Below, in pieces: positions 1 through 64,000 of a DNA stretch of 64,000 nt. This DNA is from Actinocorallia populi (GTDB lineage: Bacteria > Actinomycetota > Actinomycetes > Streptosporangiales > Streptosporangiaceae), in contig NZ_PVZV01000004.1 in the NCBI RefSeq assembly GCF_002995495.1, forward strand, positions 558,001 through 622,000. The letters are read 5' to 3'. Below the pieces are notes generated by a model. That model searched no databases. It saw only the letters and a program-made list of their open reading frames with translations, and had not been told where the DNA came from. Every line of letters starts with the position of its first letter. The stretch's first letter is position 1. Made by a program: the position numbers and the translations under genes.

Positions 1-467
1 TGGCCGCCGTTCTTCACGGGGCTGGCGAAGTAGACGCGCGGGTACCAGCGGCGGGAGAGCTCCTTGATCGAGCTGACGTCGATCATGCGGTAGTGCAGGT
101 GGGCGTCGAGGTCCCGCATGTCCCGGGCGAGGAAGGAGCGGTCCGTGGCGATGGAGTTGCCGCACAGCGGGGCCTTCTTGGGGTCCGGGACGTGGCGCTT
201 GACGTAGTCCAGGACGGTGGCCTCGGCCTCGGCCAGGGTGACCCCGCGGGGGAGCTCCTCGAGCAGGCCGGAGGTGGTGTGCATGTCGTGCACCACCTTG
301 TTCATCTGGGCGAGCGACTCCTCGGGCGGCTTGATCACCACGTCCACACCCTCATCGAGGATGTTGAGCTCCGGATCGGTCACCAGGACCGCGATCTCGA
401 TCAGCGCGTCCCGCGCCAGATCGAGGCCGGTCATCTCGCAGTCGATCCAGACGAGTCTGTCGTTCAT
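1..467 (-). CDS. orn: Oligoribonuclease, 3' end cut by window
   Basis: DEDD-family 3'-5' exoribonuclease that degrades 2-5 nt RNA and pGpG, finishing mRNA decay in the cytoplasm. The N-terminus reads [17 protein letters not shown], where D and E of the DxE exonuclease motif bind the catalytic metals. Further on are [16 protein letters not shown] and [14 protein letters not shown], both characteristic of Orn. About 155 codons are visible; the family is about 200 residues, so the C-terminal part with the HxAxxD motif lies outside. ATG at 467 is the only sensible start because the first conserved block begins at once. It lies 36 nt downstream of the DUF2510 gene on the same strand. pGpG degradation links it to c-di-GMP signalling, which this window also carries (GGDEF protein near 48 kb). 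Confidence 0.95.
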
Positions 468-503
468 GCCCTCAACCTTAAGGGCCCCCGGGGGCGGTCC
501 GGA

Positions 504-1442
504 TCAGCCGATCTTGAGGGAGCCGAGGATCAGGGCGAGGTCGCCCTGGTTGGCGTGGCTGTCGGGAAAGGACAGGAACAGCCCGGCGGGCTGGTCGCCC
601 GGCCGGTCGACCAGGATGATCACGGCGCGCTCGGTGCGGAAGTTCCAGCCCTTGGACTCGGCCTGCGGGAAGGACACGCGCGCCTCGTAGTACCAGGCCT
701 TCTTGCCGCCGACGCTGTAGGCGCGCGACGAGACGTCCTCGGTGCGGTGCTCGGGGTAGAAGGCGGGCCGGACGAGGCCGAACCAGCTCTTGGCGGCCGG
801 CTCGAGGTCGCCGTTGGTGTAGAAGACGCTGGTCGGCAGCTCGGCGGAGTAGGCGGAGGCGACGTAGTCGGTGCCGGGCCCGTTGTACTCCTTGTGCACC
901 GAGGCGACCTGGCCCTTGACCAGGCCGAGCTTGGCGTAGGGGTTGTCGGTCGGGATGGTGGAGGACGTCCACTCGCCGCCGAGCTGCGACCAGGACAGCC
1001 CGGAGGAGGAGTCGGTGATCGTCCCGACGACGGGGGAGCGGTTGTCGTTCGGGGGCTGGAAGGCGGTGCTCCGGGTCGGGTTCGGCCCGGGATCGTCGGA
1101 GTCGAAGGCCCCGGTGGCCAGCAGCACCGCCACGATGACCAGGACGACCACGACGGCGCCGCCGCCGGCCAGGCCCAGGAGCACGGCCTGGTTGCCCTTG
1201 CGCGGCGGCGGGACGGAGCCGGGGGTGGCGGGCGGCGTCCACGGCTGCGGGGTGCCGCCCTGCCCGTGGGCCTGCCAGGGCTGGGGCGTGCCGGGTCCCT
1301 GTTCGGGGGGCGACCAGGGAGCGGGCGTCGGCTGTCCGGCGGGCTGGGTCGACTGGGTCCACTGGGTGCCGTCGAACCAGCGCTGGAGACCGGGGGTCCC
1401 GTAGGGATCGGGGTACCAGCCGGGGGGAGTCTGGCCGCTCAT
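504..1442 (-). CDS. DUF2510 domain membrane protein
   Basis: 312 residues. Residues 1-30 are a DUF2510 motif (PGWYPDPYG...RWFDGTQWT), a short cytoplasmic module that is very common at the N-terminus of actinobacterial membrane proteins and has no settled function. A Pro/Gln/Gly-rich linker follows, then one transmembrane segment at about residues 84-110 (AGGGAVVVVLVIVAVLLATG). The rest (111-312) would be outside the membrane and resembles no domain I can name. ATG at 1442 is preceded by AAGG at 8 nt. It sits between an amidase-like gene and orn on the same strand, but the spacing does not show an operon. Likely a type II anchored surface protein; the function is unknown. Confidence 0.85.
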   Translation of the reverse strand: MSGQTPPGWYPDPYGTPGLQRWFDGTQWTQSTQPAGQPTPAPWSPPEQGPGTPQPWQAHGQGGTPQPWTPPATPGSVPPPRKGNQAVLLGLAGGGAVVVVLVIVAVLLATGAFDSDDPGPNPTRSTAFQPPNDNRSPVVGTITDSSSGLSWSQLGGEWTSSTIPTDNPYAKLGLVKGQVASVHKEYNGPGTDYVASAYSAELPTSVFYTNGDLEPAAKSWFGLVRPAFYPEHRTEDVSSRAYSVGGKKAWYYEARVSFPQAESKGWNFRTERAVIILVDRPGDQPAGLFLSFPDSHANQGDLALILGSLKIG

Positions 1443-1477
1443 GGCACAGACCTTAAGGTAAAAGAATAACAAAGCAG

Positions 1478-2113
1478 TCAAATGCCCCCAGCTGCCTCCA
1501 GTGGTCTCTCCAGCGGCCGGGCGTTCACCCGCCCCAGCGGTTCGCCGTTCGGCCGGGGCCTGGGCGGGCTCGGATCCGGCCCGGTCAGCTTGCCGATGTC
1601 GATCCCGCCGGGCCCCGGCACGCGGCAGTCCGGTACCTGCGAATGCCCGAAGTACCCGCCGCGTGCCCAGAAGCGGCGTTCTCCGAGCGTCTGGTACGCC
1701 GCGGGGACGGCCGGAGGGGGTCCGGCGGGCCAGCGCCGCGCGACACCCCAGGCGTCCAGCCAGTCCAGCACCATGTCGAGATCGCGTAGCGGCCCCAGGG
1801 TGAAGGGGAGGCGCGCGAAGCCCACCACCATGATCTGCAGGCAGGCCCGCCCCTCCCGGCCGGCCTCCCCCGCGATCAGGCGGGCGGCCCGGGTGGCGGG
1901 CACCTGCTGCACGACTTCTCCGCGCAGCGGGTTCCAGACGAGATGGGCGGGCGTCCCGCCGTGCTCCAGCGTCTGGGCCACCGACCGCGCGGAGACCGTC
2001 TGCGGGTCGTTCTCGCTGGTACTCCAGACGACGCGCGGCGCGCCGCCCTTGAGCCTCCCTCCGTCGTCGCTGCTCGGCAGACGTCCTGCCCCTGGAAGCC
2101 AGGCTTCGGCCAC
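1478..2113 (-). CDS. Amidase/PGRP-like hypothetical protein
   Basis: About 211 residues from GTG 2113, which has a GGGGG run 9 nt upstream. An in-frame TTG at 2161 would add 16 residues but its AGGA is only 1 nt away. The order PRVVWSTSEN, then HLVWNPLRGEVVQQVP, then FGHSQVPDC and PGGIDIGKL follows the peptidoglycan-recognition/N-acetylmuramoyl-L-alanine amidase (amidase_2) fold seen in actinomycete endolysin-like proteins. That fold normally uses His/Tyr/His/Cys to bind zinc; here the first candidate His (W-H-T in relatives) reads W-S-T, so catalysis is doubtful. No signal peptide is visible. I infer a cell-wall-related or phage-derived domesticated protein, with moderate confidence in the family and low confidence in activity. 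Confidence 0.6.
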   Translation of the reverse strand: MAEAWLPGAGRLPSSDDGGRLKGGAPRVVWSTSENDPQTVSARSVAQTLEHGGTPAHLVWNPLRGEVVQQVPATRAARLIAGEAGREGRACLQIMVVGFARLPFTLGPLRDLDMVLDWLDAWGVARRWPAGPPPAVPAAYQTLGERRFWARGGYFGHSQVPDCRVPGPGGIDIGKLTGPDPSPPRPRPNGEPLGRVNARPLERPLEAAGGI

Positions 2114-2171
2114 GAACACGAACCCCCAATCGGGCGGTGGTTTCCGCCCTGGATTGGCCAAGTCCTACCGT

Positions 2172-2196
2172 ACTAACCCACTTACTGGGGGTTAGT
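2172..2196. promoter_or_regulatory. Inverted repeat, candidate operator
   Basis: ACTAACCC and GGGTTAGT form perfect 8-bp arms with a 9-nt spacer, lying between the divergent amidase-like gene and the phosphotransferase gene. Arm length and spacing suit a dimeric repressor, such as a TetR or MarR type, rather than a terminator because no T-run follows. The regulator is unknown. Confidence 0.4.
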
Positions 2197-2303
2197 CCAG
2201 TCAGGCACTACCCGAGTTGAAAGTTCCTTACACGGCAAGAAAAGGCCGCTTGTGGAGGGGGCGGGTGGCGCGAAAGAACCGAGTCGCGTTCTAATTGTCT
2301 GCC

Positions 2304-3329
2304 ATGAGCCTCGAACCCGTACCCGGCCTGGACTTCCCCCAGCTGTCGCGCTGGCTGGAGCAGGCGCTTCCCGACGCCGGGGAGCTGACCGGCGCGACGC
2401 TGATCGCCGGCGGCAGGTCCAACCTCACCTACCGCCTGGACCTGTCAGGGCGGTCGGTGGCCCTGCGCCGCCAGCCGCTGGGCCACGTGCTGCCCACCGC
2501 GCACGACATGGCCCGCGAATACCGGGTGCTCAGCGCGCTGGCCGGAGCCGGCGGGGTGCCGGTGCCCGGACCGCTGGCCCTGTGCACCGACAAGGAGGTG
2601 CTCGGCGCCGACTTCTACCTCATGGAATGGGTGGACGGGCGCATCCTACGCACGGTCGAGGACGCCGCGGACGTCGCACCGCAGCAGGCGGGCGAGCTCT
2701 CCCAGCGGCTCGCCGAGACGCTCGCCGCCATCCACACCCTGGACGTGAAGGCCGCAGGTCTGGGCGACTTCGGCCGTCCCGAGGGCTACATGGCCCGCCA
2801 GCTCAAGCGCTGGGGCCAGCAGTGGGAGCGCTCGCAGACCCGCGAACTGCCCGCCTACGACAAGCTGGTGGCCCGGCTCGCCGCGGGGCTCCCGGCGCAC
2901 TCGCCCGCCTCCCTGGTGCACGGCGACTTCCGGCTCGACAACGTGCTCGTGCGGCTGGAGCCGAAGCCGGAGATCGCCGCCGTCGTCGACTGGGAGATGT
3001 CCACCCTCGGCGACCCGCTGGCCGATCTCGGCCTCACCCTCGTCTACTGGGCGGAGGCCGGCGAGCCCGCGCTGCCCGTCGGCGCGACCGTCACCGCCGC
3101 GCCCGGCTTCGCGACCCGCGACCAGTTCGTCGAGGCGTACGCGAACATCACCGGCTTCGACGTCGGCGGCCTCGACTACTACGTGGCGTTCGGCTGCTTC
3201 AAGCTGGCGATCATCCTGGAGGGCATCCACGCCCGCTTCCTGCAGAACGCCACCGTCGGGGAGGGCTTCGACAAGATCGGCGACGCGGTCCCGGTCCTCA
3301 TCGACCGGGCGCACGCGGTTCTGGGCTAG
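2304..3329 (+). CDS. APH/ACAD10-type phosphotransferase family protein
   Basis: 341 residues. Kinase-like fold of the aminoglycoside phosphotransferase family, in the subgroup fused to acyl-CoA dehydrogenase in eukaryotic ACAD10/11. Visible landmarks are an N-lobe with GGRSNLTYRL, a Brenner motif LVHGDFRLDNVL (catalytic Asp, metal-binding Asn) at about residues 210-221, and VVDWEMSTLGDPLADLG (DFG equivalent). Members of this subgroup are thought to phosphorylate small hydroxylated metabolites such as 4-hydroxy fatty acids, so antibiotic resistance should not be assumed. ATG at 2304 lies 9 nt inside a possible TTG start. There is no Shine-Dalgarno sequence, and TAATT lies just upstream, so the mRNA could be nearly leaderless. 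Its stop overlaps the stop of the convergent sigma gene by 4 nt (CTAG). Confidence 0.85.
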   Translation: MSLEPVPGLDFPQLSRWLEQALPDAGELTGATLIAGGRSNLTYRLDLSGRSVALRRQPLGHVLPTAHDMAREYRVLSALAGAGGVPVPGPLALCTDKEVLGADFYLMEWVDGRILRTVEDAADVAPQQAGELSQRLAETLAAIHTLDVKAAGLGDFGRPEGYMARQLKRWGQQWERSQTRELPAYDKLVARLAAGLPAHSPASLVHGDFRLDNVLVRLEPKPEIAAVVDWEMSTLGDPLADLGLTLVYWAEAGEPALPVGATVTAAPGFATRDQFVEAYANITGFDVGGLDYYVAFGCFKLAIILEGIHARFLQNATVGEGFDKIGDAVPVLIDRAHAVLG

Positions 3330-4822
3330 ACGGGCTGCTCCCCGCCGTCCCCGTTCCCGGGCGGCTCCTGCCCGTCCGCGGGCGGGAGAGGCGGCTCCTC
3401 CTCGACCGGCGGGCAGTCCCAGGAGACCTGGACGCTGCCCGCCGGGGTGAAGGGGATGGAGAGCTCGCCCTCGAGGCACGGCTCGTCCCGGGCGACCCGG
3501 AAGAGCACCGCCCGGGTGCCGTTCTCGGCCAGGGTGCCCGCGCCGCCGCCGCTCACGTTGTCGTATCCGGAGGCCGACCACTTCACCGGGCCGCCCGCCG
3601 CCGTGATGGTGACCGTGCACGTCCGGGCCGGGTAGGCGACGACGCAGGTGGCGGAGGAGAAGACGAGCTTGCCCGGCTTGGGCGCCGTGGTGGGCTTGGT
3701 GGTGGACGGCGAGCCGCTCGGCCTGGGCTTCTTGGTCGGGGTCGTGGTGCCGGGGGCCGCCGAGGGGGTCGTGGGATCCTGCGACGGCGTCTTCGTGGGG
3801 GTGTCGGTCTTCGCGGGCCTCCTGGGACCGGTCTCCTCCGTCGGCTCCGCGCCGTCCGCTGGCTCCTCGGTGTACCCGGGCACGAGCCGGCTGGTGTCGG
3901 CGGCCTGCGGTTCCCCCAGCCCTTCGCCGGGACGCAGGAGGAACAGGCCTCCCATGAGCATTGCGACGGCCGCGGCGCCCGCCAGCGGCCACAACGCGGA
4001 GGGGACCTTCGACTTCTCCTCGTCCTTGCCGCCTCGCCCGGCCGCCGCCGACCGTCCCGCTCCGGCGCCGCCCGGCGCCCGGTGCCCCTGGCGGGCGCCG
4101 CCGCTCTCGCAGGGCCAGCCCTGGGCGTCGAACGGCAGGGCCCGCCGGGCGATCTGCGCCCGGTCCTGGTCCATGCCCGGGTCCAGCGCGCTGGCCAGCA
4201 CCCGCTGCTCCAGGTTCGGCGGGGCCATCGCGACGGACATGACCGACAGCAGCCGGCCGAGCTGGATCCGGCGGTGCCCCACGCGGGACTCGACGGCGTC
4301 GGCGAGCTCGTCGCGGGACCCCTCGGCCAGCGCCGCGGCCTCCTGCAGGGAGATGCCCAGCACCCCGGCCAGCTCGGTGTCGGTCAGCCCGTGCCGGAGC
4401 GTCAGGTCGACCGCCTCGCGCTGGCGTCCGGTCAGCACGCTCAGCGTGTCGTGGGCCAGCAGCCGCGCCTCGTGGTACCTGCGGCGCTCCTCGACGGACT
4501 GGAAGCGGTCGGGCACCTCGGGCGCGGGACGCCGCTGGAGGGGACGGTCGGGGCCGTTGAGGATCCGGTGGCACTCCCGCCGCGCCAGCGCGTACAGCCA
4601 GCCGCGCAGCTGCGCGGGGGAGCGCAGCCGCTCGACGTGGGCCTGGGCGGCGAGCAGCGTGTCGTGCAGGACGCGCGAGGAGTAGGGCTCGTCCCGCAGC
4701 AGCGCGTGGCAGTAGTCGAAGAGCTGCGGGCCGTACCTGTCGTAGACCTGGGTGAGCGCGTCGGTGTGCCGCGCCCGCAGGGCCCGGACGAGCGCCTGGT
4801 CCTCGGGCGAGGCGGGGGGCAT
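3326..4822 (-). CDS. Sigma-70 family factor fused to TM and extracytoplasmic domain
   Basis: 498 residues from ATG 4822 (an in-frame TTG at 4852 is an alternative). Residues 10-90 carry a sigma region 2 fold (ALTQVYDRYGPQLFDYCHALL, LRGWLYALARREC). Residues 110-180 carry region 4 with a helix-turn-helix (LTGRQREAVDLTLRHGLTDTELAGVLGISL). One transmembrane helix follows at about 270-295 (LWPLAGAAAVAMLMGGLFLL), then a Thr/Pro/Lys-rich linker, then an Ig-like or BACON-like beta domain (about 386-475) with four Cys, and an acidic Pro-rich tail. ECF sigma factors are normally about 200 residues and soluble, so this would be a membrane-tethered one with its own outward-facing domain. No anti-sigma gene is adjacent, which fits self-contained sensing. 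Convergent with and overlapping the phosphotransferase stop. Confidence 0.85.
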   Translation of the reverse strand: MPPASPEDQALVRALRARHTDALTQVYDRYGPQLFDYCHALLRDEPYSSRVLHDTLLAAQAHVERLRSPAQLRGWLYALARRECHRILNGPDRPLQRRPAPEVPDRFQSVEERRRYHEARLLAHDTLSVLTGRQREAVDLTLRHGLTDTELAGVLGISLQEAAALAEGSRDELADAVESRVGHRRIQLGRLLSVMSVAMAPPNLEQRVLASALDPGMDQDRAQIARRALPFDAQGWPCESGGARQGHRAPGGAGAGRSAAAGRGGKDEEKSKVPSALWPLAGAAAVAMLMGGLFLLRPGEGLGEPQAADTSRLVPGYTEEPADGAEPTEETGPRRPAKTDTPTKTPSQDPTTPSAAPGTTTPTKKPRPSGSPSTTKPTTAPKPGKLVFSSATCVVAYPARTCTVTITAAGGPVKWSASGYDNVSGGGAGTLAENGTRAVLFRVARDEPCLEGELSIPFTPAGSVQVSWDCPPVEEEPPLPPADGQEPPGNGDGGEQPV

Positions 4823-4940
4823 GGCGTCGGGCCGACCCGTCCAACCGGTCAACGCGGCCTCCAGCAGTAGGTAAGGGGATCTGCTTCAAAGGACGGCTCG
4901 CACTGTGCCACGGTTGACACCGATACGTCCATATACGAGA

Positions 4941-4964
4941 GGAGCGTGGCTTTTGCCACGCTCC
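4941..4964 (-). terminator. Hairpin downstream of VWA gene
   Basis: GGAGCGTGGC-TTTT-GCCACGCTCC gives a perfect 10-bp stem with a four-T loop, 27 nt past the stop of the VWA gene. There is no clear U-run on the minus strand. It separates this gene from the sigma-factor promoter region. Confidence 0.65.
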
Positions 4965-4990
4965 CCGCGTTCCGTCCGCTCAGTGCCGGG

Positions 4991-7216
4991 TCAGCACTTG
5001 GTGCCCTCCTGGCCCGCGCACATCCGCCGCGAGAGAGCCTGCAGGAAGATCTGGGTGATCTCCTCGGGCTTCTTGGGAGTGTAGGCCTGGCCGCCGGTGA
5101 GGCCGGTGATCCTGTTCATGGTCGCCAGCTGCTTCGGGCCCGAGCCGATGCTGATCATGATGACCTGGATCGGCTTGCGCTTGTCGACCTCCTTCTCGAG
5201 GGTCGACAGCAGCTGCTTCAGGTTGATGCCGCCGTTGGGGTCGTCATTGCCCAGCCCGTCGGTGAACAGCACGATCGAGTTGATGCGTCCCGGCTGGTGC
5301 GTCTTCTTCATGTGCCGGTAGGCGGCCAGCACCGTGTCGTACAGGCCGGTGTTGCCGGTCGGGACCGCCTTGATGCCCAGCAGCGTCTGCTGGACGCGGC
5401 TCAGGTGGGTCGCCGAGCCGAAGCGCTTGTTGAGCTGCTCGACCGGCACGATCTCCTTCCAGTCCTGGTCGCCCACCAGCCGGTCGGAGAAGATCCAGGT
5501 GCCGATCTGGCTGTCCGGCGGGAACTGGGTGAGGCCCTTGGAGGCGATGGTGAGGATGGTCTCCATCCGGCTCGGCTGGCCGGGGGCGATCGGGTCGTCC
5601 ATGGTGCCGGAGACGTCGATGACCGAGAGCATCCGGATCGCCAGCGACAGCTTCGACCAGTCCTGGGTGATCTTGTAGATCTCCTCGGGGGTGCTCAGCG
5701 GCAGCACCTTGACCCGCTGGGTGCTCAGCCCCATGTCCTGGGTGAAGGTGTCCGGGGCCTTGCGGTCCGGGCTGCGGAAGCCGAGCGCCTGGTAGTTCGC
5801 GACGGCCTCGGGGGAGCTCAGCGCGTCCGCCAGTTCCTGGGCCGCCTGCACCTTGCCCGGGTCCTGGGAGGTGATGGTCACCGGGTAGTCCAGGCTCACC
5901 ATGCCCTCGGTGGGGTAGATGGCGACGGCCTTCTCCTTGGGGTTGCCGCTGTTGTGCGTGTACACCGAGCGCTCGGGCGCGAGGAGCAGCGGGAAGCGGC
6001 CGCGGGCGTCCTTGCGGAAGTTCTCGTAGAGCGAGTCCACCGTGGGGACGGTGTGGTTGCGGATCGTCTGCGCGATGCCGGTGAAGATGGTGGCGGCGTA
6101 CTTGTCGCTGCGCAGCAGGGTGCGCAGCATCGAGACCGACGACATCCCGGTGCCGGTGTTGACCGGGTCGGGCACCCGCATGTCCAGCAGCTTGGGGTTG
6201 ATGGTCTGGTTCTTGGTGGCCGCGCCGCCCTCCATGCCGCCGGCCGCCCGCAGCAGGTTGTCCCAGGAGGGGTTCTCGGAGAAGCCCTCCTTCTGCAGGT
6301 ACGCGGCGAGCGTCTGCGGGACCGCGACGACCACCGGGGTGGAGGCGATCGAGACCTTGGTGGGGGTGACGGCCTTCTCGTCGGCGGCCTGCACCAGGCC
6401 GGACCACAGCGACGAGTCCGGGATCCACACGTCGGGCTTGCTGGTCTGGCCGCCCGAGACGCCCTCACCGGTCAGCACGGTCCGCACGGCGCTGGGGTCG
6501 GTGCCGGTGATCTTCGCCTCGTAGCAGACGCCGCCGATCTCCGTGCCGGCGTCGTTGAACGCCTTGGCGGACTTCTCGACGGCGGCGGAGATGTCCTTGG
6601 CCACCGCGACGTTCAGCGTGGTCGGGGCGCCCGAGCAGCCGCCGCTCTTCTGGGTGAAGGCGTAGATGGCGACGCCCAGCAGCAGCGCGAGTCCGACCGC
6701 ACCGGCCAGCGGGCCGATGAGCGCGCCCTTCTTGCGCTTCTTGCGGGTGCCGTAGCTGCCGGAGTTGAACGCGTAGTCGCCGCTGGAGTAGGCGCCGCCG
6801 GCCTCGCCGGCCCCGCTGCGGCCGGGCGAGGACTCGCCGGGGCCGGTGGGGAACGGGCGGTCGTAGGAGGATCCGAACTGGCTGTTGGCCGAGGAGGACC
6901 CGGACGGCGGCACGGGCGCCGACAGGTAGGGCTCGGAGGCCGAGGGGTTCTGCGCCGCGGGGTTCTGCGAGTAGGAGGGACCGCCCGGGTCGGAGGCACC
7001 GGAGAACCCGCCCGATCCGAACGACGAACCGGAGGCGCGGGGGGCGAACCACTCCGGTTGCCCGCCGGAATCCGATACGGTCCGGTCCGCGGGGTTCCCG
7101 GCCGAGGAGCCTCCGGCCGCCCGGGGGCGGAACCAGTCGCTGCTGTCGGCGGACGGGTACTCCGAGGAGGAGCCGTATCCACCCTCGCCCGGAAGGTCGC
7201 CGGGGGGACGAGTCAT
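4991..7216 (-). CDS. Membrane-anchored solute-binding plus VWA domain protein
   Basis: 741 residues. The N-terminal 160 residues are Ser/Gly/Pro-rich and carry two WFxPRA motifs (DWFRPRA, EWFAPRA). RKKRKK and a transmembrane helix follow at about 168-188. The extracellular part starts with a periplasmic-binding-like region (about 195-505; LNVAVAKDISAAVEKSAKAF, PDVWIPDSSLW). Then comes a von Willebrand A domain (about 525-705) with a MIDAS-like DVSGT, a downstream Thr (GNTGLYDT) and FTDGLGND. The canonical MIDAS is DxSxS, so the second Ser is replaced by Thr. This pairing occurs in actinobacterial surface proteins of unknown ligand. ATG at 7216 has GGAG upstream. A good sigma-A-type promoter lies at 7283-7311. 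Confidence 0.9.
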   Translation of the reverse strand: MTRPPGDLPGEGGYGSSSEYPSADSSDWFRPRAAGGSSAGNPADRTVSDSGGQPEWFAPRASGSSFGSGGFSGASDPGGPSYSQNPAAQNPSASEPYLSAPVPPSGSSSANSQFGSSYDRPFPTGPGESSPGRSGAGEAGGAYSSGDYAFNSGSYGTRKKRKKGALIGPLAGAVGLALLLGVAIYAFTQKSGGCSGAPTTLNVAVAKDISAAVEKSAKAFNDAGTEIGGVCYEAKITGTDPSAVRTVLTGEGVSGGQTSKPDVWIPDSSLWSGLVQAADEKAVTPTKVSIASTPVVVAVPQTLAAYLQKEGFSENPSWDNLLRAAGGMEGGAATKNQTINPKLLDMRVPDPVNTGTGMSSVSMLRTLLRSDKYAATIFTGIAQTIRNHTVPTVDSLYENFRKDARGRFPLLLAPERSVYTHNSGNPKEKAVAIYPTEGMVSLDYPVTITSQDPGKVQAAQELADALSSPEAVANYQALGFRSPDRKAPDTFTQDMGLSTQRVKVLPLSTPEEIYKITQDWSKLSLAIRMLSVIDVSGTMDDPIAPGQPSRMETILTIASKGLTQFPPDSQIGTWIFSDRLVGDQDWKEIVPVEQLNKRFGSATHLSRVQQTLLGIKAVPTGNTGLYDTVLAAYRHMKKTHQPGRINSIVLFTDGLGNDDPNGGINLKQLLSTLEKEVDKRKPIQVIMISIGSGPKQLATMNRITGLTGGQAYTPKKPEEITQIFLQALSRRMCAGQEGTKC

Positions 7217-7282
7217 GGTGCTCTCCGGGTTCTGTCATGGGGCCGTGCCTGGTCCTGGGGACACCGGGCGTTGGTCGGAGGC

Positions 7283-7311
7283 ACTTTAGCCTTATCACGC
7301 AGGTGTTACAA
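7283..7311 (-). promoter_or_regulatory. Sigma-A-like promoter of the VWA gene
   Basis: On the minus strand TTGTAA (-35) and TAAAGT (-10) are separated by 17 nt and end 67 nt upstream of the ATG. Both hexamers are good for a high-GC actinomycete. Confidence 0.55.
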
Positions 7312-7369
7312 AGGCGCCGAAACAGCGAATCTGCCTGCGGAACGCTACATGTCCTGATTTAATTGGATT

Positions 7370-7386
7370 ACTTGTCGGTAACAAGT
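7370..7386. promoter_or_regulatory. Inverted repeat in divergent VWA/EEP region
   Basis: ACTTGT-CGGTA-ACAAGT, perfect 6-bp arms with a 5-nt spacer, within an unusually AT-rich stretch (7350-7390). It lies between the VWA promoter and the EEP gene and could be an operator for either. Confidence 0.35.
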
Positions 7387-7496
7387 GGTGCGGAGCCTTC
7401 GCCTTGACCGCCTGCATGGCAAGGAGTGCGCGCCCCGTAAGTGATCCCTTGCCCTGCGGTGACAACTTGCCGCGGCTGCCGTTCGTTGGGGTTGTC

Positions 7497-8525
7497 GTGG
7501 GCAGTGAAGCCGTAACCGAAAAGTTGTCTGATGAATCAGGGGAAACGGGCAGGTCAGCGGGGGCGAAGATCGCCGGGAGCGGTCGCGGAGGGCTCCGGAG
7601 CTGGACGGCCTGGTCCCTCGCCGCGCTCTGGACGGGCTGGGCCGCGGGACGCGCCCTCGGCCTCGACGGGCTGACCCCGTTCGAGGGCATCGCGGTGCCG
7701 CTCGTCTCCCTCACCCCGTACCTGGCGGCGGCCGCGCCGCTGCCCGTCGTGGCGGCGCTCCTGCTCCGCCGCCCGCGCGCCGCGCTGGTCGCGGGACTGG
7801 CCGCCCTCGCGCTGGGGGTGTCCCTCCTGCCCCGCGCCACCGCCGACGCCACCGTCGAGGCGGACGGGCCGAAACTGCGGGTGCTCACCTCCAACGTCTT
7901 CTTCGGGCGGGCGTCCATGGCGGAACTCGTCCGGATCGTGGAACGCGAACGCGTGGACGTGCTGAGCCTGCAGGAGTTCACCCCCGACGCCGAAAGCGGC
8001 CTCGACGAGCAGGGGCTGCGGGCACTGCTCCCCCACAAGGCGGCCGACCCGAGATGGGGCGCGGGCGGTTCCGCGCTCTACTCCCGGTACCCCCTCACCG
8101 CCCTGCCCGCCCTGCCCGGAACGGTCATGGCCCACCCCCGCGCCGCGCTGGAGGTGGACGGGCGGCGGATCGAGGTGACGGCCGTCCACCCGCTGCCGCC
8201 CATCAGAGGCGAGGGACTCGCCGACTGGAAGCACTCGCTGGCCACCCTGCCCCCCGCCGGCTCCGGCACGCTCCGGATCCTCGCGGGCGACTTCAACGCC
8301 ACCTTCGACCACGCCCGCTTCCGCGACCTCCTGGACCGCGGCTACTCCGACGCCGCCGACCGGCGCGGCGAGGGCCTCACCACCACCTGGGGCTTCTCCG
8401 ACTTCCCGCGCCTGACGCTCGACCACATCCTGGTACCGCGTACGGTGGCGGTGCGGTCCTACGACGTGCTGCGGCTGTCCGGCAGCGACCACCGCCCCGT
8501 CCTGGCCGAACTCCAACTCCCCTGA
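7497..8525 (+). CDS. Endonuclease/exonuclease/phosphatase family membrane protein
   Basis: About 342 residues from GTG 7497. The start is uncertain: an in-frame start at 7404 would add 31 residues that do not look conserved. Three hydrophobic stretches come first (WTAWSLAALWTGWAAG, LTPYLAAAAPLPVVAALLL, LVAGLAALALGVSLL). Then comes an EEP catalytic domain with LRVLTSNVFFG, the metal-binding Glu in LSLQEFTP, LAGDFNATFDH, LDHILV and the final catalytic SDHRPV. The fold covers DNase I-like nucleases and sphingomyelinase/phosphoinositide phosphatases; this three-TM actinobacterial group is of unknown substrate and probably acts outside the membrane. Divergent from the VWA gene. 77 nt separate it from the RNA methylase gene downstream. 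Confidence 0.85.
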   Translation: MGSEAVTEKLSDESGETGRSAGAKIAGSGRGGLRSWTAWSLAALWTGWAAGRALGLDGLTPFEGIAVPLVSLTPYLAAAAPLPVVAALLLRRPRAALVAGLAALALGVSLLPRATADATVEADGPKLRVLTSNVFFGRASMAELVRIVERERVDVLSLQEFTPDAESGLDEQGLRALLPHKAADPRWGAGGSALYSRYPLTALPALPGTVMAHPRAALEVDGRRIEVTAVHPLPPIRGEGLADWKHSLATLPPAGSGTLRILAGDFNATFDHARFRDLLDRGYSDAADRRGEGLTTTWGFSDFPRLTLDHILVPRTVAVRSYDVLRLSGSDHRPVLAELQLP

Positions 8526-8602
8526 CCGCGTCGATCCAGGGCGCCCCCGGCCGCCCGTTCCCCGCTTCGCCGCGGTCGCCCGACCCTGGGACAATCAGCG
8601 CC

Positions 8603-9421
8603 ATGGCCGAACTCATCCACGTCTCCGAAGCCTCCGACCCGCGCCTGGCCGACTACGTCCGGCTCACCGACGGGCAGCTCCGCAGGAGCCTGGAGGCCGC
8701 GGAAGGCCTGTTCATCGCCGAGGGCGCCAAGGTCATCCGCCGCGCCCTGGAGACCGGCCACCTCCCCCGCTCGATCCTCATGGCCGAACGCTGGCTCGAT
8801 TCCCTGTCCGACGTCCTGCCCGGCCTCGACTGCCCCGTCTACCTCGTCTCCGACGCCACCGCCGAGGCCCTCACCGGCTTCGCCGTCCACCGCGGCGCCC
8901 TCGCCTCCCTGACCCGCCTCCCCCTCCCCGCCCTCCCCGAGGTCCTGGCGCCCGCCCGCCGCATCATCATCCTCGAGGACCTCGTCAACCACACGAACGT
9001 CGGCGCCATCTTCCGGTGCGCCGCGGCGCTCGACGTCGACGCGGTGATCCTGGCGCCCCGCTGCGCCGACCCGCTGTACCGCCGGTCGGTCAAGGTCTCG
9101 ATGGGCGCGGTGTTCGCGGTCCCCTACGCCCGGATGGGCGACTGGCACAAGGACCTCGCCCTGGTCCGGGACGCCGGCTTCCGCCTCCTGGCCCTCACCC
9201 CCGCCGACGACGCCCTCGACCTCGAGGACGCGGCCGCCTCCTCGGGCGAGAAGGTCGGCCTCCTGCTCGGCTCGGAAGGCGACGGCCTCTCCTCCCACTG
9301 GATCTCCGAAGCCGACGCCGCCGTCCGCATCCCCATGAGCCCCGGCGCCCTGTCCAAGGGCGTCGACAGCCTCAACGTCGTGGCCGCCGCCGCCATCGCC
9401 TGCTACGCACTCACCCGCTGA
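8603..9421 (+). CDS. TrmH/SpoU family RNA 2'-O-methyltransferase
   Basis: 272 residues, SAM-dependent, alpha/beta-knot fold. An N-terminal substrate-binding part (about 1-105) includes FIAEGAKVIRRAL, typical of rRNA/tRNA methylases. The catalytic SPOUT part shows LVNHTNVGAIFR (motif 1 Asn and Arg), LLLGSEGDGLS (motif 2) and DSLNVVAAAAIACYAL (motif 3, SAM knot). Target RNA and position cannot be told from sequence. ATG at 8603 precedes a conserved N-terminus. Only a weak ribosome site is visible, so translation may be leaderless or depend on the upstream EEP gene. Ends 63 nt before the convergent mucin-like gene. Confidence 0.9.
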   Translation: MAELIHVSEASDPRLADYVRLTDGQLRRSLEAAEGLFIAEGAKVIRRALETGHLPRSILMAERWLDSLSDVLPGLDCPVYLVSDATAEALTGFAVHRGALASLTRLPLPALPEVLAPARRIIILEDLVNHTNVGAIFRCAAALDVDAVILAPRCADPLYRRSVKVSMGAVFAVPYARMGDWHKDLALVRDAGFRLLALTPADDALDLEDAAASSGEKVGLLLGSEGDGLSSHWISEADAAVRIPMSPGALSKGVDSLNVVAAAAIACYALTR

Positions 9422-9484
9422 CCACCCGGCACCGGTCCGCGAACGCCTCCGCAGGACGGTGTCGGCGGGGTTCCGAGGGTGGGG

Positions 9485-10777
9485 TCAGCGGGCGAATCCG
9501 CCTCGGCCGGTGCGGCGGTGGGCGCCGCGGAGGGAGCGGCGCTTCAGCTGGAGGGACAAGGTGGCGAAGAGGGCGAGGAGAACGCCGAGCCAGATGGCCT
9601 GGACACGGGCGAGGGTTTCGGTGTTCGCGGTGTCGGGGTTGTTCGCCGCGACCGTTTGGGGGGCGGTCAGCGGCTGGGCGGTGGGGGAGGCGTCCGCCAC
9701 GATCGGGGGAAGCTGCGGGTCGTCCGCGCTCTCCGGCACCGGGGCGCTGGAAAGAGGCGTCTGCGGGATGCCCGAGGGAAGCGTCGAGTAAGGGGTCGTC
9801 GCGGGAGGTGCGGACGACGGGGGAGACGCCGGGGCGGACGGCGCGGACGTGGCGCCGGGGCCGCTCGGCGAAGGGGTGGCCCCGTCCTTCTTCGCGACGG
9901 TCAGGAGGTGGACCACCGTCTTGGCGGGCGCGGTGCGGGCGGAGACGGCCGTCGTGACGCGCAGTGTGCCCGCCGCCTTCGCCGGTACGGACAGCTCGAC
10001 GGGGATGAGCCGTCCCTGCGTCGTGACATCGCCCAGGTCGCAGGCATGCGCGGAGAGCTCGCAGTCGGGAGCGGCCCGGGTACCGCCGTCGGCGGTCACC
10101 TTCAGCCTCCCGGCCTCCGCCGCGGCCCCTGTCGCGTAGACGTGCGCGGTGACCTTCACCTTGTCACCCGGCCGCACATCCGGCTCGGGCACCATGAGAA
10201 CGACATGAAGCTCGGCGGTCCCCGGGGGCCCCACCGGAGCCGCAGGCTCCGTGGGATCAGCGGTCGCCGTGGGGTCGGGGGCCGTCGTGGGGCTGGCGGT
10301 CGCTGTGGGGCCGGCAGTCGTGGTGGGCTCGGCGGTAGTGGTGGGCTTGGCGGTTGTGGTGGGGTCGGCGGATTCCGTGGGACTGCTGGACGTCGTAGGA
10401 CCGGCGGATGTCGTGGGACCGGCGGGAGCGGTGGAACCGGCGGCCGCCGGGGCGGAGGGCACCGCAGGAGACGGGGGCCGGGCGGAGGACACCGAAGCCG
10501 CGGGGCTTGCAGCCGTCCTGGAAGCAGCCGGAGCGGTGAGGTGTGCAGCCGTTGTGGAGGACGCGGGTGACGCAGAGGGCGGCGAAGGCGTGTCCTTCGG
10601 GTCGCGGCCTTCCTCGCCTGTTCGGGCTTCGGGGGCGTTGACGGGAGGAGGGGCGGCTCGGGGCGGGGCGGGGTGCGCCGGGGGGTCCGCCGCGGCGGTG
10701 GCGGTGGCCATCAGGACCAGTGCCGCGGCCAGGGCCGTGCTCGTTCTCGTCGTGCCTGTCCTTCGCGAAAGGCGCAC
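9485..10777 (-). CDS. Mucin-like anchored surface protein with DUF11-like domain
   Basis: 430 residues from GTG 10777, which has GGAGGA 7 nt upstream. Signal peptide at 1-30 (STALAAALVLMATATAAADP). A Pro/Ala/Ser/Thr-rich region follows, containing about ten copies of a six-residue unit of the form AxPTTx (about residues 112-175). A DUF11-like beta domain sits at about 190-300 (VLMVPEPDVRPGDKVKVTAHV, with one Cys pair). A second Ser/Pro-rich stalk leads to a C-terminal transmembrane helix (AIWLGVLLALFATLSLQL) and a basic tail KRRSLRG. There is no LPXTG, so anchoring is by the helix. The Thr-rich repeats are likely targets of protein O-mannosylation. Role unknown, probably cell-surface display. 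Confidence 0.8.
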   Translation of the reverse strand: MRLSRRTGTTRTSTALAAALVLMATATAAADPPAHPAPPRAAPPPVNAPEARTGEEGRDPKDTPSPPSASPASSTTAAHLTAPAASRTAASPAASVSSARPPSPAVPSAPAAAGSTAPAGPTTSAGPTTSSSPTESADPTTTAKPTTTAEPTTTAGPTATASPTTAPDPTATADPTEPAAPVGPPGTAELHVVLMVPEPDVRPGDKVKVTAHVYATGAAAEAGRLKVTADGGTRAAPDCELSAHACDLGDVTTQGRLIPVELSVPAKAAGTLRVTTAVSARTAPAKTVVHLLTVAKKDGATPSPSGPGATSAPSAPASPPSSAPPATTPYSTLPSGIPQTPLSSAPVPESADDPQLPPIVADASPTAQPLTAPQTVAANNPDTANTETLARVQAIWLGVLLALFATLSLQLKRRSLRGAHRRTGRGGFAR

Positions 10778-10888
10778 GCCGCCGTCCTCCGCATCCGTCT
10801 CGGAATCGATGAGCGCTCAGTGGCTTGTTCCCACGCTCATCCGTACCCGGAGCCGAGAGATGAAACAGTGTGAAGTTAGCGGCAATTC

Positions 10889-11257
10889 TCAAATGAACTC
10901 CTCGTGGAGTTCCTCCACTTCTGTCCGGGGCGCCCAGGTCTGCCAGACGCCGTGGTCGACGCGGTCGAGGCCGAGGCGCTCGGCGACCGGGCCGCGTCCG
11001 CCGGTGTACTCCACCCGCAGCCACGTCTCGTGCTCGCCGACCACGATGAACCGTTCGCCCCGCCAGCGGCAGACCGTCCGGACGTAACGCAGCTGCTCGA
11101 TCTCCGAGGACGGCACGCTGCGGCGGTACCGGCCCGGCCGCGCCTCGGCGAAACCCTCGGCGGGCTGCGTGGTGTACAGGCGGACCTCGCCTCCCGGCGT
11201 CGGGCTCGCCTCGTACTCCGAGCCCTTCCAGATCGCTACGTAGCCGTCCCGGATCAC
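10889..11257 (-). CDS. Small hypothetical protein coupled to the SseB-repeat gene
   Basis: 122 residues. GTG at 11257 overlaps the TGA of the 1,780-residue gene by 4 nt (GTGA), so the two are translationally coupled. Predicted all-beta/alpha and soluble, with a charged C-terminus (EVEELHEEFI). Visible features are GYVAIWKGSEYEASP, VRLYTTQPAEGF, FIVVGEHETWLRVEY and DHGVWQTWAP. I do not recognise a named family. Strict coupling suggests it binds or acts with the upstream protein, for example as a chaperone or immunity-like partner, but that is inference only. Confidence 0.75.
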   Translation of the reverse strand: MIRDGYVAIWKGSEYEASPTPGGEVRLYTTQPAEGFAEARPGRYRRSVPSSEIEQLRYVRTVCRWRGERFIVVGEHETWLRVEYTGGRGPVAERLGLDRVDHGVWQTWAPRTEVEELHEEFI

Positions 11258-14200
11258 TGCGGGACCTCCTTGGCCTGCTGGGCCGACGTCCAGCTCAGGA
11301 CGTCGGCGTCGTAGACGGCGACCAGGGCGGCCGTCCGGTCCCTGCCGACGAGGTACAGCTCGGCGCCGGTGGGCAGCCGGGTGCTGTCGCTCTTGAACTC
11401 GCGGATGCTGCCGGCCGAGCCGGGCGCGAAGCCGTCGCCTTCGAACGGGCCGTGCTCGACCACCCAGCCGGCCTCGCCCCAGGCCTGCAGGTCCTCCTCG
11501 GTGCGCCCGCCGAACGGCACACGGTAGAGGTCCTCGCAGTGGGCGGGCCAGCGCAGGACGTACACGGACTCGTCGGCGGGGTCGAACGAGGAGCCCTCGT
11601 ACAGCAGCCCGAGCGCCTCGTACAGCTGCACCGGCGTGGTCAGCTCCGCGCAGTCGGCCAGCGGGTGGACGAACCCGCCGACCCGGTCGTAACCCTGCTC
11701 CAGGTACCAGCCGACCTGGCCGTGCGGCAGCACCTTCTGCAGCACCGTCACCCCCGGTCCCTGCTCGCGCGGAGCGGGGACGGCGACGACGGGGTTCTCC
11801 GCCGAGGTCGCCTCGGGCCCGGCCTCCTCGGCCGGCGCCGCGTACGGCTGGACGGGCTCGCGCTGCTGGCCCTGCCGGACGGGCAGCCCGACGGACACCG
11901 CCCACTCGCTGAGCTCGCGCACCTGCCCGCCGGACAGGGACGCCCCGATCCGGGTGCCGGGGTTGAGGTGCAGCGTCCAGTCGGTGCGGCGCCAGTGCGC
12001 GATGAGCTCGGTGAAGTCCACGGCGACGTACCGGACGTCGCCCACGGTCTCCTGCAGGCGCAGGTGCGAGGTGAACACCCGGACGGACGCGCCGGGACCG
12101 GGCGGGCTCGCCGACAGCGCGGCCGACCAGTCGAAGTCGGGGTGCTCGGGCGAGAGGTCCTCGGGCGCGGTGACCGGGACCGGGACGAGCACCTCGGCGG
12201 CGAGCGTCACCCGCAGGAAGTCGTCGGAGTCCCCGGCGAGCACCGCCTCGTCCAGGTCCTGGTCGACCCGGTTGCCGGGTTCGAAGTGCGCCGGGCGCGT
12301 CCGCTGCGGCTCGGCGGGCGCCACGGCGGCGCGCAGCCGGTCGCCCGGCACGGTCAGGTCGATCGGGGTGCCCGGGTTGAGCGCCAGGGACCAGCCGTTC
12401 TCCGGCCAGCTCGCCGCAAGCTCCCGGAAGTCGGGCATGACGAACCGGCACTGGCCGACCGCCTCGTGCATCCAGCGCGGCGAGGTGAACGCCATGATGG
12501 ACGGCTCGCCCTTGAGCGGCACCGGCTGCCACGGGAAGTCGGGCTCGCTCGGCTGGGCGCCCCACGGGGTGTCCGGGTCGGCGGGGATCATCACCTGGGC
12601 GGAGGCGAGCAGCCCGAAGAACGTCTCGGCGTCCCGGCGCTGCGCCGCCTCGTACAGCCGCTGCTCCAGCTCGTTCTGCGGGGCGAAGGCCTCGGGCCGC
12701 TCGGCCAGGAGCTGGTCCGTCCAGGACGACACCAGCGGCAGCTGCTGCCCGGTCAGCGTCGCCGACGCGGGCGTGCCCGGGTTGATGGCCAGCGTCCAGC
12801 CCAGGTCGGGCCAGTGCCGCGCCACGATCGGGAACGGCACCCGCACGTAGTCGACCTGCCCGATCGCGTCCACCAGCCGCTCGGGCGAGGTGAACGCCGG
12901 CACCGCCGGGGTCCCGTCGATCTCCCCCGGCTGCCACGGGAACCCCGCCCGGCTGGGACGCGCCGCCGTGTCCGTGCCCGGCGGCACCGGCAGCAACAAC
13001 TCCGCCCCGATCAGCGCCTTGACCAGCGACTCCTCGTCGGCGGCCCGCACCAGTTCGGTCTCCACCGGATTGGCGGGCAAGAACCGCCCCCGGGCCGCCG
13101 GCTCCTCCACCCCGTCGCCCCCGGCTCCCCCGGCCACCTCGGACGCGCCGGCCGTCGCCGACGCTTCGGGCACGCCCGGCGCTTCAGGCGCTCGAGGCGC
13201 CTCCACCGTCCCGGGCATTCCGAGCGCATCGGTCGTTTCGGATGTATGGGGTGTCGTCGGCGCATCGGGCGTCCCAGGTGTACCAGGCGCCCCGGGTATG
13301 TCAGATGTGCCGGATGTACCGGGTGCTTCGAGCGCATCGGTGGTTTCGGGTGTGTGGGGCGTCGTCGGCATGTCGGGCGTCCCAGGTGTGCCGGTTGTGC
13401 CGAGCGCTTCGGATACACCGGGTGTACCGGGAATATAGGGCGCGCTGGGTGCTTCGTGTGCCCCGGATGTGCCAGGCGTGCTGGGTGCACCGGGTGTATG
13501 GGGAGCATCGGGTGTGCTGGATGTACCGGACGCGCCGGGTGCGTTGGGCGTGCCAGTCGCTTCGGGCGCGCCGGTTGTGCCGAGCGCCTCGGGTACACCG
13601 GACGTGCTGGGTACGCCAGGTGCTTCAGGTATACCGGGTGCGTTGGGTGCGCCAGTCATTTCGGGCGCGCCGGTTGTGCCGAGCGTCTCGGGTGCACCAG
13701 GTGCGCTGGGCATGTCAGGCGCGTTGGGTGCTTCGAGCGCCCCGGGTGTACCGGACATGCCGGATGTATCGGGTATGCCGTGTGCGCCGGGAGCTTCGGG
13801 CGTTCCTGGTGTCTCGGATGTTCCGGGTGTTTTGGTCGCGTCGGCTGTTCCGGGTACGTGGGGCGTTGCGGCCGCCCCGGGCGTCCCGGTTGCGCCGGAT
13901 GCTGCGGGCGCACTGGTCGGTTCAGGTGCGTGGGGTGTCGTCGGCGCATCAGGTGCGCCGCTCGAGCCGGGTGCCCCGGGCATCCCAGGTGCGCCGAGCG
14001 CATCGGGTATGCCGGGCGCGCCATGTGTGCTGGTCGCGCCGGGCGTCCCGGGTGCGCTTGGCGCGTCAGGGGTGCCGTACGCGCCGGGCGCTTCGGGCGC
14101 GCCGGGCGCCGCCGGTGCTTCAGGCGCACCGGTTGCGCCGGGCGTTTCGGGTATCCCGCGTGCTTCGGATGTCCCGATCGCTCCAGGTACGTCGAGTGCG

Positions 14201-16596
14201 TCGGGCGTGCCGGTCGCTCTGGGCGCGGTGGGCGTCCTGTGGGCTTCGGACGCCCCGAGCACTTCAGGCGCGGGCGCTACGGGCGTGTGGGGCGTTCTCA
14301 AGGTTTCGGCGGGCGTGCTGGCCGAGTCGGGCATGCCGGGCGCCGCCGGCGTTTCGGGAGTGCCGGGTGTCCCGAGATCCTCGGACGCATGGGGCGCCTC
14401 GGGCGTTCTGGGGGCACCCGGCGTCCCGGGTGCTCCGGGTACATCCACTATCGGCGGGAATCCGTCGACCTGTGTCTGTGTCGGGTCCTCGACGGAACGG
14501 GCGTGCTCCGCCGCTCCGAAGACCCGGCCCTCCTCGCCCGGCGTCTTTTCTGGAACGCTCCGGTTCCGTTCGGCCTCCCGCTGCGCCAGCAGCGCGGCCA
14601 ACGCGTCCGGCATACCGTCCCGGCCCGTCTCCTGCGCCACGGGCACGCCGGGCGCACGTTCGGTCCCGGTCCCTTCGGGACCACCGAGCCGCGCGGCATC
14701 TTCGACGGCCGGCCGTTCACCGAGCACCGCACCGGACACCTGCCCGGCGTCAGGCCCGCCGTCCGGAACGCTCTCGCGCGGTTCCTCCCGTCCGGGAGCC
14801 GCCTCGGGTCCGCCGGAAGCGGCACCCCTGTGCGAAGCGGACCGTTCGGCGGGCGCGCCGCCTGCGGATCCGGCGAGGCCGGGTGCTTCCCCGGGCGGAG
14901 TCCCCTGTCCGGGGACCACGTTCCCGAGCGTGTCGGTCCGTTCGGCGGGCATGCCGAGCGGACCTTCCGCCGAGGACACCGGCCCGGAGACGCCTGGTGC
15001 CCGAGTGTGCGGAACACCCTGTCCGGGACCCGGGGCGGGTACGGCATGTTCGCCGGGTGCTCCGGCCGTGTTCCCCGTCAGGGGCGAAGGACCGGTGGGG
15101 CGCGATGCTTCCGCGTGCGGAACGCCCTGCCCGGGACCTGCGCCGGGTACGCCCGGTGCGGCATGTTCGCCGGGCGCTCCGGTCGTGCCTTCCGGCAGGG
15201 GCGCAGGACCGGTGAGGCCGGGTGCTTCCGCGTGCGGAGCTCCCGGCCCGGCGGTCGCGTCAGGTGCGTGGGCTTCGGTGTTCCGGCCTGCGTCTGCGGA
15301 CGGATTCTGACCGGCGGGTGCTGCGGCCGTGCCCTCCGGCAGGGGCGCAGAACCGGGAAGGCCGGGTGCTCCCGCCTGCGCGGCGGTCGGTGCGGGGCCG
15401 CCGGGTGTTCCTGCGGGCGGGGTGCTCTGGCCGGGGAGCGTGCCGGGCAGGCCTTCGGCGGCCATCGCAGGCCCGGAGGAGGCGTCGGCCGTCTTTCCGG
15501 CCGAAGGCGTCGGGTCGGCGGAGCCGGGTGCCTCCGCCTGCGGAGCGGCCGTGCCGGGTCCGTCGGCCGGGGCCGTCCGCGGTGAGGATGCGCCAGGACT
15601 CGGCGGCTCCGCGGCGTGGGGGAACGGCTGCTCGGTGGGCGCTCCGGGCGCGCCTGCGACTGGCGGTGTCGGCCCGGCCCCGGTGTTCGGCGCGTCCGGG
15701 TGCGGGGCGCTCTGCCCGGGTGCGGGCTGGGCCGTGCCGGGGAGGACGTCTCCGAGCGGGTCTCCGGACCCGGGAGCCGTGCCGGGCGCGCCTGCGGAAG
15801 GCGTCGGGGCGGATGCGTCGGTGCTCTGCGGCTTCTCCGCGTGGGGGCCTGCCGCTTCGGCGGGCATCCGGGGCACGGACGGAGGCGCCTGTCCGGCGTC
15901 GGCCGGAGAGGGCCGTCCGGGCGAGACGCCCGCGGTGAAGGCCTGTCCGAGAGGCGTGTCGGCCGGATGCCGCGGGCCCTCCGGCGGCAGCGGGGCGCCG
16001 TTGGGCGAGGAGGGCGAGGCGGGGCCGGAGAAATGGCGGAGGGCGGCGAGGACCTCGGCGGCCTGCTGGGAGGTGTCCTGCTGCGCGCCGCTCTCCTGAA
16101 CGGCGGCCAGCGCGTTCTGGACGGCGGGGGAGTCGGGGGTGACGGGCCCGCCGAGGGCGGCCGGGGCCGCGGGGCGGGGGAGGCCCAGCAGGACGGGGCG
16201 GGGGTCTCCCTCGGTGATCTGGCGCAGGAACCAGGAGGGCAGCAGGGCCTGCGGGGGGAGGGTCGCGTCGACGGCCAGCCACCAGTGGGGGTGGGGCCAG
16301 GCCGCGGCCAGGTCGGTGAACCTCAGGCGCAGGTGATGCTGGAAGCGCGGGCCGAGATGGGCGCGCATCGCCTCTGGCGAGGTGTAGGCGAGCACATGGG
16401 TGCGGCCGTCGAACTCGTTGGTCGGCCAGATCGGTGGAAGGGCGTCGGCGAGCACCTGCTCGACGGTCTCCGGGTCGAGCGGGACGACAAGGTCGGCCCC
16501 CGCCAGGACGCGGAAGTACCCCTCGGGGTCAGCGGCGTCGATCGCACCGACCAGAAGGGTTTCCAGTTCGGTGGTGGGCTGCCATTCCTCGGCCAC
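11254..16596 (-). CDS. Giant four-module SseB protein with collagen-like repeat linker
   Basis: 1,780 residues from GTG 16596 with AAGGAG about 10 nt upstream. Module 1 (about 1-135) is an SseB N-terminal-type domain (ETLLVGAIDAADPEGYFRVL, HVLAYTSPEAM). Residues about 136-1165 are low complexity: first Pro/Ala/Gly-rich with 30-40-residue repeats (GAPGEHA...GPGQGVPH), then from about 715 to 1150 a dense Ala/Thr/Pro/Gly tract of short GTPxAPxxP-like units. Three better-conserved modules follow (about 1170-1280, 1300-1410, 1435-1570), each with a VLVPV-like strand, a FTSP segment and an LNPGTP motif. A distinct C-terminal domain (about 1612-1770) includes LPHGQVGWYLEQGYDRVGGF. No signal peptide or membrane segment is visible, so it is probably cytoplasmic. 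SseB modules are of unclear function in actinobacteria. Confidence 0.85.
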   Translation of the reverse strand: MAEEWQPTTELETLLVGAIDAADPEGYFRVLAGADLVVPLDPETVEQVLADALPPIWPTNEFDGRTHVLAYTSPEAMRAHLGPRFQHHLRLRFTDLAAAWPHPHWWLAVDATLPPQALLPSWFLRQITEGDPRPVLLGLPRPAAPAALGGPVTPDSPAVQNALAAVQESGAQQDTSQQAAEVLAALRHFSGPASPSSPNGAPLPPEGPRHPADTPLGQAFTAGVSPGRPSPADAGQAPPSVPRMPAEAAGPHAEKPQSTDASAPTPSAGAPGTAPGSGDPLGDVLPGTAQPAPGQSAPHPDAPNTGAGPTPPVAGAPGAPTEQPFPHAAEPPSPGASSPRTAPADGPGTAAPQAEAPGSADPTPSAGKTADASSGPAMAAEGLPGTLPGQSTPPAGTPGGPAPTAAQAGAPGLPGSAPLPEGTAAAPAGQNPSADAGRNTEAHAPDATAGPGAPHAEAPGLTGPAPLPEGTTGAPGEHAAPGVPGAGPGQGVPHAEASRPTGPSPLTGNTAGAPGEHAVPAPGPGQGVPHTRAPGVSGPVSSAEGPLGMPAERTDTLGNVVPGQGTPPGEAPGLAGSAGGAPAERSASHRGAASGGPEAAPGREEPRESVPDGGPDAGQVSGAVLGERPAVEDAARLGGPEGTGTERAPGVPVAQETGRDGMPDALAALLAQREAERNRSVPEKTPGEEGRVFGAAEHARSVEDPTQTQVDGFPPIVDVPGAPGTPGAPRTPEAPHASEDLGTPGTPETPAAPGMPDSASTPAETLRTPHTPVAPAPEVLGASEAHRTPTAPRATGTPDALDVPGAIGTSEARGIPETPGATGAPEAPAAPGAPEAPGAYGTPDAPSAPGTPGATSTHGAPGIPDALGAPGMPGAPGSSGAPDAPTTPHAPEPTSAPAASGATGTPGAAATPHVPGTADATKTPGTSETPGTPEAPGAHGIPDTSGMSGTPGALEAPNAPDMPSAPGAPETLGTTGAPEMTGAPNAPGIPEAPGVPSTSGVPEALGTTGAPEATGTPNAPGASGTSSTPDAPHTPGAPSTPGTSGAHEAPSAPYIPGTPGVSEALGTTGTPGTPDMPTTPHTPETTDALEAPGTSGTSDIPGAPGTPGTPDAPTTPHTSETTDALGMPGTVEAPRAPEAPGVPEASATAGASEVAGGAGGDGVEEPAARGRFLPANPVETELVRAADEESLVKALIGAELLLPVPPGTDTAARPSRAGFPWQPGEIDGTPAVPAFTSPERLVDAIGQVDYVRVPFPIVARHWPDLGWTLAINPGTPASATLTGQQLPLVSSWTDQLLAERPEAFAPQNELEQRLYEAAQRRDAETFFGLLASAQVMIPADPDTPWGAQPSEPDFPWQPVPLKGEPSIMAFTSPRWMHEAVGQCRFVMPDFRELAASWPENGWSLALNPGTPIDLTVPGDRLRAAVAPAEPQRTRPAHFEPGNRVDQDLDEAVLAGDSDDFLRVTLAAEVLVPVPVTAPEDLSPEHPDFDWSAALSASPPGPGASVRVFTSHLRLQETVGDVRYVAVDFTELIAHWRRTDWTLHLNPGTRIGASLSGGQVRELSEWAVSVGLPVRQGQQREPVQPYAAPAEEAGPEATSAENPVVAVPAPREQGPGVTVLQKVLPHGQVGWYLEQGYDRVGGFVHPLADCAELTTPVQLYEALGLLYEGSSFDPADESVYVLRWPAHCEDLYRVPFGGRTEEDLQAWGEAGWVVEHGPFEGDGFAPGSAGSIREFKSDSTRLPTGAELYLVGRDRTAALVAVYDADVLSWTSAQQAKEVPQ
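13150..14450 (-). repeat. Short-period Ala/Thr/Pro/Gly coding repeat
   Basis: About 430 codons inside the giant SseB gene. Units of 9-12 residues follow patterns such as GTPDAP, GAPGTPG and TTPHTPETTDAL. Two stretches are near-copies (TTPHTPETTDALEAPG and TTPHTSETTDALGMPG). Third positions contain noticeably more A and T than the flanking coding sequence. The opposite strand reads as long spurious Cys/Arg-rich frames. Confidence 0.85.
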
Positions 16597-16784
16597 GTTA
16601 AGCCACTCCTTGGGCGTGCTGCGAACCCGTCTACCTTAATGCGAACCCCATGCGGCCCAGTGCTCAGTCTGTGGACGAACCTCGGAGCCTCCCGCCCGTC
16701 GTGAATCCTCTGCGGGTCAGCCTGCGGAACCCGCCCCGTGCGCCATCATGGGAGCCTTGCGGATCACATCCCTGGAGGAATCTC

Positions 16785-17174
16785 ATGCAGGCGGGGCGTA
16801 CCACCCTCACCACCCTCATCACGGTCCTGGCGGCGGTCACGGCACTGCCGGGGTGCGGGGTCGTGGCGGGCATGACCGGCAACAGGAGCGAGATCTGCGC
16901 CGAGACCCAGCAGGTCTTCACCGACTTCGGGACGAGGCTGAGGAGCCTGCCCTCCACCGACAACGCCGCGTGGGGCCAGGCCGCCGCCGACCTCGCGGCC
17001 TCCCTGGAGGGCCTGGCCGCCAGGTCCGACGACCAGGAGCTCGAGCAGACCCTGACGGGCCTGGCCGGCTCCTGGCGCAGCGCTTCACCGGCCATCGGCG
17101 AGTCCGGTGACGTCGCTCAGCTGACCGCGCTCCTGCGTGACCAGCCCGCGAAGCTGGTCGAGGCCTGCGACTAG
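16785..17174 (+). CDS. Small lipoprotein, unknown function
   Basis: 129 residues. Type II signal peptide with a lipobox (TLITVLAAVTALPGCG, Cys at about 22), so the mature protein is lipid-anchored outside the membrane. The mature part is helical and acidic, with one further Cys near the start (SEICAETQQVF) and one at the very end (VEACD), which could form a disulfide. ATG at 16785 has GGAGGA 7 nt upstream. Divergent from the giant SseB gene and convergent with the PBP gene, whose stop overlaps its own TAG (CTAG). No family recognised. Confidence 0.8.
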   Translation: MQAGRTTLTTLITVLAAVTALPGCGVVAGMTGNRSEICAETQQVFTDFGTRLRSLPSTDNAAWGQAAADLAASLEGLAARSDDQELEQTLTGLAGSWRSASPAIGESGDVAQLTALLRDQPAKLVEACD

Positions 17175-19384
17175 GGGAACTGGGGCACTTCCTCCTGGAA
17201 GGGGGGCTCGCCCGCCGGCTCGTCGGGGCCGGGCTCCGGACCGGGTCCCGGCTCCTCGGGCAGGACGACGTCCTCGTCCGGGTTCTCGGGCAGCGGCTCG
17301 GGCTCCTCCTCCACCGGCGGCTCCTCCTCGTCCGGCGGAGTGGCGGGGTCGCTCGGCTCCCCGGTGTCGGTGGGGCCCGGGTCGGGCCTGACCGGCTCGT
17401 CGGCGGGCTGCTGCGGCGGCTGGTAGGTGTAGTAGGTCGAGGGTTCGGGGAACTCCGCGGCCTCCATGTTCCGGGTGGCCTCGCTCATGAAGGCCCGCCA
17501 CACCTGCGCGGGCAGCACGCCGCCGTACGCCGAGTAGCCCTGCAGGTCCAGCGGCTTGTTGGGGGACTTGCTGTTGAAGATGCCGACGGAGGTCGACATC
17601 TGCGGGATGAAGCCGTTGAACCACACCGCGGCGCCCTTGTCCGTGGTGCCCGTCTTGCCGGCGACGTCGCGGCCGTCGTAGAGCTGCGCCGAGGTGGCGG
17701 TACCGCCGGTGACGACCTGCTGCAGCGCGTACGTCGCGTCGGCGGCGACGTCCTTGCTGAAGACGCGGACGCCCTCGGTCTCCACCGTCTTCGTCCGCTT
17801 TGAGCGGTTGGTGAAGGACTTGATGACGTGCGGGGCGTGGAAGACGCCGTCGTTGGCGAACGCCGCGTACGCCCCGGCCTGCTGCGTCGGGCTGACGTCG
17901 GCGACGCCCAGCGCGTACGTCTCGGACTTGTCGGCGGCGTTGGCGGTCAGCTGCGAGCGGGGGATGCCCAGGCTCTCGGCCATGTCGGTGATCTTGGAGT
18001 TGCCGATCTCCTGCGCGAGCCGCACGTAGGCGGTGTTCACCGAGTTGCGGGTCATCTGCACCAGGTCGAGATGGCCGTAGCGGGCCCCGCCGGAGTTGGT
18101 GACGGGGTGCCCGTTCGAGGAGATGTAGGTGGAGCCGTCCACGCTGTGGGTGAGCTCCTTGCCGTCGGCCAGCGCGGCGGCCAGCACGTACGGCTTGAAT
18201 CCGGAGCCGGCCTGGGCGCGCAGCCCGAAGGCGCTGCTCATCTGCTCCTTGAGGTAGTCGCGCCCGCCGTAGAAGGCCAGCACCTCACCGGTCTTCGGGT
18301 CGACCGCGCTCAGCCCCACCCGCTGCTCCCTGGGCATGCCGGCCGGGACGTTGTCCTGGACGGCCTTGACCGCGGCGTCCATCAGCGGCTTGCGGAAGGT
18401 GGTGACGACCTTGAACCCGCCCAGGGCGAGCCGGCGCTCGGAGACGCCGTGCTCCTCGCGCAGCTCCTTCTTGGCCACGTTGACCATGTAGCCGACCTGG
18501 CCCTGGTAGATGTTCTTCTCCTTCTGCTTGACGGGCTTGGGGAGTTCGAGCTTCGCGGCCTCCTGCTCGGTGAGGTTCCCCGCGCCGACCATGCCGTCGA
18601 GGACGTACCGCCAGCGCTCCTCGAGCTGCGCGCGGTTGCTCTTGGTGAGCTTCTGGTAGAGGCTCGGCTGCTGGATCGTCGCGGCCAGGTAGGCGCTCTC
18701 CGCCGGGTCGAGGTCCTTGGCGTCCTTGTCGAAGTAGGCCTGCGCGGCCGCCTGGATGCTGTAGCTCTGCCGCCCGAAGTAGATCGTGTTGAGGTAACGC
18801 TCCAGGATCCAGTCCTTGTCCTCGGACCGGTTCACCTTCAGCGAGACCATGACCTCCTTGAGCTTGCGGAAGATCGACCTCTCCTGGCTCAGGCCGCTGT
18901 AGTAGTTGCGCACCATCTGCTGGGTGATGGTGGAGCCGCCCTGCACCTGGGTGCCCGAGACGGTGGACCAGAAGGCGCGGACCGTGCCCTTGAGGGAGAC
19001 GCCGGGGTCGCTGTAGAAGCTGCGGTTCTCGGCGGAGATGACCGCCTGCCGCATCGACTCGGAGACCTCCGCCAGCGGGACGGGCTGGCGGTTGGTGCCC
19101 TCCTGGGCGATGACCGTCTCGCCGTCGGCGTAGTAGAAGACGTTCAGCTGCTCGCGGGCGTCCAGCTGCTGGGTGGAGGGCACGGGGGTGAGGATGTAGG
19201 CGATCGCGAAGGCGACCACGAACGCCCCGATGACACCGAGCACGCCGTAGGAGATCTTGCGCAGCCACCGGCCCCGCCTGCGGGAGGGGATGCCGGGCTG
19301 CTGGACGGTGGCCTCGGTGGCGTCGTCGTCGGTCCCCGCGGCGCCGTCCTCGGCGTGCGGATGCTCCTCGTTCTCGTTCACCAT
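17171..19384 (-). CDS. Bifunctional class A penicillin-binding protein
   Basis: 737 residues. Polymerises lipid II glycan and cross-links stem peptides at the outer face of the membrane. Transmembrane helix at about 43-66 after an acidic cytoplasmic head. The GT51 transglycosylase (about 85-260) has the catalytic Glu in AVISAENRSFYSDPG and GGSTITQQMVRNYY. The transpeptidase shows the active-site SxxK as SGFK (about residue 393), SxN as SVN (about 448) and KTGTT (about 577). The C-terminal 95 residues are Pro/Glu/Asp-rich (PEEPGPGPEPGPDEP), an acidic tail common in actinomycete PBP1/PonA-type proteins. ATG at 19384 has AAAGG 9 nt upstream. Stop overlaps that of the convergent lipoprotein gene. 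Confidence 0.95.
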   Translation of the reverse strand: MVNENEEHPHAEDGAAGTDDDATEATVQQPGIPSRRRGRWLRKISYGVLGVIGAFVVAFAIAYILTPVPSTQQLDAREQLNVFYYADGETVIAQEGTNRQPVPLAEVSESMRQAVISAENRSFYSDPGVSLKGTVRAFWSTVSGTQVQGGSTITQQMVRNYYSGLSQERSIFRKLKEVMVSLKVNRSEDKDWILERYLNTIYFGRQSYSIQAAAQAYFDKDAKDLDPAESAYLAATIQQPSLYQKLTKSNRAQLEERWRYVLDGMVGAGNLTEQEAAKLELPKPVKQKEKNIYQGQVGYMVNVAKKELREEHGVSERRLALGGFKVVTTFRKPLMDAAVKAVQDNVPAGMPREQRVGLSAVDPKTGEVLAFYGGRDYLKEQMSSAFGLRAQAGSGFKPYVLAAALADGKELTHSVDGSTYISSNGHPVTNSGGARYGHLDLVQMTRNSVNTAYVRLAQEIGNSKITDMAESLGIPRSQLTANAADKSETYALGVADVSPTQQAGAYAAFANDGVFHAPHVIKSFTNRSKRTKTVETEGVRVFSKDVAADATYALQQVVTGGTATSAQLYDGRDVAGKTGTTDKGAAVWFNGFIPQMSTSVGIFNSKSPNKPLDLQGYSAYGGVLPAQVWRAFMSEATRNMEAAEFPEPSTYYTYQPPQQPADEPVRPDPGPTDTGEPSDPATPPDEEEPPVEEEPEPLPENPDEDVVLPEEPGPGPEPGPDEPAGEPPFQEEVPQFP

Positions 19385-19544
19385 GCCCCCGTTACCTTTC
19401 CGTTACTTCGACCCTACCTGAACGGTCCGGTCCGTGTTCCCGGCCGTCGGGCGGGCTCCATCAGGGCGGCCGCCGCCCGGGAGAGTGACGGACAACCCTC
19501 TACAAGACGCTCAAAAGGTGCGAAAGGTTGTCCGGAAAGAGGGA

Positions 19545-19580
19545 GGACGACCGGCCCCGCCACCCGGGGGCCGGCCGTCC
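19545..19580 (-). terminator. Terminator hairpin after the FKBP gene
   Basis: Fourteen-base arms (GGACGACCGGCCCC / GGGGCCGGCCGTCC on the plus strand, one G-T wobble) around an 8-nt loop, 7 nt past the FKBP stop. On the minus strand a TCCCTCTTTC tract follows. Confidence 0.7.
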
Positions 19581-19586
19581 GGCGGC

Positions 19587-20663
19587 TCAGTAGGAGGTCA
19601 GGACGTCGACGACGAACACCAGCGTGTCGTCGCCCTTGATCCCGGCGCCCTCGTTGCCCTTCTCGCCGTAACCGTCGGCGGGCGGGATGACCACCATCAC
19701 CCGGCTGCCGGCCTTCACGCCGACCAGCGCCTTGTCCCAGCCGGGGATGACCGCGCCGGTGCCGATCTCGAAGCTGGCGGGCTCGCCCGTGGCGTAGCTG
19801 GAGTCGAACTCCTTGCCGCCGTCCCAGATGACGCCCTTGTAGTGGGCGGCCAGCTTCTGGCCCTTCTCGACGACCGGGCCGGTGCCCTCGATGAGGGTCT
19901 TGGCGGTGAGCTCCTTGGGCGCGTCCCCGTCGGGCAGCTTGATGCCGGGCGCCTCGCCCTCCTTGGCGGGGGCGGTGACCTCGGGAAGCTTGTCGTCGTC
20001 CTGCTCGGCCATGTCGCCGGTGACCGGGTACTGCTTGGTGACGACGTCCACGACGAAGACGACGTTGTCGCTGGGCTTCAGGCCGGTCTGCTCGGCGGTC
20101 TGGCCGAGGTCCTTGACCGGCATCGTCACCAGGTAGCGGCTGCCGACCGTGGAGCCCTTGATGGCCTCGTCGAGCGCCTTGAAGCCGCTCCCCCCCTGGG
20201 AGTCGACGGGCAGCGCGGTCGGCCCGGTCTCGGCGTAGCTGCTGGACTTCTCCTCGAACTTCTTGGCCCCGGTCCACTGGTAGGTCTCGAAGTTGACGTA
20301 GGCGGTGTCGCCGCTCTTGAGCTCCGCGCCGCCGCCCTTGATCAGCTGCTCGGTGCGGCTCTTGGTGTAGGGCTCGACCTCGGGGAAGGCGATCTTGGGC
20401 TCCTTGTTGAAGGCGCCGCTGATCTCGAACTCCGCCGAGGGGCGGGTCAGCATGTAGGCGCCGCCCGCGACGCCGGCGATGATCGCCAGGACCAGGACCG
20501 TCACCCCGGTCTGCTTGATGCGCTTCTTGCGCAGCTCGGCCTTGTTGGCCGGGCGCTTGAGGGAGCCCTTGCCCTTGTTGATGCCGTGCGGGGTGAAGTC
20601 GGTGCGACTGATGTCCCGGGCGCTCGGAAGCTTCACACCAGGGGTCTTCTCGTTGTCCGACAT
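19587..20663 (-). CDS. Membrane-anchored tandem FKBP-type peptidyl-prolyl isomerase
   Basis: 358 residues. A short basic cytoplasmic head (KRPANKAELRKKRIKQ) and a transmembrane helix (about 50-70, TVLVLAIIAGVAGGAYML) tether it outside the membrane. A degenerate FKBP-like module (about 115-225; GSGFKALDEAIKGSTVGSRYL, NVVFVVDVV) precedes a complete one (about 255-358; AHYKGVIWDGGKEFDSSY, VIPGWDKALVGVKAGSRVMV, DTLVFVVDVL). The second keeps the usual isomerase aromatic pocket residues, while the first lacks several. Likely folds secreted or cell-wall proteins; its neighbour is the PBP, with which it may cooperate. ATG at 20663, AGAGG 4 nt upstream. A terminator follows. Confidence 0.9.
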   Translation of the reverse strand: MSDNEKTPGVKLPSARDISRTDFTPHGINKGKGSLKRPANKAELRKKRIKQTGVTVLVLAIIAGVAGGAYMLTRPSAEFEISGAFNKEPKIAFPEVEPYTKSRTEQLIKGGGAELKSGDTAYVNFETYQWTGAKKFEEKSSSYAETGPTALPVDSQGGSGFKALDEAIKGSTVGSRYLVTMPVKDLGQTAEQTGLKPSDNVVFVVDVVTKQYPVTGDMAEQDDDKLPEVTAPAKEGEAPGIKLPDGDAPKELTAKTLIEGTGPVVEKGQKLAAHYKGVIWDGGKEFDSSYATGEPASFEIGTGAVIPGWDKALVGVKAGSRVMVVIPPADGYGEKGNEGAGIKGDDTLVFVVDVLTSY

Positions 20664-20920
20664 GGTCCTCTTGTCTTCGGCTCGACGTCATCGGGCAGGG
20701 GGTGGACACACTCTTCCAGCTCCGGCCTAAGCCCGGAGTGAAATCACCCCAAAATACCGGCTCCCCGGACCCGGGGCCGCTCGGTGGGCCTCAGCCTCCC
20801 ACGCGAGGGGGCCCCGCTCCCCGGGCCGGGACGCGTACCGATGCCGTGTCGGGGACGAATCGGGCATAAATCTGCTGTTCCGGTGGCCTTCCTTGCCCTA
20901 CACTCGGGGCGCGAAAGCGT

Positions 20921-20994
<74 letters not shown>

Positions 20995-21127
20995 TTCCCG
21001 ATGGCCCGCCGCCACCGTTCGAACGGGGGCGGCGGGTCGTCTTATTTCCGGCATGTCCGGACAACCCTGCCGTGCCATGTCCGAAAACCGCCGGTAGCCC
21101 GCCGCGCCGTCGCCCAGACTGGGAGGC

Positions 21128-22576
21128 GTGGAAGACGAGAGCCGCTACAGCGCGGTGCGCAGCAGGGACGCCAGGTTCGACGGGGAGTTCTTCTTCGCCG
21201 TGCGGACCACCGGGATCTACTGCAGGCCCAGCTGCCCGGCCACCACGCCGCTGCGCCGCAACGTGCGCTTCTACCCCAGCGCGGCGGCCGCCCAGCACGA
21301 CGGGTTCCGCGCGTGCAGGCGCTGCCGTCCGGACGCCGTGCCGGGATCGGCGGCCTGGCACGCGCGGGCCGACGCGGCGGCCAGGGCGATGCGGCTGATC
21401 GCCGACGGGGTCGTCGACCGGGAGGGGGTCGACGGGCTCGCGGCGCGGCTGGGCTACAGCACCCGGCAGTTGCGGCGGCAGCTGACCGCCGAGGTCGGCG
21501 CGGGACCCGTCGCGCTGGCCAGGGCCCAGCGGGCGCAGACCGCGCGGGTGCTGCTGCAGACCACCGGCCTGCCGGTCACCGAGATCGCCTTCGCCGCGGG
21601 CTTCGCGAGCGTCCGGCAGTTCAACGACACCATCAGGAAGATCTACGCGACCACCCCGGGCGGGCTCAGGGCCGCCAGGCAGGGCCCCCCGGTCTCCGGC
21701 GGCCAGGGGATCGCGCTGCGGCTGGCCTACCGGGGCCCGTACGCCGCGCGGCAGATCTTCGACTTCCTGGCCCGCCGGGCCGTGCCCGGAGTGGAGGAGG
21801 TCGAAGGGTCCCCCGGCTCCCGCGTCTACCGGCGCACCCTGCGCCTGCCCGGCGGCCCCGGGATCGCCGCCGTCCACGAGGCGGACGGCGGCCGCGGCTG
21901 GCTCGACTGCACCATGGAGCTGAGCGAGGTGCGGGACCTGACCGCCGCCACCCAGCGGATCCGCCGCCTGTTCGACCTGGACGCCGACCCCGGCGCCGTC
22001 ACCGAGCGGTTCGCGGACGACCCCGCCCTGGGCCCGGAGTCGGCGGATTCCCCCGGGCTGCGGGCCCCCGGCGCGTCCGACCCGCACGAGGCGGCCGTCC
22101 GCGCGATCCTGGGCCAGCAGGTCACCGTCGCGGCCGCCCGCGACCACGCCGCCGTGCTGGTCTCCGCCCGGGGCACCCTGCTGCCCGAGCCCTCGGGGAG
22201 CCTCACCCACCTCTTCCCCGATGCCGAGACGCTGGCCGCCGCCTCCCTGGAGGAGCTGCGGATGCCCCGCGCCCGCCGAGCCGCGCTGCGGGCGCTCGCC
22301 GAAGCCCTCACCGAAGGCCGCCTCGTCCTGGACGCCGGAGCGGACCGCGACGAGGCGGAGAAGGAGCTCCTGGCCCTGCCCGGCATCGGCCCGTGGACCG
22401 CCGCCTACATCCGCATGCGCGCCCTGGGCGACCCGGACGTCCTGCCGCCCGGCGACGTGGCGCTGCGCCAGGCGCTCGCCCGCAAGGGCGACCCCGACAC
22501 CGTCGCCTGGAGCCCCTGGCGCTCCTACGCCACCCATCTCCTGTGGAACTCCCTGGACCGAAAGGACCGATCATGA
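21128..22576 (+). CDS. Ada-like regulator/AlkA 3-methyladenine DNA glycosylase fusion
   Basis: 482 residues. Residues 1-75 are an Ada-type zinc/methyl-acceptor domain with four Cys (YCRPSCP and ACRRCRP). Residues 85-170 are an AraC-type helix-turn-helix (LGYSTRQLRRQL, EIAFAAGFASVRQFN). Residues 185-300 are AlkA_N and 300-482 the HhH-GPD glycosylase with LPGIGPWTAAYI and the catalytic Asp in PPGDVALRQAL. It should excise alkylated purines and activate its own operon when methylated. GTG at 21128 has GGGAGG only 1 nt upstream, an unusually tight spacing, so start strength is unclear. ATGA overlap couples it to ogt. Confidence 0.93.
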   Translation: MEDESRYSAVRSRDARFDGEFFFAVRTTGIYCRPSCPATTPLRRNVRFYPSAAAAQHDGFRACRRCRPDAVPGSAAWHARADAAARAMRLIADGVVDREGVDGLAARLGYSTRQLRRQLTAEVGAGPVALARAQRAQTARVLLQTTGLPVTEIAFAAGFASVRQFNDTIRKIYATTPGGLRAARQGPPVSGGQGIALRLAYRGPYAARQIFDFLARRAVPGVEEVEGSPGSRVYRRTLRLPGGPGIAAVHEADGGRGWLDCTMELSEVRDLTAATQRIRRLFDLDADPGAVTERFADDPALGPESADSPGLRAPGASDPHEAAVRAILGQQVTVAAARDHAAVLVSARGTLLPEPSGSLTHLFPDAETLAAASLEELRMPRARRAALRALAEALTEGRLVLDAGADRDEAEKELLALPGIGPWTAAYIRMRALGDPDVLPPGDVALRQALARKGDPDTVAWSPWRSYATHLLWNSLDRKDRS

Positions 22577-23073
22577 CGCTCTACACCACGTTCGACAGCC
22601 CGCTGGGCACCCTGCTGCTCACCGGCGTCCGCACCGGGACGGGCCTGGCCCTGGCCTCCCTCTCCCTGCCGGGGCAGCGCAACGCGCCCGTCCGGGACGA
22701 CACCTGGCGGCACGCGCCCGCCGACTTCACCGAGGCCGTCTCCCAGCTGGACGCCTACTTCTCCGGCGGCCTCAAGGAGTTCGACCTGCCCTTCGCCACC
22801 ACCGGCACCCCCTTCCAGCGCCAGGTCTGGGCCGCGCTGGAGGCACTCCCGTACGGCGCGACCACCACCTACGGCGAGCTCAACGCAGCCCTCGGCGGCA
22901 CCCCCGCCCGCGTCCGCGCCATCGGAGGGGCCATCGGCGCCAACCCCCTGCTCATCGTCCGACCCTGCCACCGGGTGATCGGCTCGACCGGCTCCCTCAC
23001 CGGCTACGCGGGCGGCCTCCCCGCCAAGCAGGCGCTCCTCACCCTCGAAGGCGCCCTCCTCGCGGCCCCCTGA
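22573..23073 (+). CDS. ogt: Methylated-DNA-[protein]-cysteine S-methyltransferase
   Basis: 166 residues. Suicide repair enzyme moving O6-alkyl groups from guanine to its own Cys. The active site PCHRV is at about residues 132-136, preceded by GGAIGANPLLIVR. TPFQRQVWAALEALPYG and TTTYGELNAALG form the HTH DNA-binding part. Length matches Ogt/MGMT. ATG at 22573 overlaps the upstream TGA (ATGA), with AAAGGA before it, so both proteins are made from one message as an alkylation-damage response unit. Confidence 0.95.
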   Translation: MTLYTTFDSPLGTLLLTGVRTGTGLALASLSLPGQRNAPVRDDTWRHAPADFTEAVSQLDAYFSGGLKEFDLPFATTGTPFQRQVWAALEALPYGATTTYGELNAALGGTPARVRAIGGAIGANPLLIVRPCHRVIGSTGSLTGYAGGLPAKQALLTLEGALLAAP

Positions 23074-23077
23074 CCAG

Positions 23078-23105
23078 CCCGGCCGGAGCACGCCTTCGGC
23101 CCGGG
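23078..23105. terminator. Hairpin in convergent ogt/FAD-oxidase gap
   Basis: GGCCGGAG-cacgc-CTTCGGCC (7 of 8 pairs) flanked by CCC/GGG, starting 5 nt past the ogt stop. No T-run. The gap to the convergent oxidase gene is otherwise GC-rich and featureless. Confidence 0.35.
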
Positions 23106-23219
23106 GCGGCACGGGCGGTCAGGGGGGACTGTCCCATGCGCCCGGTCCGGACAGGCGCGGTGCCCGGCCCCGCACCGCGCCCCCGCGGAGGGCCGGGCGG
23201 GCGGCGGGACGCTGCCCGG

Positions 23220-24524
23220 TCAGGGGACGAGGACACCGGGGTTGAGCAGCCCGGCGGGGTCCAGGGCGTGCTTGACGGCGCGGAGGGCGGCGAGCTCGGC
23301 GGGGGAGCGGCTGAGGTGGAGCCACGGGGTCTTGGCGCGGCCGACGCCGTGCTCGGCGCTGATGCTGCCGCCGGCCCGTGCGACGCGCCGCAGGACCGGC
23401 TCGGTGGCGTCCCGGCCGCCGATCAGGTTGACGTGGAGGTTTCCCTCGGCCAGATGCCCGAAGAGGTACAGCTCGGCGTCTCCGGCGAGCGCGGGCAGCT
23501 CGTCCAGGAAGGCGGGGAGCTCCCCGAGGGGGAGGGCGACGTCCAGCTTCACCGGGACGCCCCGCGCGTTGATCGCCTCGGTGTGCGCCTCGCGGTAGCG
23601 CCACAGCCGGTACCGGTCGGCGGTGTCGGCGGCGACCACGATCTCGGGCGCGTCCAGGGCCGCCAGGAGGGCGTGCAGCTCCGGAGCCGGATCACGGTGG
23701 GCGGCGCACTCGACCAGGAGGTAGACGGCGTGCTCCACGCGGGTGGGCGCGGGCAGCCCCGTGTGCTCGCGCACCAGCCGCAACCCCCCGGACAGGAAGA
23801 ACTCGGCCATCTCCAGGGAGTCCAGGGTGCGCAGGACGGCCAGCGCCGCCAGCGCGGCCGGGACGCCGGGCAGCCCCAGCAGGGCCGTCGCCCGGTGCTC
23901 CAGCAGGGGCACCAGCCGCAGCCGCGCCGCCGTGACGACGCCCAGCGCGCCCTCGCTGCCGGCGAACGGGAGCTCGAACCCGGTGTTGTCCTTGGGCAGC
24001 CCGCCCAGCCGGGAGACGACCGATCCGTCGGCCAGGACGGCCTCCACCCCGACCACGTTCGCCCGGGTCGTCCCGTAGCGCAGGACCCGCTCCCCGCCCG
24101 CGTTGGTGGCGATCATCCCCCCGACGGTCGCCCCGTCCCGGGCCGCGAAGTCCACCCCGAAGTCCAGGCCCGCCGCCCGGACGTGCCGCTGCAGCGCGGC
24201 CAGCACGACACCCGCCCCCGCCGTCACCTGCTGGGCCGAGGCGTCCACCGGCCCGAGCCCCGTCAGCCGCCGCGAGGACAGCACCACCTCGCCGCCCATG
24301 GGCACCCCGCCGCCGACCAGGCCGGTGTTGCCGCCCTGGGGCACCACCGGCACCCCCTCCCCGGCGCAGACCCGTATGACCTCCGCCACCTCGGCGGTGC
24401 TGGCGGGGAGCACCACCAGCGGGGTGCTTCCGCGCCAGCGGCCGGTGAAGTCGGTGCAGTACCCCGCCGTCACCGAAGGGTCCGCCACCACCTGCGTGAT
24501 CCGGGAGAGCCGTTCCTCGAGCAT
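23220..24524 (-). CDS. FAD-binding oxidoreductase, D-2-hydroxyacid dehydrogenase type
   Basis: 434 residues. PCMH/VAO-type FAD domain at about 30-215 (PQGGNTGLVGGGVP, TVGGMIATNAGGERVLRYG) and a GlcD/D-2-hydroxyglutarate-dehydrogenase C-terminal domain with FGHLAEGNLHVNLIG (metal/substrate His), SAEHGVGRAKTPWL and a C-terminal PAGLLNPGVLVP. Probably oxidises a D-2-hydroxy acid (lactate, glycolate or 2-hydroxyglutarate) and passes electrons to quinone or a flavoprotein. No partner Fe-S subunit is adjacent. ATG at 24524. Divergent from cbiB with a 53-nt gap. Confidence 0.9.
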   Translation of the reverse strand: MLEERLSRITQVVADPSVTAGYCTDFTGRWRGSTPLVVLPASTAEVAEVIRVCAGEGVPVVPQGGNTGLVGGGVPMGGEVVLSSRRLTGLGPVDASAQQVTAGAGVVLAALQRHVRAAGLDFGVDFAARDGATVGGMIATNAGGERVLRYGTTRANVVGVEAVLADGSVVSRLGGLPKDNTGFELPFAGSEGALGVVTAARLRLVPLLEHRATALLGLPGVPAALAALAVLRTLDSLEMAEFFLSGGLRLVREHTGLPAPTRVEHAVYLLVECAAHRDPAPELHALLAALDAPEIVVAADTADRYRLWRYREAHTEAINARGVPVKLDVALPLGELPAFLDELPALAGDAELYLFGHLAEGNLHVNLIGGRDATEPVLRRVARAGGSISAEHGVGRAKTPWLHLSRSPAELAALRAVKHALDPAGLLNPGVLVP

Positions 24525-24577
24525 GCTCCCGATTGTGGTGCACTACGGTCGATCGGATGCGACCGAGAGGTGGATCT

Positions 24578-25594
24578 GTGGATCGTTCAGCACGTGCCGG
24601 CGTGCGCTCAGACACGGGTGGGGCGCGATCGGGCGCGAACCGTTCGGGACTCGCCGGTGCGCGGGCCGTAGGGCTTCTGCTGGGCGCGGGTTTGGACGCG
24701 TTGCTCGCCGACCCCCGCCGGGGGCACCCGGTGGCGGGCTTCGGCAGGGCGGCGGCCGCGCTGGAGGAGCGCCTCTACGGAGACTCCCGGGCGAGGGGCG
24801 CGGTCTTCACCGGCGTGTGCGTCGGTACGACGGCCGCGCTGGGGGTCCTGGCCGAGCGGAGCCGCCGCCCCGCGGTCCGCTGCCTCCTGACGGCCGCGAC
24901 GACCTGGGCGGTGCTCGGCGGCACCTCCCTGGCCAGGGAAGGCATGATCATGGCCCGCCGCCTGGAGGACGGCGATCTCGAGGCGGCCCGCGCCCGGTTG
25001 TCGCACCTGTGCGCCCGCGACCCGTCGGGTCTGGACGCCGACGCCCTGGCCCGCGCGACCGTCGAGTCGCTGGCCGAGAACACCGGCGACGCCGTCGTCG
25101 CGCCGTTGTTGTGGGGCGCGGTCGCCGGAGTCCCCGGCCTGGTCGCCTACCGGGCGGTCAACACCCTCGACGCCATGGTCGGCTACCGCAGCGCCCGCTA
25201 CGAGCGTTTCGGCTGGGCCTCGGCCCGGTTGGACGATCTCGCCAACTGGATCCCCGCCCGCGTCACGGGCCTGTTGACCGTGCTGGCCGCCCCCGTTGTC
25301 GCCGAGAAGGGCGCACGCGAGGCGATCTCCGAATCCTGGCGGGTCCTGCGCCGTGACGGAGCCCACCACCCCAGCCCCAACGCAGGACGCTGCGAGGCCG
25401 CCGCCGCAGGCGCCCTGGGCGTCCGCCTGGGCGGCGCCAACTCTTACGGAGGACGCTTGGAAGTCAGGCCTGAACTCGGCGACGGCCGCAAGCCGGAGGT
25501 CAAGGACGTGCGCCGCGCCGCCCGCCTCAGCCGCGCCGTCGCGGCGGGAGCCGTCCTGGCCGCGGCCGCCTTGGCGCTGGGAGCCCGCCGGTGA
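24578..25594 (+). CDS. cbiB: Adenosylcobinamide-phosphate synthase (CbiB/CobD)
   Basis: About 338 residues from GTG 24578, which has GAGAGG 8 nt upstream. Upstream in-frame starts at 24557 and 24533 have no ribosome site. Integral membrane enzyme attaching aminopropanol (phosphate) to adenosylcobyric acid. Landmarks are [63 protein letters not shown] and [13 protein letters not shown]. Several hydrophobic stretches fit a membrane protein. The TGA overlaps the cobQ GTG (GTGA). No cobalamin riboswitch is seen upstream. Confidence 0.94.
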
Positions 25595-27090
25595 AGGGCT
25601 CCCTGCTGATCGCCGGTACGACCTCCGACGCCGGCAAGAGCATCGTCGTGGCGGGTCTGTGCCGCTGGCTGCGCCGCCAGGGCGTGAGCGTCGCACCGTT
25701 CAAGGCGCAGAACATGTCGCTCAACTCCATGGTCACCGCCGACGGCGCCGAGATCGGCCGCGCCCAGGTGATGCAGGCCCAGGCGGCCGGGATCGAGCCG
25801 ACCGCCCACCTCAACCCGATCCTCCTCAAGCCGGGAAGCGACCGGCGCAGCCAGGTGGTCGTCCGGGGGAGGCCGATCGCCGACGTGGACGCGGTGCAGT
25901 ACCACGACCACCGCGACCGCCTGCGCGAGGTGGCGCTGGAGAGCTATCACGAACTGCGCTCCCGCTACGACGTGGTCGTCTGCGAGGGCGCCGGCAGCCC
26001 CACCGAGATCAACCTGCGCCGCGGCGACATCGCGAACATGGGCCTGGCCCGCGCCGCGGACCTGCCGGTGCTGGTGGTCGGCGACATCGACCGGGGCGGG
26101 GTCTTCGCCGCCCTCTACGGCACCGTCGCGCTGCTGGAGTCCGCCGACCAGGAGCTCATCGCCGGGTTCGTGATCAACAAGTTCCGGGGCGCCGCCGAGC
26201 TGCTGGCCCCCGGGCTGGAGCAGCTGCGCGCGCTCACCGGCCGCCCCGCCCTGGGCGTTCTTCCCTGGCTGGACGGCCTGTGGCTGGACGTCGAGGACTC
26301 CCTCGGCCTGTCCGCCGCCCGGCCCGGCACCGGCCTGCCGCACGGAGAGGAGACGCTGCGGGTCGCCGTACTGCGCTTCCCCCGCATCTCCAATTTCACC
26401 GACCTGGACGCGCTCGCCTGCGAACCGGGAGTCTCGGTCTCCTACGTGACGAGCCCCGGCGAACTCGCCGGAGCCGATCTCATCGTCCTTCCCGGCACCC
26501 GGGCCACCGTCTCCGACCTCGGCTGGCTGCGGGAGAACGGCTTCGAGGAGGCGCTGCGGCGGGCGGGCAAGCCGGTCCTGGGCGTCTGCGGCGGCTACCA
26601 GATGCTCGCCGAGACCATCGTCGACGACGTGGAGTCGCGGCGCGGCGAGGTCGCCGGGCTCGGCCTGCTGCCGGTCACCGTCCGCTTCGCCCCGGACAAG
26701 GTCCTGGCCCGCCCTGTCGGCTCCCACTACGGCCAGACCGTCCACGGTTATGAGATCCATCACGGCCGGGCCGAGCGGCACGGCGGGGAGCCCTTCCTCG
26801 ACGGCTGCCGCGCGGGGACGGTCTTCGGCACCACCTGGCACGGGGCCATGGAGAACGACGGGTTCCGCCGCGCCTTCCTGTCCGAGGTGGCGGCGCTGTC
26901 GGGAAGGCGCTTCACGCCCGCGCCCGACACCGATTTCGCGGCGCTGCGCGAACACCAGCTCGACGCGCTGGGCGACCTGGTCGCCGCGCACCTGGACGGC
27001 GCGGCCGTGGCGAAGCTGATCACGGGAGGGGCTCCGCGGGGCCTGCCTGCCCTACCGCCGGGCGGCGCCCTCCACCAGCCGCTATCGTGA
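25591..27090 (+). CDS. cobQ: Cobyric acid synthase
   Basis: 499 residues. ATP- and glutamine-dependent amidation of four carboxylates (b, d, e, g) on adenosylcobyrinic acid a,c-diamide. The N-terminal dethiobiotin-synthetase-like ATPase (1-230) has [29 protein letters not shown] and [13 protein letters not shown]. The C-terminal class I glutaminase has the catalytic Cys in [10 protein letters not shown] (about residue 333) and a His in [11 protein letters not shown] at 25591 overlaps the cbiB stop, so the two form one translational unit. The C-terminal tail is Gly/Pro-rich. Confidence 0.96.
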
Positions 27091-27122
27091 TCCGCCGAAG
27101 CACGAGCACGGAGGTCCGGAAG

Positions 27123-27689
27123 ATGAGCGAACCGTACGACCTGATCGTCCCGATCCTGGGCGCCCGGGTCCCGGTCGACGTCAAGCTGGACTTCCCGCTC
27201 CCGCCGGACGAGGCGCCGCTGCGCGAGCCGCTGTCGGGCGACCTGTACCTGACCTACGGCCTGGACCACCCGCCGTCCGAGGACGGCAGGATCCGCTTCG
27301 AGCCGGTCACCCCGCGCATGGTGCGCGAGCTGGGCCTGGAGCCCGGGCAGCTGCGCGCCAGGGCCTCGGGCAATCTGCGGGTCCGCCGCCCCGACCTGGC
27401 GCTCAACTGGTTCCCCGGCGTCCAGGCGGTGACCGTCACCGTCGGCGGCGACCTGGAGGCGGGCCTGCTGCTCGACGAGCCGTTCCTGGAGAAGATCGCC
27501 GCGGAGGTCGACGGCGAGCTCGTCGTCGGCGTCCCCGCCCGCGACGTCTTCACCGCCACCGGCTCCCGCGACGAGCAGGGCCTGGCCAAGCTGCGCTGGG
27601 TCGCCGACCGGGTCTGGGCCAGGGGCGACCACCTGCTGTCGCGGCACCTGCTGGTCCGCCGCGACGGCCACTGGCTCCCGCTGGGCTGA
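27123..27689 (+). CDS. DUF1444-family protein
   Basis: 188 residues. Resembles DUF1444 proteins, with LGLEPGQLRARASGNL, VGGDLEAGLLLDEPFLEKI and GELVVGVPARDVFTATGSRD. Soluble, with no membrane segment or known catalytic motif; function unknown. ATG at 27123 with GGAGG 9 nt upstream is preferred over a GTG at 27087 that would overlap the cobQ stop. Probably co-transcribed after cobQ (32-nt gap), but a role in cobalamin synthesis is not implied. Ends 11 nt before a convergent TetR gene. Confidence 0.8.
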   Translation: MSEPYDLIVPILGARVPVDVKLDFPLPPDEAPLREPLSGDLYLTYGLDHPPSEDGRIRFEPVTPRMVRELGLEPGQLRARASGNLRVRRPDLALNWFPGVQAVTVTVGGDLEAGLLLDEPFLEKIAAEVDGELVVGVPARDVFTATGSRDEQGLAKLRWVADRVWARGDHLLSRHLLVRRDGHWLPLG

Positions 27690-27700
27690 CCCGGCCCGGG

Positions 27701-28270
27701 CTAGCGCAGGCCGCGCAGCCCCTCCCGGAAGGCGCGGGTGTCGACGTCGCCGAAGAGGGTGCGCTGGACCATGTAGCCGTGGACCAGCGCGACCAGGGTG
27801 CGGATCACGTTGAGGGCCGGCATGTCCCGGGTGATCAGGCCGGTGCGCTGGTAGAGCTCGACGTACCACAGCAGCGCCTTGGTGAACTCCGCCGCGGTGC
27901 GGTCCTCCCGCTCGTCCAGCACCGAGGCGCGCAGCGCGGCGCTCCACACCTTCACGGCCAGGCCGGGGAAGCCCTGCTCGACGTGCGGGAAGGCCTCCAC
28001 CGGCGTGGGCATCCGGCCGAAGGCGGCGGAGAAGACCCGGTGCACCTCGGCCTCGGTCTCGTCGGCGAACGCGTCGATCACCTCGTCCCTGCCGCGGAAG
28101 TAGCGGGTCACCCCGGTGAAGGAGACCCTGGCCTCGGCGGTCACGTCCCGCATCGAGGTGGCGTGGAAGCCGTTGCGGATGAAGCAGCGGCGGGCGGCGT
28201 CGAGGATCTGGGTGCGCCTTGGGTCGGGGACGCGGGAGGGGAGGGTGTCGTCTGCGCTGTCTCGGGGCAT
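27701..28270 (-). CDS. TetR family transcriptional regulator
   Basis: 189 residues. N-terminal HTH at about 15-60 (RRTQILDAARRCFIRNGFHATSMRDVTAEARVS is the region; recognition helix FTGVTRYFRGRDEVI). The C-terminal ligand domain is divergent. ATG at 28270 is chosen because the conserved HTH starts about 17 residues in. Divergent from the DUF4328 gene. A short palindrome CAGTACGTACACTG at 28333-28346 in the shared region could be its operator. Ligand unknown. Confidence 0.9.
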   Translation of the reverse strand: MPRDSADDTLPSRVPDPRRTQILDAARRCFIRNGFHATSMRDVTAEARVSFTGVTRYFRGRDEVIDAFADETEAEVHRVFSAAFGRMPTPVEAFPHVEQGFPGLAVKVWSAALRASVLDEREDRTAAEFTKALLWYVELYQRTGLITRDMPALNVIRTLVALVHGYMVQRTLFGDVDTRAFREGLRGLR

Positions 28271-28388
28271 GACACGTAGGTTTCCCGGCCGAGTCTCCGC
28301 GTGGCGTATCCGACACACAAAGTGCCGGTCAGCAGTACGTACACTGCGGGGAAAGGCGAAGTTCTGGAGGCTCTGCCGGGAGGCGACC

Positions 28389-29072
28389 ATGCCCTGTGGG
28401 CTGTGCGGGGACATCATCCCCACGGTCTCCGTCCGCTGTCCCGCCTGCGGCGCCTGGTCGCACCGGCGGGACTTCCGGGCGCTGGCCATCGGGCTTTTCA
28501 CGCTGCTGGGATTCAACGCCTTCCTGGCGCTGGGCTCGGCGGTGAGCATGCTGCGACTGCTGGCCGGGCTGAACGATCAGACCGTCTTCGGCTACGACGA
28601 GGCGTCCGCCGGGCCGGTGCTGGCCGCCTACGGCGACGTCTTCCTGATCTCCGCGGTGCTCGCCGTGGTCACCGGGGTGCTCTTCATCGCCTGGTTGTGG
28701 CAGGCCCACGCCCAGGCGCCCGGCCCGCTGCGGCACCGCAGGGTCTGGACGGTCGGCTCCTGGTTCGTGCCGGTCGCCAACCTGTGGATGCCGCCCCGGA
28801 TCGTGCACGACGTGTGGGTCTCCACCGGCCGGTACCGCATGGCGCGGCGGCACGGCGTCCTGCTGGTCGTGACGGCCTGGTGGGGGAGCCTGCTGGGCGG
28901 CGCGGCGCTGGCCCGCACCTTCCCCGGCATGGGCGCGAACACGCTGGCCGACGCCCGGTTCGCGGTGGAGACGGGGGTGGCCGCGGCGGCCGGCCTCGCC
29001 CTGGCCGCGACCCTCTGCATGGCGGTCGTCTTCCAGGTGACCCGGCTGCAGCTCTCCACCGTCCTGGACTGA
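28389..29072 (+). CDS. DUF4328 membrane protein with N-terminal zinc ribbon
   Basis: 227 residues. CGLCG and CPACG in the first 20 residues form a zinc ribbon on the cytoplasmic side. Then come about six hydrophobic segments, with the DUF4328 hallmark SWFVPVANLWMPPRIVHDVW around residues 118-137. Function of DUF4328 is unknown; it is widespread in actinomycetes. ATG at 28389 follows GGGAGG at 5 nt. Divergent to a TetR gene, which may regulate it. Confidence 0.85.
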   Translation: MPCGLCGDIIPTVSVRCPACGAWSHRRDFRALAIGLFTLLGFNAFLALGSAVSMLRLLAGLNDQTVFGYDEASAGPVLAAYGDVFLISAVLAVVTGVLFIAWLWQAHAQAPGPLRHRRVWTVGSWFVPVANLWMPPRIVHDVWVSTGRYRMARRHGVLLVVTAWWGSLLGGAALARTFPGMGANTLADARFAVETGVAAAAGLALAATLCMAVVFQVTRLQLSTVLD

Positions 29073-29162
29073 CGGCGGCGGAGCGGGGACCGGCCGGAAC
29101 GGAAGAGCGACGGATATCCTGGTCCGGCCCGTGGCCGGGCCGTCCGGTGAGAGGAAGTGATC

Positions 29163-29792
29163 ATGGCGGTGGGCGGGCTGCGCGAGATCAAGAAGCAGCG
29201 CACCAGACTGGCGCTCGTCGACGCCGCCCTCGAGCTCTTCCTCGACCGCGGCTACGAGAACACCACCATCGACGAGATCGCCGCGGCGGCCGACGTCTCG
29301 CAGCGCACGTTCTTCCGGTACTTCGCCACCAAGGAGGACGTGGTCACCGGCCTCATCACGGGCTCGGACTCCCATCTGGTCGAGCGGGTGCGGGCGCGCC
29401 CCGAGGGGGAGCCGGTGCTGCGGGCCCTGCTGGCCGCGGTGCGCGAGCTGCTGGAGCTGCTGGAGCTGGGAGATCCCGCCCAGCTGGCGCGGATGCGGCG
29501 GCTGCACCGGGTCCTGGAGGGCAACTCCTGCGTCGTCGCGGCCTACCTGACCCGGCACGCCGAGACCTCGGGCCGGCTCGCCGCCGAGCTGGCCCGCCGC
29601 ATGGGCGCCGACCGCGACGACCTGCGGCCCCGCCTGCTCGCCTCGATCTACCTGGGCGCCCTGCGGGTGGGGTTCGAGGACTGCGCGTGCCGCCGGGTCC
29701 TCGAACCGGCCGAGGTGGCCAAGCGTGTCGAGGAGTCGGTGACGCTCGCCCTGGGAGCGCTCCGGGAAGATTGGACGTGCTCCTCCGGCTGA
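29163..29792 (+). CDS. TetR family transcriptional regulator
   Basis: 209 residues. HTH at about 10-55 (LALVDAALELFLDRGYENTT, DEIAAAADVSQRTFFRYFATKEDVV), with an unusually Leu-rich helix after it (LRALLAAVRELLELLELGD). Two vicinal Cys (DCACRRV) sit near the C-terminus. ATG at 29163 is favoured over GTG 29157 since GAGAGG is 9 nt upstream. The quinone oxidoreductase gene follows 31 nt later in the same direction, so this regulator may control that oxidoreductase. Confidence 0.9.
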   Translation: MAVGGLREIKKQRTRLALVDAALELFLDRGYENTTIDEIAAAADVSQRTFFRYFATKEDVVTGLITGSDSHLVERVRARPEGEPVLRALLAAVRELLELLELGDPAQLARMRRLHRVLEGNSCVVAAYLTRHAETSGRLAAELARRMGADRDDLRPRLLASIYLGALRVGFEDCACRRVLEPAEVAKRVEESVTLALGALREDWTCSSG

Positions 29793-29823
29793 GACGGGGG
29801 AGACCCGAGAGCCTGGAGGAACG

Positions 29824-30786
29824 ATGCGCGCGATCGTCGCCGAGAAGCACGGGGGACCCGAGGTCCTGGTCCCCGCTGACCTGCCCGAGCCGGTTCCCGG
29901 TCCGGGACGGCTGCTGGTCAGGGTGGCCGCCGCGGGCGTCAACTACATCGACACCTACCACCGCACCGGCCGCTACGAGACCCACCCGCCGTTCACGCCC
30001 GGTGTCGAGATCGCCGGCGAGGTCGAGGCGGTGGGCGAGGGCGTGACCGCCTTCCGGCCCGGCGACGTGGTGGCCACGGCCGACGCGGTCGGCGGCTACG
30101 CCGAGAAGGCGCTGGTGGACGAGGGCCGCGCCGTGCCGGTGCCGGCGGACGTCGATCCGGAGGCGGCCGCCTCGGTCCTGCTGCAGGGCCTGACCGCCCA
30201 CTACCTCACCCACTCCACCTACGCGGTGCAGCCGGGCGACACCGTCCTGGTGCACGCCGCGGCCGGCGGCATGGGGCTGCTGCTCACCCAGCTGGTCAAG
30301 CTGCTGGGCGGGCGGGTGATCGGCACGGTCTCCACCCCGCGCAAGGAGCGGCTCGCCCGGGAGGCCGGGGCCGAGGAGGTCGTCGGCTACGAGGACTTCG
30401 CCCGCCGGGTCAAGGACCTCACCGGGGGACGGGGCGTGCCGGTGGTCTACGACGGGGTCGGCGCCGCCACCTTCGAGGGCAGCCTCGCCTCCCTGCACCC
30501 GCGGGGCCTGCTCGCCCTGTACGGGGCGGCCAGCGGCCCGGTCCCGCCGTTCGACCCGATCCGGCTGGCCGGGCTCGGCTCCCTCTTCCTCACCCGGCCG
30601 ACCCTGGCCCACCACGTGGCCACCACCGAGGAGCTGCGCACCCGTGCCGAGGACGTCTTCGGCTGGCTGGCGGCGGGCCGCCTGAACGTTCACGTGGGGG
30701 GCAGGTACCCGTTGTCCGAGGCCAGGCGGGCGCACGAGGACCTGGAGGGCCGCCGCACCACGGGGAAGTTGTTGTTGATCCCCTGA
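29824..30786 (+). CDS. Quinone oxidoreductase (MDR family, zinc-independent)
   Basis: 320 residues. GroES-like substrate domain (AAGVNYIDTYHRTGRYE) followed by a Rossmann NADPH domain (VLVHAAAGGMGLLLTQLVKLLG, VYDGVGAATF). It lacks the Cys/His ligands of zinc alcohol dehydrogenases and has the NADPH:quinone reductase signature, so it should reduce quinones or enones using NADPH. ATG at 29824 has GGAGGA 4 nt upstream. Sits downstream of a TetR gene in the same orientation. The C-terminus GRRTTGKLLLIP is typical, so the gene is complete. Confidence 0.93.
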   Translation: MRAIVAEKHGGPEVLVPADLPEPVPGPGRLLVRVAAAGVNYIDTYHRTGRYETHPPFTPGVEIAGEVEAVGEGVTAFRPGDVVATADAVGGYAEKALVDEGRAVPVPADVDPEAAASVLLQGLTAHYLTHSTYAVQPGDTVLVHAAAGGMGLLLTQLVKLLGGRVIGTVSTPRKERLAREAGAEEVVGYEDFARRVKDLTGGRGVPVVYDGVGAATFEGSLASLHPRGLLALYGAASGPVPPFDPIRLAGLGSLFLTRPTLAHHVATTEELRTRAEDVFGWLAAGRLNVHVGGRYPLSEARRAHEDLEGRRTTGKLLLIP

Positions 30787-30830
30787 ACTACGCCAGAATG
30801 GGCGAACTCGTCCCCTCCGAGGAGCCCCCG

Positions 30831-32474
30831 ATGGAACAGAACATCGGCCCTTACCGGCTGATGAACCGGCTTGGCCGCGGTGGCATGGGCACCGTCTACC
30901 TCGCCCAGGACGGCGAGGGCAGGCAGGTCGCGCTCAAGGTCATCAACGCTGAGCTCGCCGACGAGCCCGTCTTCCGCGAACGGTTCCGGCGGGAGGTGGT
31001 CGCCGCACAGCGGGTCCGCCGCTTCTGCACGGCCAGCGTGCTCGACGCGGACCTGGAGAACGACCCGCTGTACGTGGTCACCGAGTACGTGCAGGGCCCC
31101 ACCCTGGACGAGCACATCCAGGCCTCGGGGCCCATGCGCGGCTCCAGCCTGGAGCACCTGGCGGTGGGGGTGGCCACCGCGCTGGCCGCCATCCACGGCG
31201 CAGGCATCGTGCACCGCGACCTCAAGCCGGCCAACGTGCTGCTGTCCCCGGTCGGCCCCCGGGTGATCGACTTCGGCATCGCCCGCGCCCTGGACACCGT
31301 GGCCGCCGCCACCCGCACCGGCACGTTCGTGGGCACCCCCGCCTACATGGCGCCGGAGGTCATCCGCGGCGAGGGCGCCACGCCCGCTGCCGACATCTGG
31401 GCCTGGGGCTGCGTGGTGGCGTTCGCCGGGACGGGCGTCGCCCCGTTCTCCGCGGCCAACATCCCGGCCATCCTCTACCAGGTCACCCAGGGCACCCCGA
31501 ACCTGGAGGGCCTGGACGAGGGCGTGCGCAAGCTCGTCGAGACCGCGCTGGCGCCCGACCCGCAGGCCCGGCCCACCGCCCAGCAGCTGCTGGACCAGCT
31601 CACCGGCCAGACCAGGGTGGACGTGGCGCAGGTCGCGCGGACCGTGCAGTCCGAGTCGCCCTTCAGCCCCGAGCGCGGCTTCACCCACGCGCCCCCTCCG
31701 CCGCCCGTCGAGACGACCGCGGCCATGCGGAGCGAGAACGGGGGGAGCCGCCGCCGCGTCCCCGGCAACCGCAGGCACCTGCTGATCGGCGCGGGCGTGG
31801 CGGTGGCGGCGACGCTGGTCGGCACCACGTTCGTCTACATGTCGGGCGAGGACGGCCCGCCGGAGGCCGCCACCGTCTTCGACGACGCCTTCGCCGACAC
31901 GGGCACGGGCTGGACGGGCAACAACTTCATACCCGGCGTGTCCAACTACGGCTACTTCCAGGGCCGCTACCGGCTGGTCGTCACGAGCGAGTACTCGCTG
32001 AGCGACGAGGTCGGCTCCCCCTACAAGAACGACAGGAAGGAATGGCGGATCCCCTCCCGGGCCCTGGTCTCGGTGACGGTCACGATGAGCGGGACGCCCA
32101 GCGCGTCGGCGGGGCTGTCCTGCTTCGGTCCCGAGTCCCACAAGGAGGGGTACCGCTTCCTCGTCCGCGCGGACGGCCAGGGCGTCGTCGTGCGGCGGGT
32201 GACCAAGGACCGCGGCAACGCCGAGATCGGCAGCCGGAAGGAGGCGGCGGGCTTCTCTCCCGGTAAGGCGAACAGGTTGCAGATCGCCTGCGAGAAGCAG
32301 GGCACGGCGACCCGGCTGCGGTTGTGGATCAACGGAACGCCCGCCCTGGAGGAGACCGACGCCGACGGGGCGCTGACCGAGGGGACCGCCGGGCTGCTCA
32401 TCGAGCAGACCGCCTGGGACGGCAAGGGCCTGACCGCGGACTTCGACGACTTCCAGATCGCCGAGATCCGCTGA
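30831..32474 (+). CDS. Membrane Ser/Thr protein kinase
   Basis: 547 residues from ATG 30831 (GAGGAG 7 nt upstream; ATG 30798 has none). PknB-type kinase domain at about 5-265: Gly loop GRGGMGTVY, catalytic HRDLKPANVLL, DFGIARAL, GTPAYMAPEV. Juxtamembrane linker, then one transmembrane helix at about 318-338 (LIGAGVAVAATLVGTTFVYM). The extracellular part (about 345-547) is a concanavalin/LamG-like beta sandwich (FADTGTGWTGNNF, NYGYFQGRYRLVV), not the PASTA repeats usual in PknB. A sensor of an extracellular sugar or wall ligand is plausible. Ends 3 nt before the convergent hydrolase gene. Confidence 0.93.
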   Translation: MEQNIGPYRLMNRLGRGGMGTVYLAQDGEGRQVALKVINAELADEPVFRERFRREVVAAQRVRRFCTASVLDADLENDPLYVVTEYVQGPTLDEHIQASGPMRGSSLEHLAVGVATALAAIHGAGIVHRDLKPANVLLSPVGPRVIDFGIARALDTVAAATRTGTFVGTPAYMAPEVIRGEGATPAADIWAWGCVVAFAGTGVAPFSAANIPAILYQVTQGTPNLEGLDEGVRKLVETALAPDPQARPTAQQLLDQLTGQTRVDVAQVARTVQSESPFSPERGFTHAPPPPPVETTAAMRSENGGSRRRVPGNRRHLLIGAGVAVAATLVGTTFVYMSGEDGPPEAATVFDDAFADTGTGWTGNNFIPGVSNYGYFQGRYRLVVTSEYSLSDEVGSPYKNDRKEWRIPSRALVSVTVTMSGTPSASAGLSCFGPESHKEGYRFLVRADGQGVVVRRVTKDRGNAEIGSRKEAAGFSPGKANRLQIACEKQGTATRLRLWINGTPALEETDADGALTEGTAGLLIEQTAWDGKGLTADFDDFQIAEIR

Positions 32475-32477
32475 GGC

Positions 32478-33431
32478 TCAGCCCTTCGCGGGCAGGTGGG
32501 CGCCGATCCAGCGGGACAGCTCGGCGAAGGCCCGCTCCCGGGCGGGCCGCGCCGACAGCACGACGTCGTGCAGGGCGCCCTCGATCCGCACCAGCGTCAG
32601 GTGCGCCCCGACCTTGGGCGACCACCGGGCGATGTGCTCGACGTCCAGCACGATGTCGGAGCCGGTGATGCCGTCGCCGGCGGGCTCGGCCGGCACCGTG
32701 CGGGCCGAGCACATCACCAGGACCGGCACGTCGACCGCCAGCCCGGCGTGCAGCCGCTTCTGCCCGCGCCGGACCGCGGCCAGCCAGCCGGCCCGCACGG
32801 GGAAGCCCTCCAGCGGCTTGAGCCGGAGGTCGAAGTCCCACTCGCCCTGGTGGTCGCGGTGGATCGTCGTCACGTAGACGGGCGAGAGCCCGGCGGGCAG
32901 CACCGCCTGCGGCCGGATCCCGCGCAGCGCCCGTGCCAGGCCCGTCCCGGCGATCCGGTTGGGCGCGGACTCGTTGAGGTCGAAGAAGGGGCTGTTGAGG
33001 AACAGTCCCTGCACCAGCCCCCGGCCCTTGACCCGGTCGGCCCACAGCGCGGTGATCAGGCCGCCGGTGGAGTGCCCGTTGACCAGCAGGACATCGTGGT
33101 CCTCCCGGATGATCCGCACCGCCTCGTCGAGCTCGGCGAAGTGGTCGCTGAGGCTGTCGATCATGTTGGGCGTCTGGTACGGGCGCAGGGAGCGCCCGTA
33201 CTTGCGCAGGTCCAGGGCGTAGAAGTCGAAGCCCTGCGCCACGTAGAAGTCCGCGAGGTGGGTCTGGAAGAAGTAGTCGACGAACCCGTGCACGTACAGC
33301 ACCGCCCGCCCCGTCGGCCCGGGGCCCCGGCGGCTGACCAGGGTGGCGCTGACGGCGCCCTCGCGGTCGTGGCCCAGCGGGATCTCGACGGCCTCGTAGT
33401 CCGGCCCCAGCACGTCCTCCATGCGGCTCAT
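32478..33431 (-). CDS. Alpha/beta hydrolase, monoacylglycerol-lipase-like
   Basis: 317 residues. Core motifs are RAVLYVHGFVDYFFQTHLAD (oxyanion region), YALDLRKYGRS, the nucleophile elbow NGHSTGGLITAL and a C-terminal His in EGALHDVVLSARP. The elbow GHSTGG is close to that of lysophospholipases and monoacylglycerol lipases, so a carboxyl ester of a lipid is the likely substrate. ATG at 33431 (another at 33422) lies 12 nt after the LLM gene stop, so the pair probably forms one operon controlled from the KstR-like site at 34486. Confidence 0.88.
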   Translation of the reverse strand: MSRMEDVLGPDYEAVEIPLGHDREGAVSATLVSRRGPGPTGRAVLYVHGFVDYFFQTHLADFYVAQGFDFYALDLRKYGRSLRPYQTPNMIDSLSDHFAELDEAVRIIREDHDVLLVNGHSTGGLITALWADRVKGRGLVQGLFLNSPFFDLNESAPNRIAGTGLARALRGIRPQAVLPAGLSPVYVTTIHRDHQGEWDFDLRLKPLEGFPVRAGWLAAVRRGQKRLHAGLAVDVPVLVMCSARTVPAEPAGDGITGSDIVLDVEHIARWSPKVGAHLTLVRIEGALHDVVLSARPARERAFAELSRWIGAHLPAKG

Positions 33432-33443
33432 TCCATCACGCCA

Positions 33444-34448
33444 TCACGCGTCGACCAGTTCGCGCAGGGCCCGCAGGGTGGGCTCGTCCTTGACCCCGGC
33501 GATCAGCAGGGTGGTGACGGGGCTGGCCTTCCACAGCTCCAGCCGCTCCTTGATGCGCTCCAGCGGCCCGAGCAGGGAGATGGAGTCGGCCAGCTCGTCG
33601 GGCACGGCGTTGATCGCCTCGTCGCGGCGGCCCTCCAGGAACAGCTTCTGCACGCGCTCGGCCTCCTCGGCGTAGCCGAGCCTGCCGATGAGGTCGAGGT
33701 GGAAGTTCTTGTCCTTGGCGCCCATGCCGCCGATGTAGAAGGCCAGCGGGACCTTCGCCCAGGCCAGCGCCTGCTCCAGCGGGGCCACCACGGTGGTGAC
33801 GGTCGCGGTGATCTCGAAGCCGGGGCGGCGCGCGGCCAGCGAGCCGCCGAAGAGGGAGTCGATCTGCTGCGGGTCGACGAACAGGGGCAGCCAGCCGTCG
33901 GCGAGCTCGGCGGCGAGCGCGATGTTCTTGGGCCCCTCGGCGCCCAGGTAGACCGGGATCTCCGGCCGCAGGGGGCGGGTGATGGACTTCAGCGGCTTGC
34001 CCAGGCCCGCGCCGCCCGGGTAGGGCAGCGGGTAGTGCGGTCCGTCGTTCGTGACGGGCTCCCGCCGCGCCCAGACCTTGCGCACGATGTCGAGGTACTC
34101 GCGGGTGCGGGCCAGCGGCTTGGGGAAGGGCACGCCGTACCAGCCCTCGACGACCTGGGGCCCGGACGCGCCGAGCCCCAGGATCAGCCGCCCGCCCGAC
34201 AGCGCGTCCAGGGTGAGGGCGTGCATCGCGGTCGCGGCGGGGGTGCGGGCCGACATCTGCACGACGGCCGTGCCCAGCTTGATCCGCGAGGTGCGCGCCC
34301 CGTACCAGGCCAGCGTGGTGAAGGCGTCGGACCCGTAGGCCTCGGCGGTGAAGACCGAGTCGTAGCCCTGCCGTTCGGCGGCCAGCACCGTCTCGGTGGC
34401 GTCCTCCGGGTCGCGCTGCCAGTAGCCGATGTTGATCCCGAGTTTCAC
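33444..34448 (-). CDS. LLM class F420-dependent oxidoreductase
   Basis: 334 residues. Luciferase-like TIM barrel (MKLGINIGYWQ at the start, LGTAVVQMSARTPAATAM, LDALSGGRLILGLGASGPQVVEGWYG). This is the actinobacterial F420-binding subgroup, which uses reduced deazaflavin for reductions or oxidations of lipids or xenobiotics. GGAGG about 12 nt upstream of ATG 34448. A KstR-type palindrome lies 38 nt upstream of the start, suggesting control by a lipid- or sterol-responsive TetR regulator. Probably co-transcribed with the alpha/beta hydrolase. Confidence 0.93.
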   Translation of the reverse strand: MKLGINIGYWQRDPEDATETVLAAERQGYDSVFTAEAYGSDAFTTLAWYGARTSRIKLGTAVVQMSARTPAATAMHALTLDALSGGRLILGLGASGPQVVEGWYGVPFPKPLARTREYLDIVRKVWARREPVTNDGPHYPLPYPGGAGLGKPLKSITRPLRPEIPVYLGAEGPKNIALAAELADGWLPLFVDPQQIDSLFGGSLAARRPGFEITATVTTVVAPLEQALAWAKVPLAFYIGGMGAKDKNFHLDLIGRLGYAEEAERVQKLFLEGRRDEAINAVPDELADSISLLGPLERIKERLELWKASPVTTLLIAGVKDEPTLRALRELVDA

Positions 34449-34485
34449 GAGTCCCCAACCTCCAGGTCTGCGGTCACCTGGAGAT

Positions 34486-34499
34486 TAGAACACGTTCTA
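34486..34499. promoter_or_regulatory. KstR-type operator TAGAAC-N2-GTTCTA
   Basis: TAGAACACGTTCTA matches the KstR/TetR consensus TNNAACNNGTTNNA with complementary 6-bp arms. It lies upstream of the LLM oxidoreductase gene and its last three bases are the stop codon of the DUF397 gene. Presumably represses the LLM-hydrolase operon; the regulator itself is not in this window unless one of the two TetR genes binds it. Confidence 0.65.
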
Positions 34500-34679
34500 G
34501 TTCGTGAGGAAGACCCCCTGGACGAAGTTGGCGAAACTGACGCTGCTCAGGGTCAGGGACGGCAGTCCCGGGTGCTTGGAGTCGCGGATCGCCCGCCCCC
34601 CTCCGGGGAGGGCGGCGACCTCCACGCACTGGTCTCCGGATCCGCTGTGAGAGGACTTGCGCCAGATGAGATCGACCAC
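34497..34679 (-). CDS. DUF397 domain protein
   Basis: 60 residues, the full length of the family, with WRKSSHSGSGDQCVEVA and IRDSKHPGLPSLTLS. DUF397 proteins are the small partners of DUF5753 HTH regulators in actinomycetes and are believed to act as toxin- or effector-like binders of that regulator. GTG at 34679 with GGAG upstream, 3 nt after the HTH gene stop, so the pair is coupled. Its stop codon lies inside the KstR-like operator. Confidence 0.93.
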   Translation of the reverse strand: MVDLIWRKSSHSGSGDQCVEVAALPGGGRAIRDSKHPGLPSLTLSSVSFANFVQGVFLTN

Positions 34680-34682
34680 GGA

Positions 34683-35537
34683 CTACTCCTTCGCCGCCTC
34701 GGCGATCAGCCGGATGGACTCCTCCGGGGAGAGCGACTCCTCGACGATGCGCTCAAACCGGTTCCTATGCTGAGTTATTGCCTCTGCGCTCTCGATGTAC
34801 ACGTCGCCCATCGTGCCTTCCACATAGGCGATATCGGGGTCCGCCGGGTCGGGGAACGACAGGATCGTGAACCGGCCGTCAAGCCCCGCGTGAGCCCCGC
34901 CGGCCAGCGGCAGGACCTGCAGGGTGACGTTCTCGCGGTCCGCCGCGCCCACCAGCGCCGCCAGCTGGTCGCGCATCACCGAGGGGCCGCCGATCGGCCG
35001 GAGCACCGCCGCCTCGTCGAGGATGACGTGCAGGTGCGGCGCGTCGGGGCGGTCCAGCAGCGCCTGGCGCTGCTTGCGGGCGAGGATGCGCCGGTCGACG
35101 TCCGCCTGGCTGGGCAGGAAGCGGCCCGCGGTGATCACTGCGCGGGCGTAGTCCTCGGTCTGCAGCAGCCCGTGCACGAGCTGGGCGTCCCAGGTGCGGA
35201 TCTCCGAGGACTCGTCCTCCAGGCCCACGTAGGAACCGCTGAAGACGTCGACGTAGGCGGTCCACCAGCCCATCTGGCGGGCCTCCCGGGAGAGGGTGAG
35301 CAGCGCGTCGCGTTCGGGGCTGGTCACCCCGTAGAGGTCGAGGAGCTCGGCCACGTCACGCGGGCGGGTCTGCCCGGTCTCCAGCCGGGACACGGTGGCG
35401 CGGGACCAGCCGAGCCGGTCGGCGACGTCTTGCAGGGTCAGGCGCTGGCGTTCACGCAGGCGACGCAGCTCGCGTGCCAGCCGGCGGCCTCGTACGGTGG
35501 GACGGTAAGTCATAGGACGAGTTTGCTGCCGAGTCAT
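34683..35537 (-). CDS. XRE-type HTH regulator with DUF5753 (Scr1/WhiJ-like)
   Basis: 284 residues. XRE HTH at about 15-70 (LRRLRERQRLTLQDVADRLGWSRATVSRLETG), then the DUF5753 effector domain (about 95-275; WDAQLVHGLLQTEDYARAVI, LLDRPDAPHLHVILDEAAVL, LQVLPLAGGAHAG). The WhiJ/AbaA-type cluster in Streptomyces links such regulators to development and antibiotic control. ATG at 35537; an ATG at 35513 is an alternative, neither with a strong ribosome site. Coupled to DUF397 downstream and divergent to the ATPase gene. Confidence 0.93.
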   Translation of the reverse strand: MTRQQTRPMTYRPTVRGRRLARELRRLRERQRLTLQDVADRLGWSRATVSRLETGQTRPRDVAELLDLYGVTSPERDALLTLSREARQMGWWTAYVDVFSGSYVGLEDESSEIRTWDAQLVHGLLQTEDYARAVITAGRFLPSQADVDRRILARKQRQALLDRPDAPHLHVILDEAAVLRPIGGPSVMRDQLAALVGAADRENVTLQVLPLAGGAHAGLDGRFTILSFPDPADPDIAYVEGTMGDVYIESAEAITQHRNRFERIVEESLSPEESIRLIAEAAKE

Positions 35538-35568
35538 GCGTCAGTACAGAAGAAACCAAGAATCTTCG

Positions 35569-35581
35569 GCAACTCAGTTGC
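35569..35581. promoter_or_regulatory. 13-bp palindrome in the HTH/ATPase divergent region
   Basis: GCAACT-C-AGTTGC is a perfect palindrome with one central base, 32 nt upstream of the HTH start. Most likely the autoregulatory site of the HTH/DUF397 regulator. Confidence 0.4.
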
Positions 35582-35683
35582 GCCGGTGAGATTCCCACGA
35601 CACGCTTTGCGGTATCGGCCTGGGAACCGGCTGTGACCGGCCGAGACGGCCGTGGGTGTGGTGTCGCTGGCGAAAGGGCGGCT

Positions 35684-36106
35684 GTGGAGCTCGCGATAGA
35701 CCTGGGAAGAACCTGGACCTGGTCTCTGCCCACCGATGCGACCGGTCCGCGGCTCGCCCGCACGCTGGTGCGCGAGGCGCTGGCGGTGCTGGAGGTGCCG
35801 CGGGACACCGTCGCGGACGCCATGCTGATGATCAGCGAACTGGCGACCAACGCCCACCAGCACGCGGCCGCCCATCCACCGCACGAACTGTGGGTCTACT
35901 GCTTCGACGCCGACACGTTCTCCTGTGCCGTCTTCGACGGACTGCCCACCCGCAAGCTTCCGCCGGCCCTGGAGCGGGGCGACTTCGGCCGAGGGCTGAG
36001 CATCGTCGCCGAGCTCAGCGGGGGCCGGTGGGGGACCGATGCCGCGCACGCCCGACTCGACCCCCGCGTGCGCGGCAAAGCGGTCTGGTTCACCTGCGAC
36101 CGTTAG
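35684..36106 (+). CDS. Anti-sigma-type histidine-kinase-like ATPase
   Basis: 140 residues from GTG 35684 (AAAGGG 5 nt upstream; GTG 35633 would add 17 residues). HATPase fold of the RsbW/SpoIIAB type: LMISELATNAHQHAA is the N-box with its metal-chelating Asn, and FGRGLSIVAELSGGRWG is the G-box. There is no His kinase domain. Third member of the DUF397-HTH-ATPase triad known from the Streptomyces whiJ and abaA loci. It may sequester a sigma factor. Its TAG overlaps the stop of the convergent MpaB gene (TTAG). Confidence 0.9.
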   Translation: MELAIDLGRTWTWSLPTDATGPRLARTLVREALAVLEVPRDTVADAMLMISELATNAHQHAAAHPPHELWVYCFDADTFSCAVFDGLPTRKLPPALERGDFGRGLSIVAELSGGRWGTDAAHARLDPRVRGKAVWFTCDR

Positions 36107-36936
36107 GCGGCGCGGGCGCGCCGGACGGCGAACAGCCGCAGCGGGCGCTCCCGGTCGACCAGGGCGTCCACCGGGCGTCCCCGCACGGCGCCGGGCACGA
36201 CCAGCGCGCCGGCGCGGCCCGCGAGGAGCATCATGCGGAACAGCCGGTCCCGGCGCGGGCTCCAGGGGATGCCGAGCCCCTCCCGCAGCCGCCGGGGCAG
36301 CATCGCGCCCGCCGCCAGCAGGTTGAACCGGCTGTAGGCGGCGCCCAGCGCGGGCGGCAGCCGAGGCAGGTCGTTGCCGAGCGAGACGACCTGGCGGGCC
36401 GTCTCGGTCACCTCCAGCTCCTCCTCCAGCATCCGCGCGAAGTAGCGCCGGAAGGCGGCGAAGTCCGGCGGGCAGGCGCCCTCGGGGACTCCGCAGGCGT
36501 GGGCGACCAGCTGCTGCTCCCGGTAGAAGGTCTCGCGGTCGGCCTTGGAGAGGACGCCGAAGGTCAGCTCGTAGACGGTGAGCTGGCCGTGGACGAGCGT
36601 CGCCCACACCCACAGCAGCAGCTCCGGATCGAGGGCCCGGTACGGAACGCCCTCCTCGGAGACGCCCTGCACCCTCTGGTGGATGCGGTGCAGCAGCTCC
36701 GACTGGCGCGCCGACACCTCGGGACGCCCGTAGGAGAGCTTGAGCTGGATGTCCAGGGTCCGCCACAACCGGGCGAACGGATCGGAGGCGAAGTCGGAGT
36801 ACCGGGCGACCCCGGCGGCGACCAGGGGATGGCAGACCTGCAGCAGCAGGGTCGGCGCGGCGGCCAGCGCCAGGACGGGCTCGTGGCCCACCTTCCACGA
36901 GACGTCGCCGGGCCGGAACGGCAGGGATTCCCGCAT
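36103..36936 (-). CDS. Oxygenase MpaB family protein (DUF2236)
   Basis: 277 residues. DUF2236 fold (histidine-rich helical haem-binding oxygenases, including rubber oxygenase Lcp and fungal MpaB). Landmarks are LLLQVCHPLVAAGVARYSDF, LLWVWATLVHGQLTVYEL, ACPPDFAAFRRYFARMLEEELEV and a basic C-terminus. The substrate may be a long-chain lipid or isoprenoid. ATG at 36936 has GGAGAG upstream. A TetR-like palindrome at 36959 lies 22 bp before it, so lipid-responsive repression is likely. Convergent stop overlap with the ATPase gene. Confidence 0.9.
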   Translation of the reverse strand: MRESLPFRPGDVSWKVGHEPVLALAAAPTLLLQVCHPLVAAGVARYSDFASDPFARLWRTLDIQLKLSYGRPEVSARQSELLHRIHQRVQGVSEEGVPYRALDPELLLWVWATLVHGQLTVYELTFGVLSKADRETFYREQQLVAHACGVPEGACPPDFAAFRRYFARMLEEELEVTETARQVVSLGNDLPRLPPALGAAYSRFNLLAAGAMLPRRLREGLGIPWSPRRDRLFRMMLLAGRAGALVVPGAVRGRPVDALVDRERPLRLFAVRRARAA

Positions 36937-36958
36937 GCCGCTCTCCTCACGGGGGGTG

Positions 36959-36974
36959 ATAAGTGAGCGCTTAT
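36959..36974. promoter_or_regulatory. TetR-type palindrome between mpaB-like and bchI-like genes
   Basis: ATAAGTGAGCGCTTAT: outer arms ATAAG/CTTAT perfect, inner TGAGCG partly symmetric. It overlaps the first possible ATG of the plus-strand ATPase gene, which argues for a downstream start there or for repression of both divergent genes. Confidence 0.5.
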
Positions 36975-38160
36975 GGCCATGGTAGGCGGCTTCCGTCCCG
37001 AGGTGAAGAGGGTGTGGAATGATCGGGTGCTGCCCCCTTACCCCTTCTCCGCCGTCGTCGGCCTGGAAGACCTGAAGCTCGCCCTGCTCGTCAACGCGGT
37101 CTCCCCGTCCATCGGCGGAGTGCTCGTCCAGGGGGAGACCGGGACCGCCAAGTCCACCCTCGTCCGCGGGCTGGTCGGCCTGCTGCCGCCGGTTCCGGTG
37201 GCGCCCGGCTGCCTCTTCTCCTGCGACCCCGCGGCCCCCGACCCCGAGTGCCTGAACGGGCCGCACGACCGCAGCGCCGTCCTGCGCCCCACCAGGCTGG
37301 TCGAGCTGCCCGCCGGGGTGACGGAGGAACAGCTGACCGGCGTCCTCAACGAGGACGGGGCCTACGAGCCGGGGCTGCTGGCCGCCGCCCATCGCGGCGT
37401 GCTGTACGTCGAGGACGTGGATCTGCCCTGCGGACCCGCGGCGGTCCTGCTTCTGGAAGCCGCCGTGACGGGCAGGGTACGCGTCGAGCGCCGCGGGCTG
37501 TCTCTCCGCCACTTCTCCGAGTTCCTGCTGGTCGGTACGGGCGGTCCGTGGCGGATGGGACGGGACGCGTGGCTGTGCGACAGGTTCGGGCTGGCGGCGA
37601 AGGCGGTCGCCATCCACGATCCGAGGGAGCGGGCCGAGGCGGTGCGGCGCAGACTGGACTACGAGCGCGACCCCGCGGGGTTCGCCGCCTCCTTCGCGGG
37701 AGCCGAGGCCGAGCTGAGCGCCAGGATCGCGGTGGCCCGCGCCCTGCTGCCGGATGTCGTTCTGGGCGACGGCGCACTGCGGGCCGTCGTCGGGGTGTGC
37801 ACCGGATTCGCCCTGGAAGGACTGCGCGCCGACCTGGTCACGGCGCGCACGGCGATCGCCCTGGCCGCCTGGAACGGCCGGTCCGAAGTGGTCCGCGAGG
37901 ATGTCGCCAGGGCGGCCAGGCTGGCTCTGCCGCACCGTTGGAAGGAGATCGACCACTACAGCGGCGACCACCCGGACGATGACCCCTTCGAGGACGGTGA
38001 GCGGCCTGCCGAGGAGGCCCTCGACGCGACCATAGACGAGATCCTCGGCCGCCACCCCTTCGGCGGAGAGCGGAAGGGCGGGTCTCCCGAGGGAGGCGGA
38101 CCGGGTCCGGACGAGGCCGATTCCGTCGAAGGGCCACTCGGGACCGGGCAGGTCGCTTAG
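36973..38160 (+). CDS. BchI/ChlI-like AAA+ ATPase, degenerate
   Basis: About 395 residues from ATG 36973; GTG 37012 (MWNDRVLPPYPFSAVVG onward) is also plausible because the operator overlaps the first ATG. Resembles the I subunit of magnesium/cobalt chelatase: YPFSAVVGLEDLKLALL, Walker A GETGTAKSTLVRG, CDPAAPDPECLNGPH, CDRFGL. The Walker B is altered (LYVEDVD instead of LYIDEVN) and the sensor-1 Asn of GTMNP is replaced (GTGGP), so ATP hydrolysis is doubtful. It has a long acidic C-terminal tail. It precedes the corrin genes and sits in the same frame as cobL after its TAG. It may be a structural chelatase subunit; its D-type partner is not in this window. Confidence 0.8.
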   Translation: MAMVGGFRPEVKRVWNDRVLPPYPFSAVVGLEDLKLALLVNAVSPSIGGVLVQGETGTAKSTLVRGLVGLLPPVPVAPGCLFSCDPAAPDPECLNGPHDRSAVLRPTRLVELPAGVTEEQLTGVLNEDGAYEPGLLAAAHRGVLYVEDVDLPCGPAAVLLLEAAVTGRVRVERRGLSLRHFSEFLLVGTGGPWRMGRDAWLCDRFGLAAKAVAIHDPRERAEAVRRRLDYERDPAGFAASFAGAEAELSARIAVARALLPDVVLGDGALRAVVGVCTGFALEGLRADLVTARTAIALAAWNGRSEVVREDVARAARLALPHRWKEIDHYSGDHPDDDPFEDGERPAEEALDATIDEILGRHPFGGERKGGSPEGGGPGPDEADSVEGPLGTGQVA

Positions 38161-38181
38161 CTTCGAGGTGTGGGAACCGTC

Positions 38182-39090
38182 ATGGGCGAGGATCTGGAAG
38201 AGGACGTCTTCGGGCTGGTCGCGCGGGCTTTCGCCGGGGCGGGTCTGGACGGGGCGGGTGCCGTCGTCGTGTCGGCGCGCGAGGGGGGGTTCCGGCGGGC
38301 GGTCAACGTGTGCCGCGCGCATCCGAAGGTGGCGGTGCTGGCGGGGCCCGGGGCGGGTCCGGCGGAGCTGGGGCGTGAGCTGCATCCGCAGACGCCGCGC
38401 TCGTTCGTCGTCTGCGAGGACCTCGGCGGGCCGGACGAGAAGGTGGTGCACGTGCGTCCGGCGGAGGCGACGACCCGGCCCTGGCGGCGGCCGCAGGTGG
38501 TGATCGTCCATGATCCGCGGTGGCGGGGGGCGCCGTCGGGCTGGCTCGTCTCGGGGCGTCCGGGGCCCGTCGGCTGGGCGCTGCCGGAGGAGGGGTTCCA
38601 AAGTCGCGGTCGGGTCCTGGACGCGGGGGCCAGGGCGCTGGTGCTGGCGAGGCTGGGGCCTGGGCTCGGCGACCTCGTCTGGGACATCGGCTCGGGCGGC
38701 GGCGCGGTCGGCGTCGAGTGCGCCCGGCTGGGCGCGGCGGTGGTCGCGGTCGACCGGGACGAGGCGGCCTGCGAGCTGGTGCGCCGCAACGTCCGGGCGC
38801 ACGGGACGAGGCTGGCCGTCGCCCGGGGCGAGGCGCCCCAGGTCCTGGCCCATCTGCCGGATCCGGACGCGGTCTTCGTCGGCGGGGGAGGCCCCGGGGT
38901 GGTCGCGGAGTGCGCGCGCCGGTCCCCGCGGTCGATCGTGACGGTCCTGGATGGTCCGCAGAGGCTGGGTGCGGTACGGGAGGCGCTGCGAGACGGGGGC
39001 TACCTGGTGGAGGCCGTGCGGCTCTCCGCCGCCGCGGAGGAGGCGGCGGAGCCGGGCGCGGTCCTCGTCGTCTCGGGGACGATACGCTGA
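38182..39090 (+). CDS. cobL: CobL-like precorrin-6Y methylase/decarboxylase, shortened
   Basis: 302 residues from ATG 38182 (GTG 38170 also in frame). Residues about 5-125 match only the C-terminal half of a CbiE methylase (AVVVSAREGGFRRAVNVCRAHPKVAVLAGPGAGPAEL, split as VCRAHPKVAVLAGPG). Residues about 130-302 are a CbiT decarboxylase/methylase (VWDIGSGGGAVGVECARLG, AVDRDEAACELVRRN). Normal CobL is about 400 residues; the N-terminal part with the first SAM-binding loop is absent and the upstream stop allows no extension. It may be CbiT-only in effect, with C5 methylation done by another enzyme. Lies 21 nt after the BchI-like gene. Confidence 0.8.
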   Translation: MGEDLEEDVFGLVARAFAGAGLDGAGAVVVSAREGGFRRAVNVCRAHPKVAVLAGPGAGPAELGRELHPQTPRSFVVCEDLGGPDEKVVHVRPAEATTRPWRRPQVVIVHDPRWRGAPSGWLVSGRPGPVGWALPEEGFQSRGRVLDAGARALVLARLGPGLGDLVWDIGSGGGAVGVECARLGAAVVAVDRDEAACELVRRNVRAHGTRLAVARGEAPQVLAHLPDPDAVFVGGGGPGVVAECARRSPRSIVTVLDGPQRLGAVREALRDGGYLVEAVRLSAAAEEAAEPGAVLVVSGTIR

Positions 39091-39180
39091 CCGAGCGTGC
39101 GTCTCCGGATGATCCCGGCCTAACGGACATCCGGTGGGGCGCCGGTGGGTCCGGTGGGTCCGGTGGAGGAGGAGACAGGG

Positions 39181-39768
39181 ATGAACGTGCGGCAACCTCA
39201 CCCGATCGAGGTCGCTTCGTATGAGATCCTGCGCTCCCGCGTGGACCTGTCGCCGATGCCCCCGCTGTGGCGGGCGGTCACCGAACGGGTCGTCCACGCC
39301 AGCGCCGACCTCGAGTACGCGGTCGACCTGGTGACCGACGAGCGCTACCTGCGCCAGGGCCTGGAGGCGCTGCGGGCGGGCGCGCCGATCGTCGCCGACG
39401 TGCCCCTGGTGGCGGCCGGGATCACCGAGCGGCCCGTGGTCTGCCCGATCGACGACCCCGCCGCGGTGCGCATGGCCAAGGCCGCCGGGATCACCCGGTC
39501 GGCCGCGGCGGTCCGGCTGGCCTACTCCGAGGTGGGGCCCGGCGCGGTCTGGGCGGTCGGCAGCGCCGCCAGCGCGCTGGAGGAGATCCTCCTGCGAGGG
39601 GTGCGGCCCAGCCTGGTGGTGGGGCTGCCGGTGGGCTTCGTGGGCGCCGGCGAGGCCAAGGCCAAGCTGCGCGGCAGCGGCCTGCCGCAGGTGAGCAACA
39701 TCAGCGAGAAGGGCGGCGCGACGGTGGCCGCGGCGGCCGTGAACGCACTGCTGTACTACCAGGGCTGA
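39181..39768 (+). CDS. cobH: Precorrin-8X methylmutase
   Basis: 195 residues. Moves the C11 methyl group to C12 to give hydrogenobyrinic acid. Visible are IEVASYEILRSR, the catalytic His in VVHASADLEYA, GITRSAAAVRLA, and the C-terminal GFVGAGEAKAKL and GGATVAAAAVNALLYY. Length fits CobH/CbiC. ATG at 39181 has GGAGGAG 9 nt upstream. Follows cobL by 90 nt and precedes cobC by 2 nt, so it belongs to the same operon. Confidence 0.96.
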   Translation: MNVRQPHPIEVASYEILRSRVDLSPMPPLWRAVTERVVHASADLEYAVDLVTDERYLRQGLEALRAGAPIVADVPLVAAGITERPVVCPIDDPAAVRMAKAAGITRSAAAVRLAYSEVGPGAVWAVGSAASALEEILLRGVRPSLVVGLPVGFVGAGEAKAKLRGSGLPQVSNISEKGGATVAAAAVNALLYYQG

Positions 39769-39770
39769 CC

Positions 39771-40808
39771 GTGGACCTCGTACGGCACGATCTCGGTCAC
39801 CACGGCGACGCCGAAGTCGGCGCGGGCATGGTGGACTTCGCGGTCAACGTCCGGGCCGGGACCCCGCCGGAGTGGCTGGCGGAGCTGGTCCGCGCGTCCG
39901 TCGCCGACCTCGCCGCCTACCCCGACCAGCGGCGCGCCCGCGCGGCCGTGGCGCGCAGGCACGGGCGTCCGGTGGCTGAGGTGCTGCTCACCTCGGGCGC
40001 GGCCGAGGCGTTCGTGCTGCTGGCGCGGGTGCTGCGCCCGCGCCGCGCGGTGGTCGTCCACCCGCAGTTCACCGAGCCGGAGGCGGCGCTGCGCGCGGCC
40101 GGGCACGAGGTGGACAGGGTGGTCCTGGACGGGGACTTCCGGTTCACGGCGAGCGCGGTGCCCGAGGACGCCGACCTCGTCATGATCGGGAACCCGACGA
40201 ACCCGACGTCCGTGCTGCATCCGGCGGAGGAGCTGCGCGCGCTGCTGCGCGAGGGGCGGACGGTCGTCGTCGACGAGGCGTTCATGGACTGCGTGCCGGG
40301 CGAGCCGGAGAGCCTGGCGCACGACGCGCGCCTGGTGGTGCTGCGCAGCCTGACCAAGACGTGGGGGCTGGCCGGGCTGCGGGCCGGTTACGTGCTGGGG
40401 CCCGCGGGGCTCGTCGCCGAGCTGGAGCGGGCCCAGCCGCTGTGGGCGGTCTCCACCCCGGCGCTGGCGGCGATCGAGGCGACCGCGACGGACCGGGCGC
40501 TCGCCGAGGCGGACGCCTGGGCGGGGGAGCTGGCGCTCGAGCGGACCCGGCTCGAAGAGGGGCTGCGCGCTCTGGGCCTGCACGTGGTTCCGGCCGCCAG
40601 GGCCTCGTTCCTGCTGGTCAGGGCCGGCATCGGGACCAGGGAGGCGCTGCGGGAGCGGGGGATCGCGGTCCGCCGCGGCGACACCTTCCCCGGGCTGGGT
40701 CCCGAGTGGATCAGGGTCGCGGTGCGGGACGCGGCGTCCACCGCGCTGCTCACCACGGCACTTCACAGCTTGTCGGTTTCTTCCGACATCGTCACGATCT
40801 CCGGCTGA
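39771..40808 (+). CDS. cobC: PLP-dependent CobC (Rv2231c family)
   Basis: 345 residues. Class I/II aminotransferase fold decarboxylating L-threonine phosphate to aminopropanol phosphate for the nucleotide loop, or a related reaction. Markers are VRHDLGHHGD, LLTSGAAEAFVLLARVL (phosphate loop), MIGNPTNPTSVLH, VVDEAFMDC and the Schiff-base Lys in LRSLTKTWGLAGLRAGY. GTG at 39771, 2 nt after the cobH stop, so translationally coupled. Complements CbiB, which attaches the aminopropanol arm, at 24.6 kb. Confidence 0.92.
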   Translation: MDLVRHDLGHHGDAEVGAGMVDFAVNVRAGTPPEWLAELVRASVADLAAYPDQRRARAAVARRHGRPVAEVLLTSGAAEAFVLLARVLRPRRAVVVHPQFTEPEAALRAAGHEVDRVVLDGDFRFTASAVPEDADLVMIGNPTNPTSVLHPAEELRALLREGRTVVVDEAFMDCVPGEPESLAHDARLVVLRSLTKTWGLAGLRAGYVLGPAGLVAELERAQPLWAVSTPALAAIEATATDRALAEADAWAGELALERTRLEEGLRALGLHVVPAARASFLLVRAGIGTREALRERGIAVRRGDTFPGLGPEWIRVAVRDAASTALLTTALHSLSVSSDIVTISG

Positions 40809-40835
40809 AAGCCCTTGGTGGTAGGGCCTGCTTTC
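40807..40835 (+). terminator. Hairpin between cobC and cobA
   Basis: GAAAGC...GCTTTC outer stem with an inner GCCCT/AGGGC core and a small bulge, overlapping the cobC stop. No T-run, so it may attenuate rather than end transcription before cobA. Confidence 0.35.
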
Positions 40836-40898
40836 CGGGACGAGTACCTTTGTCACAGCAGTTGTCGAGTCCGTTGCTGCAGATGGGATAGCCCTCCG

Positions 40899-42131
40899 GT
40901 GCCGCCGTATCTTCTGGGTCTTCGTCTGTCAGGGCGCCGGGTCGTCGTCGTGGGCGGCGGCCGTGTCGCCCAACGGCGGGTGCCCACCCTCCTGGCCGCG
41001 GGAGCGGTGGTCGAACTGATCACCCCCGAGATCACCCCCTCGCTGGAGGACCTGCTCGACCAGCTCGTCTGGCACCGCAGGGCCTACCGCCCCGGCGACC
41101 TCGAAGGCGCCTGGCTGGTCCAGGCCTGTGCCGACGACCCCGCCGTCAACGCCGCCGTCGCCGCCGAGGCCGAGGAGTCGCGGATCTGGTGCGTGCGCGC
41201 CGACGACGCGCACGCCTCCGCGGCCTGGACCCCGGCCACCGGGCAGGTCGGCGAGACCAGCGTCGGCGTGCTCAGCGGCGGCGACCCCCGCCGGTCCGCG
41301 AGCATCCGCGACGCCGTCGTCGAGGGGCTGGGCGACGCCACCTTCGCCGCCCGCCACTCCCGGAGCAAGCCCGTCGGGGTGGCGCTGGTCGGCGGCGGCC
41401 CCGGCGACCCCGGCCTGATCACCGTCAAGGGCCGGCGGCTGCTGGCCCAGGCCGACGTGGTCGTCACCGACCGGCTCGGCCCCCGCAACCTGCTCGACGA
41501 GCTGTCCCCGGACGTCGAGGTGATCGACGCCGCCAAGATCCCCTACGGGCGGGCGCTGCACCAGGACCGCATCAACGAGCTGCTGGTCGAACACGCCAAG
41601 CGCGGCAGGTTCGTGGTCCGGCTCAAGGGCGGCGACAACTTCGTCTTCGGCCGGGGCGGCGAGGAGGCGCTGTACTGCGCGTCCCACGGCGTGCCGGTGA
41701 CGGTCGTCCCCGGGATCACCAGCTCCATCGCCGCGCCCGCCGCCGCGGGCATCCCCGTCACCCACCGGGGCGTGGCGCAGGAGTTCCACGTGGTCTCCGC
41801 GCACGTACCCCCGGGACACGCCGATTCCACCGTCGACTGGGAGGTTCTCGCCCGCAACGGCGGAACTCTGGTGCTGATGATGGCCGTCGAGCGAATGCGT
41901 CTGATAGCCGACGCCCTCATGCGCTATGGTCGGGCGACTGACACTCCCGTAGCGGTCGTCCAGGACGGCACCCTTCCGGGGCAGCGGACGCTCGTCGCCT
42001 CGCTCGGCACCGTGGCGGACGAGATGGCGGCCCGCGGGGTGCGGCCACCGGCGATCGTGATCGTCGGGGACGTCGTGCGCGTGGCGGAAGAGATCGGCAA
42101 CTTGACGGCGGATATAGGGCGGGATCCGTGA
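40899..42131 (+). CDS. cobA: Uroporphyrinogen-III C-methyltransferase/siroheme synthase
   Basis: 410 residues. N-terminal precorrin-2 dehydrogenase domain (about 1-150; LRLSGRRVVVVGGGRVAQRR, WCVRADDA), then the SUMT methylase (about 160-400; VALVGGGPGDPGLITVKGRRLL, VVRLKGGDNFVFGRGGEEA, TSSIAAPAAAGIPVTHRG). The product precorrin-2 feeds cobalamin and siroheme. The N-terminal domain is present, so it is CysG-like rather than SUMT only. GTG at 40899 with no strong ribosome site; the preceding 90 nt hold a hairpin. TGA overlaps the GTG of the dynamin-like gene (GTGA). Confidence 0.94.
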   Translation: MPPYLLGLRLSGRRVVVVGGGRVAQRRVPTLLAAGAVVELITPEITPSLEDLLDQLVWHRRAYRPGDLEGAWLVQACADDPAVNAAVAAEAEESRIWCVRADDAHASAAWTPATGQVGETSVGVLSGGDPRRSASIRDAVVEGLGDATFAARHSRSKPVGVALVGGGPGDPGLITVKGRRLLAQADVVVTDRLGPRNLLDELSPDVEVIDAAKIPYGRALHQDRINELLVEHAKRGRFVVRLKGGDNFVFGRGGEEALYCASHGVPVTVVPGITSSIAAPAAAGIPVTHRGVAQEFHVVSAHVPPGHADSTVDWEVLARNGGTLVLMMAVERMRLIADALMRYGRATDTPVAVVQDGTLPGQRTLVASLGTVADEMAARGVRPPAIVIVGDVVRVAEEIGNLTADIGRDP

Positions 42132-43888
42132 CATCCCCGGCGGACCAGAGCGCGGTGCGCGGCGAGACCACGTCCGCGCCGGGTGAGGCCTCGGCCCCCC
42201 TGGGCCGGGTCCTCGTCGAACTGCGCGACCAGATCGACGCGCTGCGCTTCACCCTCGACGTACCGGGCGCGGACGAGGCGGTGCTGGCCGCCAGGGAGAT
42301 CCGCGACCAGCTGGAGGACTACGTCCTGCCGCGGGTCAGGCAGGCCGCCACCCCGCTGCTGGCCGTGCTCGGCGGGTCCACCGGCGCAGGCAAGTCCACC
42401 CTGGTCAACTCGCTCGTGGGCTCCCGCGTCTCGGGCACCGGCGTGCTGCGGCCCACCACGTCCAGCCCCATCCTGGTGTGCAACCCCGAGGACTTCGACT
42501 GGTTCATGGGCGCCGACGGCAGGCCCCCCGGCGTGCTGCCGACCATGGGCCGGGTCGAGGGGCCCGCGCCCGACGCCGTCGTCGGCGACCAGCTCGTGGT
42601 CATCCGCACCGAGGCGGTGCCGCGCGGCCTCGCGCTGCTCGACAGCCCCGACTTCGACTCCCTCTTCGACGACCACTACGAGTTCGCGACCAAGCTCATG
42701 GCCGCCGCCGACCTGTGGATCTGCGTCACCACCGCCGCCCGGTACGCCGACGCCCAGGTGTGGCGGATGCTGGAGCGCGCCCGCGAACAGGGTGCCAGCC
42801 TCGGCGTCGTGCTCTCCCGGGTGCAGCCGGGGCCCGGCGAGGAGATCGCCGGGCACTTCACCGAGATGCTCACCGAGCGGGACTTCGGCGAAGTGCCCAG
42901 ATTCGACATCCCCGAGACCACCGTCGTGGACTCCCGGCTGCCCGAGGAGACGATCTCCGGCATCCGCGCCTGGCTGCTGGAGCTCGCCGAGAACGCCGAG
43001 GCCCGCGACGAGGTGATCGTCGAGACGCTCGGCGGGGTGCTCGACAGCTTCCGCACCCGCATCCCGCAGCTGGCCAAGCGGGTCGAGGAGCAGGTCGACC
43101 GCCGCGACAGGCTGGCCCGCGACGCCGAATCCGCCTACTCCACCGCGCTGGCCGAACTCGACGAGGCCACCCGCAACGGCTCCCTGCTGCAGGGCGAGGT
43201 GCTCGCCCGCTGGCAGGACTTCGCCGGCACGGGCGACCTCCTGCGCGCCCTGCACCTGCGGCGCGGCCGTGCCACCGCGCCCAAGGGCTCCGCGCGGCGG
43301 CGCCGCTCCGCCCCCCGCGTCCACGCCCTGAAGGCCGCGCTGCGCTCGGCCCTGGAGGCGCTCATCCTGGCCGCCGCCGAGCAGGGCGCCGAGCAGGCGG
43401 TCCAGCGCTGGCAGTCCGACGCGCCGGGCCGCTTCGTGCTCGGCGACCTCGCCGACCAGCTCGGCCACGTCTCGCCCGAACTGCCCCGGCGCATCACCCG
43501 CGCGGTCAGCGCCTGGCAGGACCGCGTCCTGGAGCTGATCCGCACCGAAGGGGTGGTCAAGCGCTCCCTCGCCCGTGTCGTCTCCTTCGACGACGAGGCG
43601 CTGTCGGTCGTCCTCATGGTCGGCATCCTGGGCTACGGCACCAGCGACGTCGTCGTCGAGGGCGGCACCAGCGCCGTCCCCCAGCGCCTGCTGAAGTCCC
43701 TCTTCGGCGCCGAGTCGCTGCGCGGCATGAGCTCCAAGGCCAAGGCCGACCTGCGCAAACGCGTCACCATGCTGCTCGACGAGGAGAGCCTGCGCTTCAG
43801 CCAGGCGATCGACCAGGTCGACATCCCCGACGAGAGTCTCGCCGTCGCCCTCTACCAGGCCACGTACAACCTCGAGGTCGCCCGATGA
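42128..43888 (+). CDS. Dynamin-like GTPase, first of pair
   Basis: 586 residues. Dynamin-superfamily G domain with P-loop GGSTGAGKSTLVNSL (about 81-95), switch region RPTTSSPILVCN, G3-like LLDSPDFDSLFDD, and a long helical C-terminal stalk (VEEQVDRRDRLARDAESAY). No transmembrane segment is evident, so it probably depends on its partner for the membrane. Overlaps cobA by GTGA and the next GTPase by ATGA, so the two GTPases are made together. Resembles the paired DynA/DynB proteins of Streptomyces sporulation septa, but that assignment is inference. Confidence 0.9.
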   Translation: MTSPADQSAVRGETTSAPGEASAPLGRVLVELRDQIDALRFTLDVPGADEAVLAAREIRDQLEDYVLPRVRQAATPLLAVLGGSTGAGKSTLVNSLVGSRVSGTGVLRPTTSSPILVCNPEDFDWFMGADGRPPGVLPTMGRVEGPAPDAVVGDQLVVIRTEAVPRGLALLDSPDFDSLFDDHYEFATKLMAAADLWICVTTAARYADAQVWRMLERAREQGASLGVVLSRVQPGPGEEIAGHFTEMLTERDFGEVPRFDIPETTVVDSRLPEETISGIRAWLLELAENAEARDEVIVETLGGVLDSFRTRIPQLAKRVEEQVDRRDRLARDAESAYSTALAELDEATRNGSLLQGEVLARWQDFAGTGDLLRALHLRRGRATAPKGSARRRRSAPRVHALKAALRSALEALILAAAEQGAEQAVQRWQSDAPGRFVLGDLADQLGHVSPELPRRITRAVSAWQDRVLELIRTEGVVKRSLARVVSFDDEALSVVLMVGILGYGTSDVVVEGGTSAVPQRLLKSLFGAESLRGMSSKAKADLRKRVTMLLDEESLRFSQAIDQVDIPDESLAVALYQATYNLEVAR

Positions 43889-46641
43889 CCCACCGGAACG
43901 AGGACGGAACCCCTCCCCGCGGAGAGGACCCCCTCGCCCTGGCCACATCCGCTCCCGCCACCGAGGACACTCCCCTGACCAGCGGAGACCCCGAAACCCC
44001 GCCTTCGGACGGCAGCCGCCCGCCTTCCGAGGAAGACCCGCTCACCTCTCCCTCCTTCCGCCTTCGCCCGCTCCCGTCCAACCCCCAGGACGGCCCGCCG
44101 ACCGGCGGAGAGCCCGGGGAGGACGTCACGGACACGACTGAGGAAGACCCGCTGACCAGCGGCGGCTTCCGCCGGTCGCCTTCCCCGCCGAGCGGCCATG
44201 TGCCTTCGTCCTTCCGCGGCGGGTTCTCCGCCGAGCCGGGGGACGATCCGTTGACGAGCGGCGAGTTCGGCGCCCCCGCGGACGAGCCCGAGGAAGACCC
44301 GCTGACCGGCGGGAGCTTTCGCCGTTCATCCCTCCCGGGAGAGGACCCGTACGGCTCGCCGAACCTCCGGCTGGGCCGGCCCTCCACCTGGGGGAGGAAG
44401 GACCCGTTGACGAGCGGCGAGTTCGACGCGGTCGCCACGCCTTCGGAGAACGGTTTTCGCGGCCGGGAGTCCGAGGAGGAGATCCGCGACGAGAAGGGCC
44501 TCCGCTGGGCGTCCTTCTCCGAGGTGGCGGGGGACGGCTTGCTCGCCGCGCCCGACCTCTGGGAGAGGGGCTCCGGCGAGGAGGAGCGGGACGACCCGCT
44601 GACCAGCGGGGAGTTCGGATGGCGGGCGGCCCGGGAAGGGGCCGCCGCCGAGGTGCCGCGCCCCCGGCGGGCCAGGGATCCCGAGGACGACCCGCTGACC
44701 TCCGCGGAGTTCCGGGTGCCGCGGTCGGCCGAGCTGGAGGCGATGCGGGCCGAGGCCTCCGCGGCGGCGGCCGCGGAGAAGGCCGCCGACGACGAGGCCG
44801 CCGTCGGGCCGGAGCACGACGATGACGTCGAGCCCGTCGAAGCCGTGGAAGCGGTCGAGGACGGCGAGAAGCCCGCGGAGCCCGAGGACGCCGGAGCCGG
44901 AGAGGACCGGCGGGACGGGGTCGAAGACGACGCGGCCGAGGACGAACTGGAGATCGCCGAGGTGCCCGAGGCACCGGTGGCGGAACCGGAGGAGACCGCG
45001 GAGCCGGAGCCCGTGGAACGGGCCGGGGACGTGGAGTTCGGCGCGCGGCTGGCGGCGCTGGGGCGGCTGGTGGAGCTGGCCGAGGGCCGGCTGGACGAGG
45101 AGCTGGTCGCCGACGCCGCGGCACTGCTGGAACGGGCCGGGGAGCGGATGCGGCTGTCCGGCGAGCACACCGTCGTCGCCCTGGCGGGCGGCACGGGCAG
45201 CGGCAAGTCGTCGCTGTTCAACGCGGTCTGCGGGCTGGAGCTGTCGCCCAGCGGCATGCGGCGGCCGATGACGTCCTCCGCCCATGTCTGCGTCTGGGGC
45301 CACGACGGCGCCGGGCCGCTGCTGGACTGGCTGGAGATCGACAAGCAGTACAGGTACGCACGGGCCGGGGCACCCGCGCGCAAGGGCGCGGAAGGGGAGA
45401 ACTCCCTCGAGGGGCTCGTCCTGATCGACCTGCCCGACCACGACTCGATCCAGGCGGTCCACCGGGCCGAGGTGGACCGCTTCGTCGGTGTCGCCGACCT
45501 CCTGGTGTGGGTCGTCGACCCGCAGAAGTACGCGGACGCCGCCCTGCACCGCGACTACATCGTCCCGTTCGCCCAGCACGCCTCGGTCACGCTGATCGTC
45601 CTCAACCAGGTCGACCGGCTCCAGCCCGCGGAGGTCGACGACTGCGTGAGCGACCTGCGGCGGCTGCTGGAGTCCGAGGGCCTGGCCGCGCCGCACATCA
45701 TCACCACCTCCGCGGTCACCGAGGGCGGCGTGGACGGGCTGCGCGAGGTGCTGGCCGCGGCCGTCGCCGCCGGGAACGCCCGCGCCGAACGGCTCGGAGC
45801 CGACCTGGACAAGGTCGTCGAGCGCTTCGCCGAGCTGGCCGAGGGCGGTCCCGTCCCGGTCGAGATCGACGAGGAGCGGGCCGAGGGCCTGGTGGACGCG
45901 CTGACCGTCGCGGCCGGGGCGCCCGCCGTGGCCGAGGCGATGGAGAGCGCCTACGAGCTGCGCGCCGCCGGATACGTCGGCTGGCCGTTCGCCCGCTGGG
46001 CGGCGCGGCTGCGGCGCGACCCGCTGCGCATGATCAGGCTGACCGGGCTCCGCGACGAGCTGCGCGGTGCTTTCAGCGGCCCGATGGGCGCCCAGCAGGG
46101 CGAGGTGGACAACGCGCTGCACGGCATCACCGACGGCGTGGCCGCCGACGTCCCCGACCCGTGGCGGCGCGCCCTGCGCGCGGCGTCCCGGGCGCACGCC
46201 GCCGAGCTGCCCGACGCGCTGGGCGAGTCCCTGCGGGAGATCCTCCCCTCGTTCGACCAGGTGCCCCGCTGGTGGTGGCTGGTGCGGACCTGGCAGCTGC
46301 TGCTGGTGGGCTGCGCGGCTCTGGGAGTGCTCTGGACGGCGCTGGTGGTGGTCTACGGGGCCCTCGGCCTCGCCGAACCGCCCGCCGAACTGCTGGGCGA
46401 CACCGGCATCCTGCCCTGGGTGCTCATCCTGACGGCCTGCCTGTTCGGCATGGGCGCGCTCACCGCCGCCGCCTGCCGCAACATGGTCGCCCTCTCGGCC
46501 GCCAGGCACGGCGAGAAGATCAAGAGCACGATGCGCGAGGGCATAGCCAGAGTCGGCGACGAGAAGGTCCTCGCCCCCGTCGCGGCCGAGCTCAGCGCCC
46601 TCGCCGACTTCCGCTCCGCCGTGGCCGACGCCCGCCGCTGA
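43885..46641 (+). CDS. Dynamin-like/YfjP-type GTPase with disordered repeat N-terminus
   Basis: 918 residues. ATG at 43885 overlaps the partner's stop. Residues 1-400 are disordered and acidic, with seven copies of DPLT[SG]xxF and three degenerate ones (about residues 12-270), then long Glu/Ala/Asp/Pro stretches. The G domain starts near 410: P-loop AGGTGSGKSSLFNAV (about 433-447), RPMTSSAHVCVWG, LIDLPDHDS, LNQVDRL. Two adjacent transmembrane helices at about 797-830 and 838-865 (LLLVGCAALGVLWTALVVVY; WVLILTACLFGMGALTAAA) form a membrane paddle. A membrane-bound partner for the first GTPase. 304 nt separate it from ssb. Confidence 0.92.
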   Translation: MTHRNEDGTPPRGEDPLALATSAPATEDTPLTSGDPETPPSDGSRPPSEEDPLTSPSFRLRPLPSNPQDGPPTGGEPGEDVTDTTEEDPLTSGGFRRSPSPPSGHVPSSFRGGFSAEPGDDPLTSGEFGAPADEPEEDPLTGGSFRRSSLPGEDPYGSPNLRLGRPSTWGRKDPLTSGEFDAVATPSENGFRGRESEEEIRDEKGLRWASFSEVAGDGLLAAPDLWERGSGEEERDDPLTSGEFGWRAAREGAAAEVPRPRRARDPEDDPLTSAEFRVPRSAELEAMRAEASAAAAAEKAADDEAAVGPEHDDDVEPVEAVEAVEDGEKPAEPEDAGAGEDRRDGVEDDAAEDELEIAEVPEAPVAEPEETAEPEPVERAGDVEFGARLAALGRLVELAEGRLDEELVADAAALLERAGERMRLSGEHTVVALAGGTGSGKSSLFNAVCGLELSPSGMRRPMTSSAHVCVWGHDGAGPLLDWLEIDKQYRYARAGAPARKGAEGENSLEGLVLIDLPDHDSIQAVHRAEVDRFVGVADLLVWVVDPQKYADAALHRDYIVPFAQHASVTLIVLNQVDRLQPAEVDDCVSDLRRLLESEGLAAPHIITTSAVTEGGVDGLREVLAAAVAAGNARAERLGADLDKVVERFAELAEGGPVPVEIDEERAEGLVDALTVAAGAPAVAEAMESAYELRAAGYVGWPFARWAARLRRDPLRMIRLTGLRDELRGAFSGPMGAQQGEVDNALHGITDGVAADVPDPWRRALRAASRAHAAELPDALGESLREILPSFDQVPRWWWLVRTWQLLLVGCAALGVLWTALVVVYGALGLAEPPAELLGDTGILPWVLILTACLFGMGALTAAACRNMVALSAARHGEKIKSTMREGIARVGDEKVLAPVAAELSALADFRSAVADARR
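44034..44710 (+). repeat. Repeated DPLT[SG]xxF short motifs
   Basis: Within the second GTPase: DPLTSPSF, DPLTSGGF, DPLTSGEF, DPLTGGSF, DPLTSGEF, DPLTSGEF and DPLTSAEF, plus TPLTSGDP upstream and DPYGSPNL within the series. The residue before is mostly E or D. Spacing is 15-65 residues and the DNA between copies is unrelated, so the motif itself is conserved. Confidence 0.9.
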
Positions 46642-46945
46642 CCCACCCTCCCGGCCCGCCCCGATCCGTCGGCGGCGGGCCGCCCCGTCCCCGCCCCCCG
46701 AAGAACACGCGCCGCCCCGCAGACGATCCACAGAAGAGCACCCGCCCGGCGTCGCACCGCCTGCGGCCGAGCGTGTGGTGGGGCGCATCAGGTGGTCTAG
46801 GAGAGAAGACGTGCCGGTGGCGTGTCGCCGATGGGCGCCGGACAATCCACAGAATGTGGTTCGGTCGGCCGTGGGGGAGGGCGGGGCGGGAGGCTGGGTG
46901 GTGGACGGGGTTCGAGGGGAACCCCCGGCTTCCGAGGGGGAGCGT
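46642..46945. other. Intergenic region before ssb
   Basis: 304 nt without a gene. GGCGGC/GCCGCC inverted bases near 46672-46685 could be a weak terminator for the GTPase operon. ATCCACAGAA occurs twice (46726 and 46845), the second within CCACA-GAA-TGTGG (46847-46859). The ssb promoter must be here but no clear -35/-10 pair stands out. Confidence 0.5.
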
Positions 46946-47503
46946 ATGGACGAGGCGTTGACGACGCTGGTCGGATGGGTGGCGGCGCGGCCGCTCTACA
47001 CGGTGACCAGGAGCGGAGTGCCCTTCCTGTCTTTACGAGCCGGGGTGACCCCGCGGCGCTTCAACCGCGGGAGTGGGCTGTGGGAGGACTGCGAGCCGAC
47101 GTTCTTCGCGGTGAGCTGCTGGCGCTCGCTGGCGGAGAACGCCAACGCCTCGGACCTGGTCCCCGGCACCCCGATCATCGCGCACGGGCGGTTGCGGGTC
47201 CGCGAGTACGAGCAGGGCGGTGAGCGCCGGTTCACCGTCGAGCTGGAGGCGGTCGCCCTCGGCCCCGACCTCACCCGGGGGAAGGCCGTCTTCCAGCGCA
47301 TCACCAAGGGCGGCGTCCTGACCATCGAGGACCGCGCCGAGGCGGCCACCCTGTCCGACCGCGCCGCGGGCCTGAGCCTGACGCCCGGCGCCCCTGCCTT
47401 CCCGGCCGGGGGAGCGGACGCCTCCCCGGCCGGGGGAGCGGACGAGATCGGTTCCGAGGAGGAAGAGGACGTGGCGGAAGAAGGCAGGGAGGAGGCCGCC
47501 TGA
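46946..47503 (+). CDS. ssb: Single-stranded DNA-binding protein, divergent
   Basis: 185 residues. OB-fold (about 1-120) with LVGWVAARPLYTV, FFAVSCWRSLAENA, GTPIIAHGRLRVREYE and FTVELEAVALGPDLTRG, all SSB-like. The C-terminal tail is acidic (SEEEEDVAEEGREEAA) but lacks the DDxPF tip that docks repair enzymes, so it is likely an accessory SSB rather than the replicative one. ATG at 46946 has GAGGGGGAG upstream. A terminator follows. Confidence 0.85.
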   Translation: MDEALTTLVGWVAARPLYTVTRSGVPFLSLRAGVTPRRFNRGSGLWEDCEPTFFAVSCWRSLAENANASDLVPGTPIIAHGRLRVREYEQGGERRFTVELEAVALGPDLTRGKAVFQRITKGGVLTIEDRAEAATLSDRAAGLSLTPGAPAFPAGGADASPAGGADEIGSEEEEDVAEEGREEAA

Positions 47504-47506
47504 CGG

Positions 47507-47534
47507 GGTCCCGCCGGTCCGGGCCGGCGGGACC
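47507..47534 (+). terminator. ssb terminator hairpin
   Basis: GGTCCCGCCGG-6 nt-CCGGCGGGACC, perfect 11-bp stem starting 4 nt after the ssb stop, followed by TCTCGC. Confidence 0.65.
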
Positions 47535-47644
47535 TCTCGCCCGGGAGCGGAGCCGGGCGAGCCGGTTGTCGCACGGTGTGCCGGAACACATGCGACGGGC
47601 TCAAGAAAGCTACTGCTTTCCGCCCCGGGACGCACAGGTTGCAA

Positions 47645-47668
47645 CTATCGTGTTACCTAACGTGATAG
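47645..47668. promoter_or_regulatory. Palindrome in the diguanylate cyclase promoter
   Basis: CTATCGTGTTA-CC-TAACGTGATAG, 9 of 11 pairs. TTGCAA (47639-47644) and GTGATA (47662-47667) sit 17 nt apart like -35/-10 elements, so the palindrome would lie in the spacer and over the -10, the classical place for a repressor. Confidence 0.45.
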
Positions 47669-47688
47669 GCGGCCCGAGTGGGGGAAGC

Positions 47689-48972
47689 ATGACGGCAGTG
47701 CACCAGTCAGCCGCCGACGAGCATCGTCATGAGGGCGAGCCGGGGCGCGGACACGCCCGGTCCTCCCTGCTGGCCCAGCCGCTGCCCCTGGTGGCCTATG
47801 TGCTGATCGTGGTGATCGCCTATCTGGCGTCGGCGGTCTGGCAGCTGTCCGTCACCGAGTACCGCCTGCGGGACGTCTCGACCTTCCTGGCGCTCGCCCT
47901 GTGCGGGGCGGTCTGCATCGAGACCTCGCGCCGCCTGGGCATGCCCGCGGGCGTGGCCCGTGACCTGCTGTCGGCCTGGTGGCTGCCGGTGGCGCTGCTG
48001 CTGCCGCCGGTCTACGCCCTGCTGATCCCGCTGCCGCTGCAGCTGTTGTCGCACTACCGGGTGCGCCGGACCCTGGCCTACCGGCGGGTCCTGGTGACCT
48101 CCGCGACCGCCCTGTCGGGCCTGGCCGCCTCGCTCGTCTTCCACCGGGCGGTGGCCGAACCGCTGGCGGGCGGCTCGGCATGGGTGATCGAGGACCAGCG
48201 GATGCTGCTGGCCGCGCTGGGCTGCGCGGTGCTCTTCACCGTGCTCAACACCGTGCTGATCGGCATCGCGATCCGCGCCGTGCACGAGGGCCGCTGGCGG
48301 GACGCACTGTGGACCAGGGAGACCCTGCTGCTCGACGTGGTCGAGCTGTGCCTGGGCCTGCTGATCATGATCAACTGCGTGATCTCGCCGGCCCTCCTGC
48401 TGGTGGTGCTGCCTCCGGTGGTGCTGCTCCAGCGCAGCCTCATGCACCAGCAGCTCCAGGCCGCGGCCCGCACCGACGCCAAGACCGGCCTGCTCAACGC
48501 GGGCGCCTGGCAGCGCGAGGCCGACATCGAACTCTCCCGCGCCGAACGCTCCCACGAGGCGCTGGCCATCCTCCTGCTCGACATCGACTACTTCAAACGG
48601 GTCAACGACACCCACGGCCACCTGGTCGGCGACCAGGTCCTGGCCAGCGTCGCCGGCACCCTCTGCCTCCAGCTGCGGGACTACGACATCGTCGGGCGCT
48701 TCGGCGGCGAGGAGTTCGCCGTCCTGCTGCCCGGCGCCGACACCGTCGAGGCCTGCCGCGTCGCCGAACGCCTCCGCGCCCGCGTCCGCCGCCTCGCCGT
48801 CCCCACCGAGGACACCACCGTCTCGGTCACCATCTCCATCGGCGTGGCCCTGTACCGCACCCACGGCCAGGACCTCATCGAACTCCTCGCCTCCGCCGAC
48901 CTGGCCCTCTACCGCGCCAAGCAGTCCGGCCGCGACCGCGTCTGCCTCCCCGCCGTCCGCAAGTCCAGCTGA
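47689..48972 (+). CDS. Membrane GGDEF diguanylate cyclase
   Basis: 427 residues. Six or so hydrophobic helices at about 25-265 (LVAYVLIVVIAYLASAVW, LLIMINCVISPALLLVVL). The GGDEF domain at about 270-420 has RTDAKTGLLNAGAW, LLLDIDYFKRVNDTHGHLVGD and the active-site signature RFGGEEFAVL (GGEEF). It should make c-di-GMP at the inner membrane. No EAL domain is present. ATG at 47689 has GGGGAA upstream. The DNA just past its stop repeats its own coding end twice. Confidence 0.93.
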   Translation: MTAVHQSAADEHRHEGEPGRGHARSSLLAQPLPLVAYVLIVVIAYLASAVWQLSVTEYRLRDVSTFLALALCGAVCIETSRRLGMPAGVARDLLSAWWLPVALLLPPVYALLIPLPLQLLSHYRVRRTLAYRRVLVTSATALSGLAASLVFHRAVAEPLAGGSAWVIEDQRMLLAALGCAVLFTVLNTVLIGIAIRAVHEGRWRDALWTRETLLLDVVELCLGLLIMINCVISPALLLVVLPPVVLLQRSLMHQQLQAAARTDAKTGLLNAGAWQREADIELSRAERSHEALAILLLDIDYFKRVNDTHGHLVGDQVLASVAGTLCLQLRDYDIVGRFGGEEFAVLLPGADTVEACRVAERLRARVRRLAVPTEDTTVSVTISIGVALYRTHGQDLIELLASADLALYRAKQSGRDRVCLPAVRKSS

Positions 48973-49022
48973 CCCGACGCCCCGGCCGCCCGCCCGGCCA
49001 AGCCCTCACCAGGCTTCCGGTC

Positions 49023-49148
49023 TCCGCTGATCTCGCCCTTTACCGCATCGAGCAGCCCGGTCGTGATCGTGTCCGCCCGTCGTCTGATCTCGCCTTCTAC
49101 CGCGTCGAGCAGCCCGGTCGCGGTCGTGCCCGCCCGCCGTCCGCGAAT
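49023..49148 (+). pseudogene. Two extra copies of the GGDEF protein's coding end
   Basis: 49023-49082 reads SADLALYRIEQPGRDRVRPS and 49083-49148 SDLAFYRVEQPGRGRARP, matching the cyclase C-terminus SADLALYRAKQSGRDRV. The two copies have a 57-nt period and share a frame, but that frame is shifted relative to the cyclase gene. Changes are mostly at third positions. They have no start or ribosome site of their own. Confidence 0.75.
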
Positions 49149-49240
49149 CCAAGATCGAGGGGGTCAGGGTGCCGTCGCCAGGGCGGCGGGACTTTCGTGT
49201 GGTGCTGGAGGGGCGCCGTCCAGGTCGGTATCGTTTTGGT

Positions 49241-49450
49241 ATGACGACGTTGAGTCTCCGGTTGCCGGATGAGGTTCACGCCAGGCTGGTGGCCGTCGCG
49301 GAGGCCGAGCACATCTCGCTCAACGCCGCCCTGGTGCAGGCCGCGGAGCAGTGGATCGCGCAGCGGGCGCGGCAGGCGGTCTTCACCGCGGCGGTGGACA
49401 AGGTCTTCGAGGAGGACGCCGCGCTCTTCCGCCGGCTGGCCGACACATGA
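49241..49450 (+). CDS. RHH antitoxin of a Doc-type module
   Basis: 69 residues. Ribbon-helix-helix N-terminus (TTLSLRLPDEVHARLVAVAE, NAALVQAAEQW) and a C-terminal helix (FEEDAALFRRLADT) that should neutralise the Doc toxin. ATG at 49241 has no Shine-Dalgarno. TATCGT lies at 49229-49234, right for a leaderless start. GGTAT is repeated 11 nt apart at 49228 and at the start codon. ATGA overlap with the toxin. Confidence 0.88.
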   Translation: MTTLSLRLPDEVHARLVAVAEAEHISLNAALVQAAEQWIAQRARQAVFTAAVDKVFEEDAALFRRLADT

Positions 49451-49827
49451 TCCACCTGACCGCCGAGCAGCTCATCGCGATCAACGCCCGGCACCTGGGC
49501 GGGACCGCCGCCGTCCGCGACGCGGGGCTCGCCGCCTCGGCGGCCGCCCGCCCGGCCACCGTGGCCTTCGGGGAGGAGGCCTACCCGACGCTGGCGGAGA
49601 AGGCGGCGGCCCTCCTGCACTCGGTGCTCTGCAACCACCCGTTCGTCGATGGCAACAAGCGGACGGGATGGGCGGCCTGCCGTACGTTCCTGCTGATGAA
49701 CGGGGCGGACTCGGAGCTCGGCCACGACGAGGTGTTCGATCTGGTGCTCGGGACCGCGGGGGCCTGTTCGCGGACCGAGATCGCAGGGCTCGCGCGGGTG
49801 CTGCGGGTCACCGTCCGGCGGGGGTGA
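49447..49827 (+). CDS. Doc/Fic family toxin
   Basis: 126 residues. Doc-type Fic fold with the active loop HPFVDGNKRTGWAA (catalytic His, Asp, Asn-Lys-Arg), and FLLMNGADSEL after it. Doc enzymes phosphorylate EF-Tu and halt translation. An N-terminal helix (LTAEQLIAINARHLGG) fits the family. ATG at 49447 overlaps the antitoxin stop, so antitoxin is made first. Complete, with no missing residue seen. 58 nt precede ettA. Confidence 0.93.
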   Translation: MIHLTAEQLIAINARHLGGTAAVRDAGLAASAAARPATVAFGEEAYPTLAEKAAALLHSVLCNHPFVDGNKRTGWAACRTFLLMNGADSELGHDEVFDLVLGTAGACSRTEIAGLARVLRVTVRRG

Positions 49828-49885
49828 GGGAAGGGGCGCCTCGCGGGCGGCGTGGGCAAGAGGTCCGAGCCAATAGGCTAGGAGC

Positions 49886-51547
<1,662 letters not shown>

Positions 51548-51567
51548 TCCACGGTCTTCCAGCCGTC

Positions 51568-51603
51568 CCGTCAGGCCCGCGACACCCGTCGCGGGCCTGA
51601 CGG
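51568..51603 (+). terminator. ettA terminator
   Basis: Perfect 16-bp stem CCGTCAGGCCCGCGAC / GTCGCGGGCCTGACGG with an ACCC loop, followed by CTTTCC, 20 nt past the stop. Confidence 0.85.
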
Positions 51604-51679
51604 CTTTCCGGGGGACCCCGCGGATCCCTGTAGCATGCGAGGCGCCCGACATTTCCCCCACGACCCCCGAGGCGAGGAC

Positions 51680-52132
51680 ATGGAAGACACCGCGACGCTC
51701 CACCGGCTGGAGGACACCGGGTACCGCCACGTCTACGAGTTCCACGTCAGGTTCGGGGACATCGACTCCCAGATGCACGTGAACAACGTGAAGTTCCTGG
51801 GTTATCTGGAGGACGCCCGGCTGGCGATGTTCCACGCCGACCCCGTCCGGGCGGGCCTGGAGCCGGTGCGGGGCATGGTCGTCTCCCGGCACGAGATCGA
51901 CTACAAGGTGCCGCTGTCCGGTGTGATCCACCCCATCCGGGTCGAGACCTGGGTGACCGAGCTGCGGGCCGCCTCCTTCAAGCTCGCCTACGAGGTGCGC
52001 GACGCGGACAACCTCTACGCCACCGCCACCTCGACCCTCGTCGCCTTCGACGTCGAGAGCGCCCGCCTGCGCCGCTACACCCCCCAGGAGCGCGCGTACA
52101 TCGCCCGCTTCCTCAAGCCCGCCGACGCCTGA
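51680..52132 (+). CDS. Acyl-CoA thioesterase (4HBT hot-dog fold)
   Basis: 150 residues. FHVRFGDIDSQMHVNNVKFL holds the catalytic Asp region of 4-hydroxybenzoyl-CoA-type thioesterases; YLEDARLAMF, VVSRHEIDYKVPL and ATSTLVAFD complete the fold. Likely hydrolyses medium or branched acyl-CoA; substrate not readable. ATG at 51680 has GCGAGGA just upstream; an in-frame ATG at 51635 is less likely. Own transcription unit between the ettA terminator and a secreted-protein gene. Confidence 0.9.
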   Translation: MEDTATLHRLEDTGYRHVYEFHVRFGDIDSQMHVNNVKFLGYLEDARLAMFHADPVRAGLEPVRGMVVSRHEIDYKVPLSGVIHPIRVETWVTELRAASFKLAYEVRDADNLYATATSTLVAFDVESARLRRYTPQERAYIARFLKPADA

Positions 52133-52241
52133 CCCCCTCCGCCCGGCCCGCGGGTTCTCGGGCGGACTCTCGCCGCAGGCCCTGGGATGCCTTGATCGGA
52201 GGAGGTACCGTAGGCGTCCTCAGCGCTCCCGGGGAGGCATC

Positions 52242-52610
52242 TTGCGCCGTATGTTGTTGACCGTCCTGATGGCCTGCGGAATGGTGACGGGGGCGGCGAC
52301 CCAGGCGAGTGCCGGCATCACCTGCGTTCCCGTCAAGGCGCCCAAGGCCTGCGAGGGCGTCGAACGGTGCGAGTGGGGCGGCGACCCGGACGCGGTCTGG
52401 GTGGAGGTCAAGGGCGGCACGCGCAAGCTGGCGCTCTCCCGGGCGGCGGAGGTCCGGGCCAACGTCAAGGCCGCCAAGGTCAAACCGCGGACGCTCAGCA
52501 TCCAGGCCCGCTACGGCAAGAAGAACCGGATCGCGCTCTCCAAGGGCTACCGGCTCAAGGGCAAACACTGGTACTTCTCGTACAAGAAGAACTGCTGGTA
52601 CGTGAGATGA
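52242..52610 (+). CDS. Small secreted four-cysteine protein
   Basis: 122 residues. TTG at 52242 has GGGAGG 5 nt upstream, better than ATG 52251. Signal peptide 1-24 (LLTVLMACGMVTGAATQASAG). The mature part has four Cys (ITCVP, KACEG, ERCEWG, KNCWYV), many Lys/Arg and a C-terminal aromatic end (HWYFSYKKNCWYVR), so two disulfides are likely. No family recognised; cationic secreted factor by composition. Confidence 0.78.
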   Translation: MRRMLLTVLMACGMVTGAATQASAGITCVPVKAPKACEGVERCEWGGDPDAVWVEVKGGTRKLALSRAAEVRANVKAAKVKPRTLSIQARYGKKNRIALSKGYRLKGKHWYFSYKKNCWYVR

Positions 52611-52614
52611 CGAC

Positions 52615-52635
52615 CGGCCCCGCCCTGCGGGGCCG
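52615..52635. terminator. Bidirectional hairpin
   Basis: CGGCCCCGC-CCT-GCGGGGCCG, perfect 9-bp stem in the 39-nt gap between two convergent genes. Confidence 0.6.
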
Positions 52636-52649
52636 ACCGTGCGTTCCGC

Positions 52650-53267
52650 TCAGGGGGCGTCGGTCCAGTGCTCGCGCAGGTCGTGGTAGACCGGCTCGCC
52701 GACCTCGAGTCCCATGAGTTCGTCCATCACCCCCCTGAGCCTCTCCGGCGGCTCCTTGGACTCGTTCTCCCGCGCCTCCGGCTCGGAGGTGAAGTAGGTG
52801 AACTGGGTGTAGGCGTCCCCTGCCGGGTGGATCGCCAGGACGGCCCCCAGCAGGTCGGGCCGCCACTCCCGCATGTCGCCCTCCATGCGGTGCATGAGGG
52901 CGGTGACCTTGTCGGGGTCGCGCAGCCGCCCCTGCATCACCTGGACGAACCCGGCATCGGGGAAGAAGTCCGTCTTCCCCTCGGGAAAGACCTCCCCCCG
53001 CTCGCAGTCGTGGAAGGCGACCTCGCCGCTGAAGTACTTGGCGGTCTCCATCCACCACTGGTGCTGCTCGGGCCGTTCGCTGTTGCGCCGGGCCTCGGCC
53101 GCCGACGCGAAGCAGGCCGAGGCGAAGAAGGTGTCGTCCCCGGTGATCCCGGCCGTTCCGCCGAGCCAGCCCTCAGCGCCCGGAGCCAGGTCCCTCTGCC
53201 ACTGCTCGAAGGCCTCCCGCATCGCCGCGGGGTCGGTCACATGCCCCTGGATGATCTGGATGAACAT
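52650..53267 (-). CDS. Hypothetical protein, tandem ABM-like ferredoxin-fold
   Basis: 205 residues. The two halves look alike: FIQIIQGHVTDPAAMREAFEQW and FVQVMQGRLRDPDKVTALMHRM open each, and FFASACFASAAEARRNSE and FTYFTSEPEARENE close them. This is the pattern of a duplicated dimeric alpha/beta-barrel (antibiotic biosynthesis monooxygenase-like) domain. No catalytic residue can be named. ATG at 53267. Same strand as the GH13 gene 40 nt upstream. Confidence 0.8.
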   Translation of the reverse strand: MFIQIIQGHVTDPAAMREAFEQWQRDLAPGAEGWLGGTAGITGDDTFFASACFASAAEARRNSERPEQHQWWMETAKYFSGEVAFHDCERGEVFPEGKTDFFPDAGFVQVMQGRLRDPDKVTALMHRMEGDMREWRPDLLGAVLAIHPAGDAYTQFTYFTSEPEARENESKEPPERLRGVMDELMGLEVGEPVYHDLREHWTDAP

Positions 53268-53306
53268 CGCGCTCTCCTCGTCGAGAAGCGAATCCGTGCT
53301 CTTCGG

Positions 53307-54803
53307 TCATGTCCTCAGCCAGACCGCACCACCTCCCGCGATACGCCCCTCCGCCGACGGCCCGCTGGCCAGCAGGACGTCGCCCTGGAACTCCACGGGC
53401 TCGTCCCCGAAGTTGACCGCGCAGACGAGATCACCCCGCCGGAAGGCCAGCACCCCGGGGTCGGGCCACTCCTGCCATTCCAGGGTAGGCGGCAGGGCCG
53501 CGCGCAGGGTCCGCCGCAGGGCAAGAGCGCGTCGATAGAAGGAGAGCATCGACGCCGGGTCGCCCTCCTGTGCCTCGACCGTCAGCGGCCCCCAGTCGGC
53601 GGGCTGGGGCAGCCAGGGCTTGCCGGAGGTGAAGCCGTAGGGCGCCTGCGTGCCCGACCAGGGCAGCGGCACCCGGCAGCCGTCCCGGCCCATGCCCTTG
53701 CCCTGGAAGAAGATCGGGTCCTGGCGCGCCTCGTCGGGCAGGTCGAAGACCTCCGGCAGGCCCAGCTCCTCGCCCTGGTAGAGGTAGGCCGAGCCGGGCA
53801 GCGCCAGGATGAGCATCAGCGCCGCGCGGGAGCGCTCCTCGGTGCCGTACCGGCTGCGGTGCCTGATCACGTCGTGGTTGGACAGCACCCAGGTGGGGGC
53901 CTGTCCGTTGGGGGAGTCCAGGCAGGTCCCGATGATCTCCCGGAACGCCCGGGCCGACCAGGGCGCCAGCAGCAGGTGGAACTGGAACGCCTGGTGCAGC
54001 TCGTCCGGCCGGACGTACAGGGCCAGCGCCTCGGGCGACTCCGTCCACACCTCCCCGACGGCCATGTGTTCGCCGGGGTAGGAGTCGAGGATGGACCGCC
54101 ACTGCCGGTAGATCTCGTGCACCTCGGGCCGCCCGTACATGGGGCTGCCCGGGGCGTGGGTGCCCAGCGCGCCCAGGTCCGGCAGGTCGGGGTGCTTGAA
54201 CAGCCCGGCGGCCACGTCGATGCGGAACCCGTCGACGCCGCGGTCCAGCCAGAACCGCAGGACGTCCTCGAACTCCGCGCGGACCTCGGGGTCGTGCCAG
54301 TTGAGGTCCGGCTGCTCGGGGGTGTACAGGTGCAGGTACCAGGAGCCGTCGGGGGTGCGGCTCCAGGCGGGGCCGCCGAAGTTGGACTGCCAGTCGTTGG
54401 GCACGTCCGCGCAGTCCCGGAAGTGGTAGCGGCCGCGGCCCCTGCCGGTGCGCACGGCCTCGGAGAACCAGGGGTGGGCCGAGGAGGTGTGGTTGGGGAC
54501 GATGTCGATGATGATCCGCAGGCCGAGCCGGTGGGCGTCGGCGACGAGGTCGTCGAAGTCGGCCAGCGTGCCGAAGCGGGGGTCGACGTCGCGGTAGTCG
54601 GCCACGTCGTAGCCGCCGTCGGCCAGGGGCGAGGTGTAGAAGGGCGTCAGCCACAGGGCGTCGACGCCCAGCTCGGACAGGTACGGGAGGCGGTGGCGCA
54701 GCCCTTCGAGGTCGCCTTCCCCGTCGCCCGAGGCGTCGGAGAAACTGCGCGGGTAGACCTCGTAGACAACGGCGTCGCGCCACCAGGGGGTCGGAGTCGT
54801 CAT
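53307..54803 (-). CDS. GH13 alpha-glucosidase/oligo-1,6-glucosidase
   Basis: 498 residues, cytoplasmic (no signal peptide). TIM barrel with WWRDAVVYEVYPRSF, IIIDIVPNHTS, nucleophile Asp in DGFRIDVAAGL, acid Glu in VGEVWTESP and stabilising Asp in LSNHDV. The C-terminal beta domain (VLAFRRGDLVCAVNFGDEP) is complete. Likely splits isomaltose/maltose-type oligosaccharides. No sugar transporter or regulator is adjacent. ATG at 54803, 18 nt after the globin stop, so these may share a message. Confidence 0.92.
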   Translation of the reverse strand: MTTPTPWWRDAVVYEVYPRSFSDASGDGEGDLEGLRHRLPYLSELGVDALWLTPFYTSPLADGGYDVADYRDVDPRFGTLADFDDLVADAHRLGLRIIIDIVPNHTSSAHPWFSEAVRTGRGRGRYHFRDCADVPNDWQSNFGGPAWSRTPDGSWYLHLYTPEQPDLNWHDPEVRAEFEDVLRFWLDRGVDGFRIDVAAGLFKHPDLPDLGALGTHAPGSPMYGRPEVHEIYRQWRSILDSYPGEHMAVGEVWTESPEALALYVRPDELHQAFQFHLLLAPWSARAFREIIGTCLDSPNGQAPTWVLSNHDVIRHRSRYGTEERSRAALMLILALPGSAYLYQGEELGLPEVFDLPDEARQDPIFFQGKGMGRDGCRVPLPWSGTQAPYGFTSGKPWLPQPADWGPLTVEAQEGDPASMLSFYRRALALRRTLRAALPPTLEWQEWPDPGVLAFRRGDLVCAVNFGDEPVEFQGDVLLASGPSAEGRIAGGGAVWLRT

Positions 54804-54821
54804 GCAGGACGATCTACCCGC

Positions 54822-55205
54822 TCAGCCCTCGGAGTTCACCAGGCTGTGCGCCGCGCGGAAGAGGTAGTCCCAGAGCATCGCGGCGGCCTGCGGCGGGATG
54901 TCCAGTTCGTCCACCGCGTCGCGCATATGGCGCAACCACGCGTCCCGTTCGCGCTCTCCGATGGTGAACGGGACGTGCCGCATCCGCAGCCGGGGGTGGC
55001 CGCGCCGGTCGTTGTAGGTGGTGGGACCGCCCCAGTACTGCATGAGGAAGAGGCGCAGCCGTTCCTCCGCGGGGCCGAGGTCCTCCTCGGGGTACATCGG
55101 GCGCAGGACGGGGTCGTCGGCCACGCCCTGGTAGAACCGGTGGACCAGCCGACGGAAGGTCTCCTCGCCGCCCACAGCCTCGTAAAAGCTCACCTCTTGG
55201 TTCAT
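54822..55205 (-). CDS. glbO: Group II truncated haemoglobin
   Basis: 127 residues. [20 protein letters not shown] holds the N-terminal helices with Tyr-B10 region, [19 protein letters not shown] contains the proximal His (RMRHVPF), and MLWDYLF the Trp-G8 typical of group II. Binds O2/NO; in mycobacteria linked to respiration and oxidative stress. ATG at 55205 lies 10 nt after the MscS stop, so transcribed with the channel gene. Confidence 0.95.
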
Positions 55206-55215
55206 CGGACCAAGC

Positions 55216-56268
55216 CTATGCCAGGCTGCCCAGCATCACGCCCGCTTCGTCGAAGGCCCGCTTCACCCGGGCCCGCAGCTCCCTGGTGACCTTGTGCTGC
55301 TGGTTGGGCGCCGTCTTGATCGTGATCCGGACGACCACCGCGTCGTTGGTGAGCGCCTGAACGCCCCACACGGACGGCTCCTCCAGGATCATCTCCTCCC
55401 ACTCGGGGTCGGCGACCAGCCCGTCCGCCGTCTCCTGCAGCAGCCTGCGGATCTCGTCGACGTCCTGGTCGGCGGCGACGGGCACGTCCAGCAGGGCGCG
55501 GCCCCAGTTCTGGGACTCGTTGCCCAGCCGGGTGATCTCGCCGTTGCGCACGTACCAGACCACCCCGTTGACGTCCCGCAGCCGCGTGATGCGCAGGGTG
55601 ACCGCCTCGACGGTGCCCTTGGCCGAGCCGGTGTCGACCACGTCGCCCACCCCGTACTGGTCCTCCAGCAGCATGAACAGGCCGGCCAGCAGATCCTTGA
55701 TCGTGTTCTGCGCGCCGAAGGCGACCGCGGCGCCGACCACGGTGGCACCGGTGAGGATGGGGGTGAGGTTCAGCCCGACCTCGCCCAGCACGGTGAACAG
55801 CGCCACACCGTAGATCACCACGGAGGCGATGCTGCGCAGCACCGAGCTCAGCGTCTCCATGCGCTGCCTGCGCCGCTCGCGCATGAGCACGGTGGAGGCG
55901 CCCTCGTCCCTGGCGCGGCCCCGTCCGGGCATGGTGCCCGTGGCGATCCGCCCGGTGATCCGGGTGATCAGCCGGTGGAGGTAGTACCGGATCACCATCG
56001 CGGCGAGGAAGGCCATGACGGCCCAGATCAACGCGGTGACCAGCCCGTCCAGCCAGTTGTGGAAGAAGCGGGTGAAGTCCTCGCTGCGGGAGAGGTTCCA
56101 GGCCGTCCGGCACGCCACGCTGGGCCGGGGGTCGCAGAGGTCGTCGGGTACGGGTTGGCTGATGGAGAACAGCAGAGACCCTCCCCGGGTCGGCCGGCGG
56201 TGTCCGCCGAGGTCGTGCGACTTGGTACGGGTCAGATCGTAAGGGACGGACACGATCGGGTCGTACAT
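55216..56268 (-). CDS. MscS-family mechanosensitive ion channel
   Basis: 350 residues. Three membrane helices ([37 protein letters not shown]; the pore helix [20 protein letters not shown]), then the MscS beta domain ([37 protein letters not shown]) and a short C-terminal alpha/beta domain. Releases solutes on hypo-osmotic shock. ATG at 56268, with a weak ribosome site. Upstream of glbO in one unit. Confidence 0.94.
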
Positions 56269-56405
56269 GTCGCCACGGCAGAACCACCTGGCGGCCCGGG
56301 GAGGGCCTGGGCGCGCACCCGGCCCCCTCCGGTGTGAACGGGTGTGCGCCGGGGAGGGTCCGCCGGCCGTCGGGTGGTGTGGGGCCGCGGACCTGAAGGG
56401 GTGTT

Positions 56406-56469
56406 CGGGCGGGTTCCGCGGAGGCGTCGGCCTCCGCGCCTGGTGCCGGGCTCCCGCGGAACCCGCCCG
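56406..56469. repeat. 16-bp inverted repeat with alternative inner hairpin
   Basis: Arms CGGGCGGGTTCCGCGG (56406-56421) and CCGCGGAACCCGCCCG (56454-56469) are perfect complements around a 32-nt spacer. A second hairpin GCGGAGGC-GTCG-GCCTCCGC (56418-56437) shares bases with the left arm, so the two are mutually exclusive. Begins 3 nt past the stop of the minus-strand gene at 56473, so terminator function is likely. Confidence 0.7.
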
Positions 56470-56472
56470 GGT

Positions 56473-56754
56473 CTAGACGGTCTTCGGCTCCAGGACGCGG
56501 GCCACCTTGCGGGCGGCCGCGTCCGGGTCGTCGACCTTGTGCAGGCGCTCGCCCCAGCTCCACCAGAAGTAGTGTTCGGCGGATTCGGGGACGGGCGCGC
56601 AGGTGACGTTCTCGGTCAGGCTGGCGGCGTCGGGATTGACCACCCGGAGGAAGACCGGTCCTGAGCGGGCCTGCACCACCCGTGCCACCAGACCGCGTGC
56701 GTCCAGGGCGTGGACCAGCTCCTCGAGGTAGGCGATCCGCTCGTTACCGGCCAC
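56473..56754 (-). CDS. Small conserved-looking hypothetical protein
   Basis: 93 residues from GTG 56754 with GAGGGGG 7-8 nt upstream. Alpha/beta and soluble: IAYLEELVHALDARGLVARVV, PVFLRVVNPDAASL, HYFWWSWGERLHKVDDPDAAARKVARVL. The WWSWG cluster is distinctive. Divergent to a TPR regulator gene, with a 360-nt shared upstream region. No family named; the pattern resembles small partners of XRE/TPR regulators. Confidence 0.8.
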   Translation of the reverse strand: MAGNERIAYLEELVHALDARGLVARVVQARSGPVFLRVVNPDAASLTENVTCAPVPESAEHYFWWSWGERLHKVDDPDAAARKVARVLEPKTV

Positions 56755-57114
56755 CTGTAACCCCCTCGGAACTCGGTTGCGAAAGTTTCGTCATCGGCTG
56801 CTGCCAGCAGAGAATTGCAAGCTCCGGGAGACGGGTCAAGACCGCGTCTCCGGGCCCGGGACGAGCTTCTTACGCCTGCGTGGAACGTTCTTCCTCCCGG
56901 GTGCCACATTCCTGGGCTGCAGGGGGGTTTGTTGCTCCCGTTGCGGTGCGGATTCTTGGTAGACGGTTGGCCGGGGGCGATACGCAGGGTTACGTTGTGG
57001 GCGCTGTAGCAAGGAATTACGGCGACTGACCGAGAAACCCGGTCACCGACGCTCGGGGGCGTGCAGAGTGGTGACGTTGCACACATCCGGCGAGTGGTGA
57101 GGAGGCCGGCACGG
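56755..57114. other. Divergent regulatory region
   Basis: 360 nt without a gene, richer in A/T than the surroundings. It holds a hairpin GGAGACG...CGTCTCC at 56827-56851 and TTGCGG...TAGACG (about 56938-56966), a possible plus-strand promoter. Both divergent genes must be controlled from here. Confidence 0.5.
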
Positions 57115-58743
57115 ATGGCAGAACCCCCCCCGAAGGAAGCAGAGCGGGCGCGATGGGTGCGCGCGCAGGGCCTGGCCCGAGGACTGAGCAGCGGGCAGAT
57201 CGCGGCGGAGATCGCCGAACAGTGCGGTCCGCTGTTCAGCACCAGCCGGATCAAAGCCCACCGGCTGGCCAACGGGGTGGCTCTGTCGGACGTGGTGGCC
57301 CAGATGCGGGCGCTCTACGAGATGGACGGCAAGCCGCCCCCGAAGATCGGGGAGACCCTGCTGTCCGCCTACGAGAGCGGCTACAAACGCCCAGGTCCGG
57401 AGTACCTGCACTACCTCTGCCTGGTCTATCGCGTCGAACCCGGCGATCTCGGTTACCAGGGTCCCTGCGTCTGCGGCAGGGGCCACGAACAACGTTTCGG
57501 CGCCGGCACGCAGCTGTCGGCGATGCGGGACGAACCGGAAACCCTGATCGGCGCGGTCCTCGACCGCGGCTGGATCAACCAGCACATCGAGGGGGGGCTT
57601 CACCGCGCCGAGGCCTCCGGCTCGATCGACCTAGGAGAGGAGGACGTCGTGCTTCGCCGGACACTACTGCAGTTGCTGGCCGGAGCGGGCGTGGCGCTCG
57701 ACGGCCAGTTCCTCGGAGCTGTGGACCAGCTCCGCAGGAAGATGGACGACACGCTCGTGAACGCGACGGTGTCGCCCACGATGCTCGACCAGTGGGAGGA
57801 GACGATCCTGGGGTACGGCCAGTCGTACCAGTCGACTCCGTCCCTGCGGATGCTCTGTGATGTCCTGCTGGACTTCAGCGAGGTCCGGCGCCTGTGCGAC
57901 CAGCGCCAGCCGATCGAGCTCCAGGAGAGGCTCTGCCGGATAGCCGCCCAGCTGTCGGGGATCTCGGGGCTGATCATGATCAACCTCGGCGACCACCGGC
58001 TGGCCCGCTCGTTCTTCCGCACCGCGCGCACCGCCGCGGACGAGACCGGCGACCGCGGCCTGCGCGCCTGGGTGACCGTGCGGGAGTCCCTGCTCCCGCT
58101 GTACTACGGCGACCCCCGTGAGGCCCTGCACCTCGCCCGCAAGGCGCAGGACCTGGCCGGGCGCACCCCCAACGTCGCCGCGGCCATGGCTCCGGCCGTC
58201 GAGGCCCGCGCCCTGGGCCAGCTGGCCCTGCGCGGCCGCGCCGACGCGGCGCCGACCGCCCGCCGCGCACTCGTGCGCGGGCGCGCGGTGTTCGACCAGC
58301 TCTCCAAGAACGACACCACTGATCTGGTGTTCGGCTTCACCGACCGGCAGATGTCCTTCTACGAGGGGGACACCTACACCAACCTCGGTGACCACCAGAA
58401 GGGTGAGGAAGTGCTGCGGTACGCATTGACGCTCTACTCGCCGACGGAGGTCATCGACCGCACCCTGGTCAAGCTCGACCGTGCCGCGTGCTCCATGTAC
58501 GCCGGCTCACCCGACCAGGCGGCCTCCCGGGCGCGGGAGGCCATCATGGACCTCGAGCCCGAGCACCGCTCCGACATCCTGATGCACCGGGCCCGCCAGC
58601 TCGCGGCCGCCGTGCAGCAGCAGCACGGCGACCTGCCCGAGCTGAGGGAGCTGCGCGAGGCGCTGGCCGGGCCGACCGTCCAGAGTCCGCTGGGTCCCGG
58701 TGAGGGCACGGGCGGGCCCGCCTCGCCGGCGGACCAGGCCTGA
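57115..58743 (+). CDS. XRE-like HTH regulator with TPR array
   Basis: 542 residues from ATG 57115 (GGAGG 9 nt upstream; a GTG at 57061 would add 18). N-terminal DNA-binding-like part with GLARGLSSGQIAAEIAEQCG, AYESGYKRPGPEYLHYLCLVY and a Cys pair (GPCVCGRGH). The C-terminal two thirds are helical repeats of TPR type (LARSFFRTARTAADETGDRGL, EALHLARKAQDLAG, YTNLGDHQKGEEVLRYAL). Resembles pleiotropic actinomycete regulators such as NsdA-type proteins. Probably binds a peptide or small partner, possibly the 93-residue divergent protein. Confidence 0.82.
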   Translation: MAEPPPKEAERARWVRAQGLARGLSSGQIAAEIAEQCGPLFSTSRIKAHRLANGVALSDVVAQMRALYEMDGKPPPKIGETLLSAYESGYKRPGPEYLHYLCLVYRVEPGDLGYQGPCVCGRGHEQRFGAGTQLSAMRDEPETLIGAVLDRGWINQHIEGGLHRAEASGSIDLGEEDVVLRRTLLQLLAGAGVALDGQFLGAVDQLRRKMDDTLVNATVSPTMLDQWEETILGYGQSYQSTPSLRMLCDVLLDFSEVRRLCDQRQPIELQERLCRIAAQLSGISGLIMINLGDHRLARSFFRTARTAADETGDRGLRAWVTVRESLLPLYYGDPREALHLARKAQDLAGRTPNVAAAMAPAVEARALGQLALRGRADAAPTARRALVRGRAVFDQLSKNDTTDLVFGFTDRQMSFYEGDTYTNLGDHQKGEEVLRYALTLYSPTEVIDRTLVKLDRAACSMYAGSPDQAASRAREAIMDLEPEHRSDILMHRARQLAAAVQQQHGDLPELRELREALAGPTVQSPLGPGEGTGGPASPADQA

Positions 58744-58798
58744 ACGCGTGGGAACGGTTGAGAGAGGCGCCGGAACGAGGTTCCGGGGCCCGGAGAGG

Positions 58799-59284
58799 AT
58801 GCAGGTCCGCTGGTTCGGCGACCTGCTGGTCCGGCGCTACCTGCCGGAGGACCATGCCGAAGTGCTGCTCCTGCACCGGGAGGGCCTGGCCCGGATCGGG
58901 TTGCGGCCGGGCGACGGCGTCTACTACGAACACGATCTGCACCGGTTGGAAGAGCTCTACCTCCAGGACGGCACGGGGGAGTTCCTCGTCGGCCTCCGGG
59001 AAGGGGCGCCCGTCGCCATGGGAGGGCTGCGCCGGGTGGACTCCTGGACGGGGGAGCTCGTCCGGTTGCGGGTCCGCCCGGAGTTGCAGCGCCACGGGTA
59101 CGGGGCGGCCATGCTGTCGGCGTTGGAGGACCGGGCGAGGGAGCTGGGCTACGGTCGGCTCATCGGTGACACCACCGAGTTCCAGGGGGCCGCGCTGCAG
59201 CTGTACCGCAAGTTCGGCTGGAAGGAGACCGGCCGCAGGAGCATCAACGGGATCCTGAACATCTACGGAGAGAAGTACTTGTAA
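58799..59284 (+). CDS. GNAT family N-acetyltransferase
   Basis: 161 residues from ATG 58799 (GGAG very close; GTG 58748 would add 17). GNAT core with acetyl-CoA loop RVRPELQRHGYGAAML (R/QxxGxG/A), VAMGGLRRVD, and the C-terminal LQLYRKFGWKETGRR. Substrate unknown. 55 nt after the TPR gene in the same direction; ends at a strong hairpin, so the two may be one unit. Confidence 0.9.
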   Translation: MQVRWFGDLLVRRYLPEDHAEVLLLHREGLARIGLRPGDGVYYEHDLHRLEELYLQDGTGEFLVGLREGAPVAMGGLRRVDSWTGELVRLRVRPELQRHGYGAAMLSALEDRARELGYGRLIGDTTEFQGAALQLYRKFGWKETGRRSINGILNIYGEKYL

Positions 59285-59313
59285 CGCTGAGAAGTAATGT
59301 TCCTGCTTTTCGG

Positions 59314-59349
59314 GCGCCCGTTCCCGGCCGTGAGGCCGGGAACGGGCGC
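59314..59349. terminator. Bidirectional terminator between GNAT and oligopeptidase genes
   Basis: Perfect 16-bp stem GCGCCCGTTCCCGGCC / GGCCGGGAACGGGCGC with a GTGA loop, 29 nt after the GNAT stop and 15 nt after the oligopeptidase stop on the other strand. Confidence 0.85.
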
Positions 59350-59364
59350 TCCGCCGTACCGGCA

Positions 59365-61437
59365 TCACTCCAGGGCGAGCCCGGTGTGGCGGGCGAGGAA
59401 GGACATGGTGTCGACCGACAGGTCCACACTGCGGCTCAGCGAACGCGCCCCGTGCCCGACCTCGGCCTCGTTGCGCAGCAGGACCGGGCCGCCGCCGCCC
59501 GACGCGACGGCGTGCTGGAGCGCGGCGCACATCTTGCGGGCGTGCAGCGGGTCGACCCGGCTGTCGCTCTCGAACACGGTGAACAGCGTCGCCGGGTAGG
59601 CCACGCCCTCCTTCACGTGGTGGTACGGGGAGTAGTCCAGCAGCCACGCGAACTGCTCGGGGTCCTCGGCCGAGCCGTACTCCACGTTCCACGTCTGGCC
59701 CAGACCGAACTTCTCATACCGGATCATGTCCAGCAGCGGGGCGGAGCAGACGACCGCCGCGTACAGGTCGGGCCGCTGGGTGAGCGCCGCGCCCACCAGC
59801 AGCCCGCCGTTGGAGCCGCCGGAGATCGCCAGCCGGTCGGGCGCCGTCCAGCCGTCGGCGATGAGGCGTTCGGCCGCGGCGTGGAAGTCGTCGAAGACGT
59901 TCTGCTTGTTGCCGAGCATGCCGGCGCGGTGCCACTCCTCGCCCTCCTCGGAGCCGCCGCGCAGGTTGGCGATGGCGTAGACGCCGCCCGCCTCCACCCA
60001 GGCGAGGATGCCCGCCGAGTAGGCCGGGGTCAGCGAGACGTTGAAGCCGCCGTAGCCGTACAGGATGGTCGGCTTCGGGCCGCCTTCCAGGCTGCCGAGC
60101 ACCAGCATCCGCACGGTGGTGCCGTCCTTGGAGGTGTAGGCGATCTGCCGCGCCTGGACGGCCGGGACCTCGACGCTGCCGGGAGGCGCCGCCCACAGCG
60201 TCGTCTCGCCGGTGCGGGCGTCGTAGTGCTGCACCCCGCCGGGGGTGACGCTGTCGGTGTAGCCGAACCATGCCTCGTGGCCGCCCTCGGGCCGCTCGAC
60301 CAGGCCGCCGATGGAGCCGAGGCCCGGCAGCGGCACCTCGCCCAGCCGCTCGCCGGTGGCCAGGTCGTGGACGGTGATCTCGCTGACGGCGTGCCGCGTC
60401 CAGCCCGCCAGCAGCACCGGGCGCTCCAGGTCGTCGAGGATGGCGAAGTCGCTCAGCACCGCCTCGGCGTCCTCGGGGACGAGGTCCGTCCAGTTCTCGT
60501 ACGCCAGGTCCGCCGGGTCGGCGACGGCCAGCCGGGCCCGCGGCGCGTCGCGGTCGGTGAAGACGTAGGCGCGCCCGTCACGGCCGAAGTGCACGCCCGT
60601 CTGGGCGTCCACGTCGAGCTGGACGGGCAGGAGCGCGGGGTTCTCCAGCGGGCTCGCGGACAGGTCGGCGTACCACAGGTCGTTGCGGGGCGCGGTGCCG
60701 CGGGAGGCCGAGATCGTCAGCCAGCGGCCGTCGCGGCTGACCGAGACCCCGTAGTAGTTGGTCTTCTCCATGCCCTCGCCGAAGACCAGGACGTCGTCGC
60801 GGTCCGGGTCGGTGCCCAGCCGGTGCAGGTAGACCCGCCGGTGGTACTGGTCCTCGCCCTCGGGCACCTGGTCGGCGGGCAGCCGGCGCACGTAGTAGAA
60901 CGCCTCGCCGCCCGGCAGCCAGGCGACGTTGGTGTAGCGGCAGCGGTCGATGGGGCCCTCGACGGTGTCCCCGGTGGCCACGTCCATGACCGACAGCTTG
61001 GACTCCTCGTCGCCGCCGACCGACAGCTGGTAGGCCAGCAGCCGGCCCTCCTTGTCGGGCTGCCAGGCGTCCAGGGTGGTGGTGCCCGCGGCGTTCAGCG
61101 CGATCGGGTCGATCAGCGCGCGCTCGGTGCCGTCCGGGTCGACGGTGTAGAGGACCGACAGCTCCTGCTCGGCGGTGCGGCGCATGAAGAAGCGCCGCTC
61201 GCCGCGCCAGACGGGGGCCGAGACGTTGCCCGAGCCGAGCAGCTCGGTGATGCGGGCCCGGAGCCGCTCCCGGCCCGGCAGGCCGTCCACCTGCGCGTGG
61301 AACAGCTCGTCCTCCGCCCGCAGCCACTCCTTGGTCTCGGCGCTCTGCGCGTCCTCCAGCCAGCGGTACGGGTCGGCGACCCGATGTCCGTGGAGCTCTT
61401 CGACGATGTCCTGACGATGCGCTGCCGGGTAGTCCAT
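59365..61437 (-). CDS. Prolyl oligopeptidase (S9A)
   Basis: 690 residues from ATG 61437 ([17 protein letters not shown]). The seven-bladed propeller (about 70-400) precedes the hydrolase domain with [30 protein letters not shown], the nucleophile elbow [13 protein letters not shown], Asp in [14 protein letters not shown] and His in EVGHGARS. Cleaves short peptides after proline in the cytoplasm. No signal peptide. A 377-nt region separates it from the divergent HNH gene. Confidence 0.95.
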
Positions 61438-61814
61438 GGGGGTCAGCCTACTCAGCGAAAGGCGGGGTGATCCGCTCCCCTGTGGATCGTCCGGCGGCCG
61501 GCGGCGCGCCGCCGGCCGCGCGCGTCCGGGGGCGGCTCCAACGGAAGCCTCACCCCCCGGACGTGACTGCGGTCGCCCCGAACAGGGCATAAAGGGGTAG
61601 CGCGAACCGCTTCTCATTGGTCACACTGTTGGACAGCGTGGGGTCGTCGACTCACTCGCCTGGAGGAGGTCCTCGTGGCGGATGTATCGGATTCGGCCGA
61701 GCCAGGTGCCCGGCCTCGGGATGCTCTGTGCGGTCTGTCGCGTTCGCGACCAGGCCGCAGACGACGACGAAGGCGGATACCGGCCGTCCCGCACCTCCGG
61801 GTGGAGGCGGGCTG
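61438..61814. other. Intergenic region oligopeptidase/HNH
   Basis: 377 nt without a gene. It contains a 26-bp perfect palindrome (61494-61519) and CACACTGT-TGG-ACAGCGTG (61622-61640, 7 of 8 pairs). About 170 nt of leader follows with no clear ORF. No promoter pair is convincing. Probably holds promoters for both divergent genes. Confidence 0.5.
61494..61519. repeat. 26-bp perfect palindrome
   Basis: GCGGCCGGCGGCG followed directly by its reverse complement CGCCGCCGGCCGC, 57 bp upstream of the oligopeptidase start. All G/C, with no loop, so it would have to open a 4-base loop as RNA. Confidence 0.7.
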
Positions 61815-62327
61815 ATGCGCCAGGTCCTTCTCCTGAACGCGACGTATGAACCACTCACGACGCTGCCCCTGCGACGGGCGGTATGCCTCGTGCTGCGGGA
61901 GAAGGCGGAGGTCGTGCACCACGACTCCTCGGGCGCTCACCTGCGGTCCGCGAGCTCCTCCATGCAGGTGCCCTCGGTCATCAGGCTGCGGCGCTACGTC
62001 CGCATCCCCTTCCGGACCAGGATCCCGCTGACCCGGGCCGCGCTCATGCGGCGCGACAACTACCGGTGCGTCTACTGCGGCAAGAAGGCCGAGACCATCG
62101 ACCACGTGCTCCCGCGCAGCAAGGGCGGCAAGCACACGTGGGAGAACTGCGTGGCCTCCTGCACCCCCTGCAACCACCGCAAGGCCGACCGGCTCCTGGA
62201 GGAGCTCGGCTGGTCCCTGGACATCCCCCCGGCCGTCCCGCGCGGCGCCCACTGGCGCCTGATCGGGCTGATCGGCTCCGACGGCGACCCCCAGTGGGCC
62301 GCCTACGTCACCGAACCCGCCGCATAG
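61815..62327 (+). CDS. HNH endonuclease
   Basis: 170 residues from ATG 61815 with GGAGG 8 nt upstream. Short N-terminal part VLLLNATYEPLTTLPLRRAVCLVL, then the HNH core: CVYCG, TIDHVLPRSKGG, TWENCV and CTPCNHRKADR (two CxxC pairs binding zinc, with DH and N). Conserved single-domain actinobacterial HNH protein, not associated here with a restriction methylase. Its TAG stop overlaps a -10-like TAGACT before the FmdB gene. Confidence 0.92.
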   Translation: MRQVLLLNATYEPLTTLPLRRAVCLVLREKAEVVHHDSSGAHLRSASSSMQVPSVIRLRRYVRIPFRTRIPLTRAALMRRDNYRCVYCGKKAETIDHVLPRSKGGKHTWENCVASCTPCNHRKADRLLEELGWSLDIPPAVPRGAHWRLIGLIGSDGDPQWAAYVTEPAA

Positions 62328-62330
62328 ACT
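62325..62330 (+). promoter_or_regulatory. -10-like hexamer positioned for leaderless FmdB
   Basis: TAGACT starts at the TAG of the HNH gene; its end is 7 nt before the FmdB ATG at 62337, which would place the RNA start on that A. No ribosome site exists, so leaderless translation is expected. No clear -35. Confidence 0.4.
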
Positions 62331-62336
62331 ACGGAC

Positions 62337-62552
62337 ATGCCCCGCTACGACTACCGCTGCCGCTCCTGCGGCTCCACCTTCGAGCTGTCCCGCCCCATGT
62401 CGGCCTCGGGCGACCCCGCGGTCTGCCCCGAGGGCCACGACGACACCGTCAAACTGCTGTCCACCGTCGCGGTGACCGGCGGCGCCGCCGCTCCGGTCCA
62501 GCGCCCCTCCGGCGGCGGAGGCGGCTGCTGCGGCGGAGGCTGCTGCGGCTGA
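62337..62552 (+). CDS. FmdB-type zinc ribbon protein
   Basis: 71 residues. YDYRCRSCGSTFEL is the FmdB/CxxC start, and CPEGH the partner knuckle. The C-terminus is a Gly/Cys tail (GGGGCCGGGCCG class), as in many actinobacterial FmdB proteins. Small regulator of unknown target. ATG at 62337, 9 nt past the HNH stop. Confidence 0.9.
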   Translation: MPRYDYRCRSCGSTFELSRPMSASGDPAVCPEGHDDTVKLLSTVAVTGGAAAPVQRPSGGGGGCCGGGCCG

Positions 62553-62717
62553 CCCGCCCCAGAACGCCCCGCCGCGACTCCGCACGCCCGATCCGGGCCG
62601 CGACGAACGCGGAGCCGCCGACACTGATCATGCCGTGATCCCGCACGTCCCGTCCCGGCGGCGGGTTCGGCGCTCCCGGCCGTCAGGGCGGGCCCGCACC
62701 GCGGGCCGTACGCGTCG

Positions 62718-62749
62718 AGGCCCCCGCTTCCGGCTGGAAGCGGGGGCCT
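62718..62749. terminator. Bidirectional terminator before ilvD end
   Basis: Perfect 14-bp stem AGGCCCCCGCTTCC / GGAAGCGGGGGCCT with a GGCT loop, between the FmdB and ilvD stops. Confidence 0.85.
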
Positions 62750-62784
62750 CTGCGTTGGGGTCCGGCGGGCGGCGTCGGGCCGGT

Positions 62785-64000
62785 CTAGCCGATGCCGCCG
62801 AGCTGGGAGACGTCGCGGGCGGCGCCGGTGGAGGCCGAGGTGGCCATGGCGGCGTAGGCCTGCAGGGCGGCGCTGACCGGGCGCTGGCGGTCCTTGGGGC
62901 GGTGGCCGCCGAGGTCGGCCAGGAGCTTCTCGCGGCGGGCGGCCAGCTCCTCCTCGGGGACGTCCAGTTCCAGGACGCGGCGCGGGATGTCGATGACGAC
63001 GCGGTCGCCGTCCTCCACCAGGGCGATCTTGCCGCCGGCCGCGGCCTCGGGGGAGGCGTGGCCGATGGACAGGCCGCTGGTGCCGCCGGAGAAGCGGCCG
63101 TCGGTGATCAGCGCGCAGGCCTTGCCCAGGCCCCGGCCCTTGAGGAAGGACGTGGGGTAGAGCATCTCCTGCATGCCGGGACCGCCCCGCGGACCCTCGT
63201 AGCGGATCACCACGACGTCACCGGCCTTGACCTTCTTGCCGAGGATGCCCTCGACCGCGTCCTCCTGGGACTCGAAGACCACCGCGGGGCCGGAGAACGT
63301 CCACAGCTCCTCCTCGACGCCCGCGGTCTTCACGATCGCGCCGTCGGGGGCGATGTTGCCGTACAGCACCGCCAGGCCGCCGTCCTTGGTGTAGGCGTGC
63401 TCGACCGAGCGGACGCAGCCGTTCTCCCGGTCCAGGTCCAGGGCGTCCCAGCGGGTGTCCTGGCTGTAGGCCTCGGTGGTGCGCACCCCGCCGGGCGCGG
63501 CGTGGTACAGCTCCAGCGCGTCGGGCCTGACCTGCTCCGAGCGCGGGTCCCAGGCGTCCAGGAACTCGCCCAGCGACGAGCCGTGGATGGTGTGCACGTC
63601 GCGGTGCAGCAGCCCGGCGCGGTCCAGTTCGCCCAGCAGGGCGGGGATGCCGCCGGCGCGGTGCACGTCCTCGACGTGGTACTTGGCGGTGGCGGGCGCG
63701 ACCTTGCAGATGCAGGGCACCCGGCGGGAGAGCTCGTCGATCTCCTTGAGGCCGAAGTCGACGTTCGCCTCGCGGGCCGCGGCCAGCAGGTGCAGGATCG
63801 TGTTGGTCGAGCCGCCCATGGCCACGTCCAGGGCCATCGCGTTCTCGAAGGCGTCGCGGGTGGCGATCGACAGCGGCAGGACGGAGGCGTCGTCCTGCTC
63901 GTAGTAGCGCCGGGAGATGTCCATGATGACGCGCCCGGCCTCCTGGAAGAGGGCCTTGCGGGCGGCGTGGGTGGCCAGCGTGGTGCCGTTGCCCGGCAGC
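62785..64000 (-). CDS. ilvD: Dihydroxy-acid dehydratase, 5' end outside window
   Basis: Last step but one of valine/isoleucine synthesis: dehydrates 2,3-dihydroxy-3-methyl acids to 2-keto acids using an Fe-S cluster. Visible from [18 protein letters not shown] on, with [20 protein letters not shown], the cluster Cys in [55 protein letters not shown]. About 405 codons are present; the family is about 560-615, so the N-terminus lies beyond 64000. An internal ATG near 63924 is not the real start. A terminator follows. Confidence 0.96.

What the first reader, a model, noticed from the sequence alone, without database searches (positions are those of the whole stretch)
11254..16596. Giant protein with four SseB modules split by a 1,000-residue collagen-like tract
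Module order is SseB - low-complexity linker (about 1,000 residues) - three SseB modules - a unique C-terminal domain. Each of the last three keeps an LNPGTP signature and a VLVPV strand. SseB modules are normally single and small. No export signal is seen. A large flexible spacer between binding modules suggests a scaffold.
Basis: partly seen in the sequence, partly recalled or inferred. Interest (0 to 1): 0.72.

Follow-up and report, generated by a model that had tools for sequence, protein, structure and literature searches.

The report
Chaperone-module giant with toxin-like tail pair
A very large bacterial protein carries four predicted chaperone modules on floppy linkers and ends in an undescribed domain that travels with one small partner gene; elsewhere the same domain ends proteins built for a secretion system, like a toxin with its antidote, so here it looks like a former weapon pair turned into a stable cell component.

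Summary
Window 11254-16596 (-) encodes 1,780 aa with four PF07179 (SseB) modules, a 1,040-residue low-complexity tract between modules 1 and 2, and a C-terminal domain (CTD) with no significant Pfam or NCBIfam match. The tract is not the key: in 43 complete relatives module order is fixed, but the longest linker lies in any of three places, while the S2-S3 gap is always 10-11 residues. The two overlap by 4 bases, P follows the CTD in 54 of 54 loci, and some relatives fuse them. In other families the CTD ends proteins with type VII secretion (T7SS) N-termini, with P or tandem P copies nearby, as toxins and immunity genes are. In 21 of 21 chosen loci of the window's family, SseB-CTD-P sits beside a giant WXG100_2 protein. 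The window copy is a vertically inherited core gene with no such neighbour found. My reading: a domesticated toxin/immunity-type pair on a tandem-chaperone backbone. Activity is inferred, not shown.

The parts
11254..16596 (-). Giant SseB protein, 1,780 aa, GTG start; AAGGAG at 16606-16611
16204..16584 (-). SseB module S1 (residues 5-131)
   Evidence: Pfam PF07179; limits
13084..16203 (-). Low-complexity linker (residues 132-1171)
   Evidence: length and place not conserved in relatives
13117..14451 (-). Part of the linker with a P-rich triplet pattern (residues 716-1160); GC3 0.66 against 0.97-0.99 in S2-S4 and CTD
   Evidence: tandem repeats
12718..13083 (-). SseB module S2 (residues 1172-1293)
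12313..12687 (-). SseB module S3 (residues 1304-1428); S2-S3 gap is 10-11 residues in 43 of 43 complete relatives
11899..12285 (-). SseB module S4 (residues 1438-1566)
11257..11796 (-). C-terminal domain (CTD), residues 1601-1780; conserved R1682, PF-x-G-x-G at 1717-1722, E1733
   Evidence: no significant Pfam, NCBIfam, PADLOC or PDB match
10889..11257 (-). Partner gene P, 122 aa, GTG start overlapping the CTD stop by 4 bases (GTGA), AAGGAGG at 11265-11271; all-beta model, by shape two SH3-like barrels

Best explanation
The protein is a cytosolic, multi-module predicted peptide-binding chaperone (four SseB modules, two of them a constantly spaced S2-S3 tandem) that presents a C-terminal domain of T7SS-effector toxin type. 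P, made from the overlapping gene, binds and controls this domain as an immunity protein would. In sister lineages the same SseB-CTD-P set is encoded next to a giant WXG100_2 (T7SS substrate-type) protein and a YbaB-type gene, and probably handles or arms that substrate. In the Thermomonosporaceae-type clade the set has been domesticated into a vertically inherited core gene that works inside the cell. Shown: module order, constant CTD-P pairing, CTD in proteins with T7SS-type N-termini elsewhere, fixed locus, no CTD swapping in the genomes examined. Inferred: chaperone action, CTD-P binding, CTD activity, the role of E1733, domestication.
For: CTD-P pairing: P directly downstream of the CTD in 54 of 54 genome-contig loci and 40 of 41 other CTD matches; the 41 are 36 distinct segments and the one miss is a locus cut at its end. 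43 of 43 P matches in 32 of 46 family genomes lie beside a CTD (one search held by eye; the last one). Both in one frame with SseB in 4 of 109 distinct CTDs. T7SS: a protein with Pfam T7SS_signal (3.3e-34) ends in the CTD; a WXG100_2 protein next to two WXG100 genes and an FtsK/SpoIIIE ATPase ends in it; four tandem P domains follow a third such CTD. SseB-CTD-P beside YbaB and WXG100_2 in 21 of 21 chosen loci. SseB and TY-Chap3 were predicted to be peptide-binding chaperones, SseB related to Tic22 (PMC9503650, section 31 read); the window genome's own CTD paralogue carries TY-Chap3. Core inheritance: of 34 loci of 20 kb or more, PBP 34, FKBP 33, SpoU-type methylase 32, small putative lipoprotein 32, vWA 30. 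R1682 and E1733 kept in 41 of 41 long SseB-CTD frames.
Against: No toxicity, binding or enzyme activity is shown. The CTD model is only moderate (mean pLDDT 74, the conserved loop under 50) and has no significant fold match. The local WXG100, WXG100_2 and YbaB profiles find nothing in 37 of 37 giant loci of 15-22 kb, one of which has an FtsK-type match, so a T7SS link for the window copy rests on homology. In the fused CTD-P neighbours of two effector genes E is replaced by V, and in 10 of 10 standalone CTDs by Q, so if E1733 is catalytic a part of the family is not active. Strong conservation of P (mean column identity 85%) is unlike an arms race. No PADLOC defence model matches.
Confidence: 0.45

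Rival explanations
1. Secretion adaptor. CTD and P form an inert docking pair, and the SseB modules hold an unfolded T7SS substrate and pass it to the secretion ATPase, as targeting factors do for LXG effectors. The window copy serves a substrate encoded elsewhere in the genome.
For: 21 of 21 chosen SseB-CTD-P loci beside YbaB and WXG100_2 genes; WXG100_2 genes of 3,121-3,927 aa in 8 of 8 loci extended (my gene calls); the window genome has six WXG100 matches, five over the cut-off; precedents PMC9600955 (abstract) and EspL, an ESX-1 protein with a predicted YbaB-type domain (PMC6319747, passages).
Against: A docking pair does not explain why the CTD ends T7SS-type proteins with extra P copies nearby. 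Only one WXG100_2 match, under the cut-off, in the window genome. No WXG-type or YbaB match in 37 of 37 giant loci.
Confidence: 0.25
2. A plain scaffold: separate binding modules on long flexible arms, no toxin-type function.
For: Four diverged modules, each module position one clade in the tree, which may mean different clients; flexible linkers.
Against: Linker place and length are not conserved and can be nearly absent. Does not explain the CTD-P pair.
Confidence: 0.12
3. An active polymorphic toxin that is itself exported, P being immunity.
For: C-terminal position of the CTD, P downstream, CTD in T7SS-type proteins elsewhere.
Against: Pfam finds only SseB in the protein and there is no hydrophobic segment; no CTD swapping in 24 of 24 genomes; no orphan P among 43 matches in 46 genomes; core locus.
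Confidence: 0.08
4. An intracellular toxin-antitoxin or abortive-infection module whose trigger is sensed by the SseB/TY-Chap modules.
For: Two-gene overlapping cassette; standalone CTD-P pairs without an SseB module (L092, L094, L162); SseB and TY-Chap predicted in conflict systems (PMC9503650).
Against: Toxin-type gene precedes the partner; stable vertical inheritance; no PADLOC model matches 7 of 7 proteins tried.
Confidence: 0.1

Closest known systems
SseB N-terminal domain proteins (PF07179)
   Same: All four modules match over the curated cut-off.
   Different: Four modules in one chain, long linkers, CTD and P. Other SseB in this genome: one single match on C2 (85 bits) and one in the TY-Chap3 gene on C8 (28.7 bits, not listed).
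Polymorphic toxin / immunity systems with T7SS export (PMC3482391, passages read)
   Same: C-terminal domain followed by a dedicated small gene; relatives in T7SS-type proteins; tandem P copies resemble polyimmunity.
   Different: No trafficking domain found, constant CTD, no orphan P in 46 genomes, core locus in this clade.
TY-Chap3 / SseB predicted chaperones of ARG-centred conflict systems (PMC9503650, section 31 read)
   Same: Same chaperone-type modules; the own-genome CTD paralogue locus joins TY-Chap3 to SseB in one gene and to the CTD in the next. A vWA gene lies nearby.
   Different: Of 7 window neighbours scanned none matched an ADP-ribosyl glycohydrolase family; one is an Exo_endo_phos protein (PF03372), not one of the phosphatase kinds named in that section. 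CTD and P are not described in the section read.
T7SS targeting factors and EspL (PMC9600955 abstract, PMC6319747 passages)
   Same: Small genes next to a T7SS substrate gene; YbaB-type neighbour in 21 of 21 chosen SseB-CTD-P loci.
   Different: Different families; no substrate gene found near the window copy.
NF033532 T7SS-associated protein; NF042914 SAV_915
   Same: Partial matches in the SseB region (56.8 and 37.8 bits).
   Different: Both below their curated cut-offs (85 and 40).

Membership tests
SseB (PF07179) | Profile match over the 21-bit cut-off, per module | tested here: met
   23, 28.2, 33.6, 42.9 bits; 4 stretches
Collagen-like repeat | Glycine at every third residue in long unbroken runs | tested here: not met
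   G in at most 47% of triplets in any stretch tried, longest G-x-x run 5
Polymorphic toxin | N-terminal trafficking domain | tested here: not met
   only SseB found by Pfam; no hydrophobic segment
Polymorphic toxin | C-terminal toxin domain swapped between relatives | tested here: not met
   24 of 24 genomes with a strong S1 match carry the same CTD
Polymorphic toxin | Immunity gene directly downstream | tested here: met
   P in 54 of 54 and 40 of 41; only the position was tested, not neutralisation
Polymorphic toxin | Toxicity neutralised by the immunity protein | not testable with these tools
   needs expression
Polymorphic toxin (CTD relatives in other families) | CTD at the C-terminus of a T7SS-type protein with P nearby | tested here: met
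   L118 T7SS_signal 3.3e-34 and L130 WXG100_2 6.3e-9, P; in L131 the N-terminus has no Pfam match
TNT / Ntox40 NAD glycohydrolase | Pfam match | tested here: not met
   not among the families matched by 18 CTDs at E 10, where HMMER's filters drop most matches above 0.1
TNT / Ntox40 NAD glycohydrolase | DRxxG, R, Y motif (from the table of PMC3482391) | tested here: inconclusive
   DRxxG in 55 of 55 giant-clade CTDs but in only 4 of 18 diverse ones, and in none of the T7SS-type rows
NF033532 lone7para_assoc | Score over 85 bits | tested here: not met
   56.8 bits
Type II toxin-antitoxin | Small two-gene operon, toxin inhibits growth, antitoxin binds it | tested here: inconclusive
   Two-gene overlap seen; activity and binding untested

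The most novel reading that the evidence does not exclude
A whole actinobacterial clade has turned a T7SS toxin/immunity pair into a core cellular machine: the toxin-type domain, still with its conserved R/PFxGxG/E set, is carried on an array of four chaperone modules whose spacers drift freely, and its former antidote has become a permanent, slowly evolving subunit.
Probability: 0.35. Interest if true: 0.8.

Novelty: new variant of a known kind. Interest (0 to 1): 0.62.

Why it matters
It gives a testable two-protein family (CTD and P), not found described in the searches made here, that links SseB/TY-Chap predicted chaperones to type VII secretion, and a possible case of a toxin/immunity pair made into a core component. 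It also shows a protein in which module order is fixed while low-complexity spacers of up to 1,473 residues move freely, which bears on what long linkers are for.

Tried and rejected
Spacer as scaffold: rejected as the main idea, because spacer place and length are not conserved. Collagen: rejected. ADP-ribosyltransferase or TNT fold for the CTD: suggested by motif look; no significant match in Pfam (two chance-level families), PDB sequences (best E 0.05 and 0.31) or PDB folds (none at E 0.001 of 83 up to E 10), so not claimed. The DRxxG motif given for Ntox40 is in 55 of 55 giant-clade CTDs but in 4 of 18 diverse ones: a lead only. Anti-phage defence: no PADLOC match for 7 of 7 proteins. Mobile element: the L118 CTD has no match in 50,697 phage records (the window CTD was not tried there); in 72,556 plasmid records each of the two CTDs tried matches one record only, an 11.85-Mb Nonomuraea gerenzanensis record. 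P fold: two SH3-like barrels by shape, but no Foldseek E under 1e-3 in PDB or BFVD.

Limits. The local profiles for YbaB and WXG100_2 were built from L093, L095 and L130, so those loci match by construction; without them 19 of 19 (YbaB) and 20 of 20 (WXG100_2) match. The 21 loci were picked for their SseB-CTD frames, not at random. The WXG100 profile was built from five sequences and may miss others. Profiles of A3/A4 contain L118 and L119; their first detection was independent (giant-only profile, 9.2e-12 and 3.8e-8). The 41 CTD matches are 36 distinct segments, and some of their genomes may be the same as genome contigs records. In one search the 47 'SseB-CTD' rows include giants cut short by 3-kb loci; 109 distinct CTDs were counted, segments under 110 residues were dropped. 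Profile searches of genomes scored only part of the first-look candidates, so 14 of 296 and 6 of 396 genomes are lower bounds. Eleven of 54 relatives were left out of the linker counts: ten begin at the edge of the stretch held, and L063 seems to lack S1 in its frame. The synteny count asks only whether a neighbour's relative lies in the locus. Gene calls in scripts are my own GC3-based guesses. Coordinates were compared by eye.
Full report
WHAT IS THERE. The frame 11254-16596 on the minus strand encodes 1,780 residues from a GTG with AAGGAG upstream. Pfam finds SseB (PF07179) in four stretches, E 1.4e-30 for the whole protein, and a six-frame search of the genome finds the same four places over the cut-off. 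With a family profile the modules are S1 5-131, S2 1172-1293, S3 1304-1428 and S4 1438-1566. They are 23-39% identical to each other. Between S1 and S2 lie about 1,040 low-complexity residues. Only the second part (716-1160) has a triplet pattern, with P at the third place of 60% of triplets; it is not collagen. GC at third codon positions falls from 0.97-0.99 in S2-S4 and CTD to 0.79 and 0.66 in the two linker parts, which would fit growth by DNA repeats rather than codon choice (tandem repeats). There is no hydrophobic export segment.

THE LINKER IS NOT THE POINT. A search of genome contigs gave 54 loci, named Actinomadura, Actinocorallia, Thermomonospora and Spirillospora apart from four metagenome assemblies. 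Of these, 43 hold all four modules and the CTD in one frame; of the other 11, ten begin at the edge of the stretch held and one (L063) seems to lack S1. In the 43, the S2-S3 gap is 10-11 residues, but S1-S2 ranges from 29 to 1,473, S3-S4 from 7 to 1,337 and S4-CTD from 13 to 444. The longest linker is S1-S2 in 19, S3-S4 in 18 and S4-CTD in 6. Frame length is 773 to 2,212. In a tree of 66 modules from 12 of these proteins and other SseB, each module position is one group (S2 99/94, S4 100/99, S1 92/85, S3 93/94), so the four modules are old and distinct.

THE CTD AND ITS PARTNER. Residues 1601-1780 have no significant match in Pfam, NCBIfam, PADLOC or PDB sequences. Yet 108 of 150 genomes of the family match it. 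The next gene, P (10889-11257, 122 aa), overlaps the stop by four bases (GTGA) and has its own AAGGAGG. P follows the CTD in 54 of 54 genome-contig loci and 40 of 41 other CTD matches (36 distinct segments); the miss is a locus cut at its end. Four of 109 distinct CTDs share one frame with SseB and P. Searching P by itself in 46 family genomes gave 43 matches in 32 genomes. I compared the coordinates by eye: 42 lie beside a CTD match, and the 43rd (G011) does too once a diverse profile is used. The 14 genomes without P have no CTD match. The window genome has two CTDs and two P genes, paired. AlphaFold2 gives P as a confident, nearly all-beta protein (pLDDT 93.7) whose weak Foldseek matches include tandem Tudor/KOW and single SH3-like barrels (none at E under 1e-3). 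The CTD model is moderate (pLDDT 74, conserved loop under 50) and has no significant fold match.

WHERE ELSE THE CTD OCCURS. In G249, a 1,231-aa WXG100_2 protein ends in it, next to two WXG100 genes and an FtsK/SpoIIIE ATPase, with a fused CTD-P about 0.5 kb beyond. In G282, a Pro-rich 540-aa protein ends in it and four P domains in two tandem genes follow; its N-terminus has no Pfam match. These are layouts of polymorphic toxins and polyimmunity loci as described in PMC3482391 (passages read). They are rare: with a profile search that scored only part of its candidates, 14 of 296 class genomes and 6 of 396 phylum genomes had a CTD match at all. Within the window's family, 21 of 21 loci chosen for short SseB-CTD frames have P, a YbaB-type gene and a WXG100_2 gene in the stretch; eight of eight WXG100_2 genes read to their end are 3,121-3,927 aa. 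Nonomuraea gerenzanensis shows both this set and a standalone CTD-P pair.

CONSERVED SET. Across 109 distinct CTDs, R1682 and E1733 (window numbering) are kept in 41 of 41 long SseB-CTD frames; in 47 shorter SseB-CTD frames E is 47 of 47 and R 46 of 47; 4 of 4 frames with SseB, CTD and P keep both, as do the three CTDs that end T7SS-type or Pro-rich proteins and two further rows. The 10 standalone CTDs all have R, but Q in place of E, and the two fused CTD-P neighbours of effector genes have R but V. This pattern suits a functional residue that some copies have lost, but it is no proof of catalysis. A motif given for the Ntox40/TNT toxins, DRxxG, is in 55 of 55 giant-clade CTDs but in 4 of 18 diverse ones and none of the T7SS-type ones; I treat it as a lead.

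THE WINDOW COPY IS A CORE GENE. Of 34 loci of at least 20 kb, relatives of the window's neighbours lie in the stretch as follows: PBP in 34, FKBP in 33, SpoU-type methylase in 32, a small putative lipoprotein (my reading; no Pfam match) in 32 and the vWA protein in 30 (Pfam names). The 24 family genomes with a strong S1 match (E at most 1e-31) are the same 24 that have the strongest CTD matches (E at most 4e-57): no CTD swapping there. The local WXG100, WXG100_2 and YbaB profiles match in none of 37 giant loci of 15-22 kb; one has an FtsK-type match. P is highly conserved (85% mean column identity). A relative in another family (G239, L120) has S1, a linker, one module that groups with S2, CTD and P.

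MECHANISM. SseB was related to Tic22 and predicted to be a peptide-binding chaperone, and TY-Chap3 to be one too, by sequence and structure modelling in PMC9503650 (section 31 read). The window genome's CTD paralogue carries TY-Chap3. So I read the modules as chaperone units that hold a client, the CTD as an effector-type domain, and P as its controller. In the sister lineages the client is probably the giant WXG100_2 protein. For the window clade the client is unknown. I give this 0.45, the pure adaptor reading 0.25.

IN PRINT. Searches of the paper library for 'TY-Chap' (one unrelated paper, though PMC9503650 holds TY-Chap1 to 3), 'enhanced serine sensitivity' with SseB (three papers, listing seen, none on this), SseB with type VII secretion and Streptomyces (none), SseB with YbjN and chaperone (only PMC9503650) and SseB with Actinomadura (none) gave no account of this protein or of the CTD-P pair. 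One search was too broad to tell (51,191 papers, ten listed, none with 'SseB domain'). One search listed 14 papers on toxins and T7SS, of which I opened PMC9503650 and PMC9600955. Most subscription papers are not in that library.

Noticed in passing
L090:7898-10959 (own genome C8): Second CTD locus of the window genome: a TY-Chap3-SseB gene ending in what looks like the last part of a CTD, then a TY-Chap3...CTD gene, then P.
   Followed up: partly
L097:7364-9739: A protein with two TY-Chap3 stretches, SseB and a CTD that lacks the conserved middle loop (PFxGxG and E region) but still has P downstream.
   Followed up: no
L092, L094, L105, L107, L108, L109, L114, L162: Standalone CTD-P pairs without SseB; all 10 distinct standalone CTDs counted have Q where the others have E1733.
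   Followed up: partly
L134-L152, L093, L095: Recurrent set of SseB-CTD, P, YbaB-type gene and giant WXG100_2 protein of 3-4 thousand residues; a T7SS-linked gene set not found described in the searches made here.
   Followed up: partly
L001 and L091:7710-8063 (own genome C2): The strongest SseB match of the genome (85 bits) is a single module near genes that look like shikimate-pathway genes (chorismate synthase by recall, not scanned).
   Followed up: no
window 9485-10777: Pro/Ala/Thr-rich protein with an apparent signal and C-terminal membrane segment (by eye), with a relative in only 1 of 34 syntenic loci.
   Followed up: no
L162 (NZ_LT559118.1): An 11.85-Mb record filed as 'plasmid I' of Nonomuraea gerenzanensis looks like a chromosome.
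   Followed up: no
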